NCBI GenBank assembly: GCA_026874595.1
Contig: CM049321.1
Location: 1,114,479 to 1,178,478 of the forward strand
DNA length: 64,000 nt
DNA from: Sipunculus nudus
Lineage: Eukaryota > Annelida > Sipuncula > Golfingiida > Sipunculidae
Reading direction: 5' to 3'
This document shows, in pieces, positions 1 to 64,000 of this stretch. Position numbers and translations under genes: made by a program. Each line of letters starts with the position of its first letter. Within the stretch, counting starts at the first letter, position 1. The notes beneath the pieces were generated by a model. The model had not been told where the DNA came from, did not search any database, and worked only from the letters and a program-made list of their open reading frames with translations.

Positions 1-70
1 GTGATTCCATCAAGTGTCCCAAAACATGGTGTGTTCATTGATCACAAGTGGATGCCCTATAGAAATCACC

Positions 71-103
<33 letters not shown>

Positions 104-590
104 CATCCGTCTATCTACACAAATTTTTTACAGATGATTACTTCAGGTTGGATTGACATATGGATTTCAAACATGACTTATACATGGCCCACCACGTAAG
201 AAAGTATCCGGTATGAATTTTGGGTCATGAGGTCAAAAGTCAAGTTCCCTTAGACTTACTTATTTAAAAAGATTATGGCTGCATTTTAAGCCAAGCTTTT
301 CCTCCCAAACTTTCCATCTTGCACGTTTAGGTGACTTGCCAGTATGGGGAGAGCATAATTGAATTTGGGGTCCTAAGGTCAAGGTCGCAGGGGTCATCTG
401 TTCTCAAATTAGTTTTCAGATGATAACTCCAATTTTGTTTGATATATTGGTTACAAACTTAACTTTTATGTGGCTCACAACTAAAGTAAGAACCCTGTTG
501 ATTTTGGGTTCCAAAGGTCAAGGTCACAAAACCTGTTTTTAGCTCAGCTGAATGTAAGTCATCAGAGCTATAGCGATCACCCTTTGTCCG
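1..590. repeat. Non-coding, GTCT-type simple repeat and dispersed repeat start
   Basis: No gene is visible. A short (CTGT)n tract lies at about 69-104. From about 540 the sequence has the form AGCTCAG..TCATCAGAGCTATAGCGATCACCC..GTCCGTCGTC, which recurs in altered form near 11.29 kb and 48.13-48.38 kb, so it is a dispersed repeat. The short ORFs here are unsupported. Confidence 0.6.
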
Positions 591-1590
591 TCGTCCTTCA
601 GGCCATATGTCCGTCATCAGGGCACAAATCGTAACCGCTGAACCTCGAATTTTCCTACTTGACATCCAGGGGGGTCCATGAAATTCTTGAAAACCTGGAA
701 TTAGGTCTCTGTTACCCATATTCTTCCAGCTTTGGGGCTCCAAAATACCCCCCCAGAATAATGGAAAAATTGATACAAAAGCTCAAGTAACTGAATAACT
801 AATGCATAATGCATTGATCACCATGATTCTGTGCATAGGTATTGATCATCAGTGTGGAGTGTTTCATCAGTTTCTGCAAACTGGAGGATGCTACCTGTAT
901 TTTTATGAATTTTTTTCTCTATTTTTTAGACCTTAAAAGATGCAGTCATCTGTTGATAGGGGACAAATCCTAAGGACTGGACCTAGAATCTTTTCTCTTA
1001 ATATGCAGGGATGTCCATGAAAAGTCTCCATGGAAACCTAAAATTAGGTCTCTGTTACCCATATTCTTCAAGCTATGGGGCTCTGAAGTACCCCCCTCCC
1101 AGAATAATGCAATATTTGATACTAAAGCTCAAGTATCTGAACAACTAATGCATTGATCACCATGATTTCTTTGCATAGATATTGGTCATGGAGTGTTTCA
1201 TCACTTTCTGCAGATTGGTGGCGCCACCTGTATTTTTTTCGATTTTTTTTTTCTCTATTTTTGAGACCTTAAAAGATGCAGACATCTGTTCACAGGGCAC
1301 AAATGGTAACCATTGGACCTAGAACCTTCCATCTTGACATGCTGGATTGTCAATAAAAATATCTTCGTTGAAACCTGAAATTAGGTCTCTGTTACCCATA
1401 TCTTCTGAGCTATGGGGCTCAGTAGACCCCAAGGAATACTTAAAATTTAATAAAAAAGCTCTAGTATCTCAACAAATTGTGCATTGCTTGCCATGATTCT
1501 TTGCATGCATATTCATCATGGAGTGTTTTTTCAGTTTTTGCAGACTGGTGGCGCCACCTGGATTTTTTCCAATTTTTTTTTAGCAAACCT
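590..1590. repeat. Three degenerate tandem units of about 335-345 bp
   Basis: Three successive units share the blocks GGGCACAAAT..TAACC, TTAGGTCTCTGTTACCCATA, GGGGCTC, TGCATTGATCACCATGAT and ATGGAGTGTTTCATCA. Units begin near 605, 950 and 1285. Units two and three end in a GGTGGCGCCACC palindrome (1217-1228 and 1547-1558); unit one has the degraded form GGAGGATGCTACC. Spacing varies by small indels, so the array is old. No coding potential. Confidence 0.75.
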
Positions 1591-3780
1591 GTGAGCTTAT
1601 GCAATGGTGTGGCGTCGTCCGTCGTCCATTGTCTGTACGTAAACCCATACCCATACTATCTTGAAAAAGGCAAGAGGTGGCATCACGAAATTTTATTTAA
1701 ATAATTAGTCATCTAAAAAACTATATCGGATTTTGCTTATTTTTTGGCTAACTGCATTTTCTTAGATTTTATAGGGAAAAAGTTAAAAAAGTTTGAAAAA
1801 ATCTTCTTCTCCGAAACTGTTCAGCCAAATTGTCCAATATTTCACAGAAATGATTCCTTGAGTAATCTTTCTCAAGTTTGTTTGAATGGTTTAAGTTCGG
1901 TGATTATGGGTCGAGTTACTGGAAGTTGAACTTAGTCATCTGTCCATAAAAGCATACTAAAATTACAATCGCAGAAACGGCTGGAGCTATCATCACCAAA
2001 TTTTATGCCAATGTTGTTCACACGAGACATATCTGAAATTGAGGTATTGGTGGCGCCACCTGCATCGACTTTTTTTGTACGGGGGTCATCAGTGGCCGTA
2101 TTATACTGACAGCTACAAAAAACTTCTTCTCTGAAACTATATGGCCAAATAGTTTAATATCGCACAGAAATAAGATCCTAGGGTAGTGCTTTCTAAAATT
2201 TGTTCAAATGGTCTAAGTTCAGTGACTTTTGGCTGAGTTATGGGAAGCTGAATTTAGTCATATGCTGTAACAGCCAATTTTAGCTCAGTGGCTACAAAGA
2301 TCTTCTCCTCAAAAACCACTGGGCCAAATTCCTAAATCTCACACATTAAATATCCTTAGATGTTGATAATTCAAGTTTGTTCAAATGGTTTTGGTTCAGT
2401 GATTTTTGGCTGAGTTATGGGAAGCTTAACTTGGCCATTTTGCTGTATTTTCCCATATGAGTTATAAACCTGTAAAATTTTTTTGACTGATCCTACTGAG
2501 GCCAATTTGTTGAATATTTTACAAGAATAATCCCCTGAATAATTCTCATAATAATTGTCTTTTATGGTTCCAAAGAATGAATTTTGGCTGAATTATAAAG
2601 GTTCAATTGAGTCATTTTACCATATATGTTAGCTGTGTGAAGCAGATACACAGATACATCTAGATACATCTAGACCAGCACCAGTTATCAGCATTTATTA
2701 CATCATGCCTCTAGACATTTAGATTTCAGGTTATCTATGGTTAATATTGACAAGAATGTTTTTTAAAAGCTTTTAAAAAATGTAGATTTATGATTTTTAG
2801 ATATTCCTCATGCCAGGCAATGTTTACAATCACAGCTAAACAGCTCTCTGTGGGTATATAAAGACGGCTGTACATGGATTATAAATAATTGGTATCCATA
2901 GTCAAATTAATTCAAGATTTTGCCATCAGTGAGATGTATCTGTATTACAATTTTGCATTCAATATGCATCTGTATTAATTTTAGTGAACCTGTGAACTAA
3001 TGTCATGGTGTGGCGGCATTTGTCTTCTGTACGTTTAACCATACTATTTTGAAAATGATTGGAGCTACCATCATGAAATTTAATGCAAAAAATTAGCCAT
3101 CTGAAAATTTTCTTAAATTTTATAGAGAAAAGCTAAAAAAATCTTCTCCTCCGAAACACTCAAGCCAAATTGTTCAATATTTCACAGAAACAATCTTTTA
3201 TACCATCTCCCTCAATTTTGTTCAGGAAGTTGAACTTAGTCATCTGTCCAAAAAAGCATACTAAAATGACAGTCTCTGTCTCTCTATATCTCAGAAACCG
3301 CCAGAGCTATCATCACCAAATTTTTTCCAGTGTTGGTAACACGAGTCATATATGAAATTCAGGTATTGGTGGCGCCACCTGAATTGACCTGTTTTTGTAC
3401 GGGGGTCATTGGTCAACTGTACATTAATCCATAATTTCTCAGGAATAGCAGGAGCTACCATTCCCAGATTTTATGCAATAATCTGTCACATATCTAATTT
3501 TGTGGGATTCAGCTTATTTTTTTTGCTATCTGCATTTACTTAGATTTTATAAGGAAAAAGTTGACAATATTTTAAAAGTCGTATTCTTGTAGACGGTCCA
3601 GGCAAATTGTTAAATATTTTACATAAATGATCCCAGAGGCAAGCCCTCTCAAGTTTGTTCAAATGGTTTGCATTTGATAAATTTTTAGAGGAGTTGCACA
3701 AATTTGAAAAGTCATTCGGCCAAGTAAGCATACTGACATAGTACTCTCAGAAATGACAGAAGCTAGCATTACCAGGTATT
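1590..3780. repeat. Second dispersed repeat family, at least two long copies
   Basis: Copies starting near 1585 and 2985 share AACCTGTGA..ATG..GGTGTGGCG, CTATTTTGAAAA/CTATCTTGAAAA, TTAGCCATCTG/TTAGTCATCTA, AAGCCAAATTGT..AATATTTCACAGAAA and the GGTGGCGCCACC palindrome (2049-2060, 3368-3379) followed by TTTTTGTACGGGGGTCAT. More degraded partial units lie at 2100-2640 and 3420-3780. These look like a non-autonomous repeat; no reading frame is conserved. Confidence 0.65.
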
Positions 3781-5049
3781 GTGCAAATGTTGGTCACATG
3801 AGAGTAGAAATACATGATCTTTATAAACTTTATGAAGGAGAATATCATGGTGGAGAAAATAAGAGGTTATCGTCAAAAGGTTATGAAGAGAAAAAGGTCA
3901 ATATGTCAGGTAGGAAAAGGTAAAAATGTGGCCTATGGATTGAAATCGCAGACATTCTTAGACGTTTAAGCCTTGGAGGCTTACACACACATTTTGCTAT
4001 CGTTGTATACAACGCATCACGGTTAGAGAATATCGTACCAATTTTGCAATATCATAAGCTATCCTCGCGGCAGTTTATAATCCAGAGGACCGTTAGGTTA
4101 TTGGCCATCATGTATGGCCTATTTCAATTTATTTTGTATCATGTGAAAGGAAGATTCTGGAAAACTTTGCTGTAATTCCTGACCATGATATAATCTTGGA
4201 TAACTTAAGAATGGTTTCTTTTACGTTTTGATGCATATATAGAGCTATTATAAAATATAAGCTTAACTTTCTGAATAACAACTAATAATGTCCGCAGATA
4301 ATTCCTCTCGATCACTGTTACTAGTACATTGCAAACACTTTGGGTATGTTTTAGGTGCTATAACGATCACTTAATTCGGGTATACGTTTCGGACTCTTTG
4401 TATTTAATTTAGACTCGGATACGTTCAGTCATATTTTCAAAGATGAGAGTAAACAAGGTTTAATGAAAAAACTGGCGTTATCTATATATGTAGCATAGAG
4501 CAAAGTTGATTATATTGCCCGGTTTATACTGTACTTGTTTATATTGAGACCATACAGAAACTATGGCATCATTTCCGGATGCTTGACTATATTCCATTAT
4601 TCTGTTGTTTTTTTTCTAATTTTCTTTCAAATACCTACCAACCTCAAATAAACAAAACAAGGAATGAATTAAAGATCGACAAATTGATATGAATCAATTA
4701 TTATCATATTCCTCCTGCGAGATCCTTCCATTAATGCTCAAGAAAACATGACAAGGAGCAAATGGCCTGACATGGCCTTAGATTTGAACTTAAAACGTGG
4801 CCTTTATTTAGTTAAAACTATACATATTCAAAACAAGGTCAGTGAGAATCTTTATGTGAACAACTTGATAAAAGACTATCGATTGATGACCCTATTCAGA
4901 AGTTATAATAACATTTAGGAATTAATCCTTTCTTATGTATGAAACTTAATAGACCTTAATAGAATGCAAACTCCTTTGTCTTCAACCGTGAAATACCATG
5001 CAATTTATTTGTTAGTCTACGGTCATGGGAATTTAAACTGTTTTTAAAC
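3781..5049. other. Non-coding interval 3' of the sulfotransferase exon
   Basis: AT-rich sequence without a supported gene. It lies downstream of the minus-strand terminal exon ending at 5050 and probably contains its 3' UTR; I cannot place a poly(A) site with confidence. Confidence 0.5.
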
Positions 5050-5986
5050 TTACTTAGAAATGAGATCAGGCTTGTATCCCAGTTTTTCAAAGATATTTCC
5101 ACATCGTTCATTAAATGCATCTGCATCTTCCTGTGAAAACTGTTCCATCCATAAACGGGAAGTTTTAAATGAATTTCTTCGAGCTGTTCCATAAGGACCA
5201 TTATCGTGCGTAGCATTTGCGTTCTTAATAATCCAATCATTCACAGCAGAATGTAGGGGCATGTTGATAAATGAGTACAATGCTTCAGCATACTGAAAAG
5301 GCTTTTCTGCAAGATCCTCGTATCTAAGAGTCATAATCCTTCCAGGATACTTCTTCGATAAAAGTTCCGTGTGCTCAACGTTATCCAACATTTGCATACA
5401 TAATAGTTTCATAAAATCGAACATAGCGCCATTGTTCTCATATGGTATCTTCCTTGCAGCCTTCCGTGACATGTATATGCCCCTAGGATCACGTACGTAA
5501 TGGATCACCTGTACCTCCGGATGTTCCTCCATTAATTTACCCATTAAGAACATTCTGAGACGACCCACTTTCATAGCAGACACAGTAGTTGATTTGCAGG
5601 TATCATTTATTATACTCGCGCAAGCCCGCGTTTCGCTTTTCATGTTTTGCATACATTTACGATGGCAATAGACGCCAGGAGGGAGGCATGAGATCAAGCT
5701 GTCCTTTCCAGATGGAAGTATAGTTATGTTTCTGTAGCAGTCACGTAGATAATCGAGGTCCGGTTCAGGAAATTTACAGTTGCACTCTCGCCTCTTAAAT
5801 GAAACAATAAAGTCCCTTTTCCTGGATATATTTTCGAGACATTTCATCAACGCAGGGCCCCATCTGAACTTTCGGTTGACTCCAAGTCTATTATAGAGAA
5901 TTTCTGGTGGCATCTTGCTTGGCGGATCCGACAATAATCGAAACAATAGATTTCTCACAGAATTTACCTCATGCTCCGGAACATTC
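5050..5986 (-). CDS. Carbohydrate sulfotransferase, terminal exon (open)
   Basis: This open exon encodes the C-terminal three quarters of a Golgi carbohydrate (Gal/GalNAc/GlcNAc-type) 6-O-sulfotransferase, an enzyme family that moves sulfate from PAPS to glycan chains. The acceptor reads TCCTAACAG at 5987-5995, giving one base to complete a codon, then 311 residues to a stop at 5050-5052. The 3'-phosphate-binding motif is clear (VIHYVRDPRG), followed by the family motif LRYEDLAEKP and conserved Cys residues in SLISCLPPGVYCHRKC. No start codon is needed: the 5'-PSB motif (RSGSS) is absent here and must come from an upstream exon. The exon starts in the phase left by the 5'-PSB exon at 14132-14357, so that exon, or an unseen one, supplies the N terminus. 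A terminal exon at 12.3-13.2 kb is a damaged paralogue. Substrate cannot be told. Confidence 0.9.
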
Positions 5987-6389
5987 CTGTTAGGATGAAA
6001 TATAAGTAACGGTATCCAATTGTTTTGAAATAAATATTAAAGTTTAAACACAGAATAATACCAACATCAAGCGCACAATTAAGTATTTTTATGTATCATA
6101 TTCCATTTAGTGGTATTTTTGAGAATCTAAATGAAAATCAGATATATATCCAGAATCCTATAATATATCAGAAGATTTCAGAATGTTTTTATCAGACAGT
6201 TGACGGTATTTGTGCGCTCATGCCCTTCTACACAAGCCATACAAATAAAGGAAACAATATTAAGATACAAATTCCAAAGAGGTAGCTAAAATACGAAATG
6301 TCATGACAAGATATGAATATTCTGGATGTGCATAAGCAACATGAAGCAACGGAGATATATTTCGCTGTATTGAATGGTGATTTTGAGAT
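5987..6389. other. Intron or intergenic DNA, nothing recognised
   Basis: AT-rich. The only ORF (6091-6285) has no recognisable motif and no counterpart in the duplicated block, so I treat it as chance. Confidence 0.5.
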
Positions 6390-7558
6390 ACAATGGAACA
6401 CAGTGCATCAGTACGTCACACAGTTGATGGAGTGGTCCTTTGGCAAAACGTAGGGACAAAAGGTTACCTTTCTAAGGTGAGTATTCAAGCTCGGGTTAAA
6501 TACAAAGAATTCTTTATTGTCCAGTGGGAGTGTAACATGACCTTGCATTTGTGTCGGAAGCTTTTTATTTATATATGATGTTAATGTTCCTTTTCACACG
6601 GCAAATCTGAATGGCTGAACCATAACACAAAACCTCAGACATATTTCAGGGAAACGCAACAAGGGTCTAAGTGCAAAAATGGTGCTCAATTCATCTATAT
6701 ACAATATTTGCAATAACAAATAAACAAAGAGTTAAAACATGAAGAATCCTAAACAATGTCTCTGGATTTGGCTGCAAATGAATAAATACTTAATTGAAGC
6801 CAAAAAATCCAACTGAAGATTCACTGCCGGTCCATAGTTACTTAAAGAGAAAACGAAAATTTCAGCATCCGGCGCGGATAAATAAAAGTCCTCCCTCTTC
6901 ACAAAAAAGGCCATGTTTCTTTATTGTGGAGGAGGACGTCCCACAGATAACGAATCTCCTTATTCCCGGGGTTGATAAGTTAACGTGAAAAGTTCATAAT
7001 AGAGTCCTCGCTGAAGAGCGGTGACGAGTCCTCTTATAGGACTCTTGAAAAGCGGTAACATGCGTCACAGTGGTTTTTTTTTAATGAGGCAGCGAGTCTG
7101 CCTGGCACGGGACTTGCCCTATCGTAGACACACACTTCAGAACAATTCAGACAGCAAGTCTGCCTCATTTCTTCATAGTTATAATTGTTCTGACAGCTAG
7201 ATGTCCAACGATTTTTGATAGCTTTATCTTGTACACTTAACTGTGGTGCCACCTACAATATTTTATTAGTTTTCACCTTTACCAATTCTTAGATTAATTT
7301 GACATCTCTTATGCCTCAAAGATGGAATGCTGTCACCTCAAGAAACATTCCTTGCGACAATATATTCTGGTGGCAAACCAGAAGAACAAAAAGTGACCTA
7401 AAGGTGTTTGCATTACAAATGTGGTCTTGTGCACATTGCAAACAACCCTCTTAAGCTACACGCATCTGTAAACAGTCATATGTCCGTCATAAAGCATTAT
7501 AAGAACATGTCTTAGCAGGAATAACTTACAGGTCATTAATATGTATGCAAAGTAAAAC
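6390..7558. repeat. Duplicated block, left part (paralogue of 19945-22550)
   Basis: Starting at TCAGTACGTCACACAGTTGA, this block aligns with 19958 onward: shared TGGTCCTTTGG, AAAAATCCAACTGAAGATTC and GTGGTGCCACCTA segments appear in the same order. The copy at 20 kb carries about 1.5 kb of extra sequence (about 20.7-22.2 kb). The block resumes on the far side of the tRNA-like array at 10166. No gene is recognised; ORFs at 6393, 6794 and 7034 are not conserved as proteins. Confidence 0.8.
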
Positions 7559-7570
7559 AGCTATTGCATA
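7559..7570. repeat. Left 12-bp target-site duplication of the tRNA-like array
   Basis: AGCTATTGCATA here is repeated exactly at 10166-10177 on the other side of the array. The paralogous locus at 22551-22562 has a single AGCAATTACATA, continuous with the same flanks, so it represents the empty site. Confidence 0.85.
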
Positions 7571-7622
7571 TATAGAAAGATGTTGAATGGCCATGGTGCT
7601 GATACACAGAGGAAGTTGGGGA

Positions 7623-7694
7623 TCCCTGTTAGCTCAGTGGTAGAGCAGACGACCGGCAATCGGAGGGTCATGGGTTCGATTCCCATACGGGGTG
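7623..7694 (+). tRNA. tRNA-like Pol III unit 1 (Ala-GGC-like, degenerate)
   Basis: The 72-nt sequence folds with canonical tRNA geometry: 7-bp acceptor (six pairs incl. one GU; T1-T72 mismatch), D stem GCTC/GAGC, T arm ATGGG-TTCGATT-CCCAT, five-base variable region. The anticodon loop is CCGGCAA, so the anticodon would be GGC, but position 33 is C instead of T and only three of five anticodon-stem pairs form. Box A TAGCTCAGTGG (7630-7640) and box B GGTTCGATTCC (7673-7683) match consensus exactly with normal spacing. A T5 terminator follows at 7702-7706. The flanks GATACACAGAGGAAGTTGG (7601-7619) and the 3' trailer pair with each other, so the transcript would be a tRNA fold on a long stem. 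Best read as tRNA-like, not a working tRNA. Confidence 0.75.
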
Positions 7695-7927
7695 ATCCGA
7701 CTTTTTCTGTGTATTCTTGTTCTATATCTCCATGGGATGGACCAGCATGGCCATTCAACATCTTTCTATATAATATTTGATGCACACAATAAAAGGCCAT
7801 CAGTTTATCACTGCTACATGCAAATTCGCCGTGTCGACACATGTAGTATGTATAATACCAGTCACAGTAGTGTCGTCACTTCGCTGGTTCCAATGAAAGT
7901 GTGCTGATACACAGAGGAAGTTGGGGA

Positions 7928-7999
7928 TCCCTGTTAGCTCAGTGGTAGAGCAGACGACCGGCAATCGGAGGGTCATGGGTTCGATTCCCATACGGGGTG
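7928..7999 (+). tRNA. tRNA-like Pol III unit 2
   Basis: Same 72 bases, boxes and terminator as unit 1. Its unit keeps the older variants AAATTCGCC and GTGTCGTCAC downstream and lacks the 27-base inverted left flank. Confidence 0.75.
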
Positions 8000-8232
8000 A
8001 TCCGACTTTTTCTGTGTATTCTTGTTCTATATCTCCATGGGATGGACCAGCATGGCCATTCAACATCTTTCTATATAATATTTGATGCACACCATAAAAG
8101 GCCATCAGTTTATCACTGCTACATGCAAATTCGCCGTGTCGACACATGTAGTATGTATAATACCAGTCACAGTAGTGTCGTCACTTCGCTGGTTCCAATG
8201 AAAGTGTGCTGATACACAGAGGAAGTTGGGGA

Positions 8233-8304
8233 TCCCTGTTAGCTCAGTGGTAGAGCAGACGACCGGCAATCGGAGGGTCATGGGTTCGATTCCCATACGG
8301 GGTG
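8233..8304 (+). tRNA. tRNA-like Pol III unit 3
   Basis: Module identical to unit 1. The unit carries a private C-to-T change (GGACTAGC at 8348-8355) and the AAATTCGCC/GTGTCGTCAC variants. Confidence 0.75.
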
Positions 8305-8537
8305 ATCCGACTTTTTCTGTGTATTCTTGTTCTATATCTCCATGGGATGGACTAGCATGGCCATTCAACATCTTTCTATATAATATTTGATGCACACCAT
8401 AAAAGGCCATCAGTTTATCACTGCTACATGCAAATTCGCCGTGTCGACACATGTAGTATGTATAATACCAGTCACAGTAGTGTCGTCACTTCGCTGGTTC
8501 CAATGAAAGTGTGCTGATACACAGAGGAAGTTGGGGA

Positions 8538-8609
8538 TCCCTGTTAGCTCAGTGGTAGAGCAGACGACCGGCAATCGGAGGGTCATGGGTTCGATTCCCA
8601 TACGGGGTG
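8538..8609 (+). tRNA. tRNA-like Pol III unit 4
   Basis: Module identical to unit 1. First unit with the AAAGTCGCC and GTGACGTCAC variants; the latter creates a TGACGTCA palindrome (a CRE-type sequence). Confidence 0.75.
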
Positions 8610-8842
8610 ATCCGACTTTTTCTGTGTATTCTTGTTCTATATCTCCATGGGATGGACCAGCATGGCCATTCAACATCTTTCTATATAATATTTGATGCAC
8701 ACCATAAAAGGCCATCAGTTTATCACTGCTACATGCAAAGTCGCCGTGTCGACACATGTAGTATGTATAATACCAGTCACAGTAGTGACGTCACTTCGCT
8801 GGTTCCAATGAAAGTGTGCTGATACACAGAGGAAGTTGGGGA

Positions 8843-8914
8843 TCCCTGTTAGCTCAGTGGTAGAGCAGACGACCGGCAATCGGAGGGTCATGGGTTCGAT
8901 TCCCATACGGGGTG
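8843..8914 (+). tRNA. tRNA-like Pol III unit 5
   Basis: Module identical to unit 1; unit variants as in unit 4. Confidence 0.75.
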
Positions 8915-9147
8915 ATCCGACTTTTTCTGTGTATTCTTGTTCTATATCTCCATGGGATGGACCAGCATGGCCATTCAACATCTTTCTATATAATATTTGA
9001 TGCACACCATAAAAGGCCATCAGTTTATCACTGCTACATGCAAAGTCGCCGTGTCGACACATGTAGTATGTATAATACCAGTCACAGTAGTGACGTCACT
9101 TCGCTGGTTCCAATGAAAGTGTGCTGATACACAGAGGAAGTTGGGGA

Positions 9148-9219
9148 TCCCTGTTAGCTCAGTGGTAGAGCAGACGACCGGCAATCGGAGGGTCATGGGT
9201 TCGATTCCCATACGGGGTG
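9148..9219 (+). tRNA. tRNA-like Pol III unit 6
   Basis: Module identical to unit 1; unit variants as in unit 4 plus a private change AATAACAGTC near 9380. Confidence 0.75.
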
Positions 9220-9452
9220 ATCCGACTTTTTCTGTGTATTCTTGTTCTATATCTCCATGGGATGGACCAGCATGGCCATTCAACATCTTTCTATATAATA
9301 TTTGATGCACACCATAAAAGGCCATCAGTTTATCACTGCTACATGCAAAGTCGCCGTGTCGACACATGTAGTATGTATAATAACAGTCACAGTAGTGACG
9401 TCACTTCGCTGGTTCCAATGAAAGTGTGCTGATACACAGAGGAAGTTGGGGA

Positions 9453-9524
9453 TCCCTGTTAGCTCAGTGGTAGAGCAGACGACCGGCAATCGGAGGGTCA
9501 TGGGTTCGATTCCCATACGGGGTG
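9453..9524 (+). tRNA. tRNA-like Pol III unit 7
   Basis: Module identical to unit 1; the unit adds the CTGCAACATG variant shared only with unit 8. Confidence 0.75.
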
Positions 9525-9757
9525 ATCCGACTTTTTCTGTGTATTCTTGTTCTATATCTCCATGGGATGGACCAGCATGGCCATTCAACATCTTTCTATA
9601 TAATATTTGATGCACACCATAAAAGGCCATCAGTTTATCACTGCAACATGCAAAGTCGCCGTGTCGACACATGTAGTATGTATAATACCAGTCACAGTAG
9701 TGACGTCACTTCGCTGGTTCCAATGAAAGTGTGCTGATACACAGAGGAAGTTGGGGA

Positions 9758-9829
9758 TCCCTGTTAGCTCAGTGGTAGAGCAGACGACCGGCAATCGGAG
9801 GGTCATGGGTTCGATTCCCATACGGGGTG
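9758..9829 (+). tRNA. tRNA-like Pol III unit 8
   Basis: Module identical to unit 1; unit has CTGCAACATG and a private GGTTCTAATG near 10021. Confidence 0.75.
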
Positions 9830-10062
9830 ATCCGACTTTTTCTGTGTATTCTTGTTCTATATCTCCATGGGATGGACCAGCATGGCCATTCAACATCTTT
9901 CTATATAATATTTGATGCACACCATAAAAGGCCATCAGTTTATCACTGCAACATGCAAAGTCGCCGTGTCGACACATGTAGTATGTATAATACCAGTCAC
10001 AGTAGTGACGTCACTTCGCTGGTTCTAATGAAAGTGTGCTGATACACAGAGGAAGTTGGGGA

Positions 10063-10134
10063 TCCCTGTTAGCTCAGTGGTAGAGCAGACGACCGGCAAT
10101 CGGAGGGTCATGGGTTCGATTCCCATACGGGGTG
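10063..10134 (+). tRNA. tRNA-like Pol III unit 9 (terminal, unit truncated)
   Basis: Module identical to unit 1 with its T5 terminator. The unit ends at 10165 after CTTGTTCTAT, where the right target duplication begins. Confidence 0.75.
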
Positions 10135-10165
10135 ATCCGACTTTTTCTGTGTATTCTTGTTCTAT

Positions 10166-10177
10166 AGCTATTGCATA
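10166..10177. repeat. Right 12-bp target-site duplication
   Basis: Exact copy of 7559-7570; continues into AATTATATAGAT, as at the empty site at 22.56 kb. Confidence 0.85.
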
Positions 10178-11760
10178 AATTATATAGATCATGCAGGCAA
10201 ATAGCTGGCTTCAAACTAGCTTTACAAAAATTCTGACACACGTCTTTTCGTCTCGGAGAGGCCATATAATTTTAAAATTCCGAATTTGAAAAAAAAATAA
10301 AATTAATGTCCTACATTTTCTATGGACGATATTAAATTTCGGAGCCTTTGGTTGCTCCCGTTTCCACGTTTCAGCCTAGCGATTCAATAATATTTGGTAA
10401 AACATACATTACGCGTTGTACGATTGCTGCTCGAATAGGAGGGAAACATACATTGATATGTTATATAAACTGCTGAATAGGTTTCAAGAAAAAAAATTAT
10501 TGATTATTAGATCCGCCAAAACAGAATTTTTCTGCCTGACGCCGCCGCCAACGCATAGTTTTCCGTAACCATTGGACGGAATTATATAAAAACTAGGAAC
10601 AAAAGCGGATCCAGGGTGGGGGGTGTTAGTTCGGACTTTCTGTCGCTGCAACCTTTTTTTAGGGTTTTCAGACCACATTTTACGGCCTGAACCCCCCTCT
10701 TCCAGACCTGGGGACTTGTACCCCTTTCTCCAAAATCCTGGATCCGTCCCTTCAGAATTATGATCGGGTCACGTGTGAACTGCTGCGTCCTCATTTTGGG
10801 TGGACCTCTGATCCTTTCTCTCCGCAGAGCGTCTATCAGTGCGATGGTTTTCATATCTTGGGACTCGTTTGACCAATCGGGCTGAAATTTTGCATGGTTG
10901 CAGCTCTTGCATAGTTTTATACCTACAGCCATTTTGGTACAGCATCCGTCTGTTCGTTTGCCTTGGGTTACAATCACTCATATATCTGCTGCGTTTTGAC
11001 TTATTCTCTGGACTTTTGCTAATATTGACATCAAGGATACGTTTCTTGTTAATATGACAGATTGTGACACCAACAGTCACATTGACGCTGCAGACACGCA
11101 TGCTGCGGGACTAGTTTGATGTATCGGTCTTACATGATGCATGGGTATAGATCTTACATAGCTCTTTTTCATAAACAAAACTTGTGGCGCCATCTGCAAT
11201 TATTTTTGCATTGTGTCCATCTGTTTGTCTGTCTAGGGTAAGATCACTCAGATCATGGCAGTGGTTTGACGGGAAGTAGATATGAATTATTATCTGAGCT
11301 AATCTTATCTGAGCTATTCGGATGAGTAGTCGTTCTCTGATTGTCTGTCCTTCCGTTAACAGGGCACACATTGTAAACAGATGTCCCGTTAGTTTCCGAT
11401 TCAACATGCTGTCAGATCCTGATAGGTCTCCAATGGCACTCTAAAATGGGCCACTCTGTCCTACATTCTCTGACCTTTGGTGTGAAAGCACCGGAGAAAC
11501 CAAGACTACTGTCAATAAACAGTTCATACAAAAGGCTAGATTTCTCATTAAGGAAGGCATTGACTTCCATTTCTGCAGTGCTTATTGATCTTGCAGATCT
11601 TTAACTGCTACAAAAGACTGGCGGCGCCACCTGCATTTTTTCTATTTATTTACGAATTTTCACGTCTGTATTTGGGAATGAGCGTTTACGGCCACGGTTA
11701 CAACATTCAGAAGGGCACATTGTACAGATTAATTATAATTCAGAAATCACATCACAGACA
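10178..11760. repeat. Duplicated block, right part (paralogue of 22563-23300)
   Basis: Aligns with 22563-23300 through GAGGGAAAC, TATAAACTGCTGAATAGG, TATGATCGGGTCAC and TCATTTTGGGTGGACCTCT, and later TTTAACTG..CAAAAGACTGG..GCGCCACCTGCA. The segment about 11350-11580 also has a copy at about 29645-29900 (GGGCACACATTGTAAACA, ATTCAACATGCTGTCAGATC). No conserved reading frame; ORFs here are unsupported. Confidence 0.75.
10601..10752. mobile_element. Small MITE-like insert with GGATCCAGG inverted ends
   Basis: GCGGATCCAGG at 10605-10615 and CCTGGATCCGT at 10737-10747 are near-perfect inverted ends, and the interior (about 150 bp) is absent from the paralogous sequence near 22.95 kb. It has no ORF of its own. 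Superfamily not determined. Confidence 0.55.
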
Positions 11761-12237
11761 GACACAACTTGTTATATCCTCTGTCGATATACAAAATCGG
11801 ATCACTGTGATTTAACTGAGTAGCAGGGCAAAACATATTTCAGTATCCCTTAGGTTTAGACGCTTAATAGTAATGAGCTTAAGCAACTCAGTAGGTAATG
11901 CACTAGTTATTTTGTAAAGAAAGGCTGGAAGAATTGCCATTAGAAAAATTGTCTTTTTCCACCTGAAATTTAACACAATTATGAATGAAAACTGAATATT
12001 ATTTCTTGCTTAACTGTTAAACTTTCCAAATCAATGATTTCAGGATAAGTTATTGATATTTGAGTAGCATTGTGAAGTGAAAATGCCAGAATTAAAAGCT
12101 ACCTGTATCTGTTTACAAAAGACAATCCTTTATGTGGATGCGAACTCAATAACAAATTACGTTTATGGATATCCTTTTCATATACCTATATGTGTTGTCT
12201 GAATTGATAGAACCAGGCGATTACTCATGAGCCATGA
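11761..12237. other. Non-coding, nothing recognised
   Basis: AT-rich spacer 3' of the damaged sulfotransferase exon; no homology to other blocks in the window was noticed. Confidence 0.5.
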
Positions 12238-12272
12238 TCATATGAGTTCAATAAATACCACCCATTTAATCT

Positions 12273-13197
12273 TCATTTCCAAATTGCAAAAGATACTTTC
12301 ACTGAATTTGCGTTATTTATTGCATTTGCCTCCTCCGCCGATATCTTGTTCATCCCGGCTCGAGAAGTCTTGTAAGAATTTTGTCGTGATGTGCCCCAGC
12401 GCCCTGATTCTGTTTTTGCCTCTGTGTTCTCAGCAATCAATTTTTTAACAGATGATGCTAAGGATATATTAATAAATGAATACAATGCTTCAGCATATTT
12501 TAATGGTGTTTCAGCAATATCTTCATACCTTAGAGTCATCATATTGTTGGAATATTTTAGATATATTCTTTCTGCGGCTAGGATGGTATCCATTATGTGT
12601 TTACACAATAGTTCCATTTCCCTCAACCAGTCACCATTGGATGCTTGCGACATTAACTTAGCTTCTTTCATTGACAGGTACATGCCCCTAGGGTCTCTAT
12701 CATAATGCACAACCAGTATTTCTGGATTTTCTTTCAACATGTCCTCAACAATTCTCATTGAAAGCCGCACTGTTTTTGTCACTGACACCTTTGATGACAT
12801 ACACCAGTCATCCATCAATCCGACACAAATACCTGCTTTACTTTGTACCCTTTGAACACATTTGCGATGGCACTAGACACTCATGGGTAAACAAAGTGCC
12901 AATTCAATATCTTCTTTCTGATTTAAGGTTCTTCTGGCGTAACATTCCCGTAAACGTTCAAGGTTCGGTTCTGGAGAATTGCATAGACACCTTTCTATCT
13001 TGAACATTACAAACGGGTCATTCACATCAAGGCCAGTATAATTTTGAATACATTCTCTCACTTTCACGCTCCATGCAACCTTTGACCTAATGGTAAACCG
13101 GCTATATAGGAAACCTAATCGCATCTTGCTAGGCCAGTCAGAGAGCATGCGTGCCGGGAAATGCTGCAAAGTCGTTATTTCGAAGTTGGGAATGTTC
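12273..13197 (-). pseudogene. Carbohydrate sulfotransferase terminal exon, nonsense and frameshift
   Basis: This is the paralogue of the terminal exon at 5050-5986. The acceptor ATCAG precedes 13197 and the reading phase fits the 5'-PSB exon at 14132-14357, 0.9 kb upstream. The first half (RMLSDWPSKM.., Cys-rich middle) runs into TAG at 12873-12875, exactly where the intact paralogue has Tyr in GVYCHRKC; a single base change explains it. The frame then continues, open, through the 3'-phosphate-binding motif (VVHYDRDPRG), LRYEDIAETP and KTSRAG. Near the C terminus the expected IF..LGYK pattern is found in a neighbouring frame, so a one-base indel near 12305 is likely; the shifted frame would stop at 12238. 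Either the gene is dead or this exon is skipped in favour of the one at 5.05 kb. Confidence 0.85.
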
Positions 13198-14131
13198 CTG
13201 ATAAAACATGCAAAAATAAACAGGTATTGAAAAATATATTTCCGAATACCAATTGATATTTAACAGGTATATCAGGAAAAACAAGGATAATTCTCTTTTG
13301 GTGATTCTCTCTGACGAATGTCTGTCTCAATCTAGTTATTTTCATAATGCTGAGAGAAAGGCAGTTAAATATCGATTTTTTTAACATTCCATGTAAGGCG
13401 AATCACGTGATATTGAATTACGAACATATGTAGGCCAACCAACTGTGAATGTGGAATCACATCACTACCAACGATGTACATTCGCTAGAGTAAAGGAGCA
13501 GAAAATGCAGGTATTTTCTTAAACATGTTAGATGCATTTCCAACAACATGGTTATACTTACATGGTTATACTAAGTAACTTTTCTAAGAAAGCCATATGT
13601 TTCTAAATTATAGGACTATGCATACCAGGAAATCAATACCCCGAAATAAGACCAACGTATTCACAGCCTTCAAACAATAACATTTTTATCAACAGATGGA
13701 AAACTGGGTTATTTTTTAACCTTCTGCTTATTGTGATATCAGTGCATTCATGCATTGATGTGCAAATATATGGATATATATTCTAAATTGTAAAGAAATA
13801 AAATGTTTTAAAAAAACTGCAATACGATAAATCGTTAAACCGGGCAATAGAAGTGATATATAAGATTAGAAAATATTTCATAACATGATAAATCGATGAA
13901 CGTTTACAATTATGTCATGAATGCCAATTATGTCTTCAACATTCCACATTGAGCTGAAATAGAATTAAGGCACTCAAGAATGAATTATAAATGATATCAT
14001 CTATTTTGTACATCGACCGTTGTAACTTACTGCAACGTGATTATGAATGTATCTCTGGATTTTGAATATTAATCCCATGCAAATAGTCTTAATCATAGTT
14101 CTCTTAATAAATAAATCAAAACTTCATTTAC
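13198..14131. other. Intron between sulfotransferase exons
   Basis: No motif recognised. It begins with the GT of the donor at 14131/14130 and ends with the CAG before 13197 (minus strand). Confidence 0.5.
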
Positions 14132-14357
14132 CTTGGTTCACCGTCTGGACCATAAAACATATCATTAACATTTAGGTATCGAGTAAAACCGTAGATGTGA
14201 TGCAGTAGGCCCTCTAGCGGTTCATACCAGTAGCATACATCTGTATTCGAATTAAATAATCCGCCTAACAATGATGACCCACTGCGTACGTACGATAACA
14301 GAATCACTTTTTGATGATGCAATGGGTTTCTCATTCGTGTCGTCAGTTGTGGATAGC
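14132..14357 (-). CDS. Carbohydrate sulfotransferase, 5'-PSB exon
   Basis: The exon encodes about 75 residues with the PAPS 5'-phosphosulfate-binding loop: ILLSYVRSGSSLLGGLF, then the family pattern DVCYWYEPLEG. The acceptor ends CATTTAG before 14357 and the donor is AACCAAG/GTAAATG after 14132. It starts in phase 1 and ends in phase 2, matching the start phase of both terminal exons (13197 and 5986). The upstream signal-anchor exon, expected from the plus-strand paralogues (25722-25812), was not found; a Gypsy element lies in the DNA where it should be. With a 91-nt first exon and the 5.05-kb terminal exon, the protein would be 417 residues, a usual length for the family. Confidence 0.85.
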
Positions 14358-14640
14358 CTAAATGTCATCTGGAAAGTTTGGCCTGCATATTAAGGGAAAA
14401 TAATCAGATGGTTAGAGTTATGTTGTGAGTAAGGTAAAATTCTATTGAAAGACTGAGCACGTCTGTTGTAAGACTCTACCAGTCCGTTGTAAGGAGGAAC
14501 CAGTATATGTACAGGAAGTGTTTCCGGGAATAGAGATCAAAATCACATGGGGTCAAATCACGAGTTACGTTCATTATCCATGTTCTGAGTGCGTATGTTG
14601 AGGCCATCGGATATTACAGTGGCAACGTGGATAATCCGGA
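14358..14640. other. Intron or left flank of the Gypsy element
   Basis: Contains two GTCTGTTGTAAGA/GTCCGTTGTAAGG motifs at about 14461-14495. It may include a decayed LTR, but no matching right LTR was seen. Confidence 0.35.
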
Positions 14641-17410
14641 CATTCCTGTGTATCATTGGGATTGTATATTTCTCAGGATACACCACGATAGCATACAGGG
14701 AAAGCTTTGATGCGGTTGGCCTGAAAGCCTTTCATACCACAGGTCCGCCATCTTCTGTCGCACAACGTTGGAGCGCTTGGCTCAAGAGTTTTAATCTGTA
14801 TTTGGACGCTCGAGGCCTCATCTCGAATAACTCAGCGGCCACAAACCTGATCTTTTGCGGATGAATCTGTTCAGTCTGTATTTGAAAATCTGCCTTACAG
14901 TGGTGAAGTCACGGACTTATATAGTGCTGTTAACTCTTTGAACACTTATTTTGATCCCTACGTGAATAGCACATTCCAACGTGAAGTCATGACGTTAAAC
15001 AGAAGCCAGAGAAAACTAGCTCAGTTTGCCACACGCCTTAAAAGGGAAAGACACTTCTGTAAATAGACTGACCTTGCTAGTAATAAACTCAAACCCAGAT
15101 GTTTCCCTGCAATCGTATAGGACCGTTACCAGAGATAAAGATTGTCCAGCCAGAGGAAGAACTGCAATAAATGAAACTGCATTTGGTGTAAAACACTCAG
15201 ACATCGATATACCTGTTAAAATTGGATTTATTTTTATATTCTGGAGCACCAAATAACATTGTAGACAGAATGACATAGGAATACCTGGAAATTCAGGGTA
15301 TACAGTATAGAAAAAACGAACCATGCCAGTTTTTTTCATATGCTCGGACATGCCACGAACAGTTATTGGTACGTTTGAAACTGACGCCAAAACTGGAGAC
15401 AGATGCACATTTTTCCAGTTTAATGTTATCGATCATGTTGGTAAGCCCCTGCTAGGTACCACGAAAGCTCAACAGCTCGGAGAGATGAGAATCGGAAATC
15501 AAATAAATGCAGTGTCTAAGAATTCCATTATAAGCGATTACCCTGAACTGTTCAGCGAAGTAGGGAACTTAACGGGAGACAGGTACGACTCTTTGTGAAC
15601 CCCGACGTGCCACCAGTCGCCCAAAAAGTGCGCAGATTACCATTTAGTCTTCGACCAAAAGTCGAGCAGAAACTTTAGGAAATAATGGAAGCTGACATCA
15701 TTGAAAAAGATAAAAGAGCCAACTGCATGGGTCAACCCGATCATTGTAGTTTAAAAGCCGATCAACCAAAAGGACATAAGGCTGAGTCTAGATATCGGAA
15801 AACATATGAGGCAATTCTTCCGGAACGATGTCCGATACTCGTGGACTATGTTCTGTTCGAAATAAACACTTGTCGTTTATTCTCACATCTTGATTTGAAA
15901 TTGGGATACCAACAGGTGGAACTGCACTCAGAATCGCGAAAACTATCAAACGTTTGTTACAAACACTGTGGCCTTTATCGTTACAAACGCCTTGTGTATG
16001 GAGTCAATGCAGCTGCTGAGATCTACTAAAACGAAATCGCACGTGTCATTCAAGGCATACCCTGTACAGCCAACATCTCAGATGATGTATTAGTTCATGG
16101 ACCTGACCAGTCGGATCATGATCGTCGTCTTCGACAAATATTAAACCGCCCTAAAGAAGCTGGTCTAACACTGGAGAAGGACAAATGTGTTTTCGACTCA
16201 TCTGAGTTAACCCTTTATGGGTCACCATATTACGTTTAAAGGGGTCAACCCAGCGCAAAACAAGATCCTCGGCGGGCAACATTTCAGAGAACCTGAAAAC
16301 GTACAGGAAGTGAGGAGCTACCTGGGACTAGTCAACTTTAGCAGCAGCTTCATTCCAAAGTATGCGACAACAGCCGAACCACTGCAGAGGTTGACATGGA
16401 TAGGCCAATCTTTTCGATTCGGTCAAAAGGAGAAAACATCATTCAACGCATTGAAAGATGCCATAACCAATGCTAAAACATTAGGATTCTAAGATCAGAA
16501 TGCGAAAGCTTCAGTGATCGCTGATGCCAGCCCAGTAGGGCGATGAAGCGTGTTAGTACAATACCAACCAGATGGTCAACGCATAAAAGCTAACGCCAGC
16601 AGGAATGTGAGCGCAGTTGAGGGTAGAAGCTGTCAGTTTATAATAAGCCTGTGAAAAGTTCAAGCCATATTTAATAGGTTTAGAGTTCGACTTAGCCACA
16701 GATCACAAGCCATTACAGGCCATCTACTCGCCGAAGTTAAAGCCGTGTGCAAGGGTCGCTGAGACTACAACCGTTTCATACAAGGGTAAGGTAAAGTTAG
16801 GTACACACAAGATAGCCAAAATACAGCAGATAACTTGTCAAGACTTTTGGTGAAAAACCGAAACAATGAACGACTTGATTTTTATGACTCAGAAAACAAT
16901 GTGCATTTCATTGCCTCGTCAGCCGTTCCGAAAGCTATGAGCACGTCAGAAATCGACCCAGCCTCAGCAGAGGCATTCTGTGTTGATTCTTCCACTGGAA
17001 TAATAGCAAAATCAAACAGTACATCGCTATCAGCAGTGAATTGTGTACCGCGGGCAAGCTGTTACTGCGTGGAACTAGAAATGTGCTACCTCAGAAGCCA
17101 CGAACCAATACAGTAATGATAGCACATGAGGCACATTGAGTTGTTGCCACATAACAGAAACTGCGCACAAAAGTATGGTGGCCTGCATTGGACCGCGACG
17201 TAGAAAAATAAGTAGATCTTGTCATTGATATCAGCTTATTAGTCATCCAGGCCCGACGAGGCTCATCTAAAGCGCAACCATGACACAAGGTCCATGACAG
17301 GACTTAGCTGTGGACTTCCTGTGTTCTTTGTCCACCTGTGAATCGCTACTGATCAGAGTTGATTATTATAGTCGCTACTCGAGGTATTTAAACATTCTTA
17401 TCAAACAGTT
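14640..17410 (+). mobile_element. Decayed Ty3/Gypsy-type LTR retrotransposon (gag-pol relic)
   Basis: In order on the plus strand: a gag-like segment (about 14.70-15.06 kb; RWSAWLKSFNLYLDARG and a downstream YF-rich block), a protease-to-RT linker (15.32-15.6 kb; LLGTTKAQQLGEM), reverse transcriptase (15.6-16.2 kb; FSHLDLKLGYQQ, active-site region reading ISDDVLVHG), RNase H (16.2-16.7 kb; VRSYLGLVNF), the zinc-binding part of integrase (about 17.1-17.2 kb; AHEAH and KVWWPALDRDVE) and the start of the integrase core (about 17.29-17.41 kb; DLAVDFL, VDYYSRY). Many stops and frameshifts break every domain, and the integrase is cut off. It is an old, inactive copy. LTRs and primer-binding site were not identified. 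Confidence 0.85.
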
Positions 17411-19944
17411 ATATAAGCACTGAAACACTATATGTATAACAAAGTAATTGCAAGATCATTAAATCGGGTATTTATATTATATTGTACAGTATTTAAACAA
17501 TTAAACAAGTGCATTGATTTAAAGAACAGGTATACGTTCACACGTCTTGTGTCAAGTGTAAGAAGGCAAACAGATAATACTTACCTGACACATCATGGCC
17601 AACTGTTCCTTTAGGAAGTTATAAACAGAATTACAACGATACATATGTACTGTACCTAACTGATGCATGTATAAGAATAGGGTCTCGTCAGTGAAAAGTA
17701 ATTGTAATGCTTTTGTCCTACATGACTCTACTATAACTCAGTTACAACAATAACCTCGCAGCTAAAGACATGATGTGTCAGTTTTTAAGTCGATTCTAGT
17801 TCCTGTCAATTTATACATCTATTGTGATATCTCCTTGCATGTTTGTTTGCATTTCTGGTCACATTAAATAATATTAACCACACGAATGATAGCCAAGCCA
17901 TGTGGGTACATGGAATGATTGCGATTACCGCCTAGTTGGGATAACACTTTTATTTTTTACATTTACCAAAATTTCTTTTCAATTCATCACTGTTTCTTAA
18001 ATGGGACGAATTACAATTGAAGTGCATGTTTCCGTATAACCTAAACGACTCGATGCATGTCCAATCGGTGTACATTGGGCTTGGCCGGGATCGAAGCTCA
18101 TAATTATTGCTAGGAGCTAATTATCAAAACCATTATATTTTAATAACGTTTATTGTAATCGTACTACTTCGGGTCGCCTTGATCTACCTAAATGACATAA
18201 CATGAATTATCTTGGCGATTAAATAGTTATATAGACTTAAAAATATAAAAATATTTCATCAACTTGTAACAAACTTGTTTTACGGATTTGGCCAAGCATA
18301 AAATTTCCTAAATGGTGTTATATCATTTTTCCACTATTTATTGTTGGTCTCTGAGTATTCTAAAGTGTAGCATTCATTATCCTTTCTCCATTCAGTTTCA
18401 AGCATAAAATAAAGTGTCCTCAAAACAAAAGTTACTAACTATATATAACACTAGTCATATCAGTAAGATCAACAAGTATATGCCGTAATGCCATAGAAAT
18501 CGCTAGTTAATATAAGTGCACACTAGATTTGAAAATATAATATTAACATGACATTTGCTTGGATTGTGATTACTGTACCTTTACTAATATCATGACATTT
18601 GTTGGGATTGTGATTTCTGAGCCTTTAACGATAACATGACGTTCGGATCGTGATTTCTATACCTTTACTAAAAATATGCTTGTTATTTGTTTACACTTTG
18701 TATTGTTGCGTAATGAGAGAGCGGTTTTATAGTGTCAAGGAACAGTCACCCAAATGCCCGTGCATGATGAAAAATCTATCGCACGTCGGTTATACTAAGG
18801 ATCGCGTCCTTTTTATTAGGTTTATATTAAGGCTAGATGTCTTAATTGGTTTAGGATCTTGCGTAATGAGAGAGGAGTAATACAGAGTGAAAAAAAGTCT
18901 CACAATTATTCTTGCTATTAATCACACAGTACACTTCGTTATAATAACTGCCTTAAACCATCATACCAGATCACACAATAAGTGCTGTAACGTGGGTATG
19001 TCGTCACCCAACACCAGCTATGTAAAGCCACTTAAATACTCTGTAGAAGCTAATTGATATTTAGTTTATTGTGGCGGAGTATTAATGTACTGTAGCAGTT
19101 CCTTCTAAAATGTTCGCATGATAACACCACCATGACATATGCATGTTTGTTTGTATACAGGGTGTTTGTAAACACTGTCGTGAAGCGCACGTGCCATACC
19201 GAGCACGGTCGATATAAATGGATGCACGTCAGACCGTTCTGTTTGCTGTACTTACGATACACATATGTGCCGTAAAATGCGGCTTTAAATGCGGCCTGTA
19301 TAAATATTAAGTCAAAATATTCAACACATATCCTGTGAATCCTTATAAAAATCTAATTGCGCTTGCAGGAAAAAAATGCGGCACGACTGCCCACTTTGAT
19401 CAATATAAAAAAAGACAAACACTATATATGATTTTTGATTTTCACATAAAATTCTCAAAGGGATATTTATTAGTTTTGGGAAGATAGGCAATATTTTCAA
19501 ATTGTGTTAATAGTCGATATACACCTAATGTTTTCACTGAGTTTTACTCAGTTGATGCGGAAAGGTGGGGAATAGGTTGATAACGGTCTGTGACAGACCT
19601 GAATGAGGACACAGGTGTCGAAGGGCGTATGCTGTCAGTGAGTGCTTTCTATTTAGAATTATTTTCCCATAGATATGTTTTATTAGCACTAAACATAATG
19701 ACAAACAGTCAAACCCAACCAGTAGAGCAATAGTAAATATATAGAAAATACCAGCTGCGGTACTATGTAAACGGGCAATATGGCAGTACATTTCCTTCTT
19801 TTATATTACTTTGCATCAAACAAACAAAGCACGCCAAATATGTCAAGGCTGTTTTGTTATTGCGCGTTTATAGGAAGTAGAAGAACGGAACGATCATGTG
19901 TGGTCACCAATGCATATGCATACACAAACCTACTTCAGCATAAA
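17411..19944. other. Long interval without recognisable genes
   Basis: No supported CDS. The minus-strand ORF at 19534-19791 has a hydrophobic start but no splice phase that fits a sulfotransferase first exon. The phrase TTGCGTAATGAGAGAG occurs at about 18706 and 18859. Confidence 0.5.
18545..18675. repeat. Three tandem units of about 45 bp
   Basis: The unit has the form AACATGACATTTG.TTGGATTGTGATT.CTGTACCTTTACTAAT, repeated three times with substitutions; the third unit is shorter. Confidence 0.65.
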
Positions 19945-22900
19945 GGAAAACAGTTCATCAGTACGTCACACAGTTGATGTAGTGGTCCTTTGGTAAAATG
20001 TAGGGTCAAAAGGTGAGTATTCATGTTCATTTGCTCCATTGAAAGAATACGATAAATAAGCTAGCTCGGATAAAATACAAACAATTTTTTATAATCCAGT
20101 GGGAGTGTAACATGACCTTGCATTTGTGTCTGAAGTTTTTTATCAATATATGATGTTATCGTTCCCTTTCACACGGCAAATGACTGGCCGAACCATAACA
20201 CAAAACCTCTGACACATGTTCTCAGAGAAACGCAACAAAGGTTTAAGTGCAAAAATGATTCTCTATTCATCTATATACAATATTTACAATAACAAATAAA
20301 AAAGAGTTATTACATTAAGAATCCTAAACAGAGTCTCTGGAAATCGCTGCAAAGAAGAAATATTTAACCGAAGTCCAAAAATCCAACTGAAGATTCACTG
20401 CCGGTCCCAGTAACTCAAGGAGATAACGAAAAGCTCAGCATCCGACGCCAAAAAATAAAAGTCCTTCCTCTTCACAAATAAAAGTCTATATTGGTTTCTT
20501 GTGGGGGAGGATGACCCATGAAGAACGAATCTCCTTATCCCCGGGGTTAACAAGTTAACGGAAAAAGTTCATAATCGAGTCATTGCTGGAGAGCGGTGTC
20601 GAGTCCTCTTGTAAGACTCGTGAAAAGCAGTAACATGCGTCACAGTTTTTTTTCAATGGGGCAGCAAAACAGCGACTTTCCTCAATAGTTATAAATTTTC
20701 TGAATTGTGTGTCAACAATGGAACGAATCCCGTGCCATTGACAAAATAACAGTTGATTATCCAGCGGATGACGTTCTAAACAGTAAGGGGCAATCGAGAA
20801 GAACACTACGGGTACGGCTAAAGAGGTTCTCAACACCATGGTGTCCAAGCAGAAGAGTAAAACTGTGCGATATCAAGGACTACACAACAATGAAGAACAG
20901 ACCAAATGCTCTCCAAAACAGTTTGTGGCATTTCATCACCTCTGAGCAATGTTAGATATTAAACTTTTAACTGATGGCCTCTTAGGGTTGACAATAAAGC
21001 TTAAACAGTGATAATACCTTAATATATATGTATATCAATGCTCCTAAAGTTAAATCATTTTCACCTGAAACCACAATCTATGATTCAGAATTAGACATTC
21101 AGCATTTTGGAAGCCAAATTGAACGAGTTAAATGCCTGTCCTCGTGGATTTACTTTAATTTAATTACTATAAGTGCTAACATATCATATCCCATAGGCGA
21201 ATTCCTCATGTACATAAGTTTGTACTTGGCCGGAGGGGGGGGGGGGGCTTTGGACTGTTACTGCAGGCTGCTACTGCCGTTTTGTAGTAACAAAATATTG
21301 TTGTTATAATTATGCTGATGATAACTGGCCAATATTGTAAAAGAAATGGCCTATATTAAAATATATTCACTTGCTATTTTTTGGATTCAAAGGACATATA
21401 TAGTAAAAACAGGACCCACATTGTTATAACTACCAATAATGTAAAGAGAAGGACTAGTTTTGTAATAATTTTACGTTGCCAGTATTGTAACAGGAAACAT
21501 AGTTGAGAAAACGGCCAATCATACAATGACAACATTTGCAAGCTCAAGAATGAAACCCAAATCTTTCTCATCAATGAACGTGTTTTAGAACTATAAATAT
21601 CGAGCCTTTGAGATTAAAATTTCAGTGTGGTGTTTTTCATTTGAAACTCATTTATTGCTCATATCTGTCTTTACTGAGAAAACATTAGCAATTTCAATAG
21701 ACCATATTCAGCATATTGTCATGTTTGCCCTTCAGTCATCTTTTTGATTTCAATAGAGATTGTGTTAAGCCTCGGCAGAAATTTACCCATCTTCAGAAAT
21801 ATTTGAAATAGTAGTGCTTAAATGTATCCGTTGAAATCTTCTGAGACCCTTAGCCTGAACTTTCTGAAACAGGCTATAAATTATGGGCCACATAAAGACT
21901 GATGCTTATAAACGATTGTTGCGCCACCTAAAATCGTTTTCGCTAGGCGTGAATCCGTTTGTCCTTTTGCTTTGAGTGATGCACTAAAATCCCAAGTGTA
22001 ATTCAATGAGGCAGCCTGAAATTTTGCATATCCATCTATCTTTAATCCACCTATAAACACGTATTCTTCGGATAAATCCGTTCATTATCTCTTAAACAGG
22101 ATAGGTGACGCCACCTACAAATGTTTTGCATGCTGTCTAAGAGTTCGTCTATCTTTGGTAAAAAACACGTCTCAGGAAAGGTTCGATGTACCAGCCTGAT
22201 ATAGCGTATATCCAACGATCTTTGATTGCTTTATCTTGTACACCAAACTGTGGTGCCACCTAAAATTTGTTAGTTTTGACTTTTACTGATTCTTTGGGTA
22301 ATTTGACATGTGATACCTCAAAGTTGGAGGGCTGTCACCTCAGGAAACAACCCATGCAACACCATATTCTAGTGGCAAATCAGAAGATCAAAAAGTTATC
22401 AAAAGGTGCTATGTATTTTCAATATGCAACCAATCATCTTAAGCTACATGGATTTTCTATCTGTCAATAGTCTTATGTCATTAAGGCATGGAAAGAACAT
22501 GTGCTAGCAGCAAATACTTACAGATTATTAATATGTATTCATAGTAAAACAGCAATTACATAAATTATATAGATTAGACAAGTGAATAGCTGAAGCGTTA
22601 CCTAAATTCTGACACGTGTTTGCGTCTGAGAGGGGCCAGTTTTATTTCAAATTTGAAAACAATCTATATCCTACAGTCTCTAGTGACGATGTTAATTTCG
22701 GTGCCTTTGGATGCACCCATTTTCACGTTTTAACCTAGCGATGCTTTCACATTTGGCAAAGCCTACATTTCGCGCTGTGCGATTGCTGCTCCAAAAAGGA
22801 GGGAAACAGCATTGATTAATATTATATAAACTGCTGAATAGGTTTCAAGAAAACAATTTATTGGTAATTGTATCCGTTAAAACAGCGGTTTGTGGACACT

Positions 22901-23300
22901 TAGGTTTTTGGAAAACTCCACCGTAACTAATGGATCGACGTTAATGAAACTCGGTATTATGATCGGGTCACAAGCGAAATCCTACGTCTTCATTTTGGGT
23001 GGACCTCTAACCTTTCTTCTCCGCAGAGCGTCCATCTGTGCGATGGTTTTCACAATAGGAACTACGACTAATATCAGTAAACAGTTAATACAAAGGGCCA
23101 GATTTCTTATAATCGGATGCATTGATTACCATGAAATCCGCAATGCATTTTGATCTTCCAGATCTTTAACTGGCACAAAAGACTGGTTGCGCCACCTGCA
23201 TTTTTTTTTCTATTTTACGCATTTTCATTTCTGTATATGGGAATGACAGTTTACAGCCACTGTTATGAATCTCATAAGGGCAGATTGTACAGATTAAATA
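19945..23300. repeat. Duplicated block, second copy (paralogue of 6390-11760)
   Basis: Matches 6390-7200 (at 19958-20700), 7200-7558 (at 22200-22550) and 10166-11740 (at 22551-23300). It lacks the tRNA-like array and the 10.6-kb MITE but has extra sequence from about 20700 to 22200. That insert includes a G12 tract near 21236 and no recognised gene. The ORF at 20707-20955 matches nothing I know. Confidence 0.8.
22551..22562. other. Empty integration site of the tRNA-like array
   Basis: AGCAATTACATA occurs once, flanked on both sides by the sequences that flank the array at 7558 and 10178. Two substitutions separate it from the duplicated 12-mer of the filled site. Confidence 0.8.
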
Positions 23301-25721
23301 TACCCAGGTAGTATAGGATTCACAATAAAAAAATTAACATTTGTGGCATTAAGATCAATGCAGGTTATAGTGCCGTTGAGAAAAGTGGATTAATTAAATA
23401 AATATATAATGAAAATTTTAGAAAATATTTATTAATATAAATATTTATTTCAAATTTATTTTAAATTTGTAAATAATAAAACCAAATAACATTTTATCCA
23501 TTTGAAAGAGTAGGAAAAAGATCGCTCGGCAAAACAAATGTACATAAATCTCGTGAAATTTCACAATTAATATGTCATTTATAGGTGTTACTTACCTTTT
23601 TTATAGACTGAAGGAAATGAATCGAAACACGATATTCTGTTGTACATAATCAGGTTCAATGAGAAAAGAAGATCCAGAAAATTGCCTCCCATTAAAATTA
23701 TTATTACTCACACCATGGAAAGATGAATGTAAGGATCCATCATATCGTTCAGAAACATATGAAGACCAGTATAACAAGATAGAAACAAAATGCAGAAATT
23801 GTAGAAGATGCACAACTTAAGCTGAGTTATTGGATGAAATGCATTTTGCACATGTGGCTCCAACAAGTGTGCAGCCAGCAATGAAATTCGCTGATCAAAA
23901 GTTAGTCCCTTAAAAATAAATTTACATTTTTTAACCTGACAAAGCTGACCATCTAAAACATTATTAAAGTGTCATTCGTGTCGAAAATCAGATGGGACCT
24001 CTCGCAACCTTAAAAGGTAATGGATAATGGGATTTGTCATATTATAATGAACCACTTGTCAAACATTTGAACAGATATTTTTCTGTCCTTTCAAATTCGA
24101 TTTTATTAAGCTGATTCTTCTGACATTAACCGGGTCTCCCATTTCAAACTCATAAGAAATATTCATATCACAAATCTAATAAAGATGGTAAGCAGAATAT
24201 CACATGGGTTAGTATTCTATTTATGTAAATAAAGATATATTCCCCTTCCTTCAAGCATATCATCTATCTTCTGCAAACTTTGATGCATCAGTGATGCTGC
24301 TAGATAAACATTGTCAAGGCTTCACGTGAATATAGTTTAAGGATCTCCATATACAATGTCTCTGATTTACTGGCAAAATAGTGACACCTGATGACAAACA
24401 TTGATATTATTCTTAATTATGAGAGACTTCAGTACTTGAATCAATGTAATCGTACTCCACTACAGTTTTTTTTAATGTCATACATGTATTGGTTTCAACA
24501 CCAGAAATCACATGGTCCAACCACAAACGAACGTTAACCAATGTTGGCTAAACAGTATTTCAGACTTAAGACTTCCAAGTAAATCAATACAGACACATCC
24601 TCATAGAACAATAATACACGTTATCATAAACAGTACGTACGTACCGCGGACTGGCAGTATAAGCACTTTTGTCTATTTAAGGATTACTATCCTAAACGCA
24701 AACGGCATTTCAGGCTGTTTTGTTGGACATTAAATTTACATTTTTTACATATATTGTATTATTTTCTCAATAGGAGGATCCTACATTTACCTAGGTAGCT
24801 CCATCTCCTTACAACCCGCAAGCTCTAATCAACTTACCCTCACCTCCTGTTTCAAGATGTGTCCTGCTGAAAGAGTTCAATGTATATGTAGGGCTGTATA
24901 CATCCTGGTCGGAGGAATCAGTTATAAAATCGTATTCGATGATTGAAACATAAAAAATTACTGATTATTGATCCATTATTTATGTACCATCATTATGTAT
25001 TGTGAAATCTGCTGCATAGAATTCTACCTGGAAAAGTGACCGAGTAAATTCATTTTTAAGTGTACATAAAGCTGAAATGTCGCAGTAATGCCGGGTTGTT
25101 GACACTTATCGTTGCGCAATGATAAACATTAATTTTGTTCGCTGTAATGATTACCGTCTTTCTCTGACAGAATAAGAATATTTTATCGGGATAATATGAC
25201 ATCTTAAACGTGCGTACATCATCGTTTATTATTGATTATGCAAAACTGCAAAATGTTTAATGAATTATGAAGGAAAACGACCAATCATCAATTTATTCGA
25301 CTCATTAGAAAACCAATAAAACATCCTATAACATACAATATCCTACAATACATTGTTCCATCACACTGAATTTTCCGTCAGATGTATATCATTAATCATG
25401 TGTAAATCTGTTTTCTTTGTACGGATGCACAATCCGCTTTTTACAGGAATAAGAATGTTGTTCCGTGACAGTTGTCTTTGATACGATTGATGCCAATTAA
25501 TCTTGTTCAACAAGAAACTCGGTAGCCACTCGTCAACGTCATGTGACGGGGCATTAGTGTAGAGACTTATAATCATAATACCAGAATTTTAATATATTTT
25601 TTAATGAAATACCATGTGTACATAATGCCTTACACGATAAACGTAGCAAATATCAATAGTGTAAATGTTAATATATTGAACTTAATCTACCTTTTTTATT
25701 TTAGTTCACGGTAACAAGTGC

Positions 25722-25812
25722 ATGCATACATTGAAAGGCAGACAGTTTTTGAGGGCCTGTGAGATCACCATCTTTGTCCTACTGGCGTTTTCTTTTCATT
25801 ATATCTGGAAAG
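25722..25812 (+). CDS. Sulfotransferase signal-anchor first exon (copy 1)
   Basis: ATG at 25722 opens 30 codons and one extra base before the donor AAAG/GTTATC. The peptide has a short basic head (KGR, R) and a hydrophobic segment ITIFVLLAFSFHYIW, as expected for the signal anchor of a type II Golgi sulfotransferase. Its phase fits the 5'-PSB exon at 26681. The 91 bases are identical to the exon at 32574-32664 although the flanking introns differ by several percent. The downstream exons are damaged, so this copy is part of a pseudogene unless it splices elsewhere. Confidence 0.7.
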
Positions 25813-26680
25813 GTTATCTATTTTGAAAATTTGATTTCGGTTGAAAGCTAATTCGGATATTGTTCAACCTTTTATTAGGGTTTTACTTTAATCTGAAATA
25901 CGCCTGTTGCGTTTGTGTTTAACAATACCAGTGCTCATTTCAGGTTTTATGTAACAATATAACCGACCTCGTAAACTTTAGTCAGTTGATGGATGCAACA
26001 GAGTCAGCCCTATGATCCTCAGTACCTATGTTTTGCAGATGTTCATATTGTGTTTGCTGTAACATAATAGCATTTACAGAATAGACGATGCTGTTAAGTT
26101 TGACAATAACAGGAATGTGTTGTGTTTGTGAAGTAAAACTAAAACCTGGAGCTTCTACATATGGAGGTCATTTACAGAGGATTGGAACAAAATATATTAA
26201 TTCAGTAATACTTTCACAATAAATTTTAAGTTGGATCTTCTGCAGTTTAAAATGGCTTATTTTTAAACCCATTCTATGTGTCCTTATCTAAAAATCATTC
26301 ATATACATCGTGGTATGCTCAACGATATTCCATGGACAGCAGAGCTCTTGTGAGTACAAGAGTGGGAACATTGATTCCAGATAATATAAATAGTGGGAAA
26401 TATAGCTACGCTTATGAAGTAACAACTTCTCGGGATGCATGTTATTTACAAACGACGCTGCAGCGAACATAAACGTGTAAATAAAACAAATATGGTCACC
26501 CTTGACTGAAGACTGTATTTGTCGTTACACTTGTTTAATGAAACAACACATTACTTTTGCTTTGCAGGCAAACCTGGATTATAAATTATATTGCATAAAC
26601 TTTCTGTCAGCGCTAACGTTTGACAATGCTTTTATTTCCGTTTCAGCATAACCAACAATAATGTTCCGTTCAATTTGCAG

Positions 26681-26940
26681 CTCAACTGGACCAGACGGAC
26701 ACAAGCTCAACTGAACATAAAGATACTGGAAAGAGCGCAATTGTCTCACCAAGAAAATTGATTCTTTTATCATATATACGTAGTGATTCATCATTCCTGG
26801 GAGACATATTTAGTTCAAATCAGGATGTGTGTTACTGGTTTGAGCCGGTAGAAGGCATTCTCCATCACGCCTACGGATTTTCGCGACAATTACAATTGCT
26901 TAATATATTTTGGGCAAAAAGGCAAAGGAGAGTAGGTTAA
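26681..26940 (+). pseudogene. Sulfotransferase 5'-PSB exon, copy 1, damaged
   Basis: Acceptor CAATTTGCAG precedes 26681. The exon reads through LILLSYIRSDSSFLGDIF and DVCYWFEPVEG. The glycine of the PAPS-loop RSGSS is replaced by Asp. Relative to the copy at 33506, two bases are missing near 26908 (AATATATTTTGG against GATATATATTTTGG), which shifts the frame; the frame then ends at TAA before a good phase-2 donor. Type II sulfotransferase logic and phases otherwise agree with the 25722 exon. Confidence 0.8.
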
Positions 26941-27540
26941 TTGAATAGTTTAGTAGATTATAGAATAGTACAGTATTTATTAACTACAGAAATGTGAAAA
27001 GTTAAACAACTTTTTCAAATGAGTGTGTAATCACTCGGCTGTATGATGAAATAGACATTTAAACCAATGTTTGATTTAATATTGTCAGTTTTACCATGTG
27101 CTAAGTTCACCTGGTCAGAGACAATGCTTCTGGTAGCTCTTTCCTCTTCATAGATCTCTGGCGAAAAAAAACGCGATATTATTGTTTACTGGCCTTCTAC
27201 TTTTCTCACCGAAAACCTCGATTGTCACCAATGGAAGTCAATAAGTCATTCATCTTTGTATCCGATATAAGGAAAACGAAAAGATGATTCGAATTGAAAA
27301 TGCAGGATATAATTTACAAAATTCCTGCCTCTGTCTGCAATCGCATTTGAAGGTTTGCAAATATGTGAATTGCAGGGCATTTTCCATACTACATGTGATC
27401 CTCTGTCATAAGCACCAACTAAGTATTCCATTCTTTGAGCCAAATGTCCCATGTTTGGCGTCAATAAACAGATATAACGTATATATTTATAATTTTTCGG
27501 GACAGGTCCCTGTTTTCAGTTAATGTATATAAGAACAGAA

Positions 27541-28561
27541 ACTACTTTATTTACCTGCAGTTCTCTTATATCATCTAAGTCTTTTGATCTAATTCAGTGT
27601 ATATAGTGATATGTAAAACATTGTGAGTTGTCACATTTAATCCTAACATTTACAATGTAATAAACTAGAAGGGCAATCAGCAGAGTAGATATCGCCACAA
27701 AAGCAGCAGGATTAAAGTGGATCAGCCATTCTATTGTGATCATATATATAATTTACTGGTGGTTCTTATGGTAACACATGGCAGTCCTATAGAGTAAAGA
27801 GAAACAATCCTTATAGAACTCCATCCTAAGAATCCTTTCATTAGCTTTTATCTTGTGCATGTCCTATCACCACACAGACAAAGTAACCAATCACGAGTGA
27901 AACATAACCCAACCTCCTGGCGAGGAAATATAGGTATATTAGGTTTAAATGAGTAACAATATTTTATTAAAATGATGAAATAAATCATGTAGCGTCCGTT
28001 CCATTCCCTTTCCTCTTTTAATCCCTGGTTTCTGATCAACGTAACTGGTGTGACTTTCAGAAGTAAAGCTGACCGTTTTGGAATTAACCTATTTACCTGG
28101 CACACCGTCTGGGCAAAGCATGTTCATATGAATTTGATATAAACCCAGATATTCTAAAGTCTTTATTTAATAAACGTTCTTTTGGTGCGCGTAGAGAAAT
28201 TCTTGCGCTACTTATGATATGTAAACTCCAATGTAAAATGTATGAATCTTGCCGATGGAAAAATGAAATCTCAGTTTTAGGACGCAACCTTTAGATCCTA
28301 GATATAGGAGTTTGCTTTATAATTTGCTCTCAGTAAGGCAATCCTGATCCTTATTTTTCTTTGTCAAAGAACTATTCGATGTGATCTAAATTTCTAATAA
28401 GGTTACACAACCATGCTATTATTAATCAATGAAACAAGCATCTTTCAACAAAAGCCTTTCTTTCTGAAATGCTTCCTTTAAATATGAAGTTAACATTCAC
28501 GCTAATACTTTTCGATGCATCAAGATCGTGCTTACCATCTGTATAATTTTTTTCATAAAAG
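27541..28561. other. Intron of the sulfotransferase copy 1, nothing else recognised
   Basis: AT-rich. ORFs at 27848, 28093 and 28426 (minus) have no recognisable domain; the last is antisense to the terminal exon start. Confidence 0.45.
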
Positions 28562-29093
28562 AGCAATAACTGGGTACGAGGAGAAGATTTTGAAACATTA
28601 CCTGTCTCGAATGCTCTCCAATCCTCCAAGCAAGATGCCTTTGGATTTCCTTTATAACCGACTCATCATACGTACAACAGTCCCTTGGAGCAAGACTGTC
28701 AGAACCTGTATTAAGAATTTCACTGGCTTTGACGAGTATGACCCACTCTTAACCTACAAGAAACAAAAATGTAGATGCAAATCTCCAGAACCACTACTTG
28801 ATCAATTACGACATTGCCACTCACCGAAAAGCACAGAACAGTTACAAAATCAAACGTACCCTACATGCCTGGCAAAGAGTATGCAGTGCTATAAAAAATG
28901 TGTCAAACGTTTTCAGGAAAAAGCTGGAACTTGTGTTGGCTTAATGGATGAGTGGTGTAAATCATCATAGGTTTCGGTGGCGAAAACAGTGCGGCTTCCA
29001 ATGTCGTTAGTGGAGGATATACTTGACGAAACCCCGGACATACGCGTCGTGCATTACTTCAGAGATCCGCGGGGCACGTACCTGTCCATGTCT
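28562..29093 (+). pseudogene. Sulfotransferase terminal exon, copy 1, nonsense and truncation
   Basis: After TTTTTTCATAAAAG the exon reads RMLSNPPSKMP.., the Cys-rich centre (CYKKCVKRF, GTCVGLMDEWCKSS), then TAG at 28968-28970 where paralogues have Lys. The frame continues open through TVRLPMSLVEDIL and the 3'-phosphate-binding motif VVHYFRDPRG, and homology stops abruptly after YLSM at about 29093. The last third of the enzyme is missing, so the locus cannot make an active protein. Confidence 0.85.
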
Positions 29094-29334
29094 GTATGTA
29101 GCAGGTGCTGGGGAGTATGTTTTCCCTTCCCCAAAGATGACTGTGTATTTTTTTCTTTGCAAGGCGCGAATTTCTATCATATCATCGGGCATTCACGTAG
29201 ATATTACGACAGCTGTTGTCTCGGTGATCTATGTTTTCAGACACAGAGAAAATATTTTCCAAATTCGGTCGTAACAGAAATAACACAGGCCTTGATTTGT
29301 ATAAGAGTCAAAATTATCATGCATGGAGGAAACT
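29094..29334. other. Junction sequence between sulfotransferase and lectin-tail relics
   Basis: No similarity to either neighbour or to other blocks in the window was noticed. ORFs in it extend from the truncated exon and have no domain. Confidence 0.4.
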
Positions 29335-29563
29335 AGGTTTTTGAGGTGACAGTAAAAAACGCCCTGGTAGGGCTCAAGATATTGTCCCGATGGCATTACG
29401 TCATCTTCGTCACTGGATGACGTCATGTCCTGGGTGCTGTCATGTGCACACATAGCGTAGAACTGTATTGCTTCTGGATCGGAAACCTAATGATGTACAG
29501 CGTTCACTGCTGTAGGGTCCAACACTTCAATTGCGCGGCCGTTACCCGTGCAAGCAGCTTCAT
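29335..29563 (-). pseudogene. Stray tail exon of the two-lectin-domain receptor
   Basis: On the minus strand the sequence matches the cytoplasmic tail exon of receptor copy A (44017-44362): NAVHH, DPEAIQFYAMCA, DSTQDMTSSS, an acidic run and QYLEPYQG. A TAG at 29487-29489 replaces the Gln of the A copy, the 5' end and acceptor are missing, and the frame runs into unrelated sequence after YQG. The intron-type sequence beside it (29564-29640, CATATGTACAATCATTACACC) also comes from the receptor locus (compare 44404 and 60556). No other receptor exon is nearby. Confidence 0.85.
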
Positions 29564-29639
29564 TGTAAATATTAACATATGTACAATCATTACACCCATC
29601 GACATATTGTATGTTAACATACCAACATAATTACATTTC

Positions 29640-29935
29640 AAAGTTTTCAAAAGGGCACACATTGTAAACAAATTGCCCGTTAGTTTTCGATTCAACATGC
29701 TGTCAGATCCTGATAGGTGTTTAATTTCACTCTAAAAATAGGTCACAGTGACCTACATTCTCAGATCTATGGTGTGAAAACACCTTATTCAGCACCTGAG
29801 AAACTAAGATTGCTATCAGTAAACAGTTCATACAAAAGGCCAGATTTCTCATAATCGGGTGCATTGATTTCCATGATATCCTCGATCCATATTGATCTTT
29901 AACTGGCACAAAACTGGTGACGAAAAAATGTACAG
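29640..29935. repeat. Third partial copy of the 11.35-11.6 kb repeat segment
   Basis: Shares GGGCACACATTGTAAACA, ATTCAACATGCTGTCAGATCCTGATAGG and ACAGTTCATACAAAAGGC with 11346-11535. Confidence 0.7.
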
Positions 29936-32083
29936 ATTAATTATACCCAGGTAGTTTAGGATTCACAAAAAAAAAGAATAAGACACGTTTTTGGCATTAA
30001 GATCAATGCAGATAGAAGAGTTAAAGTGTCGTTTAGAAAAGGTGATTAAGTAAAATAATATATAATGAAAAGTTTAGAAATAACATGAACATCTCAAATT
30101 TGTAAATAAAAAAACCTTAATAATATGTTATCCCTTTAGAAGAGTAGGAAAAAGATCACTCGTAAAACAAATATACAAAAAAAATCGTGAAATCTCACAG
30201 TTAATGTATCATTTATAGGTGTTACTTACCTCTTTTATGGACTGAAGCAAATAAATCAAAATAAAAGATAATTATTACTCACAATGTGGAAAGATGAATG
30301 TAAGGATCCATCAAATAGTTCAGAAACAGATGGAGAACAGTATAACAATATAGAAACAAAATGCATAACTTGTAGAAGAAGCACAACATCAAGCTGAGTT
30401 ATTGGATGAAATGGATTATGCACATGTGGCTCCAACAAGAGTGCAGCCAGCAATGAAATACGCTGATCAACAGTTAGTCCCTTACAAGAAAATTTACATT
30501 TTATAACCTGACAAAGCCGACGATCTAAAAAAATATGATGTGTCATTTGTGTACAGGAATTCAGATGGGACCTCTCCCAACCTCAAAAAGTAATAGATAA
30601 TGGGATTTGTCATATTATTATGGACCACTTGCCAACCTTTGAACAGATTTTTTCGGTCCTTTGAAATTCGAATGATTTTCTTACGTTAACCGGATCTCTC
30701 TTTTCGCACAAAGCATAACCTCTATCTTCTGCAAATGTTGATACGTCAGTGATGCTGCTAGATAAACATTGTCAAGGTTCACTTGAGTATGGTTTAAGGA
30801 TATCCATATTCAATGTCACTGATTTCCCGGCAAAACTATCACACCTGATCACAAACATTGATACTATTGTGCTTATGGGATACTTAAGTACTGGGTTCAT
30901 TGTAATTGTACTTCACTAGAGACAATATTTAAGCTCCTATTTTGTCAGCAAAATATTCGGGATACGATAAAATATCATCGGAGTACGATTTATTCAGTCT
31001 TTAAATTTCCTACATGTATTGGCTTCAACAACAGAAGTCACATGGTCCAATCACAAAAGCACGTTCACAAATGTTAGCCAAACAGTATTTCAGACCTTTA
31101 TTAAAGACTTCCAAATAAATAAAAACAGATACATCCTCAAGGACTCAACATGTGTTAAGAACTATAATACAAATTATCATAAATCTGAAGGACAGGTAGT
31201 TGGCTTAAACAGCACGTACGTACCGCGGACTGGCAGTATAAGCACTTTTTTCAATTAAGTATTACTATTCCAAATGCAAACAGCATTTCAGGCTGTTTTG
31301 TTGGATTTAAAATTTACATTGTTTTTACATATATTGTATTATTTTTCCAATAGGAGTATCCTACATTTACCTAGATACCTCTATCTCCTTACAACCCGCA
31401 AACTCTTACCGACTTATCTTCACCTCCTGTTTCAAGATGAATCCTGCTGGAAGAATTCAATGTATATATAGGGATGTATACATCTTGGTGGTAGGAATCA
31501 GTTATAAAATCGTATTGGATGATTGAAACATAAAAAAATACCGATTATTGATCCATTATTTATGTACCATCATTATGCCTTGTGAAATCTGCTGTATAGA
31601 ATTATACCAAGAACAGTGACCGAGTAAATTCATTTTAAAATTGTACATAAAGCTGAAATATTGCAGTAATGCCGGGTTGTTGACACTTATTCGTTGCGCA
31701 AGAATAGACTTAATTTTGTTTGCTGTGGTGTGTACCGTCTTTCTCTGACAGAATTAGAATATTTTATCGGGATAATATGACATCTTTAACGTGCGTGCAT
31801 CATCGTTTATTACTGATTATGCAAAACTGCAATATGTTCAATCATTTATGAAGGAAAATGACCAATCATCAATATATTCGACTGGTTAGAAAATCAATAA
31901 TACATCCTATAACAAACAATAACCTACAATACATTGTTCCATCACACTGAATTTTCCATCAGCCGTATATCATTCATCAAGTGTACACCTTTTGTACTTT
32001 GTACGGATGCACAATCCGCTTATTACAGGGCTAAGAATCTTGTTCCGTGAGTGTCGTCTTTGCCACGAGTGTTGTCAGTTAAT

Positions 32084-32353
32084 CTTAGGACGTGCCCTAT
32101 CATCCAACTGGTATCGTTTCAGCCAGGCTTAGATCCAGGAAATTCCATGTGCCTTTAAAAAAGGATAAGGGACGATTCCTAATGTATCATGATGGCCCTC
32201 GCTTTGGGATTCCGGTGACCCTTTTGCGTGGCTAATACCGAACAATCATCTAGGAAAACTAATTTCGGGCCCTCTTCCCTGTTTATCAGGAGTTGCAAAA
32301 ATACTGACGAGGCCCGTTGGACTGAATAATGCCATAGCTCGTCCGCCTAAACT
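32084..32353. mobile_element. 270-bp insert present only in the second duplicated block
   Basis: The first block reads TTAATC/TTGTTCAACAAG at 25497, while this block has about 270 extra bases between the same flanks. On the plus strand one frame is open for about 48 codons from 32091 (DVPYHPTGIVSARLRSRK..PRFGIPVTLLRG) before stops. The composition is protein-like and differs from the AT-rich flanks, but I do not recognise the family. It may be a fragment of a retroelement or of a processed gene. Confidence 0.55.
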
Positions 32354-32573
32354 TGTTTAACAAGCAACTCGGGAGCGACTCGTCAACGTCATGTGACGGG
32401 GCATTAGTGTAGAGACTTATAATCATAATACCAGAATTTTAATATTTTTTTAATGAAATACCATGTGTACATAATGCCTTGCACGATAAAAGTAGGCAAT
32501 ATCGATAGTGTAAATGTTAATATTTTGAACTTAATTTACCTTTTTTTATTTTTGTTCACGGTAATAAGAAAGC

Positions 32574-32664
32574 ATGCATACATTGAAAGGCAGACAGTTT
32601 TTGAGGGCCTGTGAGATCACCATCTTTGTCCTACTGGCGTTTTCTTTTCATTATATCTGGAAAG
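32574..32664 (+). CDS. Sulfotransferase signal-anchor first exon (copy 2)
   Basis: Same 91 bases as 25722-25812, giving a 30-residue type II signal anchor. Donor here is AAAG/GTAATC. It should join the 5'-PSB exon at 33506 in phase. No terminal exon is found downstream before the Harbinger element, so a full enzyme cannot be made from this block alone. Confidence 0.7.
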
Positions 32665-33505
32665 GTAATCTATTTTGAAATTTTTATTTCGGTTGAAAGC
32701 TAATTCGGATATTGTTCAACCTTTTACTAGGTTTATACTATAATCTGGAATACGCCTGTTGCGTTTGTGTTTAACAATACCAGCCCTCATTCCAGATTTT
32801 ATTTATACAATATAACCGACCTCATAAACGTGAGTCAGTTGATGGATGCAACTGAGTCATACCTATGATCCTCAGTACCTATGTTTTGCAGATGTTCATA
32901 TTGTGTTTGCTGTAACATAATAGCATTTACAGAATAGACAATGAATAGAAAAGTTTTACAATAACTAATACCTGGAGCTTCTACATATGGAGGTCATTAA
33001 CAGAGGATTGGAACAAAAATTATTAATTCAGTGATATTTTCACATTAAATTTTAAGTTGGATCTTTTGAAGTTGAAAATGGCTTTCTTTTAAACCCATTC
33101 TATGTGTCCTTCTCTAAAAATCATTCATATACATCGTGGTTTCCTCAACGATATTCCATGGACAGCAAAGCTCTTGTGAGTACAAGAGTGGGAACATTGA
33201 TATCAGATAATATAAATAGTGGGAAATATAGGTACGCTAATGAAGTAACAACTTCTCGGGATACATGTTATTAACAAACGACACTGCACCGGATATAAAC
33301 GTGTAAACAAAGAAATTTAGGTCACCCTTGACTGAAGACTGTATGAATCGTTACACTTACACTTGAAATAACACATTACATTTGCTTTGCAGGCAAACCG
33401 GGATTATAAATTATATTGCATAAACTTTCTGTCAGCGCTTACGTTTGACAATGCTTTTATTTCCGTTTCTGCATAACCAACAATAATGTTCCGTTCAATG
33501 TGCAG

Positions 33506-33771
33506 CTCAACTGGACCAGATGGACACAAGATCAACTGAACATAAAAATACTGGAAAGAGCGCGATTGTCTCACCAAGAAAATTGATTCTTTTATCATAT
33601 ATACGTAGTGGTTCATCATTCCAGGGAGATATATTTAGTTCAAATCAGGATGTCCGTTACTGGTTTAAGCCGGTAGAAGGCATACTCCATCACGCCTACG
33701 GATTTTCGCGACAGTTACAATTGCTTGATATATATTTTGGGCAAGAAGACAAAGGAGAGCAGTTGTATTGA
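33506..33771 (+). pseudogene. Sulfotransferase 5'-PSB exon, copy 2 (orphan)
   Basis: After the acceptor ATGTGCAG the exon is open: LILLSYIRSGSSFQGDIF keeps the PAPS-loop glycine, then DVRYWFKPVEG with Cys-to-Arg and Glu-to-Lys changes at positions conserved in the other copies. The only phase-2 donor is a poor GAGCA/GTTGTA near 33764; the frame otherwise stops at 33769-33771. No terminal exon follows, so this is called an orphan exon. Confidence 0.7.
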
Positions 33772-34254
33772 ATAGTTTAGTAGATTTAGAATAGTACAGT
33801 AATTATTTACTACAGAAATGTGGATAGTTAAACAACAGTTTCAAATGAGTGTGTAATCACTCGGCTCTATGATAAAATAGCCATTTAAACCAATGTTTGG
33901 TTTAATATTGTCAGTTATATCATGTGCTAAGTTCACCTGGTCAGAGACAGTGCTTACATTGTACAACATACAACACAATATTTGTATGTGAATTGCAGGG
34001 AATTCAATACTACACGTGATCCTCTGTTATAAGCACCAAGTATTCCATTCTTTGAGCCAAATGTCCCATGTTTGGCGTCAAGAAACAGATATACCGTATA
34101 TATTTTTAATTTTTCGGGACAGGCCCCTGCCTTTAGTTAATGTATATAAGAACAGAAACTACTTTATTTATCTGCAGTTATCTTATGTCATCTAAGTCTT
34201 TTCTTCAAATTCAGTGTATGTATTGATATGATTGATTTATTGACTGATCTTTAT

Positions 34255-34540
34255 TTCCCTTGTATACTACAAGGAGCAATCATATACAATATAACAAACA
34301 AGAAAACTACAGGAGTAGAACATAAAAAAATGAACGATAAATGCAACGGTTTTACATAGGGAAACCTTATATGTCAAACATGACCATATATCAGTGTTTA
34401 ACCACACAAAATAGACAATTTTAGTAACAAATGTGTTTCATATTATAAACCAATTATGATATAATCCAGTCACATGTATTTATAGTTTCAGTTCTAAGTT
34501 CTAAGCATATTTCAGTAATTTGGCAATATGCTGTGCAAAG
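34255..34540. other. Insert of unknown origin in the rearranged block
   Basis: TTTATTGACTGATCTTTATTTCCCTTG at its start and about 290 bp of AT-rich sequence interrupt the alignment with the 27-kb block. It resembles the reverse of an untranslated retroelement tail, but this is only an impression. Confidence 0.3.
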
Positions 34541-34794
34541 TCTGGCCTTATACTTTTATCACCGAAAACCTCGATTGTCACCAATGAAAGTCAATAAGCC
34601 ATTCATCTTTGAATCCGATATAAGGAAAACGAATAGATGATTCGAATCGAAAATGCATGATATACTATACAAAATTCCTGCCTCTGTCTGCAATCGCATT
34701 TGAAGGTTTCCAGCAACTTACAACATAATATTTGTATGTGAATTGCAGGGCATTTTCCATACTACACGTGATCCTCTGTTATAAGCATCAACTA

Positions 34795-35170
34795 ATGCTA
34801 CGGTCACAATGTGAAACTGCCGCCTGCCGATTTTTAGACATCGGCCGATTCTTAAAGTTGCATGCCGCCGGCCGATTTTTTGCAAATCGGTGCGAGTGAT
34901 CATAAATAGCTGCCAGTGACGGGCTCCGGGCGGCCCAAGGCAGTGTCTAAGTTCGAAGGGGTGTGTGACGTCATCAGGGTGTTGGCCAGTGGCAGTTAGG
35001 CGACAGGCCGGCAGCCGTCAGATTTTACCTGCCACTTCCCGGTGACCTGGCGGACACCGGCCATTTACACCAGCCACCGGCCAACGATCGGACTTTCTAA
35101 CTGCCACCGGCCGGCGCCCGCCCGATAATCTGACGGCGGCAGTCTGGTTCCCGGTTGTATATATGAACCT
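34795..35170 (+). promoter_or_regulatory. GC-rich left end of the Harbinger element
   Basis: Contains repeated GCCGGCCGATTTTT and inverted CAAATCGG/CCGATTT elements (34820-34890), a TGACGTCA palindrome at about 34967 and many CCGGCC motifs. It lies upstream of the MADF gene and may hold its promoter and transposase-binding sites; the terminal inverted repeat cannot be verified without the right end. Confidence 0.45.
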
Positions 35171-35265
35171 AGACTACTCTCGTATCACTACAAAGTGTAC
35201 CATTAACCATTAATTATCAACCATTTTCCATCAACTATTATTATCAACCATTTCCTTCAAACAAG

Positions 35266-35769
35266 ATGCCCCCTAAAGGCAAGGGAAAGGACAAGGCGCC
35301 AACCCCAAAGCGCAAGAGACCAGAGCCCCAGCCCCAGCGAGAACCCAGCAGCAGCAGCAGCGACGACGAGAGTGAGCCCGTGCCTACTCACGATGTGAAG
35401 GAGGATTATGAAGAGGAAAACAAGGGAGCCCAACAGATCGACGAGAAGATATGCGAGTTCTTCGAACAGAACAGTTTCTACTATGACCTGACGCACTAGT
35501 CCTATAAAGACAAAAAGAGGAGGGACAACACCCTGGCCGAATTTGCTTCAACGCTTGACCAAGGCTGGACGGGAGACAAGATATGGAATAGGTTCAAAAG
35601 CTTGCGGACCGAATACGGCAAGATTAAAGCTCGACTCAAGAAAGGGAAAAGCGGATCCGGGGCCAAGTTATTGACGCAGAAACAACAGTGGAAGCTGAGG
35701 GCCTTCCAGTTCCTTGAGCCGTACAGCCGCAAGGGAGCCTGCAGCAACCAAGACACAGAGCTTGGACGG
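35266..35769 (+). pseudogene. Harbinger MADF/Myb-like DNA-binding protein, exon 1
   Basis: ATG at 35266 opens a basic, Pro/Ser-rich head (PPKGKGKDKAPTPKRKR) followed by a MADF-type domain: ICEFFEQNSFYYDLTH, then SYKDKKRRDNTLAEFA, IWNRFKSLRTEYGKI and a KLLTQKQQWKL..FQFLEPY end. A TAG at 35497-35499 interrupts the domain in frame. The exon ends at CGG/GTAAGG (35769). In this superfamily such a protein helps the transposase enter the nucleus and bind DNA. Confidence 0.85.
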
Positions 35770-36218
35770 GTAAGGATTAGCCTGGACAAGTTTGCACAAT
35801 AATTACTGGAGTTAAATTCTTCACATTGATAAAACCTGTTACCAAGGTAACAGGTGTTGGGCGGATGATGTTTTCTTTCTTCTAGCAGTGGGAAGTGGGG
35901 TTTTGTCATTCTCTCTTGTCTCCAAATGATGCCACATGCCGCTGGATCATTTGCTTAGCTTGCATGGGAGAGATGCAAGCGAGGGGCGGTGCTCGGCCTT
36001 TGTGAGACCGTTGCCGATCCGTCTCTGCCATTCCTCATCACTGCTTTTTGTTTGTGTGTGTTTCATTTTTTGCCTTGAATACTTTCTTCTTTATGCATTT
36101 TGCGCCAGTTTGGCACTGTCTTGCCGGTTTTGGTATTGTTTACCTATTTTGCCTTATATGACTTTGTTATTGGTAAGCCGTTAAACACTGATAAAAAATC
36201 TTGTGCTTATGTTTCCAG

Positions 36219-36438
36219 ATGCCTACACAAACGGACGACGACGAGGTCGACGACGACATTCCCAACCCAGACAACACCCAAGTAACACCCTCTACCTCAA
36301 CAAAGGCCGTCCGTTTACAGCCGAAGCAGCAAGAAAAGAAACCCAAGGGGTTGTCGGACCTGGTATTGGTGTGGAAGGAGGTTTTGCTAGCTGACCGTGC
36401 TCAAGAGGACGACCTGAGAAAAACGCTGAGTACCATTG
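36219..36438 (+). pseudogene. Harbinger MADF gene, exon 2
   Basis: After CTTATGTTTCCAG the frame reads an acidic stretch (TDDDEVDDDIPNPDN), then KAVRLQPKQQEKKPKG and an amphipathic segment. It follows exon 1 in phase 0. The 3' edge is uncertain: the visible GTACC donor does not leave the phase needed by the next exon. Confidence 0.55.
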
Positions 36439-36867
36439 TTTGTCTGGTGACGGATTTATTGTGGATTTTAGAGTTTACACAATGTTTACTTTGACATTCA
36501 TTACGTTTATGCTGTTATACAAGTGCGATCTTATTGTTGGTTATTTCATACCTGTCTTCACTTTAAATCCAATATTATTTCGATGATTGTAAAGCCATAC
36601 AAATATTTTTAGGGATAAATAACATTATCATTATTTTTTCATTATTTCTACGTAATTCGCCCAGACCAGTTAATCATATCAAGTTTCCTACATTTTTTTC
36701 ATTATTTTTAAAACCCACCGTTGTACTGTTTTACTGCTCTGCTGTCGTTCCTGGTAACTTCACATTTTTATCTACTGCCCATGTAAAGTAAGCAGTAAAG
36801 CAGTAATGGCAGTAATTACTGGTCTAACTTCTCTTACTACCAACTTCACATACATTGTTGTTTACAG

Positions 36868-37182
36868 GTGCAAAACTTGGGGAAGACGCCGGATGCCAGG
36901 CAGGCTTGGGCTGCGTGGTTTGCCTCTGTTTGCCAGGACGTCCCTCAAGAGCGGTTCAGGGAGTTTCAGCGTTCACATTCACAGTGTCCATGTGATACCT
37001 CCAGCAGTCTTCCCAGCAGCAGCCCCAGCAACCGTCAATGTGCGAGCCCCTGCCGCTCCAGACCCAGCAACCAGTGGCCTGAGCAGTGTCATCCCAGCCG
37101 CCGCAGCAGCAGCATCTGCAGCTTCCCCAGCAGCAGCACCGGTCGTACACACCCTACCAGGACGTACAGGGCTATCCTGTAA
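36868..37182 (+). pseudogene. Harbinger MADF gene, exon 3
   Basis: TTTACAG precedes VQNLGKTPDARQAWAAWFAS and a VPQERFREFQRSHSQ segment, which fits the oligomerisation-like C-terminal part seen in MADF partners of Harbinger elements. A Ser/Gln-rich low-complexity run follows. The true 3' splice site is not clear. Confidence 0.55.
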
Positions 37183-37239
37183 ATATCTATTTCCTGATTT
37201 TACTGTCATATGATACTTCGAAATAACTATGTCTCCCCA

Positions 37240-37460
37240 ATTTTTAAAATGGGGAGGACCCTGCCGTGGCGAGTGGTTACAAGCCTGACTACAAAGCTGG
37301 AGATCGCTCCCGGTATTAGTTTGAACCAAATTTGTTCGAGCATTTTTTCGGCTGTATATCTCTCCCAACATCATCCTTCATTTCTCAAAGGCGGCGGGGG
37401 ATGTCCTGGTATGGCCAAAATCGTGCTGATAGGACGTTAACCACCATTTCATTTCATTTA
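37240..37460 (+). mobile_element. tRNA-derived SINE-like element in MADF gene intron
   Basis: The start (about 37248) has a tRNA-like layout with TGGCGAGTGGTTA (box A-like) and GTTTGAACC (box B-like). It ends in GATAGGACGTTAACCACC and an (ATTTC)n tail, typical of SINE 3' ends. No coding capacity. Confidence 0.6.
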
Positions 37461-37479
37461 AAACGGGAAGACATATTGT

Positions 37480-37690
37480 TTTTGCCAGAGATGTCTGTCC
37501 GTCCGTCCGTCTGTCACAATTAGAACCCAAGTAAAACTACCGAGCAGCGGCAAGTCAACTGGCAGCTTTCCCTCAGGAGAAATTCAAACACCGTCACTTG
37601 GGTGGTGACGGGATTCGAACCCCAGCGCAGAGAAAGCCTTGGGATTGAGAGTCTGATACTATAACCCCGCGACTACCGCGCCTTCATCTA
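37480..37690 (-). mobile_element. Second tRNA-like SINE fragment, opposite strand
   Basis: On the minus strand 37690-37600 reads as a tRNA-like head with GGGGTTCGAATCCCG (box B) and a D-arm-like CGCGGGGTTATAG. The region continues to a (GTCC)n-like tract at 37496-37515. Confidence 0.5.
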
Positions 37691-37760
37691 TGTTCAACCA
37701 TTTAACATCTGTATTTTCCAGACTTTTACCTTAGGTTAGAAGGGCACCTCATCTGGTAAC

Positions 37761-38019
37761 TTCAGGCCCAAGTCAGCCCCGCCGTCATCCAACATCATGC
37801 AACAGGCCTTCAATGCAACTATGGGACCGACCGTCAGCACGCTCAGCCCGGTACTGACATCACAGTACCAGCCTTCGTCACAGTCGTCATCTGCCCAGTC
37901 ACAGCCGGCGCAGATCCTGGCTCGTCACTCAACATTTCCCGCGGCTTATCCTCTGGGATGCAGGATTCCAGCTTGGAACTGTTAGATAGCAACAACAAGG
38001 ACCCAGGAGTATAATGTAT
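37761..38019 (+). pseudogene. Harbinger MADF gene, C-terminal exon
   Basis: A Gln/Ser/Pro-rich frame (QQAFNATMGPTVSTLSPV.., SQSSSAQSQPAQ) is followed, in a different frame, by a credible C terminus (LNISRGLSSGMQDSSLELL..) ending in a stop at about 38013. A one-base indel near 37920 is implied. AATAATAAACATG near 38205 is a likely poly(A) signal for this gene. Confidence 0.5.
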
Positions 38020-38468
38020 AATGTGCGTCTTTGGATTATTATGTGTGCCTTAGGATTATTGTACGAGACTGTCGAGTTTCATGTGTGACTTATGTGTGGG
38101 TTTGTGATTGAACAGTGCTGGAACTGTGCTGGAACTGTGCTGAACTGTTAAAAGTTTATGGTTTTAATATGTTTTATTGCAGTGCCTGCTATGTTTGTGG
38201 CCAATAATAAACATGATCTGGTCTGAGAATATTTCTATATTGTTTCTTTCATTATATTTAAAACGTCGGTTACATATGCTCGTCGGTGTTCAATCTGTTA
38301 TTTTTTAGTAATAGATTTACCATAATAATTTCTTTATCTTCTCTGACAACGATACAAGATATGTCCACAAATTTTACTATTAATAACACAACGATAGCAG
38401 CATTATAGATACGTTTAAATTAGGTATGGATACAAATGATAGAGTCAATAAAACACTAAAACCAATTG

Positions 38469-39611
38469 TCAATCACGTGGTGCGATGGCTGCCTCCTGCC
38501 ATGGCACACTGCCAACGTCACTATTGTAATAGGCCTTGAGGTATGCGCGCAGTTCTTTTCCCTGTACAGTCTGTCGTGGCCCACGTCCCTCTTTACGAAT
38601 CTCCTCCAAAACTCCTGCATCTCTCCATGCCCCTGGTATTATGTCCCCGTTTTCGAACTCAACGTCCACTTCGTTTGCAGCGATGGCAGGGTACAGGTCA
38701 CGCATCACATTATGGAGGGTCACACAGGCCTTTGTTATCCACGCAGCGACTTGTGGTTCAACCCACAGGCATGAGTGAAGACAGCTAAACCGGGCAGCCA
38801 GAATGCCGAAAGCATTTTCAACCACGCGTCTGGCCGGTGAACACCGGCAGTTGAAGATGCGTTGGTCGTGGTCAAGTATTCTGTCTTGATACGGCTTCAT
38901 CATAAACGTCTGAAGGGGGAATGCGTCGTTACCGACGAGGAAATAGGGGATGTCTCTGTCGTCGTGGGGCAGGGGGCTGGGGAAGGCGAGGGGAAGGCGA
39001 GGGTGCCCAGTCGAAGTCCATGCTCTAATTGAGACCTATTGAAGACACCACAGTCTGAGTACGATCCAGGGGACCCCACGTTGACCAAGAGGAACTTGTA
39101 CTCGGCGTCAACAAGGCCCAGCACTACGATCGAAAAGAGTCCCTTGTAGTTGTAATAGAGACTGTCCGACTTCCTTGGCTTCCCGATGCGGATGTGTTTC
39201 CCGTCCAAAGCCCCGCAGGCATGGTGGAAGTTCCATCTGGTGCTGAACTTCTCGGCAATTCCTCCCATTCTTCTTCGGTGCTGGGGGTGGTCTACTGTTC
39301 TTCTCTGAACTCTTCAGTTATGGCCTGGAACACCTCCGGCACAAACAGCGATATGGTGTTGTGTGCCACCCGAAAGTTGAACTCCAGAGCTCGGTATGAG
39401 ATTCCTGTTGCCAGGAATCTTAGGGTGATGGCAAGTTTGATACCCGGGCTTAGCGGCGCCACTCTCTCCAGTATATGAAGGAAGATGTCGAAATCCATCC
39501 GTAGGAAGGATTCAAAGCCCCCACAGTCTTCCATCCGCAGCTCGTCCATAAGGGTGTCGTACTGGCCGAGTAGCACTCTTCGCTGCAACAATGGCCGCAC
39601 CCAACAAGTCC
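38469..39611 (-). pseudogene. Harbinger DDE transposase, broken
   Basis: Read on the minus strand from about 39611: an N-terminal helical part (WVRPLLQRRVLLGQYDTLM.., a RFLATG..YRALEFNFRVAHNTIS DNA-binding region), then the catalytic core with ACGALDGKH (first D, 39203-39205), GSYSDCGVFN (second D, 39053-39055) and RRVVENAFGI (E, 38817-38819). All three catalytic residues survive. Lesions: a TAG between EEFREEQ and TTPSTEEEW near 39292, a one-base loss near 39270, and a frameshift near 38985 between TLAF and PLPHDDRDI. The first residues and promoter are lost at the LINE junction. Confidence 0.9.
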
Positions 39612-39612
39612 G

Positions 39613-41944
39613 TTGACAGAGAAGCAATGGATTTCACAGGCTTAACAGAGAGTTTTGGCCTTAAGCAGCATGTACAACAGAGTACCCACCGCAACGGTCA
39701 CACTCTTGATCTAGTGTTAACTAGGGCAGGTGAAGGCCTCCTTAAGGATGTGCAGGTAAAGGACATGGGTTTCCCTGATCATTATCCGGTATTTTTTAAG
39801 TCAGATGTGTCAAGTGAGGTCAGATTGGCTAAACAAGAACGCAAACAGACTGAGATACTCTGGAGAAAGACTGGGTTAACTGTCCATCGTGAGTTATACC
39901 TGTCTAAAAGGGCAAATGTGAACACTATTATACAACAGTCAAAAATTCATTTCAACCAGAATAAGATAATTGAATGTCAGAATGACTCTAGGAAGCTTTT
40001 TAAAATTGTGAACAGTTTGCTAGGTAAGGAGAAGAAAGTCAAATTACCAGAAAAACCAAACCTGAGCTTGTAGCAGAGTTCAGCACCTGTTTATACAGAA
40101 AATAAAAGATATTAATGCATCCATACCAGCATCTGAGTCTTCTATGATCCTGACGTGGGACAATCCTGTGTTACCTTACACTTTACTGCAATACTCCATG
40201 TCATCGCTGCTCCCTGCGACGGATGAGGAGGTATTACGCATGATATCATCATCTGCAAGTAAGCAGTGTGAGCTTGACCCTGTTCCTACACGATTGCTAA
40301 AGGTTTGTGCTGCTGTGCTTGTACCAGTCATCAAACAGATCATAAACACATCACTGTCTACTGGTGAATTTCCTTCTGAATACAAGACTGCTCTAGTTAC
40401 TCCGCTTCTAAAAAGGCTTCATTAGATCCTAACATCCAGAAAAATTTCAGACCAGTATCTAATTTAGCATACGCGTCCAAGCTCTTAGAGAAGGTTGTTT
40501 CAGCCAGGCATAACAAACATCTCGAAGACAATAACCTTAGAAAACCCTACCAGTCAGCCTACATTAGGGGCCATAGTACAGAGACTGCTACACTTAGCGT
40601 TCATAACGACATCCAGTGTGCGTTAGGTGAGCAGAAGTGTGTGCTGATAGTTATGCTTGACTTATCAGCAGCTTTTGACACTGTCAGTCACCAGTGCCTG
40701 TTGCAGACTCTGGAGACACTTGGTGTTTCTAGTAGTGCCTTGAGGTGGTTCCACTTAACCTCACTAATCGAAATCAGGTCATAACCATTGATCGCTGTAG
40801 ATCTACGTCTCAGCCGCGTGCTTGTGGTGTACTACAGGGGTCAGTTCTCGGGCCCATCGTATTCACTCTTTACACATCACCATTAGGAACATTACTCAGC
40901 TATCGTGGCCATTATCATATGTACGTTGATGATTCAATGCTTTATCTCACTTTTCGACCTTCAGAAATCTGTGCAAATATCTCATATATGGAATACACAA
41001 CCGAGCTCGATCGGAAGTGGATGGCAAACAACCAACTTAAAAATGAATGATGATAAAACAGAAGTGATTCTGATAAAACCTCGCAACACTGAAATTGTGT
41101 GCCCAAATCTGTCCGTCGGTCGGCATGTAGTCCAGCCATCTCAGTATGTTAGAAGCCTTGTTGTGTATTTTGATTCATACTCCAGTATGGGGCATCATGT
41201 AAATACAGTTTGCAAGAGTGATTACCTGCACCTCTACAACATTAACAAAATCAAAACTTACTTAGATAAGCCATCACTAGAGCGTTTAATCCATGCATTT
41301 GTGACCAGTAAGCTTGATTATAGTAATGCTCTACTCTTAGGATATCCAGTTTCTCTCATACAGAGGCTCCAGAGAGTTCAAAACTGTGCCAGCTCGAATC
41401 CTGTGTGGCAGTAAAGGATACGAGCATATGACACCTGTCTTGCCAGCCCTACATTGGCTCCCTCTGTGTCAATGGATAAAGTTTAAAGTTGCTATGTTGG
41501 TGTTCAAGGCAAAACATGGTATTGCTCCAAAATACGTTCAGGATTTAATCAAGCCTTACATACCTGCGAGACGTCTGAGATCATTAAACCAAGAATTACT
41601 GTGTGTTCCATATACAAGGTCCACCTTGGCTGCTAATAGAGCTTTTTGTGTTGCAGGACCCACTTTGTTGAACTCTCTCCCACGGGACCTACGTCAAACT
41701 TTTAATCTTGACACATTTAAAAAGAAGCTTAAAATTTGTTTTTTTTCTTGGCAATATCTTAATAGCTAATTATACTTTCACTAAAATCATTCAGCACATT
41801 TACTACGATAGTTCGCTCTTGTGTTTTAACAGCTGCTTTTAATGATATGTGTATACAAAGTACTGTAATGCAATTTTTAATCCTGTCAGTTTGTGTGTTG
41901 TAAAGCGTTTTAGAGCACTTCGGTGGATTTTACGCTGTATAAAA

Positions 41945-41980
<36 letters not shown>
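39613..41980 (+). mobile_element. 5'-truncated LINE with broken EN-RT frame and (ATT)n tail
   Basis: The element starts inside the endonuclease domain (TESFGLKQHVQQSTHRNGHTL). It continues through RT (GHSTETATLSV, MLDLSAAFDTV, GVLQGSVLGP and the YVDD active site at 40922-40933) to a conserved C terminus (LPALHWLPLCQWIKFK, LNSLPRDLR) that stops at 41769. A stop at 40071 and frameshifts near 40405, 40740, 41045 and 41390 break the frame. The 3' end GCACTTCGGTGGATTTTACGCTGTATAAAAT runs into (ATT)n at 41945-41979, as in CR1/L2-like LINEs; the clade is inferred, not tested. Confidence 0.88.
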
Positions 41981-41981
<1 letters not shown>

Positions 41982-42049
41982 TCATTTCACTTGATCACTG
42001 CATGGGTATGAGCATTTGCAGTAGAACACCGGGATGCGAAATCACAGGT

Positions 42050-42052
<3 letters not shown>

Positions 42053-42102
<50 letters not shown>
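42053..42102. repeat. (AT)n microsatellite
   Basis: About 50 bp of pure TA dinucleotide. Confidence 0.95.
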
Positions 42103-42105
<3 letters not shown>

Positions 42106-43660
42106 ATGAAATGTAACATAAAATCGATATTACTGAAGACTTGCATTTATGCTACAGGTAGAAGGATGTGTTAAAAAATCAGATAAAATGCATGTTTCAC
42201 TTAATCCTTTTTAATATGAAAAAGCTGATAAGATAAAAGAAAGACGCACTGACATATCGAATAACTTGCCAGGTCTACTTTGTGAATTAATTCATTTGCA
42301 TTTGGCACTCTCCTGCATACCATCATATAAGATCGAGGCCTAACTGATTGGCATGTAAATCACACATTTACATACCAGATGCACATAATATCGAGGACCC
42401 TGTCCCAAATGTAGTTACTTATACAGACTTGTAACTGTCTAAACTAAATCGACAGAATAAAAAGTAAAACTCACAACAAAAGATAAGAAATGTTCTAAAG
42501 CCAGTGATTTACAATTAACATTACTTGAATGTTAAGTCGGTTGTGCACTTATCAACAAAGTTTTATTTTACAAGCACAAAAATGGAAATAAAAACTTCAA
42601 GACACGATAGAGAGAACATTTTATTATTTTAACTGTATAAATATACGCTGTTTCGACACTACACCATTCATTCAGCATCTGATGAATTCCTGTTCCACCC
42701 ATAACTAAAAATGCAAGTTGAAATTACACTTAGAATGTACTGAATATGTTTGCTTTGTATGTCCCTTGGGACTTTATTATACGAATCCCTTTTGAAGCCA
42801 CTCATTAACCTGCCTTTTTATAGTATGGATGTGGTGCAGTCTTCCTCCAGGTACATGAGGATGAGCTTAAGCCTATTCCTGCTAATGTAAGTCGGTATTA
42901 ACGCCACTGTGATGAGTGTATGAGCTTGTTTATTTAAAAGCTGTGGGTAAACACAGTTCACTTATCCACGCTGACAAACAGTGAGGCAAATGTGGATACA
43001 GGGGTTTATTGTGTGTTTGTGTGTGCGTATCACATTTGATGTGGTGAGAGCATGTCGAAGCAAAGCAATCTTTTGATATTTTCATAATACTGAATCGTCT
43101 AGTTTGATTTGCCACCAGTGCTCACGTTTGACATATTTTGATTATGATCGATGGCCAGGAACGATGCTTCAACAACTTTATGTTACGGGGATAAGTATGC
43201 AAGTCCTCAGGGGAAAAAGAAAAGTCCTAGGACGTTTAACGTGTAGTTAGTCTCATGTAGTTTAAGAAATGGTTGTGCAAACATACACACATACATATAT
43301 TTATGTTAGAGAAATATTTACAAATACACATTCTATATATGAATATTTACGCCATTATCAATCTTAAAGTTCGTCATGCAAATGTTTTAACAGAAAAAGA
43401 TGAAAACAACTTCACGGGAATACATCTCATAACCCATATTCAATTACCACTAAGAGACACAAGCTCTAAACACATTAAAGTTACTTTCAATGTTATAACG
43501 GTATGGCCAATGGTGCTTAGCTCCTATTATAATCATCTCACTTCACTGACCATTTTAGCTTTAATTCAATATTAACGTATACTTCGGCATGTGTTCTAAG
43601 AACTACTCTAGCTGAAAACGGGGCTACTCAAAAGTTCTATATACATTATTACATGTCATT

Positions 43661-43739
<79 letters not shown>

Positions 43740-44016
43740 GCATACATATTATTAGACGTATCAATCCATTTCAAATTACATTGACCATCAACATTTCTGT
43801 ATATCTTTACAACAAGATATTTATATATATACAGACAGATAGATAGACTTAGGCGAAATTTCTGCACAACCGGTTTCTAGCACTGTGTTTCCCAAGTGTT
43901 GCTTAATAATCATATATATAACCAACTAAGCTCCTTGTTCTCTAAACAAGCATATATTGTTCCTGCACCCATATTACTCGGTGAAAAATTATTTACAGGA
44001 AGCAACATATATTTAT
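42103..44016. other. Interval without recognisable genes, (AT)n at 43664-43737
   Basis: No supported gene. The ORF at 43649-43867 is a translation of the (AT)n tract. This is 3' of receptor gene A. Confidence 0.55.
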
Positions 44017-44362
44017 TCAGACATCAGTGACAACAGGGCTTGCCTGTAATGGCCTGAGATAATCACTGTTGCCATAGTAACAGGGGTCTGGACGCGAGAA
44101 TGATTCCTGGCTTCCCGTCAGGACAAGAATTCCTGTACCCTGGTAGGGCTCGATGTATTGTCCTGGCATTTCTGGTGGCACTAAGTCATCCTCTTCACTG
44201 GATGACGTCATATCCTGGGTGCTGTCACGTGCACACATAGCGTAGAACTGTATTGCTTCTGGGTCGGAATCTTGATGGTGTACAGCGTTCACTGCTGTTG
44301 GTTCCAAAACTTCAATTGCGCGGCCATTACCCGTGCAAGCAGCTTCCTGTGAAACTTTGTAG
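44017..44362 (-). CDS. Lectin-like receptor A, exon 8: cytoplasmic tail
   Basis: After the acceptor CTGCAG at 44363-44368 the frame joins exon 7 (AG + C = Ser) and runs 114 codons to the stop at 44017-44019. The tail has an acidic cluster (DMTSSSEEDDLVPPE) and several tyrosines. Two of them sit in YxxP motifs (QYIEP and DYLRP), the kind of site that SH2 adaptors such as Crk bind when phosphorylated; this use is inference. An AATAAA-like sequence follows the stop at once. Copies B and C have a different end to this exon and lack both motifs. Confidence 0.85.
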
Positions 44363-45474
44363 CTGCAGTATAAATTATATATAACCTTTCATCTTTAAAA
44401 TTGACGTATGTACAATCATTACACTCATAGGCATAATGTATGTTTACATACAAATATAATTACAATTCGAAAGTTTTAAGTCACATAATCCGCACTTAGA
44501 GAGATATTAAAAGAAGTAAATTTCGATTATTAAACGGTACTTTTTATTAATGGTGCCCGATATAAGCACACTAGATATGACCTTAAATTAGGTCACACTT
44601 ACAGCCACCGGACAGACAGGGAATCTTTATTTGGATCAGAAGATCTTCATGGATATATGAGCAATTATCCAACCAAATTCTTTTGACAGGGCGTTTACTT
44701 TGTCAGCAAAATAACCTACCTCTAGTTAAACACAACTGTCAATAATTTGCGCTAGGACACCATAATTGTCACAATTTGTAGGATGTATTTAGCCACAATG
44801 CGCAGGGAGGTTAACAAGTCTCGTTGTAAAAGGAAGTGAGAATTATAGCCATATATCAAATAGACGAATTTATATTCCCTACAATAATATGTTAATTGAT
44901 AAAGAAGGAAGTCACCACAATTCTTGGGCATTTTCAAGTGATATACTAACAAATATCTAATCATCTTGAAAGACACAGTAACCCTCTATGAAACTAAAGT
45001 CCTCCAAAAAATTATCAATTTTAAATTGTGATATCTCCACGAAAAAAATAATATTAAATATATTATATTCAGAATTCCTAACAAAAGCTTAAGCTTGGTG
45101 TGCAAAAGTACCATTTTGTGCATGCTTTTTAACTCAGTTTGCATTTATTTAATAACCGGGTTAGATTTGTTAATAACCTTCTTAAACATTCTGAATTAGT
45201 TTAATTAAAAAATAGATACATTCGTCCATCAAAAGTTTATTGCTCTATGAACTACTTTTCCTGGTTAAACGTACATCAAACAAAAAGGAAAATTTTATGG
45301 TCAAGTTTGTGGTTTCGGTCTAAATATAAATTTAGAGAGGGAATTTTAGCAGTTTGCTCCAGTCTGCTATCTTAAGATCATGTTAGAGCATAAGGTTAAT
45401 AGGACACTAAGAGAATTTTCTGCACGAAACCTGACCCAGCAATAGATTTTTTTTCTAAATATAAACTTTCCTAC

Positions 45475-45580
45475 CTTTGTCTTTTCCCGAGACAGCTTGT
45501 CAGAAAACATGCCAATAAGAAAATCACGAAAATTGATCCAATAACACCGACCAGGGCATATATGATCAACTGACGAACAC
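45475..45580 (-). CDS. Lectin-like receptor A, exon 7: transmembrane segment
   Basis: Acceptor GTTCTAG, donor CAAAG/GTAGG. The in-phase frame encodes RQLIIYALVGVIGSIF and then VIFLLACFLTSCLGKRQ: one hydrophobic span of about 22 residues with Cys at its inner edge and a basic stop-transfer (GKRQ). It enters in phase 1 from exon 6 and leaves in phase 2 to exon 8. Three copies of this exon (A, B, C) mark the tandem triplication. Confidence 0.88.
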
Positions 45581-46260
45581 CTAGAACATAATTCACAAGA
45601 TAAATCCATTTTTTCATGATCTGTAGATGAAATATTGAAATTTGAATCTGCTAATGAAAGAGAGTAGCTTTGTATTATCTACAGATATTTGTTCTTTGGA
45701 GTTGTCTATGTATTCTAGAGATATTTAAGAAACATGTTACTTACATCTCGCTTATTCTTTCAATAACTGTAACAAGTCATTTGATATTCAAAAATACCAT
45801 TCTGTTTGCAGAGACATTAACTCTGTTCACAAAAATGTGTATAGGTTCCCAATTTTTATCTATTCGTTCATATAAAGTGAAACCCCGCCGTGCGACCACC
45901 TTACAATTGCGACCAACCAAGTACTCCTACCCCCATAGTACGACCAATTTGGTCAGTTCCCAAGTTGTTCGTTTTTGGGGAGTTCCACTGTACTTAATCT
46001 CGTGAAATAGTGAATGTATATGTGATATACTTATAGAGAATTTTGTCCCTGTTAACGCATTCCTTTAAATGTTTCTGCCCTCGAAAAAAGGGGTTTCCTA
46101 CATCACCAGACAAAAGCATTTAATAACAACCTAGGAACAAAACTCATTTATAAACATGTTTCTACAAATCGAGTGTAGTAGGCACAGTTTATGTAAAAAT
46201 AGGACAGGTATCTACAGTAAAACTAAGCAAAGTTAATAGAACAACGGTTTCTCGTAGTAC
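45581..46260. other. Intron with a small MITE-like repeat at about 45873-45992
   Basis: AGTGAAACCCCGCCGTGCGACC at the left and GGGAGTTCCACTGTA at the right match the fuller element at 62085-62257. The ORF at 45670-46005 spans intron and repeat and is not coding. Confidence 0.6.
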
Positions 46261-46419
46261 CTATTTCAGCCTTTGTCAATGAGTGAAGAGTTTCTTCGGA
46301 ACTTCCATGTGTAGACGGTGCTTCCGGTTCTGTTGTTGACATATGATTCGCCATGACATCTGAGGGTTTTAATGAACTGTTTTCAAATGAATCTGAAGAG
46401 AGGTAATTGCATATCTTCA
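46261..46419 (-). CDS. Lectin-like receptor A, exon 6: Ser/Thr-rich linker
   Basis: Acceptor GATCGTAG, donor ATAG/GTACT. The 53 residues include MSTTEPEAPSTHGSSEETL, a stretch likely to be O-glycosylated outside the membrane between the second lectin-like domain and the span. Phase in and out is 1. The exon is nearly identical to that of copy C (62972-63130; three residue changes). Confidence 0.8.
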
Positions 46420-48823
46420 CTACGATCGTCTACATTTCTGTGGAATTGAAATATCTCAGCGTATTCACGAACGCAGGTTTAATAAGTAAAAGGGATTAAA
46501 AGGGATAAATCAATTTTTATTTCAAATACTTTAATTTCAGAGGGTGCTTGTTCATAACCCCAGATATTATAAATTCTATCTCTTTTCCCATAGCCTTTTC
46601 TTTGAAGCCCAGTCACCCAGAGATATTTCAACATGATATGACAAAAAAATATATGTTTTTGACAAGGCAAATCACTTGTGATTGCTTATGGTCACGGACA
46701 ATCGGTCCAATTTGGAATTTTACCCTATAGACATACCTGGTTAGTACTGCAATCAAAATATGCCTCTATGCCTAGCTATCGCTAATAGGTATAGACCGAC
46801 CATCATATAACTACCTATGATCAGTCTTTGAGAGCATGTAGCTCCAGTCACAAAAACTTAAAACCATTATGTAGGTTGACCGCTCGGAGGACTATCAAAA
46901 ACTAGCAGGCGAGTTCACGGCACTCATCCGCTAATCACAAGCGTCACGACTACTTCCTAGAGGTTATATTTAAAGATTACTCGAAAAAAATCCCTCATTC
47001 CACAAGCATATGAAGAGGACTGGTCTACCAGTTCAACCAAAATAGCTCCTAATGATGAAATTAAAGTTGAAACAGGAACAGAGATGTCCTACTGCTGTCA
47101 AATTCCTTTAGAAAAGGGAAAAAGCAGTGAGCATGTAGCTCCAGTCACAAAAACTTAAAACCACTATGTAGGTTGGCCGCTCGGAAGAGGCTATGAAAGG
47201 TGTTTTGGTTGCGTCAGCGTTCCGAGAAAGAATTTTAGGTGGCTCCTTGCGTTTATGTTTATACGATTTTGATTAGAAAGGTTTGTTGTCCCATTGTCCT
47301 ACGGCTAATTAAGCTAGAAGATTAAAATGTGTTTCTCAGATGTGGACAACCATTCAAGGACCCATTGGTGAAACCTACCAGCCGTATAAATACCACAACA
47401 AGTGACCCATGGTTCTTGACGCTCAGCTGTATTTGACAAGTATACAGGTGAATCATGTATCAATTATTGATTCTTTGATCTGGCAAAAAAATTGATAAGT
47501 AACCCTGAACAATGGCTGGAATGACTTCTAGATGTTCAAAAACATGTTTTTTCATAGTTCTTGGTATATAGGTAACGGGGAAAAAGATTTTACTGGGAAC
47601 TCCCCAGATGCTAACTTAGAAGTTTCTATTTCACACTGCTATGACTTGTGTTCATCTGACTTATAGGGTACTCAAATCATGCTGTTTCACACAATTCACA
47701 GCATACAGGTCACAGTGACCTTAATAACCGAAGACTTACTTGGATTTCACATTAGAAGATTTTATTACTAACAGATCATCTGACCTATGGGGTGCTCAAA
47801 TGTTATTTTTGCTATAGAGCACAGAATAAAGGTTTCAGTGACCTTATTTAATATCTCTAAGGGCTTCTTATATAAGTCAGCATTACCTAATAATTTCTTA
47901 GATTTGCTAAGGACCTCCCTGGATGTACAGTTAGTAGGTTTTAGGTCTAACAGGATTAAATATATTTCCTGTGTTTTGAAATAGTGCATTATATTTGAGC
48001 CCATAACTTCAATAATTTAGGCAATAGTGATCTAATTTATTGTAAGTACATAGAAATATTATGCAGAATTTGTAATGTAAAACAAGAATACAATTACCCC
48101 AGTGGTTTTTATAATGGGCAGTTTTGAAGTTAAACAATAGGTTTGTACTGGAAAACGGAGGTTTTCGCTTAATTCCTCAAAGCAACGAAGTCGTAGTGAC
48201 CGATTCGTGTATTGAGGTTTGGCAGGGTAACTTGGTGACGTCTCAATGGATGTAAAATTTTAGATCCGTAGGTCCGACGGTTTCAAAACGGGAACTGTTA
48301 ACGGACGAACGAGCCGGACGGACAAAAGGAAAAGGACCATCCCTGTAGCTCAGATGACTTATTATCATCTGAGCTAAAAACACTCATGTTCAGTGAGTTG
48401 ACGGGACATTTTGCCTGTCAAACAGAATTCTAGCCGAAGAAAATGATAATAAACACAACCAACTCTTAAATCCGATAAAGTTTTTCAAAGGTCTTTTAAA
48501 ACTTCCGGCTCTCACTGAGTGGTTAGCTAGTCGTAAAGTATGTGGGACCCAAATCTTTGCATGATGTCACCGCTACTGTGTTAGCCAGGCAAAATTAAAA
48601 GCAGGTCACGACAACCGCCTACTTTTTGTGTCTAGTCGTAATTGCAGTTTAGGCGTGACAGTGCCTTAAGATCGTTAATAGCGCCATTGCTCATAAAAGG
48701 CTATTTTACTCTAAAAGATTTAGACAGTACATTAGATTGCGACAAATAAATTTTCTACTGTGCACAAAACATTAATAAAACAGTTACAAGACAAAGTACA
48801 TGAACAATGAAATGAATACTTAC
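46420..48823. other. Long intron; direct repeats and dispersed repeat
   Basis: A 57-base direct repeat (AGCATGTAGCTCCAGTCACA..) occurs at about 46834 and 47132. A dispersed repeat lies at about 48130-48376 and ends in an 11-bp perfect inverted repeat, AGCTCAGATGA (48347-48357) with TCATCTGAGCT (48365-48375). No exon was recognised; ORF 47768-48004 is unsupported. Confidence 0.6.
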
Positions 48824-48958
48824 AATTAAAACATAAAACTGGGTGTTTTTCATCGCACGAGGCGGGTTCCCACATCACACCGTCGTTTATGACAGACACC
48901 ACTGCGCATGAGCCTCCATCATACCTGTTCCACCGGTAAGACCTTGCTATATCAGATT
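48824..48958 (-). CDS. Lectin-like receptor A, exon 5: second CTLD, C-terminal half
   Basis: Acceptor CTCCGAAG, donor AATT/GTAAGTAT. The sequence GGSCAVVSVIND..MWEPASCDEKHPVLCF has the Cys-Cys-Cys layout of a C-type lectin-like fold (inner disulfide and final Cys). The WND and EPN/QPD calcium and sugar motifs are absent, so this domain is not a canonical calcium-dependent sugar binder. Copy B has a stop in this exon. Confidence 0.85.
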
Positions 48959-49356
48959 CTTCGGAGAAATATCCACATAATATAAACATTTTACATTATA
49001 TGTTAAATATATATGCATACATGTTTCTGAAGACGTTTGAAACATTCACATTTCCATATTCCAGTATGTTAACAACATTTATATCTGCCCCGGGCTAAAA
49101 TTTAAATCCCAAACCAGTAGGGTCAATAACAATAAATCACAATTTCAACTTTTCTTCTTTCATGTTACGTCTTATAAATAGTTGTGAACTACTGTTTCCA
49201 CGAACTTCGTCGTTTATACATATGTATCGTACAGCTAGGAAAAATTTAAACAAACTGATTGCAACAAATGATATTACGTACAAATGAATAAATATTTCGA
49301 ATTTTTATAGTTGAACCAATAAATTTAATTTACATATTAGATCATGGAAAACTTAC

Positions 49357-49581
49357 TTCCCCTAGGCAATAATAAATTCCATCTGGCTCTGGCTAACCCA
49401 ATCCATACTTCTGTACAGTTTTCATTGGTAAGTGTTTTGTTCAAAACGTGATCTGGCTGAACTGATAGCTTCATATTGTCCCTGAAGCAACTTGAACTAG
49501 CGTCATACCAGTTCAGCCTTTTACAATGAATCGATAAGCAAACACCGCCGTAACAGCGACCTGAGGGACAACCCCCGCATC
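49357..49581 (-). CDS. Lectin-like receptor A, exon 4: second CTLD, N-terminal half
   Basis: Acceptor TTTCTTCAG, donor GGGAA/GTAAGTT. It starts with a short Cys-rich lead (GCGGCPSGRCYGGVCLS) and goes on to LNWYDASSSCF and CTEVWIGLARARW, the WIGL core typical of CTLDs. Phase 1 in and out. The intron upstream begins with (AT)n at 49606-49657. Confidence 0.88.
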
Positions 49582-49604
49582 CTGAAGAAACACATCCAAA
49601 GGGA

Positions 49605-49605
<1 letters not shown>

Positions 49606-49657
<52 letters not shown>
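49606..49657. repeat. (AT)n microsatellite in receptor A intron
   Basis: About 50 bp of alternating AT. Confidence 0.95.
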
Positions 49658-49660
<3 letters not shown>

Positions 49661-49754
49661 AAATCGCACAAAATAATGGAAAAATACACAGCAGAGCTTT
49701 TCTTAGAATATGACATGAATGTTGATGAATTTATAAAAAAGAAATAGCCCTTAC

Positions 49755-49863
49755 CTTTTCTCTCGCAAATATATCCATCTACTCTTTTTGAACATTCTGT
49801 TGCATATAATCCCACCAGCCTCAGAGCAGCACAATCCATATTACTCCGCTCAGATCTTCTAAT
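49755..49863 (-). CDS. Lectin-like receptor A, exon 3: first CTLD, C-terminal half
   Basis: Donor AAAAG/GTAAGGG is clear. The frame RSERSNMDCAALRLVGLYAT..ECSKRVDGYICER is a typical CTLD end (..CAALR, then C..YIC). The 5' edge is set at 49863 (ATAAG acceptor, phase 0) because it joins exon 2 in phase; an acceptor at 49859 is the alternative. Confidence 0.8.
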
Positions 49864-50321
49864 CTTATCTATGATAAGGAAAAACTGAAGGTCTATATCA
49901 TGTTGGGGTTAGTGATGAATCCTTAAAGACATCTAACATTTGGAAGAACAAAATCAAAATATAAAATCTTTCTTCCGAATGAATCATTTAACATACTATA
50001 ATTAGTAAAATTTCTCATTCATTGCCATCATTTTTGTTTGTAATTTATTCAGTTCCAACTTTTTGCGCCTGATGCTTTGTTAAACGATTATTTAAAGTCT
50101 CGATAGAGCATAAACTTAAATACCGCGTTTACACCCGTCTATATATGACTAAGGTTCTGTTTCCTCCCGTCGTAATCAAAGTGTAGGATATTTGGTTATA
50201 CCATGCCATTTGGTAAAAAAAAACATATACAGTTCTTTATTGGTTGTATTTAGCCAGTTACAAAACTTTCCACCCTATCTCCTGTCAAACATTTTGACAA
50301 CCGGCTATGTAGAGAATAAAC

Positions 50322-50539
50322 CCAAATACCGTGTTTTCGACCATCTATATATAACCATTGCTCTGTTTCCACACGCCGTAATCCAAACCAGGCTTTATTT
50401 AATCCAAGACTTCGCAATGCCTTCAGTATTTTACCAAGGTTTCCTCTCCCTTGTTCAATAGGCAGTATCTTCCCTTGCTCTTTGCATTTTTCGTGTGCTT
50501 TGCTAAATGTCTGTGAGGTACTTTCAAAAGTGTTGGCTC
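50322..50539 (-). CDS. Lectin-like receptor A, exon 2: first CTLD, N-terminal half
   Basis: Acceptor TATATTTCAG before 50539. The frame reads SQTFSKAHEKCKEQGKILP and then LGLNKAWFGLRRVETEQWLYI, with the SxAxxxC and WFGL signatures of a CTLD start. It completes a Gly codon with exon 1. The donor is weak: TGG/GTTTAT at 50322 keeps phase 0 to exon 3; G/GTATTT at 50330 is an alternative that breaks phase. A degraded partial repeat of this exon lies at about 50100-50200. Confidence 0.75.
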
Positions 50540-50718
50540 CTGAAATATATGGCAGAAAAGGTATGAAGGAAATTTAAAGCGAGAAAATTCAATTCTACAC
50601 ATTCAAAAAACGTCCGTGTATGCAATCAATCTTCCTGCAGCGAAATTAAAGGAAACAGGACTGCAGCTTTTGTCTGTATGGCCAATATGTTTTATATAAT
50701 ATTCGTAAATTTTCTTAC

Positions 50719-50785
50719 CAAGAATAATGTGGGTGGCGAAGACATATTTGAGACAGTACAGTAATAGAATAGCCCTTAGCAACAT
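50719..50785 (-). CDS. Lectin-like receptor A, exon 1: signal peptide
   Basis: ATG at 50785-50783 opens MLLRAILLLYCLKYVFA, a good signal peptide with probable cleavage after Ala17, then THIILG and the donor TTCTTG/GTAAGA. With the other seven exons the coding length is 67+218+109+225+135+159+106+346 = 1365 nt, which is 454 codons plus stop with no phase conflict. That closure supports the whole model of a type I receptor. Confidence 0.75.
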
Positions 50786-52219
50786 TGTTGTAAAGAATGA
50801 TGGCGTGGTCAGAGAGAAAAAGGAAGTAACGAATATATATACAGCTTTAATATATATGAGGTTAACGTCCGGGTGTAAAGATAAACGACACCCTATCATA
50901 TATTTATGTGTGTATCAAAACCAGCATAATAACTCGAGTTGCCAAAAAAAAGGATAATAGGGCAATTATAGACATATACTTTTACTGGGAAACACGAAGC
51001 GACCTGTTTTCCTAGTTACGCATAGTTTTTAATATATCCTATTCTAATGTCGGATACACACAGATATATATATATATGTGTGTGTGTGTTGTGTTAGTTT
51101 GTTTTATTTTGGGTTTTCAATTAACGAGATTGAAAGCTAACCTACATATAAGCATTATTTAAATTTTTATTAGGTTCAACTTTAGAGAAAATAATCAATG
51201 ATGGAATGATTATATAAACTATATTGTTTCTGGATAATTGTTTTATAAAAAAATCAATCATGTCAAATCAATAAAGAAACTTCATCTATATTGATGTCAC
51301 AAGTTCACGTGATATTTAAAAGAAAGATGTTCTTCACACATTTTAATCCGGACAGAAAATGTCCATATCCTGTCACTGAAAACTAATTTGACTATTCTGT
51401 TAGGAAAAAATGCGATAATCAACATCAGGAAAAGTGATATAATTTTGCATCATCGCAGTCATATTTATTGCAGTTTTTAGTACATTTAAAGAGGTCGGTT
51501 TTACTGCGTATGTCTCTGTTCCTTTCAGTTACATGTTTCCTCTTCGGTGTCCCAGACCTAGAATATGATAAAAAACATAAAAACCAAAATTGTATATTGT
51601 TCTTTGATTTTCGTCCCGTTTGATAATATTTAATAGTACTGCTGAATCAGTAATAACCCAACTCTGGCAATATTATGTAGTATTATACAAAGCAACAGAA
51701 AATAAAATACCATTACTTCCTCGTATGAAATAATGTACAAATAACATATGATGACAGAAACAAATACTGAGAAAAGATAACCTCAGGTAAATTATTTGAA
51801 GCTGTGTTTTCCTAACTATTTTGCTTTCCTAGTCACTCGTGTAAACCAAGTTAGTTACCGCTATCAAGTGCCCAGGGGATCAATTTATCACGTTTATCTT
51901 TTCGGAAAGTGTCAACTCTCTGACAGACAAATGGCGATGTTGGAGGCTTCCGATTGAGAGTAAACAACTATTATTGTTGAGGAATGGGTTTTACTCAATG
52001 CTTCTGAAGCGTTGAAATTTATGGACTAGGTGATGTCTAACATCAGCATATGTTTAGTCATGAATAAGTAGAGATTATAATGAGTACAGAGTTAAAAACG
52101 AGGTCGAAAAGTATCAGGATATATAATATATGTGGCTTCATAAAGACTTTTCATGTCATTATGGAATGCTATTAACTAATGCAAGACTAGCTTTACAATA
52201 TGTATTATATATGTGTGTA

Positions 52220-52274
<55 letters not shown>

Positions 52275-53353
52275 GTATATTTTCATTAAAATACCAGATG
52301 CCGGCCTTCAAAGATGGATGACATCACACAGTTGATTCTGACCCCGGTGACTTAACAATAGACCCCCGCAACTAAAACTAACAGCAATATTAAGCTACCA
52401 CATTTGAAGAGTGCACCATGCTCTTTTTGTGTTGTAGGAACTAATAAGTCATGAAATCCCTGCAGAAAACCTAGTTTAGTTCTTTCTGTACAACATATAT
52501 ATGTGTCTGTGTGTATTACCGATGAGTCCCTAATATAATGCATTTTAAGGTATGAACTTCCGCGAAAGAATCCTGCCATCTACATTGTTTCAAATCTCAA
52601 ATGATACATGGAACTTTTCTTAAGAATGTATATGTATTTAGAATACTTTAAATTATTTAAATGATTCTGATTGCTTACTTTTTATTTACCTTCCTAGGGA
52701 TGCCGATTTTTAATGAGGAATACAATAAATTACACAGGTCGAGTTGAGGCAAATATTGAAAGCGGTGATCAAGCATATAATTATTTGGTTTGCTGTTGTT
52801 ACAAACGTTCATATCATCAGTCAGGTTTGATTATCATTAATTCTTCAGGTAATGTTTATATGACAAGAGGATGAATACATTGTATAAATTTCTCTCCCTT
52901 AACGTTAGAGTGGATTCAACTTTTACTCATGAAAAACTTACTGGTAATTATTACAAAAACAAAGCACACTTTCATTCAGCTGTATTTTGAACATGGAAGC
53001 TAATAAATGTGTCTGACTTGTATACATAATATCTCAAATTGTTCCAATTGAATCTGCTAGCGTTGGCCATTGGGCAAGGATGAAATTAGAAGAAAATATA
53101 GGGTGATTCGGTATATTTTGGAGTAATTGTACAGAGAAACAAAAAGGAAAGTGAACGAAAATCAGCAAATTTTCATATTCAGGTCATCATTTAAATTTCT
53201 CTTGCTCATCCTAAACATAATCTTTCTTATTTGACGCATAACCCGTCCTTGCACCAGAGTTCATCTTAATCTATAGAGAGACGTCATACAGAAAAAAAGG
53301 TGATCACATAACACATTAATATATCTAAGCTAGGGCTATAGAATGAAATAAAA
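50786..53353. other. Upstream region of receptor A; (AT)n at 52223-52271
   Basis: No further exon is certain. Segments 51300-51560 and 52700-52930 have diverged counterparts at 58250-58500 and 59740-59960, which fits the tandem duplication of the whole gene with its 5' flank. The ORF at 52130-52321 is mostly the AT tract. Confidence 0.55.
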
Positions 53354-53476
53354 CTATATGGCCTCCAGGACGGAATCCCATCGGTGAACTGCATTAAATT
53401 CGGTATATTCAAAAGGGTCCAAACTTCCAATGGCGCGGCCATTACCCCTGCTAGCAGTTTCCTTGGGACCTGGTCG
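53354..53476 (-). pseudogene. Lectin-like receptor B, tail exon
   Basis: After CTGCAG the sequence aligns with the tail exon of copy C (DPFEYT.FNAV..RWDSVLEAI) but has one-base losses in its first 70 bases that shift the frame, and ends at TAG 53354-53356. The 5' segment ACTGC..AGC.GGGGTAATGG is still close to A and C. Confidence 0.75.
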
Positions 53477-54219
53477 CTGCAGTATAAATAATAAAATATA
53501 AACCTTTCTTCATGTGCATACGCTTAATCATTAACAGGTATTGGCATATTTTATGTATGTTAGCAGAATTACACAATTTCTATTTCAAGCTTTTGACGTC
53601 CCATATTTCACACTTGGAGTCTAAGACATAAATTCTCTTATCAATCAAGACTTTTTCTGTATGGGAGCCCGACATGACCTAGACATAGGCCACAAAATCT
53701 CACCGAATACACATGGAAGTTTCATATGGATCACGCCTATCTTCATTTTTATATGAGCAATTATCTAGCCCAATTCTTCTGACAGTAAAATAGTTTCCTC
53801 TATTTAAACACTGCTGCAAATAATTTGGGACGCCTTAATTGTCTCAACTGCAGTATGTATGTAGTAACATTTTTTTTATATAAAAATGATGAATGAATTA
53901 TCGCCAATTGTCAAATTTATATTAACTACCATAATATGTTGACTCTATACTAGGAAGTCATAAAGTGCTCCCGAAATTTCAATATTTTTATATATTGATA
54001 TTTCCATGAGAGCATTGTTATTAAAACTTTAATATTCATAATTTTTAACAACCGCTTAAAATTAGTCTAGAGAAGCCTGCATTAGGGGATCGATCTGACT
54101 AGTGATATTGGTATATTTTATTAATGAGCATGGCGTAATCTCACAGGACATTAGGGGATTTTCTGAACTAAACCTGTCCCAGATATAGATCAGTTATCCC
54201 TAAATATAAACTTCCCTAC

Positions 54220-54307
54220 CTCAATCTTTGTCAGGAAACAGGCCAAAGAGTCATAATTACTGATCCAATGAACCCAACCAGGGTATAGATGATCAATTGC
54301 TTGGAGC
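54220..54307 (-). pseudogene. Lectin-like receptor B, transmembrane exon
   Basis: Acceptor GTTCTAG and start (SKQLIIYTLVGFIGSVIM) are kept, but 18 bases are missing relative to A and C (88 against 106 nt). The frame shifts and ends at TGA inside the exon. Confidence 0.8.
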
Positions 54308-54902
54308 CTAGAACATGATATACAAGGAAATCCAATGTTTTTCAGCCATCTGTAGCTGTGATCATACAAATAGAGAATCTGAGCATGAAATACAATAGTT
54401 TTAAAGACAAATGTTTGGTTGGTTGTTATTGTTTATATATCATAGACATATTTAAGAAAAAAAGTAAAATGCATTTCGTTTATTCTTTCAAAAAACGTGA
54501 TAAGTAATTTGACGTTTAAAAATATTGAGTTTGCTGAAACATAAACCTTTTCAGAAAAATATCAGATCATTTCAATTTAAAGAGTTTGACGTCCCATATT
54601 CAATACTTGGAGCGTAAAAGCCCCTACACATATTTATATTCAGTAAATAATTAATGCATTTGTGATATATTTATAACCGATTAGGTCAATGTTAAGGTCC
54701 TCCCCTTAAATGTTCCCAAAAACGGGATTCACAACATAACGTACTTCTCGAGATAAAAGCAATGAATAAAAGGCTGAGAAATGGAATGAGTTTGTTCTTT
54801 TTCTCAAATGCATGTTTGTCATTTATAGAGTAATGTCAATTTTTTTTTTAAATAACTGAAGGTATGAAACAGATTTAATAGACGGATTTGTTGTTGTTAC
54901 AC

Positions 54903-55045
54903 CTAATTCAGCTTTTGCCAATAAGGAGTCCTCATTTGTTGAGGTTGCATCCGCTTCTGTAGTTGTCATCTGATTTAGCACGACCTTTGAGTGTTTGGAT
55001 GAGGTGATTTATAGTGGAATCTGATGAGAAGAAACTACACATTTA
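54903..55045 (-). pseudogene. Lectin-like receptor B, linker exon
   Basis: MTTTEADATSTNED..LLAKAELG corresponds to the Ser/Thr-rich linker of A; donor TTAG/GTGTAAC. It is shorter and diverged upstream. Confidence 0.6.
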
Positions 55046-56264
55046 CACTTAGATCCTCTGAAAACTTTGTAGAATGAGATACAGTGTACTCCAGAACGCA
55101 TGCTTAGATATTTATGGTTTAAAGAAGTTATTGGGATATTGCACAGTGTATGTAACGTACGATTTTGCAGGACCATATAAATAACCATTTTAAACGTCTA
55201 TTTACTATTGCAACCAAAATATTGGTCTATGCCAAACTATCCGTCATATGACTAACTGTGATCAGGCGCATAGTATTTTTCATTTTAAAAAAGTCACAAT
55301 AAATAGTGATGTTGCTATATCCCAGTGATTATCATAAATTCTCATGACAGCATGTAGCTCCGGTCACGTTCACTGTAGGCCATATCCCGGCAACTGGCGG
55401 CAAGAGAAACGCGGAATCCAAAGACACCCGATGTCACCAAAATCTCACTCGTGGGTTGTCCGACTATTTCAAACAGAGGCGACAACTCGTACAAATATCA
55501 GCGACCGATAGGCGAGTTAACAGCCCAATGCCGCTTAGCACAGAAAGGTAGACCCCAGGAGCCATGGTCTCACAACCCCTCATTTTTTAAACATATGGTA
55601 AGGTGAAACTTAAGGATAGATCTTTAGGTTCAAGCAAATCAGCTTCTGGATCTAGAATCGAAGTTGCTACAAGAGAAGAAAGATGCCACTGCTGTTATTC
55701 TCCTTCTGGGAAAAAAAGATTATGTATTTACCGAATTAGGCCGGTGAAGCGCCATTTAAATCGTTGACTGGTCAGAGAGCGGAGTAAAAATAATGCGAGC
55801 TACTTCGAGCTAATGTTTATACTCTCAGGTCAAACAGATTCATTGCTCGGTTTGTACATCAGCTTATGAAGCTCGAGAACAAATCCAGTCAGAGAACCGT
55901 TGGTGAACGGTCACCCGTTCAATGCCAACCGAAATAAAGCAACAATGGCGCTCATGTTCAGTCTGTTCAACAGGACTTTATGCCTGTACCAGCTAGATTT
56001 TAATTCTAGCAAACCAAAATCATCTTTAAAACAATCACCCGTTAAAGATATCCAATGGCCTTTTAAAGTAACTGACCACTACTCGTTAAAAAAAAGATTT
56101 CCACCTATGCCAATCTTGAATTTTAGTTTTTATTATAAGGCAACACAATATATTGCGACAAGAGAAATTCCTACGCTCAAAGCATCTATGCAACATGTAC
56201 ATTTAAACAAGACCCAATATTTATGAGCTGAGTTATACATTTTACCTCAAACAATCAAAACAGA

Positions 56265-56400
56265 CAACTGGTTGCTCTTCGATGCACCATACAGATTCCT
56301 ACATAACAATCTCTCCTGTGATCGACACCACAGCGCATGACCCTCCTTTATACTTGCAGCATCGGAAAATCCCTGCGATTTCTGACATCACTTATTATAT
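56265..56400 (-). pseudogene. Lectin-like receptor B, second CTLD C-terminal exon
   Basis: KYKGGSCAVVSITGEIVM is followed by TAG at 56299-56301, in place of the Trp codon in A, then ESVWCIEEQPVVCF in the same frame. One base change accounts for the stop. Confidence 0.85.
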
Positions 56401-56751
56401 CATATTATTTACATTATATATACATATTTATATAGTAAATATGCATTTGTGATTCGCAATTCCCCATACGCTGTCAACATTTATATGGGCTTCTGTTTTA
56501 GATGCAAGTCCAAGCACATACGGGTCAATTCACGTGAACAGTGACCTTCGGTTAAAATTTTTTTTTACTGTTCTTGATGCTCCAATTTTTAAGACAAGTT
56601 TAATTTCTTTTATACATATGCTAAAGAATACCTAGAACAAACATAAACGAACTGGTGGCGAAAAATTGTAAAATAGTTTAGTACAAATGAACAAATTTTT
56701 CAATTTAAAAACATATAACACACCAAATTAAATATATGCTAAAGGGAAACC

Positions 56752-56976
56752 TTCTTTTATCAGGCAATAATACCTTCAAATTGGCTGTGGATAACCCAAT
56801 CATACATCCGTACATTTATCTTTCAGTAGTTTGTTTAAGACATGATCTGATTGATCCGACAGCCTCATATTTTCTGTGAAGCAATTTGAACTGGCGTCAG
56901 CCAAGGTCAGCTTTTCACATTGGATTGATAGGCAAACGCCATCGTTACAGTGACCTGGGGAACGGCAGACGCATCG
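56752..56976 (-). pseudogene. Lectin-like receptor B, second CTLD N-terminal exon
   Basis: VCLSIQCEKLTLADASSNCF and the downstream segment align with A. Lesions: the acceptor CAG is TAC (TTTCTTTAC), one base is missing in GTATG-ATTGGG near 56797, which breaks the WIGL core, and the donor is lost. Confidence 0.85.
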
Positions 56977-57159
56977 TAAAGAAATAGAAAATATACCTAT
57001 ATTCGTGTACAAACGTCTGTTTGACCTATCAGATAAATATATGTGGTAGTATTTTATCTCTTTAGGTATGAAGTAATTACATATAAACATTCATACTGTT
57101 AATTGAAAAGAGCATTTGATAACCGGGCCTTTCGAAATGAAATATCTAAACAAAACTGT

Positions 57160-57260
57160 AGCATCTCTCGCGCGAATATATCCAGTCACGTTTTTGGAAC
57201 ATGCATACACATCACATCTCCCTTAGAATACATATCCGTTTTAGTCTTCTTTTCTGATCT
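57160..57260 (-). pseudogene. Lectin-like receptor B, first CTLD C-terminal exon
   Basis: ACSKNVTGYIRAR aligns with ECSKRVDGYICER of A. The last structural Cys is Arg, and the upstream CAALR segment is unrecognisable. Confidence 0.7.
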
Positions 57261-57499
57261 GTGATAAGACAAAATGAAGATCTACATCACGCTGGGGTTA
57301 TAATTATTCATCCCCTATAACATTTGGAATAACATTTGTATAAAATATATATAAATATATACATTATTCTGTGAAGAATCATCTAAAAGCCTAAAACTGT
57401 TAGACTTTCTTATTCATGCATTAATCATGATTGTTTGCCATTATTCAGTTCCAACCTTTGCACAAAATGCTTGGTGAAACTTTTATTTAAAGGGTAGAC

Positions 57500-57735
57500 A
57501 GAACATGGACATAATTGCAATGTTTACGCTCGTCAATAACCGTTGCTCAGTTTTCTCCCGCCGTAATTCAAACCAGGCTTTCCTTAGGCCATGACGTTGC
57601 AATGCCTTCTGTATTTGATAAAAGTTCCTTCCCTTTGTACAATAAGCAGTATCTTCCCTTGCAACTTGCATTTTTCACGTGCTTTACCAAATGTTTGTGA
57701 GGTACCATCGAATGTATGAATGTATTGTTTTCTGA
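57500..57735 (-). pseudogene. Lectin-like receptor B, first CTLD N-terminal exon
   Basis: After CATTTCAG the sequence aligns with exon 2 of A (GTSQTFGKAREKCKLQGKIL, later LRKAWFELRR), but the two halves lie in different frames, so at least one indel is present. A signal-peptide exon for B was not found. Confidence 0.75.
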
Positions 57736-60366
57736 AATGTATGACGAAGATAGGTTATAATAGAAACTTTTAAAGCAAACCATTTCGATTCTGCACATCC
57801 TAAGGTCCTAGGTGTGACATTAAATCTTACTTATTATGGCCTTTTATATACATGACATTTTTGGTCCAGGTGTGACTATATATGACACCCTTATTAAGCA
57901 TATATGTCTGTTCTAAAGCCGGCATATGATCTCGGGTTTCTTGCAATAAGTAAAATGTTTGCATTATAGACATAAATATTATCTGGGGAAACTGTCTGCC
58001 CTATCCACATAGCGTTCAGACTAACCCATACATACGTATGGTAGGCATATATACACTAGATTGAAAGTCATCCCAAATGTTAGTAATATTCAACTTTAAA
58101 GAAAGAAATCATGAAATGATAAGAATTTGTAATTCAAATGTAAAATAACAAATCATCGGTATCAGACTTTCATAAAACATATGTTGTCTCTAGATAATTA
58201 TTTTAGAGAAATATCAAATGTTTTTACTTTTTGCAGAAACTTTATCTATTTTTATGTCACCAGGTCACGTAAAATTAAAAAAAATGTTCTAACTTATATA
58301 AAATCCAAAAAAAATGTTCGCTTCCTGTTACTGAAAACTACGTTGGCTATTAAGATTGAAAAACATACCGTAATCACCATCAAAGCAAATGAAACAAATG
58401 TCACCTTTTCCCTGGCATAAATTTTCAATTTTTTATAGAAAACTTACATTTAGAGAGATTGGTTTCAGGATTGTACTGGGAACGACTCTGTTTCTTCTGT
58501 ATACAAACATTTCGATCCTCATACAAAAATTTTGTTTGTTCTCCATAGACCTTATATTTGATAAGAAACATCACCGAAATTGAACATTAAACTTTCTTAA
58601 TTTTGTTCCATTAGACAAAATTGCATAATGCAATTAAAATGCAGCTTTAAGCTTAAACTTCAGATTAAAAGAAAACGGACCGAGGCAAAATTACAGGAAA
58701 TTACATAATATTATGATTGTGTCGACCAAATAATGTTTTGGTCTTAAATTGTATGCATAAGGGACTAAACTCCGCTATTAGATACGAAACTCATAAATAC
58801 AGAAAGATATATAGATCTAACCTAACAGGCCTTGTATCTTGAAAACAATTCCATTAATGATCAGACCCGTAACCAAAAAAGAAGATACGCGATATCTGTA
58901 TATCTTTAAAGTTTAGAATTTTTATTTATTTTTCCATGTTTTATTGTGTAACCACTCTAGCAATCAACAAATTATTTTTAGCTAATCACTATTTACCCGG
59001 CTGTAATATAAAACATCTTGCAATTTAATATGGTATAATACAAAGCAACAGAAAATATTTGTCGTTACTTCCTCGTATGTAATAATGTAAAAATAATATT
59101 TGATGACAAAACAAAAAACAAGAAATGGAAAAATAAGGTTAATCATTAGCAGCTGTGTTCTCCTATATAAGTAAGTATTTGGCTCTACGTTCCTCGGTTC
59201 AGCTCTGTCGTTTGAACCAAAATAATGTACCTAGCTGGTCGATTTATCTTTTTATTTTCAAAAAGGTCATTCCTGGTCAGGCTGATGACAACAGGAGTGG
59301 CAGCTGCTAATATGTTTTTAGTAATGTATTTGGTGATGCCCAATTAAATCCTTTTAATCTGTTGACTTTAATGGACAATAATAACAGAGACCAGCATATA
59401 AGATGAGCGTATCTTTACTGCGTTTACCCCCATCTAATACATAAGGATATCTACTCTAAAACAAAAATTCGAGATCTGTTGAAAATCCTCGGACGCCCAC
59501 ACCCTCCGTGCACTCAGACGTTATTACCCAGACCGAAACGCTACTGCTACTTTAAGCTGATTCTGGTGTTTTGTCAATATTTGATAACAAAATATGTTTG
59601 CAATGATCAGATAAAATGAGTAGTTATTGAAATGATCCTTAACATTGAAAATAACATCTTGCCATCAATTGGGCATTTATGCTTTACCCCCCTTATAATA
59701 TTGGTTGCGTAAAAACAATATAAAATGAAAACACTAAATTACACGTCGATTTGAGGTAAATAATGAAAGCGGTTATCAAGTATATATAATTATTGGGTTC
59801 GCTGTTGTTGCAAGCGTTCATATGATCGGCCAAGTTTGATTATCAATAGCTGCTCAGGCAATGTTTATCAGAAAAAAGGTATAAATACATTGCTATAAAT
59901 TTCTCTCCTTTAACGGTAGAGTGGTTTCAACTCTTACTTATGGAAAACTACATGCAATTATTTTTCAAAACTTACACACTTTTATTTAGCTATATTGACT
60001 ACGTATATATTTTATCAGTGGGAACTAAAGTTTAAAATATCTCTAGCTTGTTAACATTATATTTCAAATCTTCCCGAGTGAATCTGTTAGCATTGGCAAT
60101 ATGGCAAGGAAGAAATTATTTAAACAAAAAGGTCGAATCAATATATTTTGGAAATATTGTACAGAGAAACAAACTGGACAGCAAACAAAAAGAAGCGAAT
60201 TTCAATATCCAGATCACCATATTAGTTTCCGCCATTCATCCTAAATTTTTTTGTTGCTATATGACGCTTAACCCTTTCTTCCCGCGAAGTTCATCTTAAT
60301 TTATGTACAACCGCACATATAAAAAAACACATAGTAGATGATCACATACACATTAATTTATCTGAA
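57736..60366. other. Upstream region of receptor B, counterpart of 50.8-53.3 kb
   Basis: Diverged alignment with the A upstream region (for example GAAAGCGGTTATCAAG.ATATAATTATT at 59765 and 52758). No exon is certain. ORFs at 58181, 58389 and 60048 are not supported. Confidence 0.5.
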
Positions 60367-60514
60367 CTAGAACGATAGGATGACGTAGAAATGTATGGCC
60401 TCCTGGACGGAATCCCTTTGGTAAACTGCATTAAAGTCGGTATATTCGAAAGGGTCCAAAACTTCGATTGGGCTCCCATTACCCGTGCAAGCAGTTTCCT
60501 CGGAGGTCCTGTAC
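60367..60514 (-). CDS. Lectin-like receptor C, tail exon (short form)
   Basis: After CTGCAG the exon joins the exon at 61693 in phase (AG + G) and reads YRTSEETACTGNGSPIEVLD, then PFEYTDFNAVYQRDSVQEA and IHFYVILSF before TAG at 60367-60369. The first part matches A; it then has an added PFEYTD segment and stops about 65 residues earlier, so it lacks the acidic cluster and the two YxxP motifs of A. Whether this is a natural short tail or a truncation is open. Confidence 0.7.
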
Positions 60515-61541
60515 CTGCAGTATTAATAATAAATAACCTTTCATCTTAAAATTCACATATGTTCAATCATTACACCCATCGGCATAATGTATGTTAAAAT
60601 ACCGATATTAATACAATTTAAGTTTGAAGTCAAATATACCGCACTTGGGGAGATATCAAAGAAATAAATGTTCATTATAAAATGGCACCTTTTTTGTATT
60701 GTACCCGATATACGCACATCACATATGAGATTGAAATAGGTCACACTAAAGCCACCGAATAGACCTGAAAGTTTCATTTGGATCATGATTATATTCATAG
60801 ATATATAGTGTAATTATCCAACCACATTCTTTCGACGGGGCGTTAACTTTGTCAGCAAATTAAGTAACCTCTAGGTAAGCACATCTGTCAATAATTTGCG
60901 CTAGGACACCATATTTGTCTCATTTTGTAGGGTGTGCTTAGCCACAATGTGCAGGGAGGGTAAAAAAATTTCCTTGTAAAAGGAAGTCGGAATTATAGCC
61001 ATGTCAAATAGACATATTTATATCAACAACAATAATATATTAAGTGATAAAGGAAGTCACTAAAATTCTTGAGCATTTTCAAGTGAAATACTTGCAAATG
61101 TCGTAACATCTTGAAAGACATGGTCTATTTCTACGAAACTTAAGTGCTCCCAAAAATATATAATTTAAAATGGTGATATCTGTACGACAACAGTAATATC
61201 AAACATATTATATTCAGTAAACTTAACAAAAGCTTAAGCTTTGTGTGCAAAAGTACCATCTTGTACATGTTTTGTACCTCCGTTTTCTTCTGACAGCTTC
61301 TTTAAATAATCGGGTAAGATTTGTTCTTAAGCATTCTGAATTAGTTTAATTCACAATAGTTACATTCGTCCATCAGGATCTGATCGCTCTATGAACTAGA
61401 TTTATTTGTTAACCGTACACCAAACAAAAATATCTTACGGTCCAGGCTGTGTTGTCGGTGAAATGTAAATATAAAGAGGGCACTTTAGCAGAATGCTCAA
61501 GTATGCTATCCTAAGATTAGGAAATCGATATGACTTATGAT

Positions 61542-61544
<3 letters not shown>

Positions 61545-61597
<53 letters not shown>
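61545..61597. repeat. (AT)n microsatellite in receptor C intron
   Basis: About 50 bp of alternating AT. Confidence 0.95.
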
Positions 61598-61598
<1 letters not shown>

Positions 61599-61692
61599 GT
61601 TAGAGCATAAGGTTAATAGGACATTATGAGGATTTTCTGCATGAAACCTGTCCCAGCAATATCTCAATTTCCTCTATTATCTACTTTCCTAC

Positions 61693-61798
61693 CTCTGCCT
61701 TTTCCCGAGACAGCTTGTCAGAAAACATTCCAATAATGCAATCACAATAACTGATCCAGTGATACCGTTTAGGGCATAGATGATCAACCAATGAGAAC
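61693..61798 (-). CDS. Lectin-like receptor C, transmembrane exon
   Basis: 106 nt, as in A, with acceptor GTTCTAG and donor CAGAG/GTAGG. It encodes HWLIIYALNGITGSVIVIAL and LECFLTSCLGKRQ: an intact span, though with Asn and Glu within or near it. Confidence 0.82.
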
Positions 61799-62084
61799 CT
61801 AGAACGTAATAAACAAGAAAAATCCAGTTTTTCATGATCTATAGACGAAATATTGAAATTTGAATCTGGAATTAAAAAGAAAATAGCTTTGTGTTTCCTA
61901 GTTATGTTGTTCACCGGAGCTGTTTTTATATTCTAGAGATATTTAAGAAAAATGTAACATACGTTACGCTTATTCTTTCAATAACTGTACAAGTCATTTG
62001 ATATTTTAAAAAAGTGTTTGCAAAGACATTAAACCTGTTCACAGAAATTTGTATAGGTTCCAGATTTTTATCTATTCGTACAAA

Positions 62085-62257
62085 TACAGTAATAACCCGC
62101 CTTGCGGCCACATCACAATTTTGACAAACCCATCATTACGAACACTTTTGTTAGTCCCGATTTTATGATCCAGGTTACTTAGAATTTTAAAAATACGACC
62201 ACTCCTATATTATTTGGTCAGTCCCAAAGGTGGTCGTTATTATGCGGTTTCACTGTA
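62085..62257. mobile_element. MITE with TA-type ends, Tc1/mariner-pogo-like
   Basis: Left TACAGTAATAACCC and right GGTTTCACTGTA are inverted ends with a GACCAC block inside each; a TA is present at both ends. Length 173 bp, no ORF. Superfamily is inferred from the TA target and end sequence. Confidence 0.6.
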
Positions 62258-62404
62258 GTTATATTCGTTAAATAGTGAATGTATATGTGATATACTTATG
62301 AAGAATTTTGTCCCTGGTTATCTACCCCCTTTGAATGTTTTTCCCCTTGAAAAAGAAGGAGTTTCCTACATTACCAGACAAGAGCATTTATTAAAAACCC
62401 AGGG

Positions 62405-64000
62405 AGTATACACAAATATTGAAATTTGAATCTGCAAATGAAAGAGAATAGCTTTGTAGTTTTGTGTTATCTACAGTTATTTGTTCTTCGGAGTTGTTTA
62501 TATATTCTAGAGATATTTAAGAAACATGTAACTTACATCTCGCTTATTCTTTCAATAACTGCAACAAGTCATTTGATATTCAAAAATACCATTCTGTTTG
62601 CAGAGACATTAACTCTGTTCACAAAAATGTGTATAGGTTCCCAATTTTTATCTATTCGTTCATATAAAGTGAAACCCCGCCGTAAGACCACCTTACAATT
62701 GCGACCAACCAAGTACTCCTACCCCCATATTACGACCAATTTGGTCAGTTCCCAAGTTGTCCAAGTTTCCCACACCTTCCTTTAAATGTTTCTGCCCTCG
62801 AAAAAAAGGGGTTTCCTACATCACCAGACAAAAGCATTTAATAACAACCTAGGAACAAAACTCATTTATAAACTACAAATAGAGTATAGTAGGCACAGTT
62901 TATGTAAAAATAGGACAGGTATCTAAAGTAAAACTAAGCAAAGTTAATAGAACAACGGTTTCTCGTAGTACCTATTTCAGCTTTTGTCAATGAGTGAAAT
63001 GTTTCTTCGGAACTTCCATGTGTAGACGGTGCTTCCGGTTCTGTTGTTGACATATGATTCACCATGACATCTGAGGGTTTTAATGAACTGTTTTCAAATG
63101 GATCTGAAGAGAGGTAATTGCATATCTTCACTACGATCGTCTAAATTTCTGTGGAATTGAAATATCTCAGCGTATTCACGAACGCAGGTTTAATAAGTAA
63201 AAGAGATTAAAAGGGATAAATCAATTTTTATTTCAAATACTTTAATTGCAGAGGGTGCTTGTTCATAACCCCAGATATTATAAATTCTATCTCTTTTCCC
63301 ATAGCCTTTGCTTTGAAGCCCAGCCACCAAGTGATATTTCAACATGATATGACAAAAAAAAATATATGTTTTTGACAAGTCAAATCACTTGTGATTGCTT
63401 ATGGTCACGGACAATCGGTCCAATTTTGGAATTTTACCCTATAGACATACCTGGTTAGTACTACAATCATAATATGCCTCTATGCCTAGCTATCGCTCAT
63501 AGGTATAGACCGACCATCATATAACTACCTATGATCAGTCTTTGAGAGCATGTAGCTCCAGTCACAAAATCTTAAAACCATTATGTAGGTTGACCGCTTA
63601 GAGGACTATCAAAAACTAGCAGGCGAGTTCACGGCACTCATCCGCTAATCACAAGTGTCACGATAACTTCCTAGAGGTTATATTTATAGATTACTCGAAA
63701 AAAATCCCTCATTCCTCAAGCATATGAAGAGGACTGGTCTACCAGTTCAACCAAAATAGCTCCTAATGATGAAATTAAAGTTGAAACAGGAACAGAGATG
63801 TCCTACTTCTGTGAAATTCCTTTAGAAAAGGGAAAAAGCAGTGAGCATGTAGCTCCAGTCACAAAAACTTAAAACCACTATGTAGGTTGACCGCTCGGAA
63901 GAGGCTATGAAAGGTGTTTTGGTTGCGTCAGCGTTCCGAGAAAGAATTTTAGGTGGCTCCTCGCGTTTATGTTTATACCCTTTGGTTAGAAAGGTTTGTT
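62405..64000. repeat. Recent duplicate of 45640-47290
   Basis: From 62405 to the window edge the sequence is nearly identical to 45640-47290 (isolated substitutions, one deletion of about 90 bp near 62765), far closer than the rest of copy C is to copy A. An older diverged copy of the first 500 bp sits just before it (61855-62400). Confidence 0.85.
62972..63130 (-). CDS. Lectin-like receptor C, linker exon
   Basis: 159 nt with the same acceptor (GATCGTAG) and donor (ATAG/GTACT) as copy A. Residue changes relative to A are Ser to Pro, Ala to Val and Leu to Phe. It is followed in order by the transmembrane and tail exons of C. The lectin-like exons of C lie outside the window. Confidence 0.8.

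What the first reader, a model, noticed from the sequence alone, without database searches (positions are those of the whole stretch)
7571..10165. Nine-unit, 305-bp array of complete Pol III tRNA-like genes
Each unit has perfect box A and box B, tRNA geometry, and a T5 terminator eight bases after the tRNA 3' end. The leader and trailer can pair over about 19 bp, so each predicted transcript is a tRNA-like fold on a long stem. The T33-to-C change, weak anticodon stem and 1-72 mismatch argue against a working tRNA. The exact period and presence of all Pol III signals in nine copies suggest either a selfish satellite built from a tRNA-derived element or a non-coding RNA cluster. I know of no named element with this layout.
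Basis: partly seen in the sequence, partly recalled or inferred. Interest (0 to 1): 0.85.

Follow-up and report, generated by a model that had tools for sequence, protein, structure and literature searches.

The report
tRNA-carrying Penelope-type jumping element
The nine repeats are one copy of a dispersed, non-coding jumping element that carries a tRNA-like gene and inserts with the marks of Penelope-type retrotransposons, apparently copied in laps from one small RNA, but without the self-cutting ribozyme found in its nearest known relatives.

Summary
The array is real: 305-bp period, nine tRNA-like copies, internal Pol III boxes, T5, 20-bp leader/trailer stem. It is one insertion (7571-10165) of a dispersed family (573 and 632 hits to two patterns in this 1.43-Gb genome), bounded by a 12-bp target-site duplication, AGCTATTGCATA.

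Of 74 loci mapped, 44 have TSDs of 9 bp or more (control 23 of 5402). Half are head-to-head inverted arms. Outer ends fall at two unit positions, A (~134) and B (~177); in 27 of 31 classifiable two-armed copies one arm ends at A, the other at B. That is the published Penelope-like element (PLE) "tail" signature, and a PLE in this genome (L093) has the same layout. The unit has a PLE-like tail motif and a pairing strand, with the tRNA hairpin between them. No hammerhead core was found in it.

Units within a locus mostly share one haplotype, so each array was probably copied from one monomer, perhaps a circular RNA. T5 lies upstream of the reverse-transcription start sites, so RNA stopped there cannot be the template.

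Verdict: new variant of a known kind, a PLE-mobilised, retrozyme-like element with a tRNA where a ribozyme is expected. No RNA data.

The parts
7559..7570 (.). left target-site duplication AGCTATTGCATA (12 bp)
   Evidence: exact repeat of 10166-10177
7571..7598 (-). inverted (minus) arm of the element, unit positions 177-148; outer end = site B
   Evidence: arm 7569-7598 97% complementary to 7743-7772; mapped
7596..10165 (+). direct (plus) arm: eight full 305-bp units and a ninth cut at site A (about unit 130-134)
7623..7694 (+). tRNA-Ala(GGC)-like gene of unit 1; the others start at 7928, 8233, 8538, 8843, 9148, 9453, 9758 and 10063 (each 72 nt)
   Evidence: ARAGORN; Rfam RF00005
7601..7620 (+). 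5' strand of the 20-bp stem that extends the acceptor stem (unit 6-25); repeats every 305 bp
   Evidence: fold
7696..7715 (+). 3' strand of the 20-bp stem (unit 101-120), containing the T5 run at 7702-7706
   Evidence: fold; sequence
7722..7734 (+). reverse-transcription start site A (about unit 127-139, TTCTATATCT)
   Evidence: 55 of 113 arms end at unit 122-145, median 134
7740..7751 (+). PLE-like tail motif GACCAGCATGGC (unit 145-156)
   Evidence: compared with GACTAGCACGGC (L093, L096) and GACTAACACGGC (L095, L101)
7764..7779 (+). reverse-transcription start site B (about unit 169-184, TTTCTATATA)
   Evidence: 50 of 113 arms end at unit 164-192, median 177
7883..7889 (+). GCTGGTT (unit 288-294), a strand that can pair with GACCAGC; in RNA order the tRNA hairpin of the next unit lies between the two strands
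   Evidence: predicted pair probabilities 0.9 for five of seven pairs in the circular fold
10166..10177 (.). right target-site duplication AGCTATTGCATA

Best explanation
It is a non-autonomous retroelement moved by a Penelope-like element (PLE). Its RNA resembles the PLE initiation region (start sites A and B, a tail motif and a pairing strand) and carries a tRNA-like domain on a long stem just upstream of site A. SHOWN in sequence: dispersed copies, many with 9-15-bp target duplications; head-to-head arms; two fixed outer-end sites with one arm at each; mostly one unit type per locus; PLE-type reverse transcriptases in the genome, one of them (L093) with the same insert architecture. INFERRED: the PLE protein cuts both target strands, each target 3' end primes on the RNA (one at A, one at B), and the enzyme copies a small circular 305-nt RNA several laps before the two cDNAs are joined head to head. 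INFERRED, less sure: the tRNA supplies an internal Pol III promoter, with read-through of T5 giving the template, and/or a fold that stands in for the hammerhead in making or protecting the circular RNA.
For: Dispersal: at least 211 matches; 573 hits to a 30-mer at up to 3 mismatches and 632 to a 22-mer at up to 1 mismatch, reversed-pattern control 0 in both. TSDs: 44 of 74 loci have a direct repeat of 9 bp or more at the ends, against 23 of 5402 cross-locus pairs; 33 of 74 of 12 bp or more, against 0 of 5402. Ends: 105 of 113 arms end at A or B; 27 of 31 two-armed loci with both ends classifiable are A/B, permutation p 7e-5. PLE precedent: reverse transcription starting at two adjacent internal sites that match the genomic tail (PMC11167929, parts 1 and 2 of 4 read), and inverted pLTRs with a 31-bp tail on one of them and TSDs of 8-10 bp (PMC3846280, passages). 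Same genome: L093 has a 908-aa frame with a reverse transcriptase match, head-to-head arms, a TSD of up to 13 bp, one arm ending about 40 nt beyond the other and a hammerhead-type core in its pLTR. Tail motif and pairing strand: three sequence versions that keep the pairing. Template: 23 of 25 multi-unit loci have a single haplotype at five diagnostic sites; mean difference 1.67 within loci, 6.80 between.
Against: 30 of 74 loci show no TSD of 9 bp or more; some are diverged or lie in simple repeats, others are unexplained. Four of 31 two-armed loci break the A/B rule and six more two-armed loci could not be classified. No PLE close to the unit at DNA level was found: the hits of the unit to the PLE loci are at chance level. 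The motif similarity to L093 is not significant as a free local alignment (149 of 1000 shuffles score as high); only its position makes it notable. The motif was found in place in 4 of the 12 PLE-search loci (L093, L095, L096, L101, two families); L094, L091, L092, L097-L100 and L102 gave none in place, several being truncated or short stretches. The pairing is weakly predicted in L095 and L101 (0.06 and 0.24), and 45 of 208 7-mers of the unit have some upstream complement. Pfam GIY-YIG is not hit in L093 or L094 and is below cut-off in L091 and L092. In three loci (window, L030, L042) of those with more than three full units, variants are shared by a subset of units, which a single template does not predict. 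Within-locus homogeneity could also come from copying an already homogeneous array. No RNA evidence.
Confidence: 0.84

Rival explanations
1. A tRNA-derived SINE, mobilised by a LINE and amplified in tandem after insertion.
For: tRNA head with box A and B; dispersed with TSDs.
Against: No A-tail at the ends printed; in two-armed copies both outer ends are 3' ends of the unit, at two fixed sites; T5 inside the unit upstream of both end sites; copies shorter than one unit are cut at A or B too.
Confidence: 0.06
2. Dispersed short satellite arrays carried by Helentron-type elements, as reported for the Pacific oyster.
For: Dispersed arrays in Helentron-type elements are published for an oyster (PMC7492417, search listing and start of abstract only).
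Against: TSDs of 9-15 bp in 44 of 74 loci; the flanks printed for the loci differ from one another; insertions of only 48-116 bp (L085, L065, L068, L061) also end at A or B with TSDs of 9-15 bp.
Confidence: 0.03
3. PLE-mobilised as above, but the arrays come from linear multi-unit transcripts of existing arrays, not from a circle.
For: The authors of PMC11167929 propose multi-copy mRNA for their PLE. Unit homogeneity would be inherited from a homogeneous source. Shared variants are mixed within a locus in 26 of 79 cells, only 10 of them CpG transitions. 5' ends cluster at unit 247-256 (15 of 113), as if an RNA 5' end lay there.
Against: Variants shared by two or more loci are fixed in all units of a locus in 53 of 79 cells; 17 variants private to one locus are fixed in all its units. 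Arrays of up to 15 full units hold no mixed haplotypes at the diagnostic sites apart from single units in two loci.
Confidence: 0.33
4. A functional tRNA-Ala gene cluster of the host.
For: ARAGORN and Rfam score the copies as tRNAs.
Against: C33, mismatched 1-72, two mismatches in the anticodon stem, and C3-G70 instead of the G3-U70 alanine identity pair (recalled); leader and trailer locked in a 20-bp helix; found as dispersed, often TSD-flanked insertions cut at A or B.
Confidence: 0.02

Closest known systems
Metazoan non-LTR retrozymes (Cervera and de la Pena 2020, PMC7229834; abstract and sections 13, 14 and 17 read)
   Same: Tandem units of a few hundred bp (150-450), GC under 50% (here 45.9%), TSDs, where present, longer than 4 bp, dispersed copies; PLEs named there as a strong candidate for the machinery.
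   Different: They are defined by a type I hammerhead ribozyme; none was found here. [quoted passage not shown]
Endonuclease-positive Penelope-like elements (PMC11167929, parts 1 and 2 of 4 read; PMC3846280, passages)
   Same: Head-to-head inverted copies, tandem or partial-tandem copies, short TSDs, two internal start sites giving an optional tail; a similar tail motif and pairing strand in two PLE families of this genome.
   Different: No ORF and no hammerhead core in the unit; a tRNA domain of about 115 nt in the initiation region; A-B distance about 43 nt here against a published tail of 30-40 bp.
Helenus, TRIM elements with a tRNA-derived sequence in the LTR (PMC10886601, abstract)
   Same: Non-autonomous retroelement that acquired a tRNA gene, also reported from animals.
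   Different: LTR type with PBS, PPT and 4-5-bp TSDs.
tRNA-derived SINEs (recalled)
   Same: Internal Pol III boxes from a tRNA.
   Different: Different 3' end, tandem and head-to-head structure, internal T5 (see rival).

Membership tests
PLE-mobilised non-autonomous element | two fixed start sites, one arm ending at each (tail signature) | tested here: met
   105 of 113 arms; 27 of 31 classifiable two-armed loci A/B
PLE-mobilised non-autonomous element | head-to-head inverted arms and TSDs | tested here: met
   37 of 74 loci two-armed; 44 of 74 with TSD of 9 bp or more
PLE-mobilised non-autonomous element | a PLE-type reverse transcriptase in the genome | tested here: met
   L093 and L094: RVT_1 4.1e-9 and 1.2e-8, with head-to-head or inverted-repeat layout and hammerhead-type cores
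PLE-mobilised non-autonomous element | a GIY-YIG endonuclease on that PLE | tested here: inconclusive
   Pfam 0.0088 in L091 and 0.02 in L092, below cut-off; none in L093 and L094, where the motif is seen by eye only; no PDB match for L093
PLE-mobilised non-autonomous element | sequence shared with its autonomous partner | tested here: inconclusive
   short tail motif and pairing strand only
Metazoan non-LTR retrozyme | type I hammerhead ribozyme | tested here: not met
   no CTGANGA..GAAA core on either strand of the circular unit; with one mismatch in CTGANGA one minus-strand hit. The same expression finds a core in 5 of 12 PLE-search loci (L093, L094, L095, L096, L101) but also 9 times in the 64-kb window, so it is loose. 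Rfam did not report these PLE cores, so its silence on the unit is not counted
Metazoan non-LTR retrozyme | short tandem units, TSD over 4 bp | tested here: met
Metazoan non-LTR retrozyme | expressed as circular RNA | not testable with these tools
   no RNA data; indirect support
tRNA-derived SINE | tRNA promoter head | tested here: met
tRNA-derived SINE | A-rich or LINE-type 3' tail, no internal terminator | tested here: not met
   ends; T5 at 7702-7706. LINE ends of this genome were not compared
Helenus TRIM | 4-5-bp TSD and LTR-PBS-PPT structure | tested here: not met
   TSDs mostly 9-15 bp; tandem or head-to-head layout in the loci mapped
Helentron/HINE | constant ends around the array, no TSD (recalled) | tested here: not met
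Functional tRNA gene | U33 and intact stems | tested here: not met

The most novel reading that the evidence does not exclude
A ribozyme-free retrozyme: a circular-RNA retroelement in which a tRNA domain has replaced the hammerhead, so that the circle is made or protected by host tRNA machinery (Pol III read-through, tRNA folding and modification, tRNA ligase) and is then copied in laps by a PLE primed on both target strands. Weak hint: 13 of 113 5' ends fall at unit 84-92, at A58 of the T loop (recalled site of m1A58, a reverse-transcriptase block), as if the domain were modified like a tRNA.
Probability: 0.3. Interest if true: 0.85.

Novelty: new variant of a known kind. Interest (0 to 1): 0.68.

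Why it matters
[quoted passage not shown] Here the insertion ends themselves point to the machinery, through the two-start-site signature measured for a PLE protein in vitro in 2024 (PMC11167929). The element also gives a compact natural template on which to test two-strand priming, lap copying of a small RNA, and whether a tRNA domain can stand in for a hammerhead. It is a warning for annotation too: many tRNA-Ala calls in this genome are likely to be retroelement copies.

Tried and rejected
Hammerhead in the unit: Rfam gives nine tRNAs at the gathering threshold and, at E up to 10 on 7500-8600, four tRNA hits plus three Deinococcus Y RNA hits and one snR82 hit far below cut-off. The core expression gives none. 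A genome search with RF00163 found nothing, but its controls were silent too, so it is uninformative.

Autonomous partner: PF01541 first led to bacterial UvrC contigs, then to PLE-type frames. No PLE nearly identical to the unit was found; only 12 stretches from that search were read. L093 has no match among PDB sequences.

Relatives with the spacer but without the tRNA: a 121-bp spacer query returned 42 matches, each 96% or more identical; only the best 40 of 829 candidates were scored, so such relatives are not excluded.

The fragments in C3:66.39-66.44 Mb first looked like an autonomous partner; they lie antisense in a tRNA-Gly/Arg-like array.

The excess of 5' ends at 84-92 is only tentative: part of the loci were found by a pattern starting at unit 87, which favours ends just below it. 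Constraint on the tRNA: old and young copies differ in their majority letters at 5 sites, none in unit 1-135; too few to be significant.

Literature: nine searches listed no tRNA-bearing PLE element or retrozyme by title or start of abstract; only open-licence PMC papers are covered, and Repbase and Dfam could not be searched.

Full report
WHAT IS THERE. The window holds eight full 305-bp units and a partial ninth at 7596-10165, each with a tRNA-Ala(GGC)-like gene. Number the unit from GTGCTGATAC (window 7901). The tRNA is 28-99, T5 is 107-111, and positions 6-25 pair with 101-120, so the tRNA fold sits on a 20-bp stem. What it missed is at the edges: 7571-7598 is an inverted piece of the unit (177-148), and the whole is flanked by AGCTATTGCATA at 7559-7570 and 10166-10177.

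A DISPERSED FAMILY. The genome holding the window (1.43 Gb, 153 contigs) contains at least 211 blast matches. It has 573 hits to a 30-base pattern at up to 3 mismatches and 632 to a 22-base pattern at up to 1 mismatch, with 0 for the reversed controls. I mapped 78 loci: the window copy, 37 from the listed blast matches, 20 picked from the first 100 places listed and 20 picked from the first 100 listed. Four were dropped before counting: L084 (another array), L020 (runs into N), L039 and L041 (duplicates of L038 and L029). That leaves 74. The sample is not random, but it was not chosen by its ends.

INSERTION MARKS. Of 74 loci, 44 have a direct repeat of 9 bp or more at the two ends, against 23 of 5402 pairings of the left end of one locus with the right end of another; at 12 bp or more, 33 of 74 against 0 of 5402. 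30 of 74 have none of 9 bp or more. In the first 58 loci, copies range from 42 bp to 5.1 kb. 36 of 74 are one-armed, 37 head-to-head (minus arm left, plus arm right) and one complex. The outer, 3' end of an arm lies at unit 122-145 (site A, 55 arms, median 134) or 164-192 (site B, 50 arms, median 177) in 105 of 113 arms. Of 37 two-armed copies, 31 have both ends classifiable: 27 A/B, 2 A/A and 2 B/B (permutation p 7e-5). One A/A copy, L030, has mirrored flanks and may be an inverted duplication or an assembly effect.

WHAT THIS MEANS. Purified PLE protein from Anolis cuts and extends both target strands and starts reverse transcription at two adjacent internal sites of its RNA; the segment between them is the "tail" seen at genomic ends (PMC11167929, parts 1 and 2 of 4 read). 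A Penelope copy in a rotifer is bounded by inverted pLTRs, with a 9-bp TSD and a 31-bp tail that is optional on one of them; others have TSDs of 8 and 10 bp (PMC3846280, passages). The A/B rule here looks like that signature. PLE-type reverse transcriptases exist in this genome. L093 has a 908-aa frame with a reverse transcriptase match and, by eye, a GIY-YIG-like end that Pfam does not report. It is a head-to-head pair with a TSD of up to 13 bp; one arm matches the other only as far as about 40 nt short of its end. L094 has inverted repeats too, but its ends are AT repeats and cannot be read. I did not determine the species.

SHARED INITIATION REGION. In L093 and L096 the tail carries GACTAGCACGGC, in L095 and L101 GACTAACACGGC, and in the unit GACCAGCATGGC; it starts some 10-16 nt after site A and about 30 nt before site B in both L093 and the unit. 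Upstream lies GCTAGTC, GTTAGTC or GCTGGTT respectively, able to pair with the motif. In the unit the stem has predicted pair probabilities of 0.9 for five of seven pairs, in L096 0.99, in L093 0.54, but in L101 0.24 and in L095 0.06. In RNA order the tRNA hairpin of the unit lies between the two strands, where L093 has about 30 nt up to site A. Hammerhead cores (CTGANGA, stem, GAAA) lie shortly upstream in L093, L095, L096 and L101, and one is in the repeats of L094. The unit has none on either strand. Against this: the other 7 PLE-search loci (L091, L092, L097-L100, L102) show neither core nor motif in place, several being truncated or short; the motif similarity alone is weak (149 of 1000 shuffles reach the free local score); and no PLE read here is close to the unit at DNA level.

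ONE TEMPLATE PER INSERTION. At five sites that vary between loci, all full units of a locus agree in 23 of 25 multi-unit loci; the other two have one deviating unit each. Mean differences are 1.67 within and 6.80 between loci (this count includes L020 and both L038 and its duplicate L039). Without the duplicate, variants shared by two or more loci are fixed within a locus in 53 cells and mixed in 26, of which 10 are CpG transitions; private variants are fixed in 17 cases and unit-specific in 52. So a single monomer seems usually to give rise to the whole array, on both arms. Lap copying of a circular RNA is the simplest account. A homogeneous linear source, or jumping between the repeated ends of a read-through transcript, remains possible.

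ROLE OF THE tRNA. Box A and B could give Pol III transcription from any insertion site, but T5 comes before A and B, and no other run of four or more T lies in the unit. A copied RNA must therefore read through T5 or come from another polymerase. The tRNA is not a plausible translation tRNA. Old and young copies differ at 5 majority sites, none in unit 1-135, a hint of constraint only. 5' ends cluster at 247-256 (15 of 113) and 84-92 (13 of 113). The first is at the base of a predicted hairpin, or may mark an RNA 5' end. The second is at the T loop and would fit a block at m1A58 (recalled), but part of that sample is biased by the search pattern.

VERDICT. A PLE-mobilised, retrozyme-like, tRNA-carrying element. 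It works like a metazoan retrozyme and is not filed as one, because the defining hammerhead was tested and not found. Nine searches of open-licence papers listed no element with this make-up; repeat libraries were not available.

Noticed in passing
L084, L086-L089 (G000:C3:66395000-66444999): A tRNA-Gly/Arg-like array (24 ARAGORN calls; repeats about 470-550 bp apart) holding 21 antisense fragments, 74-86% identical, matching about unit 86-162 of the element: perhaps an old truncated insertion amplified with the array. 16 stretches of about 62-72 bases are masked.
   Followed up: partly
window 618-1581: A 336-bp tandem repeat, about 78% matching. Related repeats occur beside five of the fetched element loci (L026, L064, L067, L070, L077) and flank the PLE copy L091.
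   Followed up: partly
L090 (G000:C61:974200-977400): UvrC domains in a bacterial-looking contig of the assembly; several other small contigs hold GIY-YIG matches in frames of similar length, so bacterial contigs, perhaps of a symbiont or contaminant, seem to be included.
   Followed up: partly
window 5053-6036 and 12276-12872, minus strand: Sulfotransferase-like coding stretches on both sides of the element.
   Followed up: no
window 38472-41766: A DDE_Tnp_4 transposase fragment next to a reverse transcriptase (RVT_1) fragment.
   Followed up: no
unit 247-256 (window 8147-8156): A clustering of 5' ends of element arms (15 of 113), unexplained: hairpin stop, RNA 5' end or an unknown cleavage site.
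   Followed up: partly
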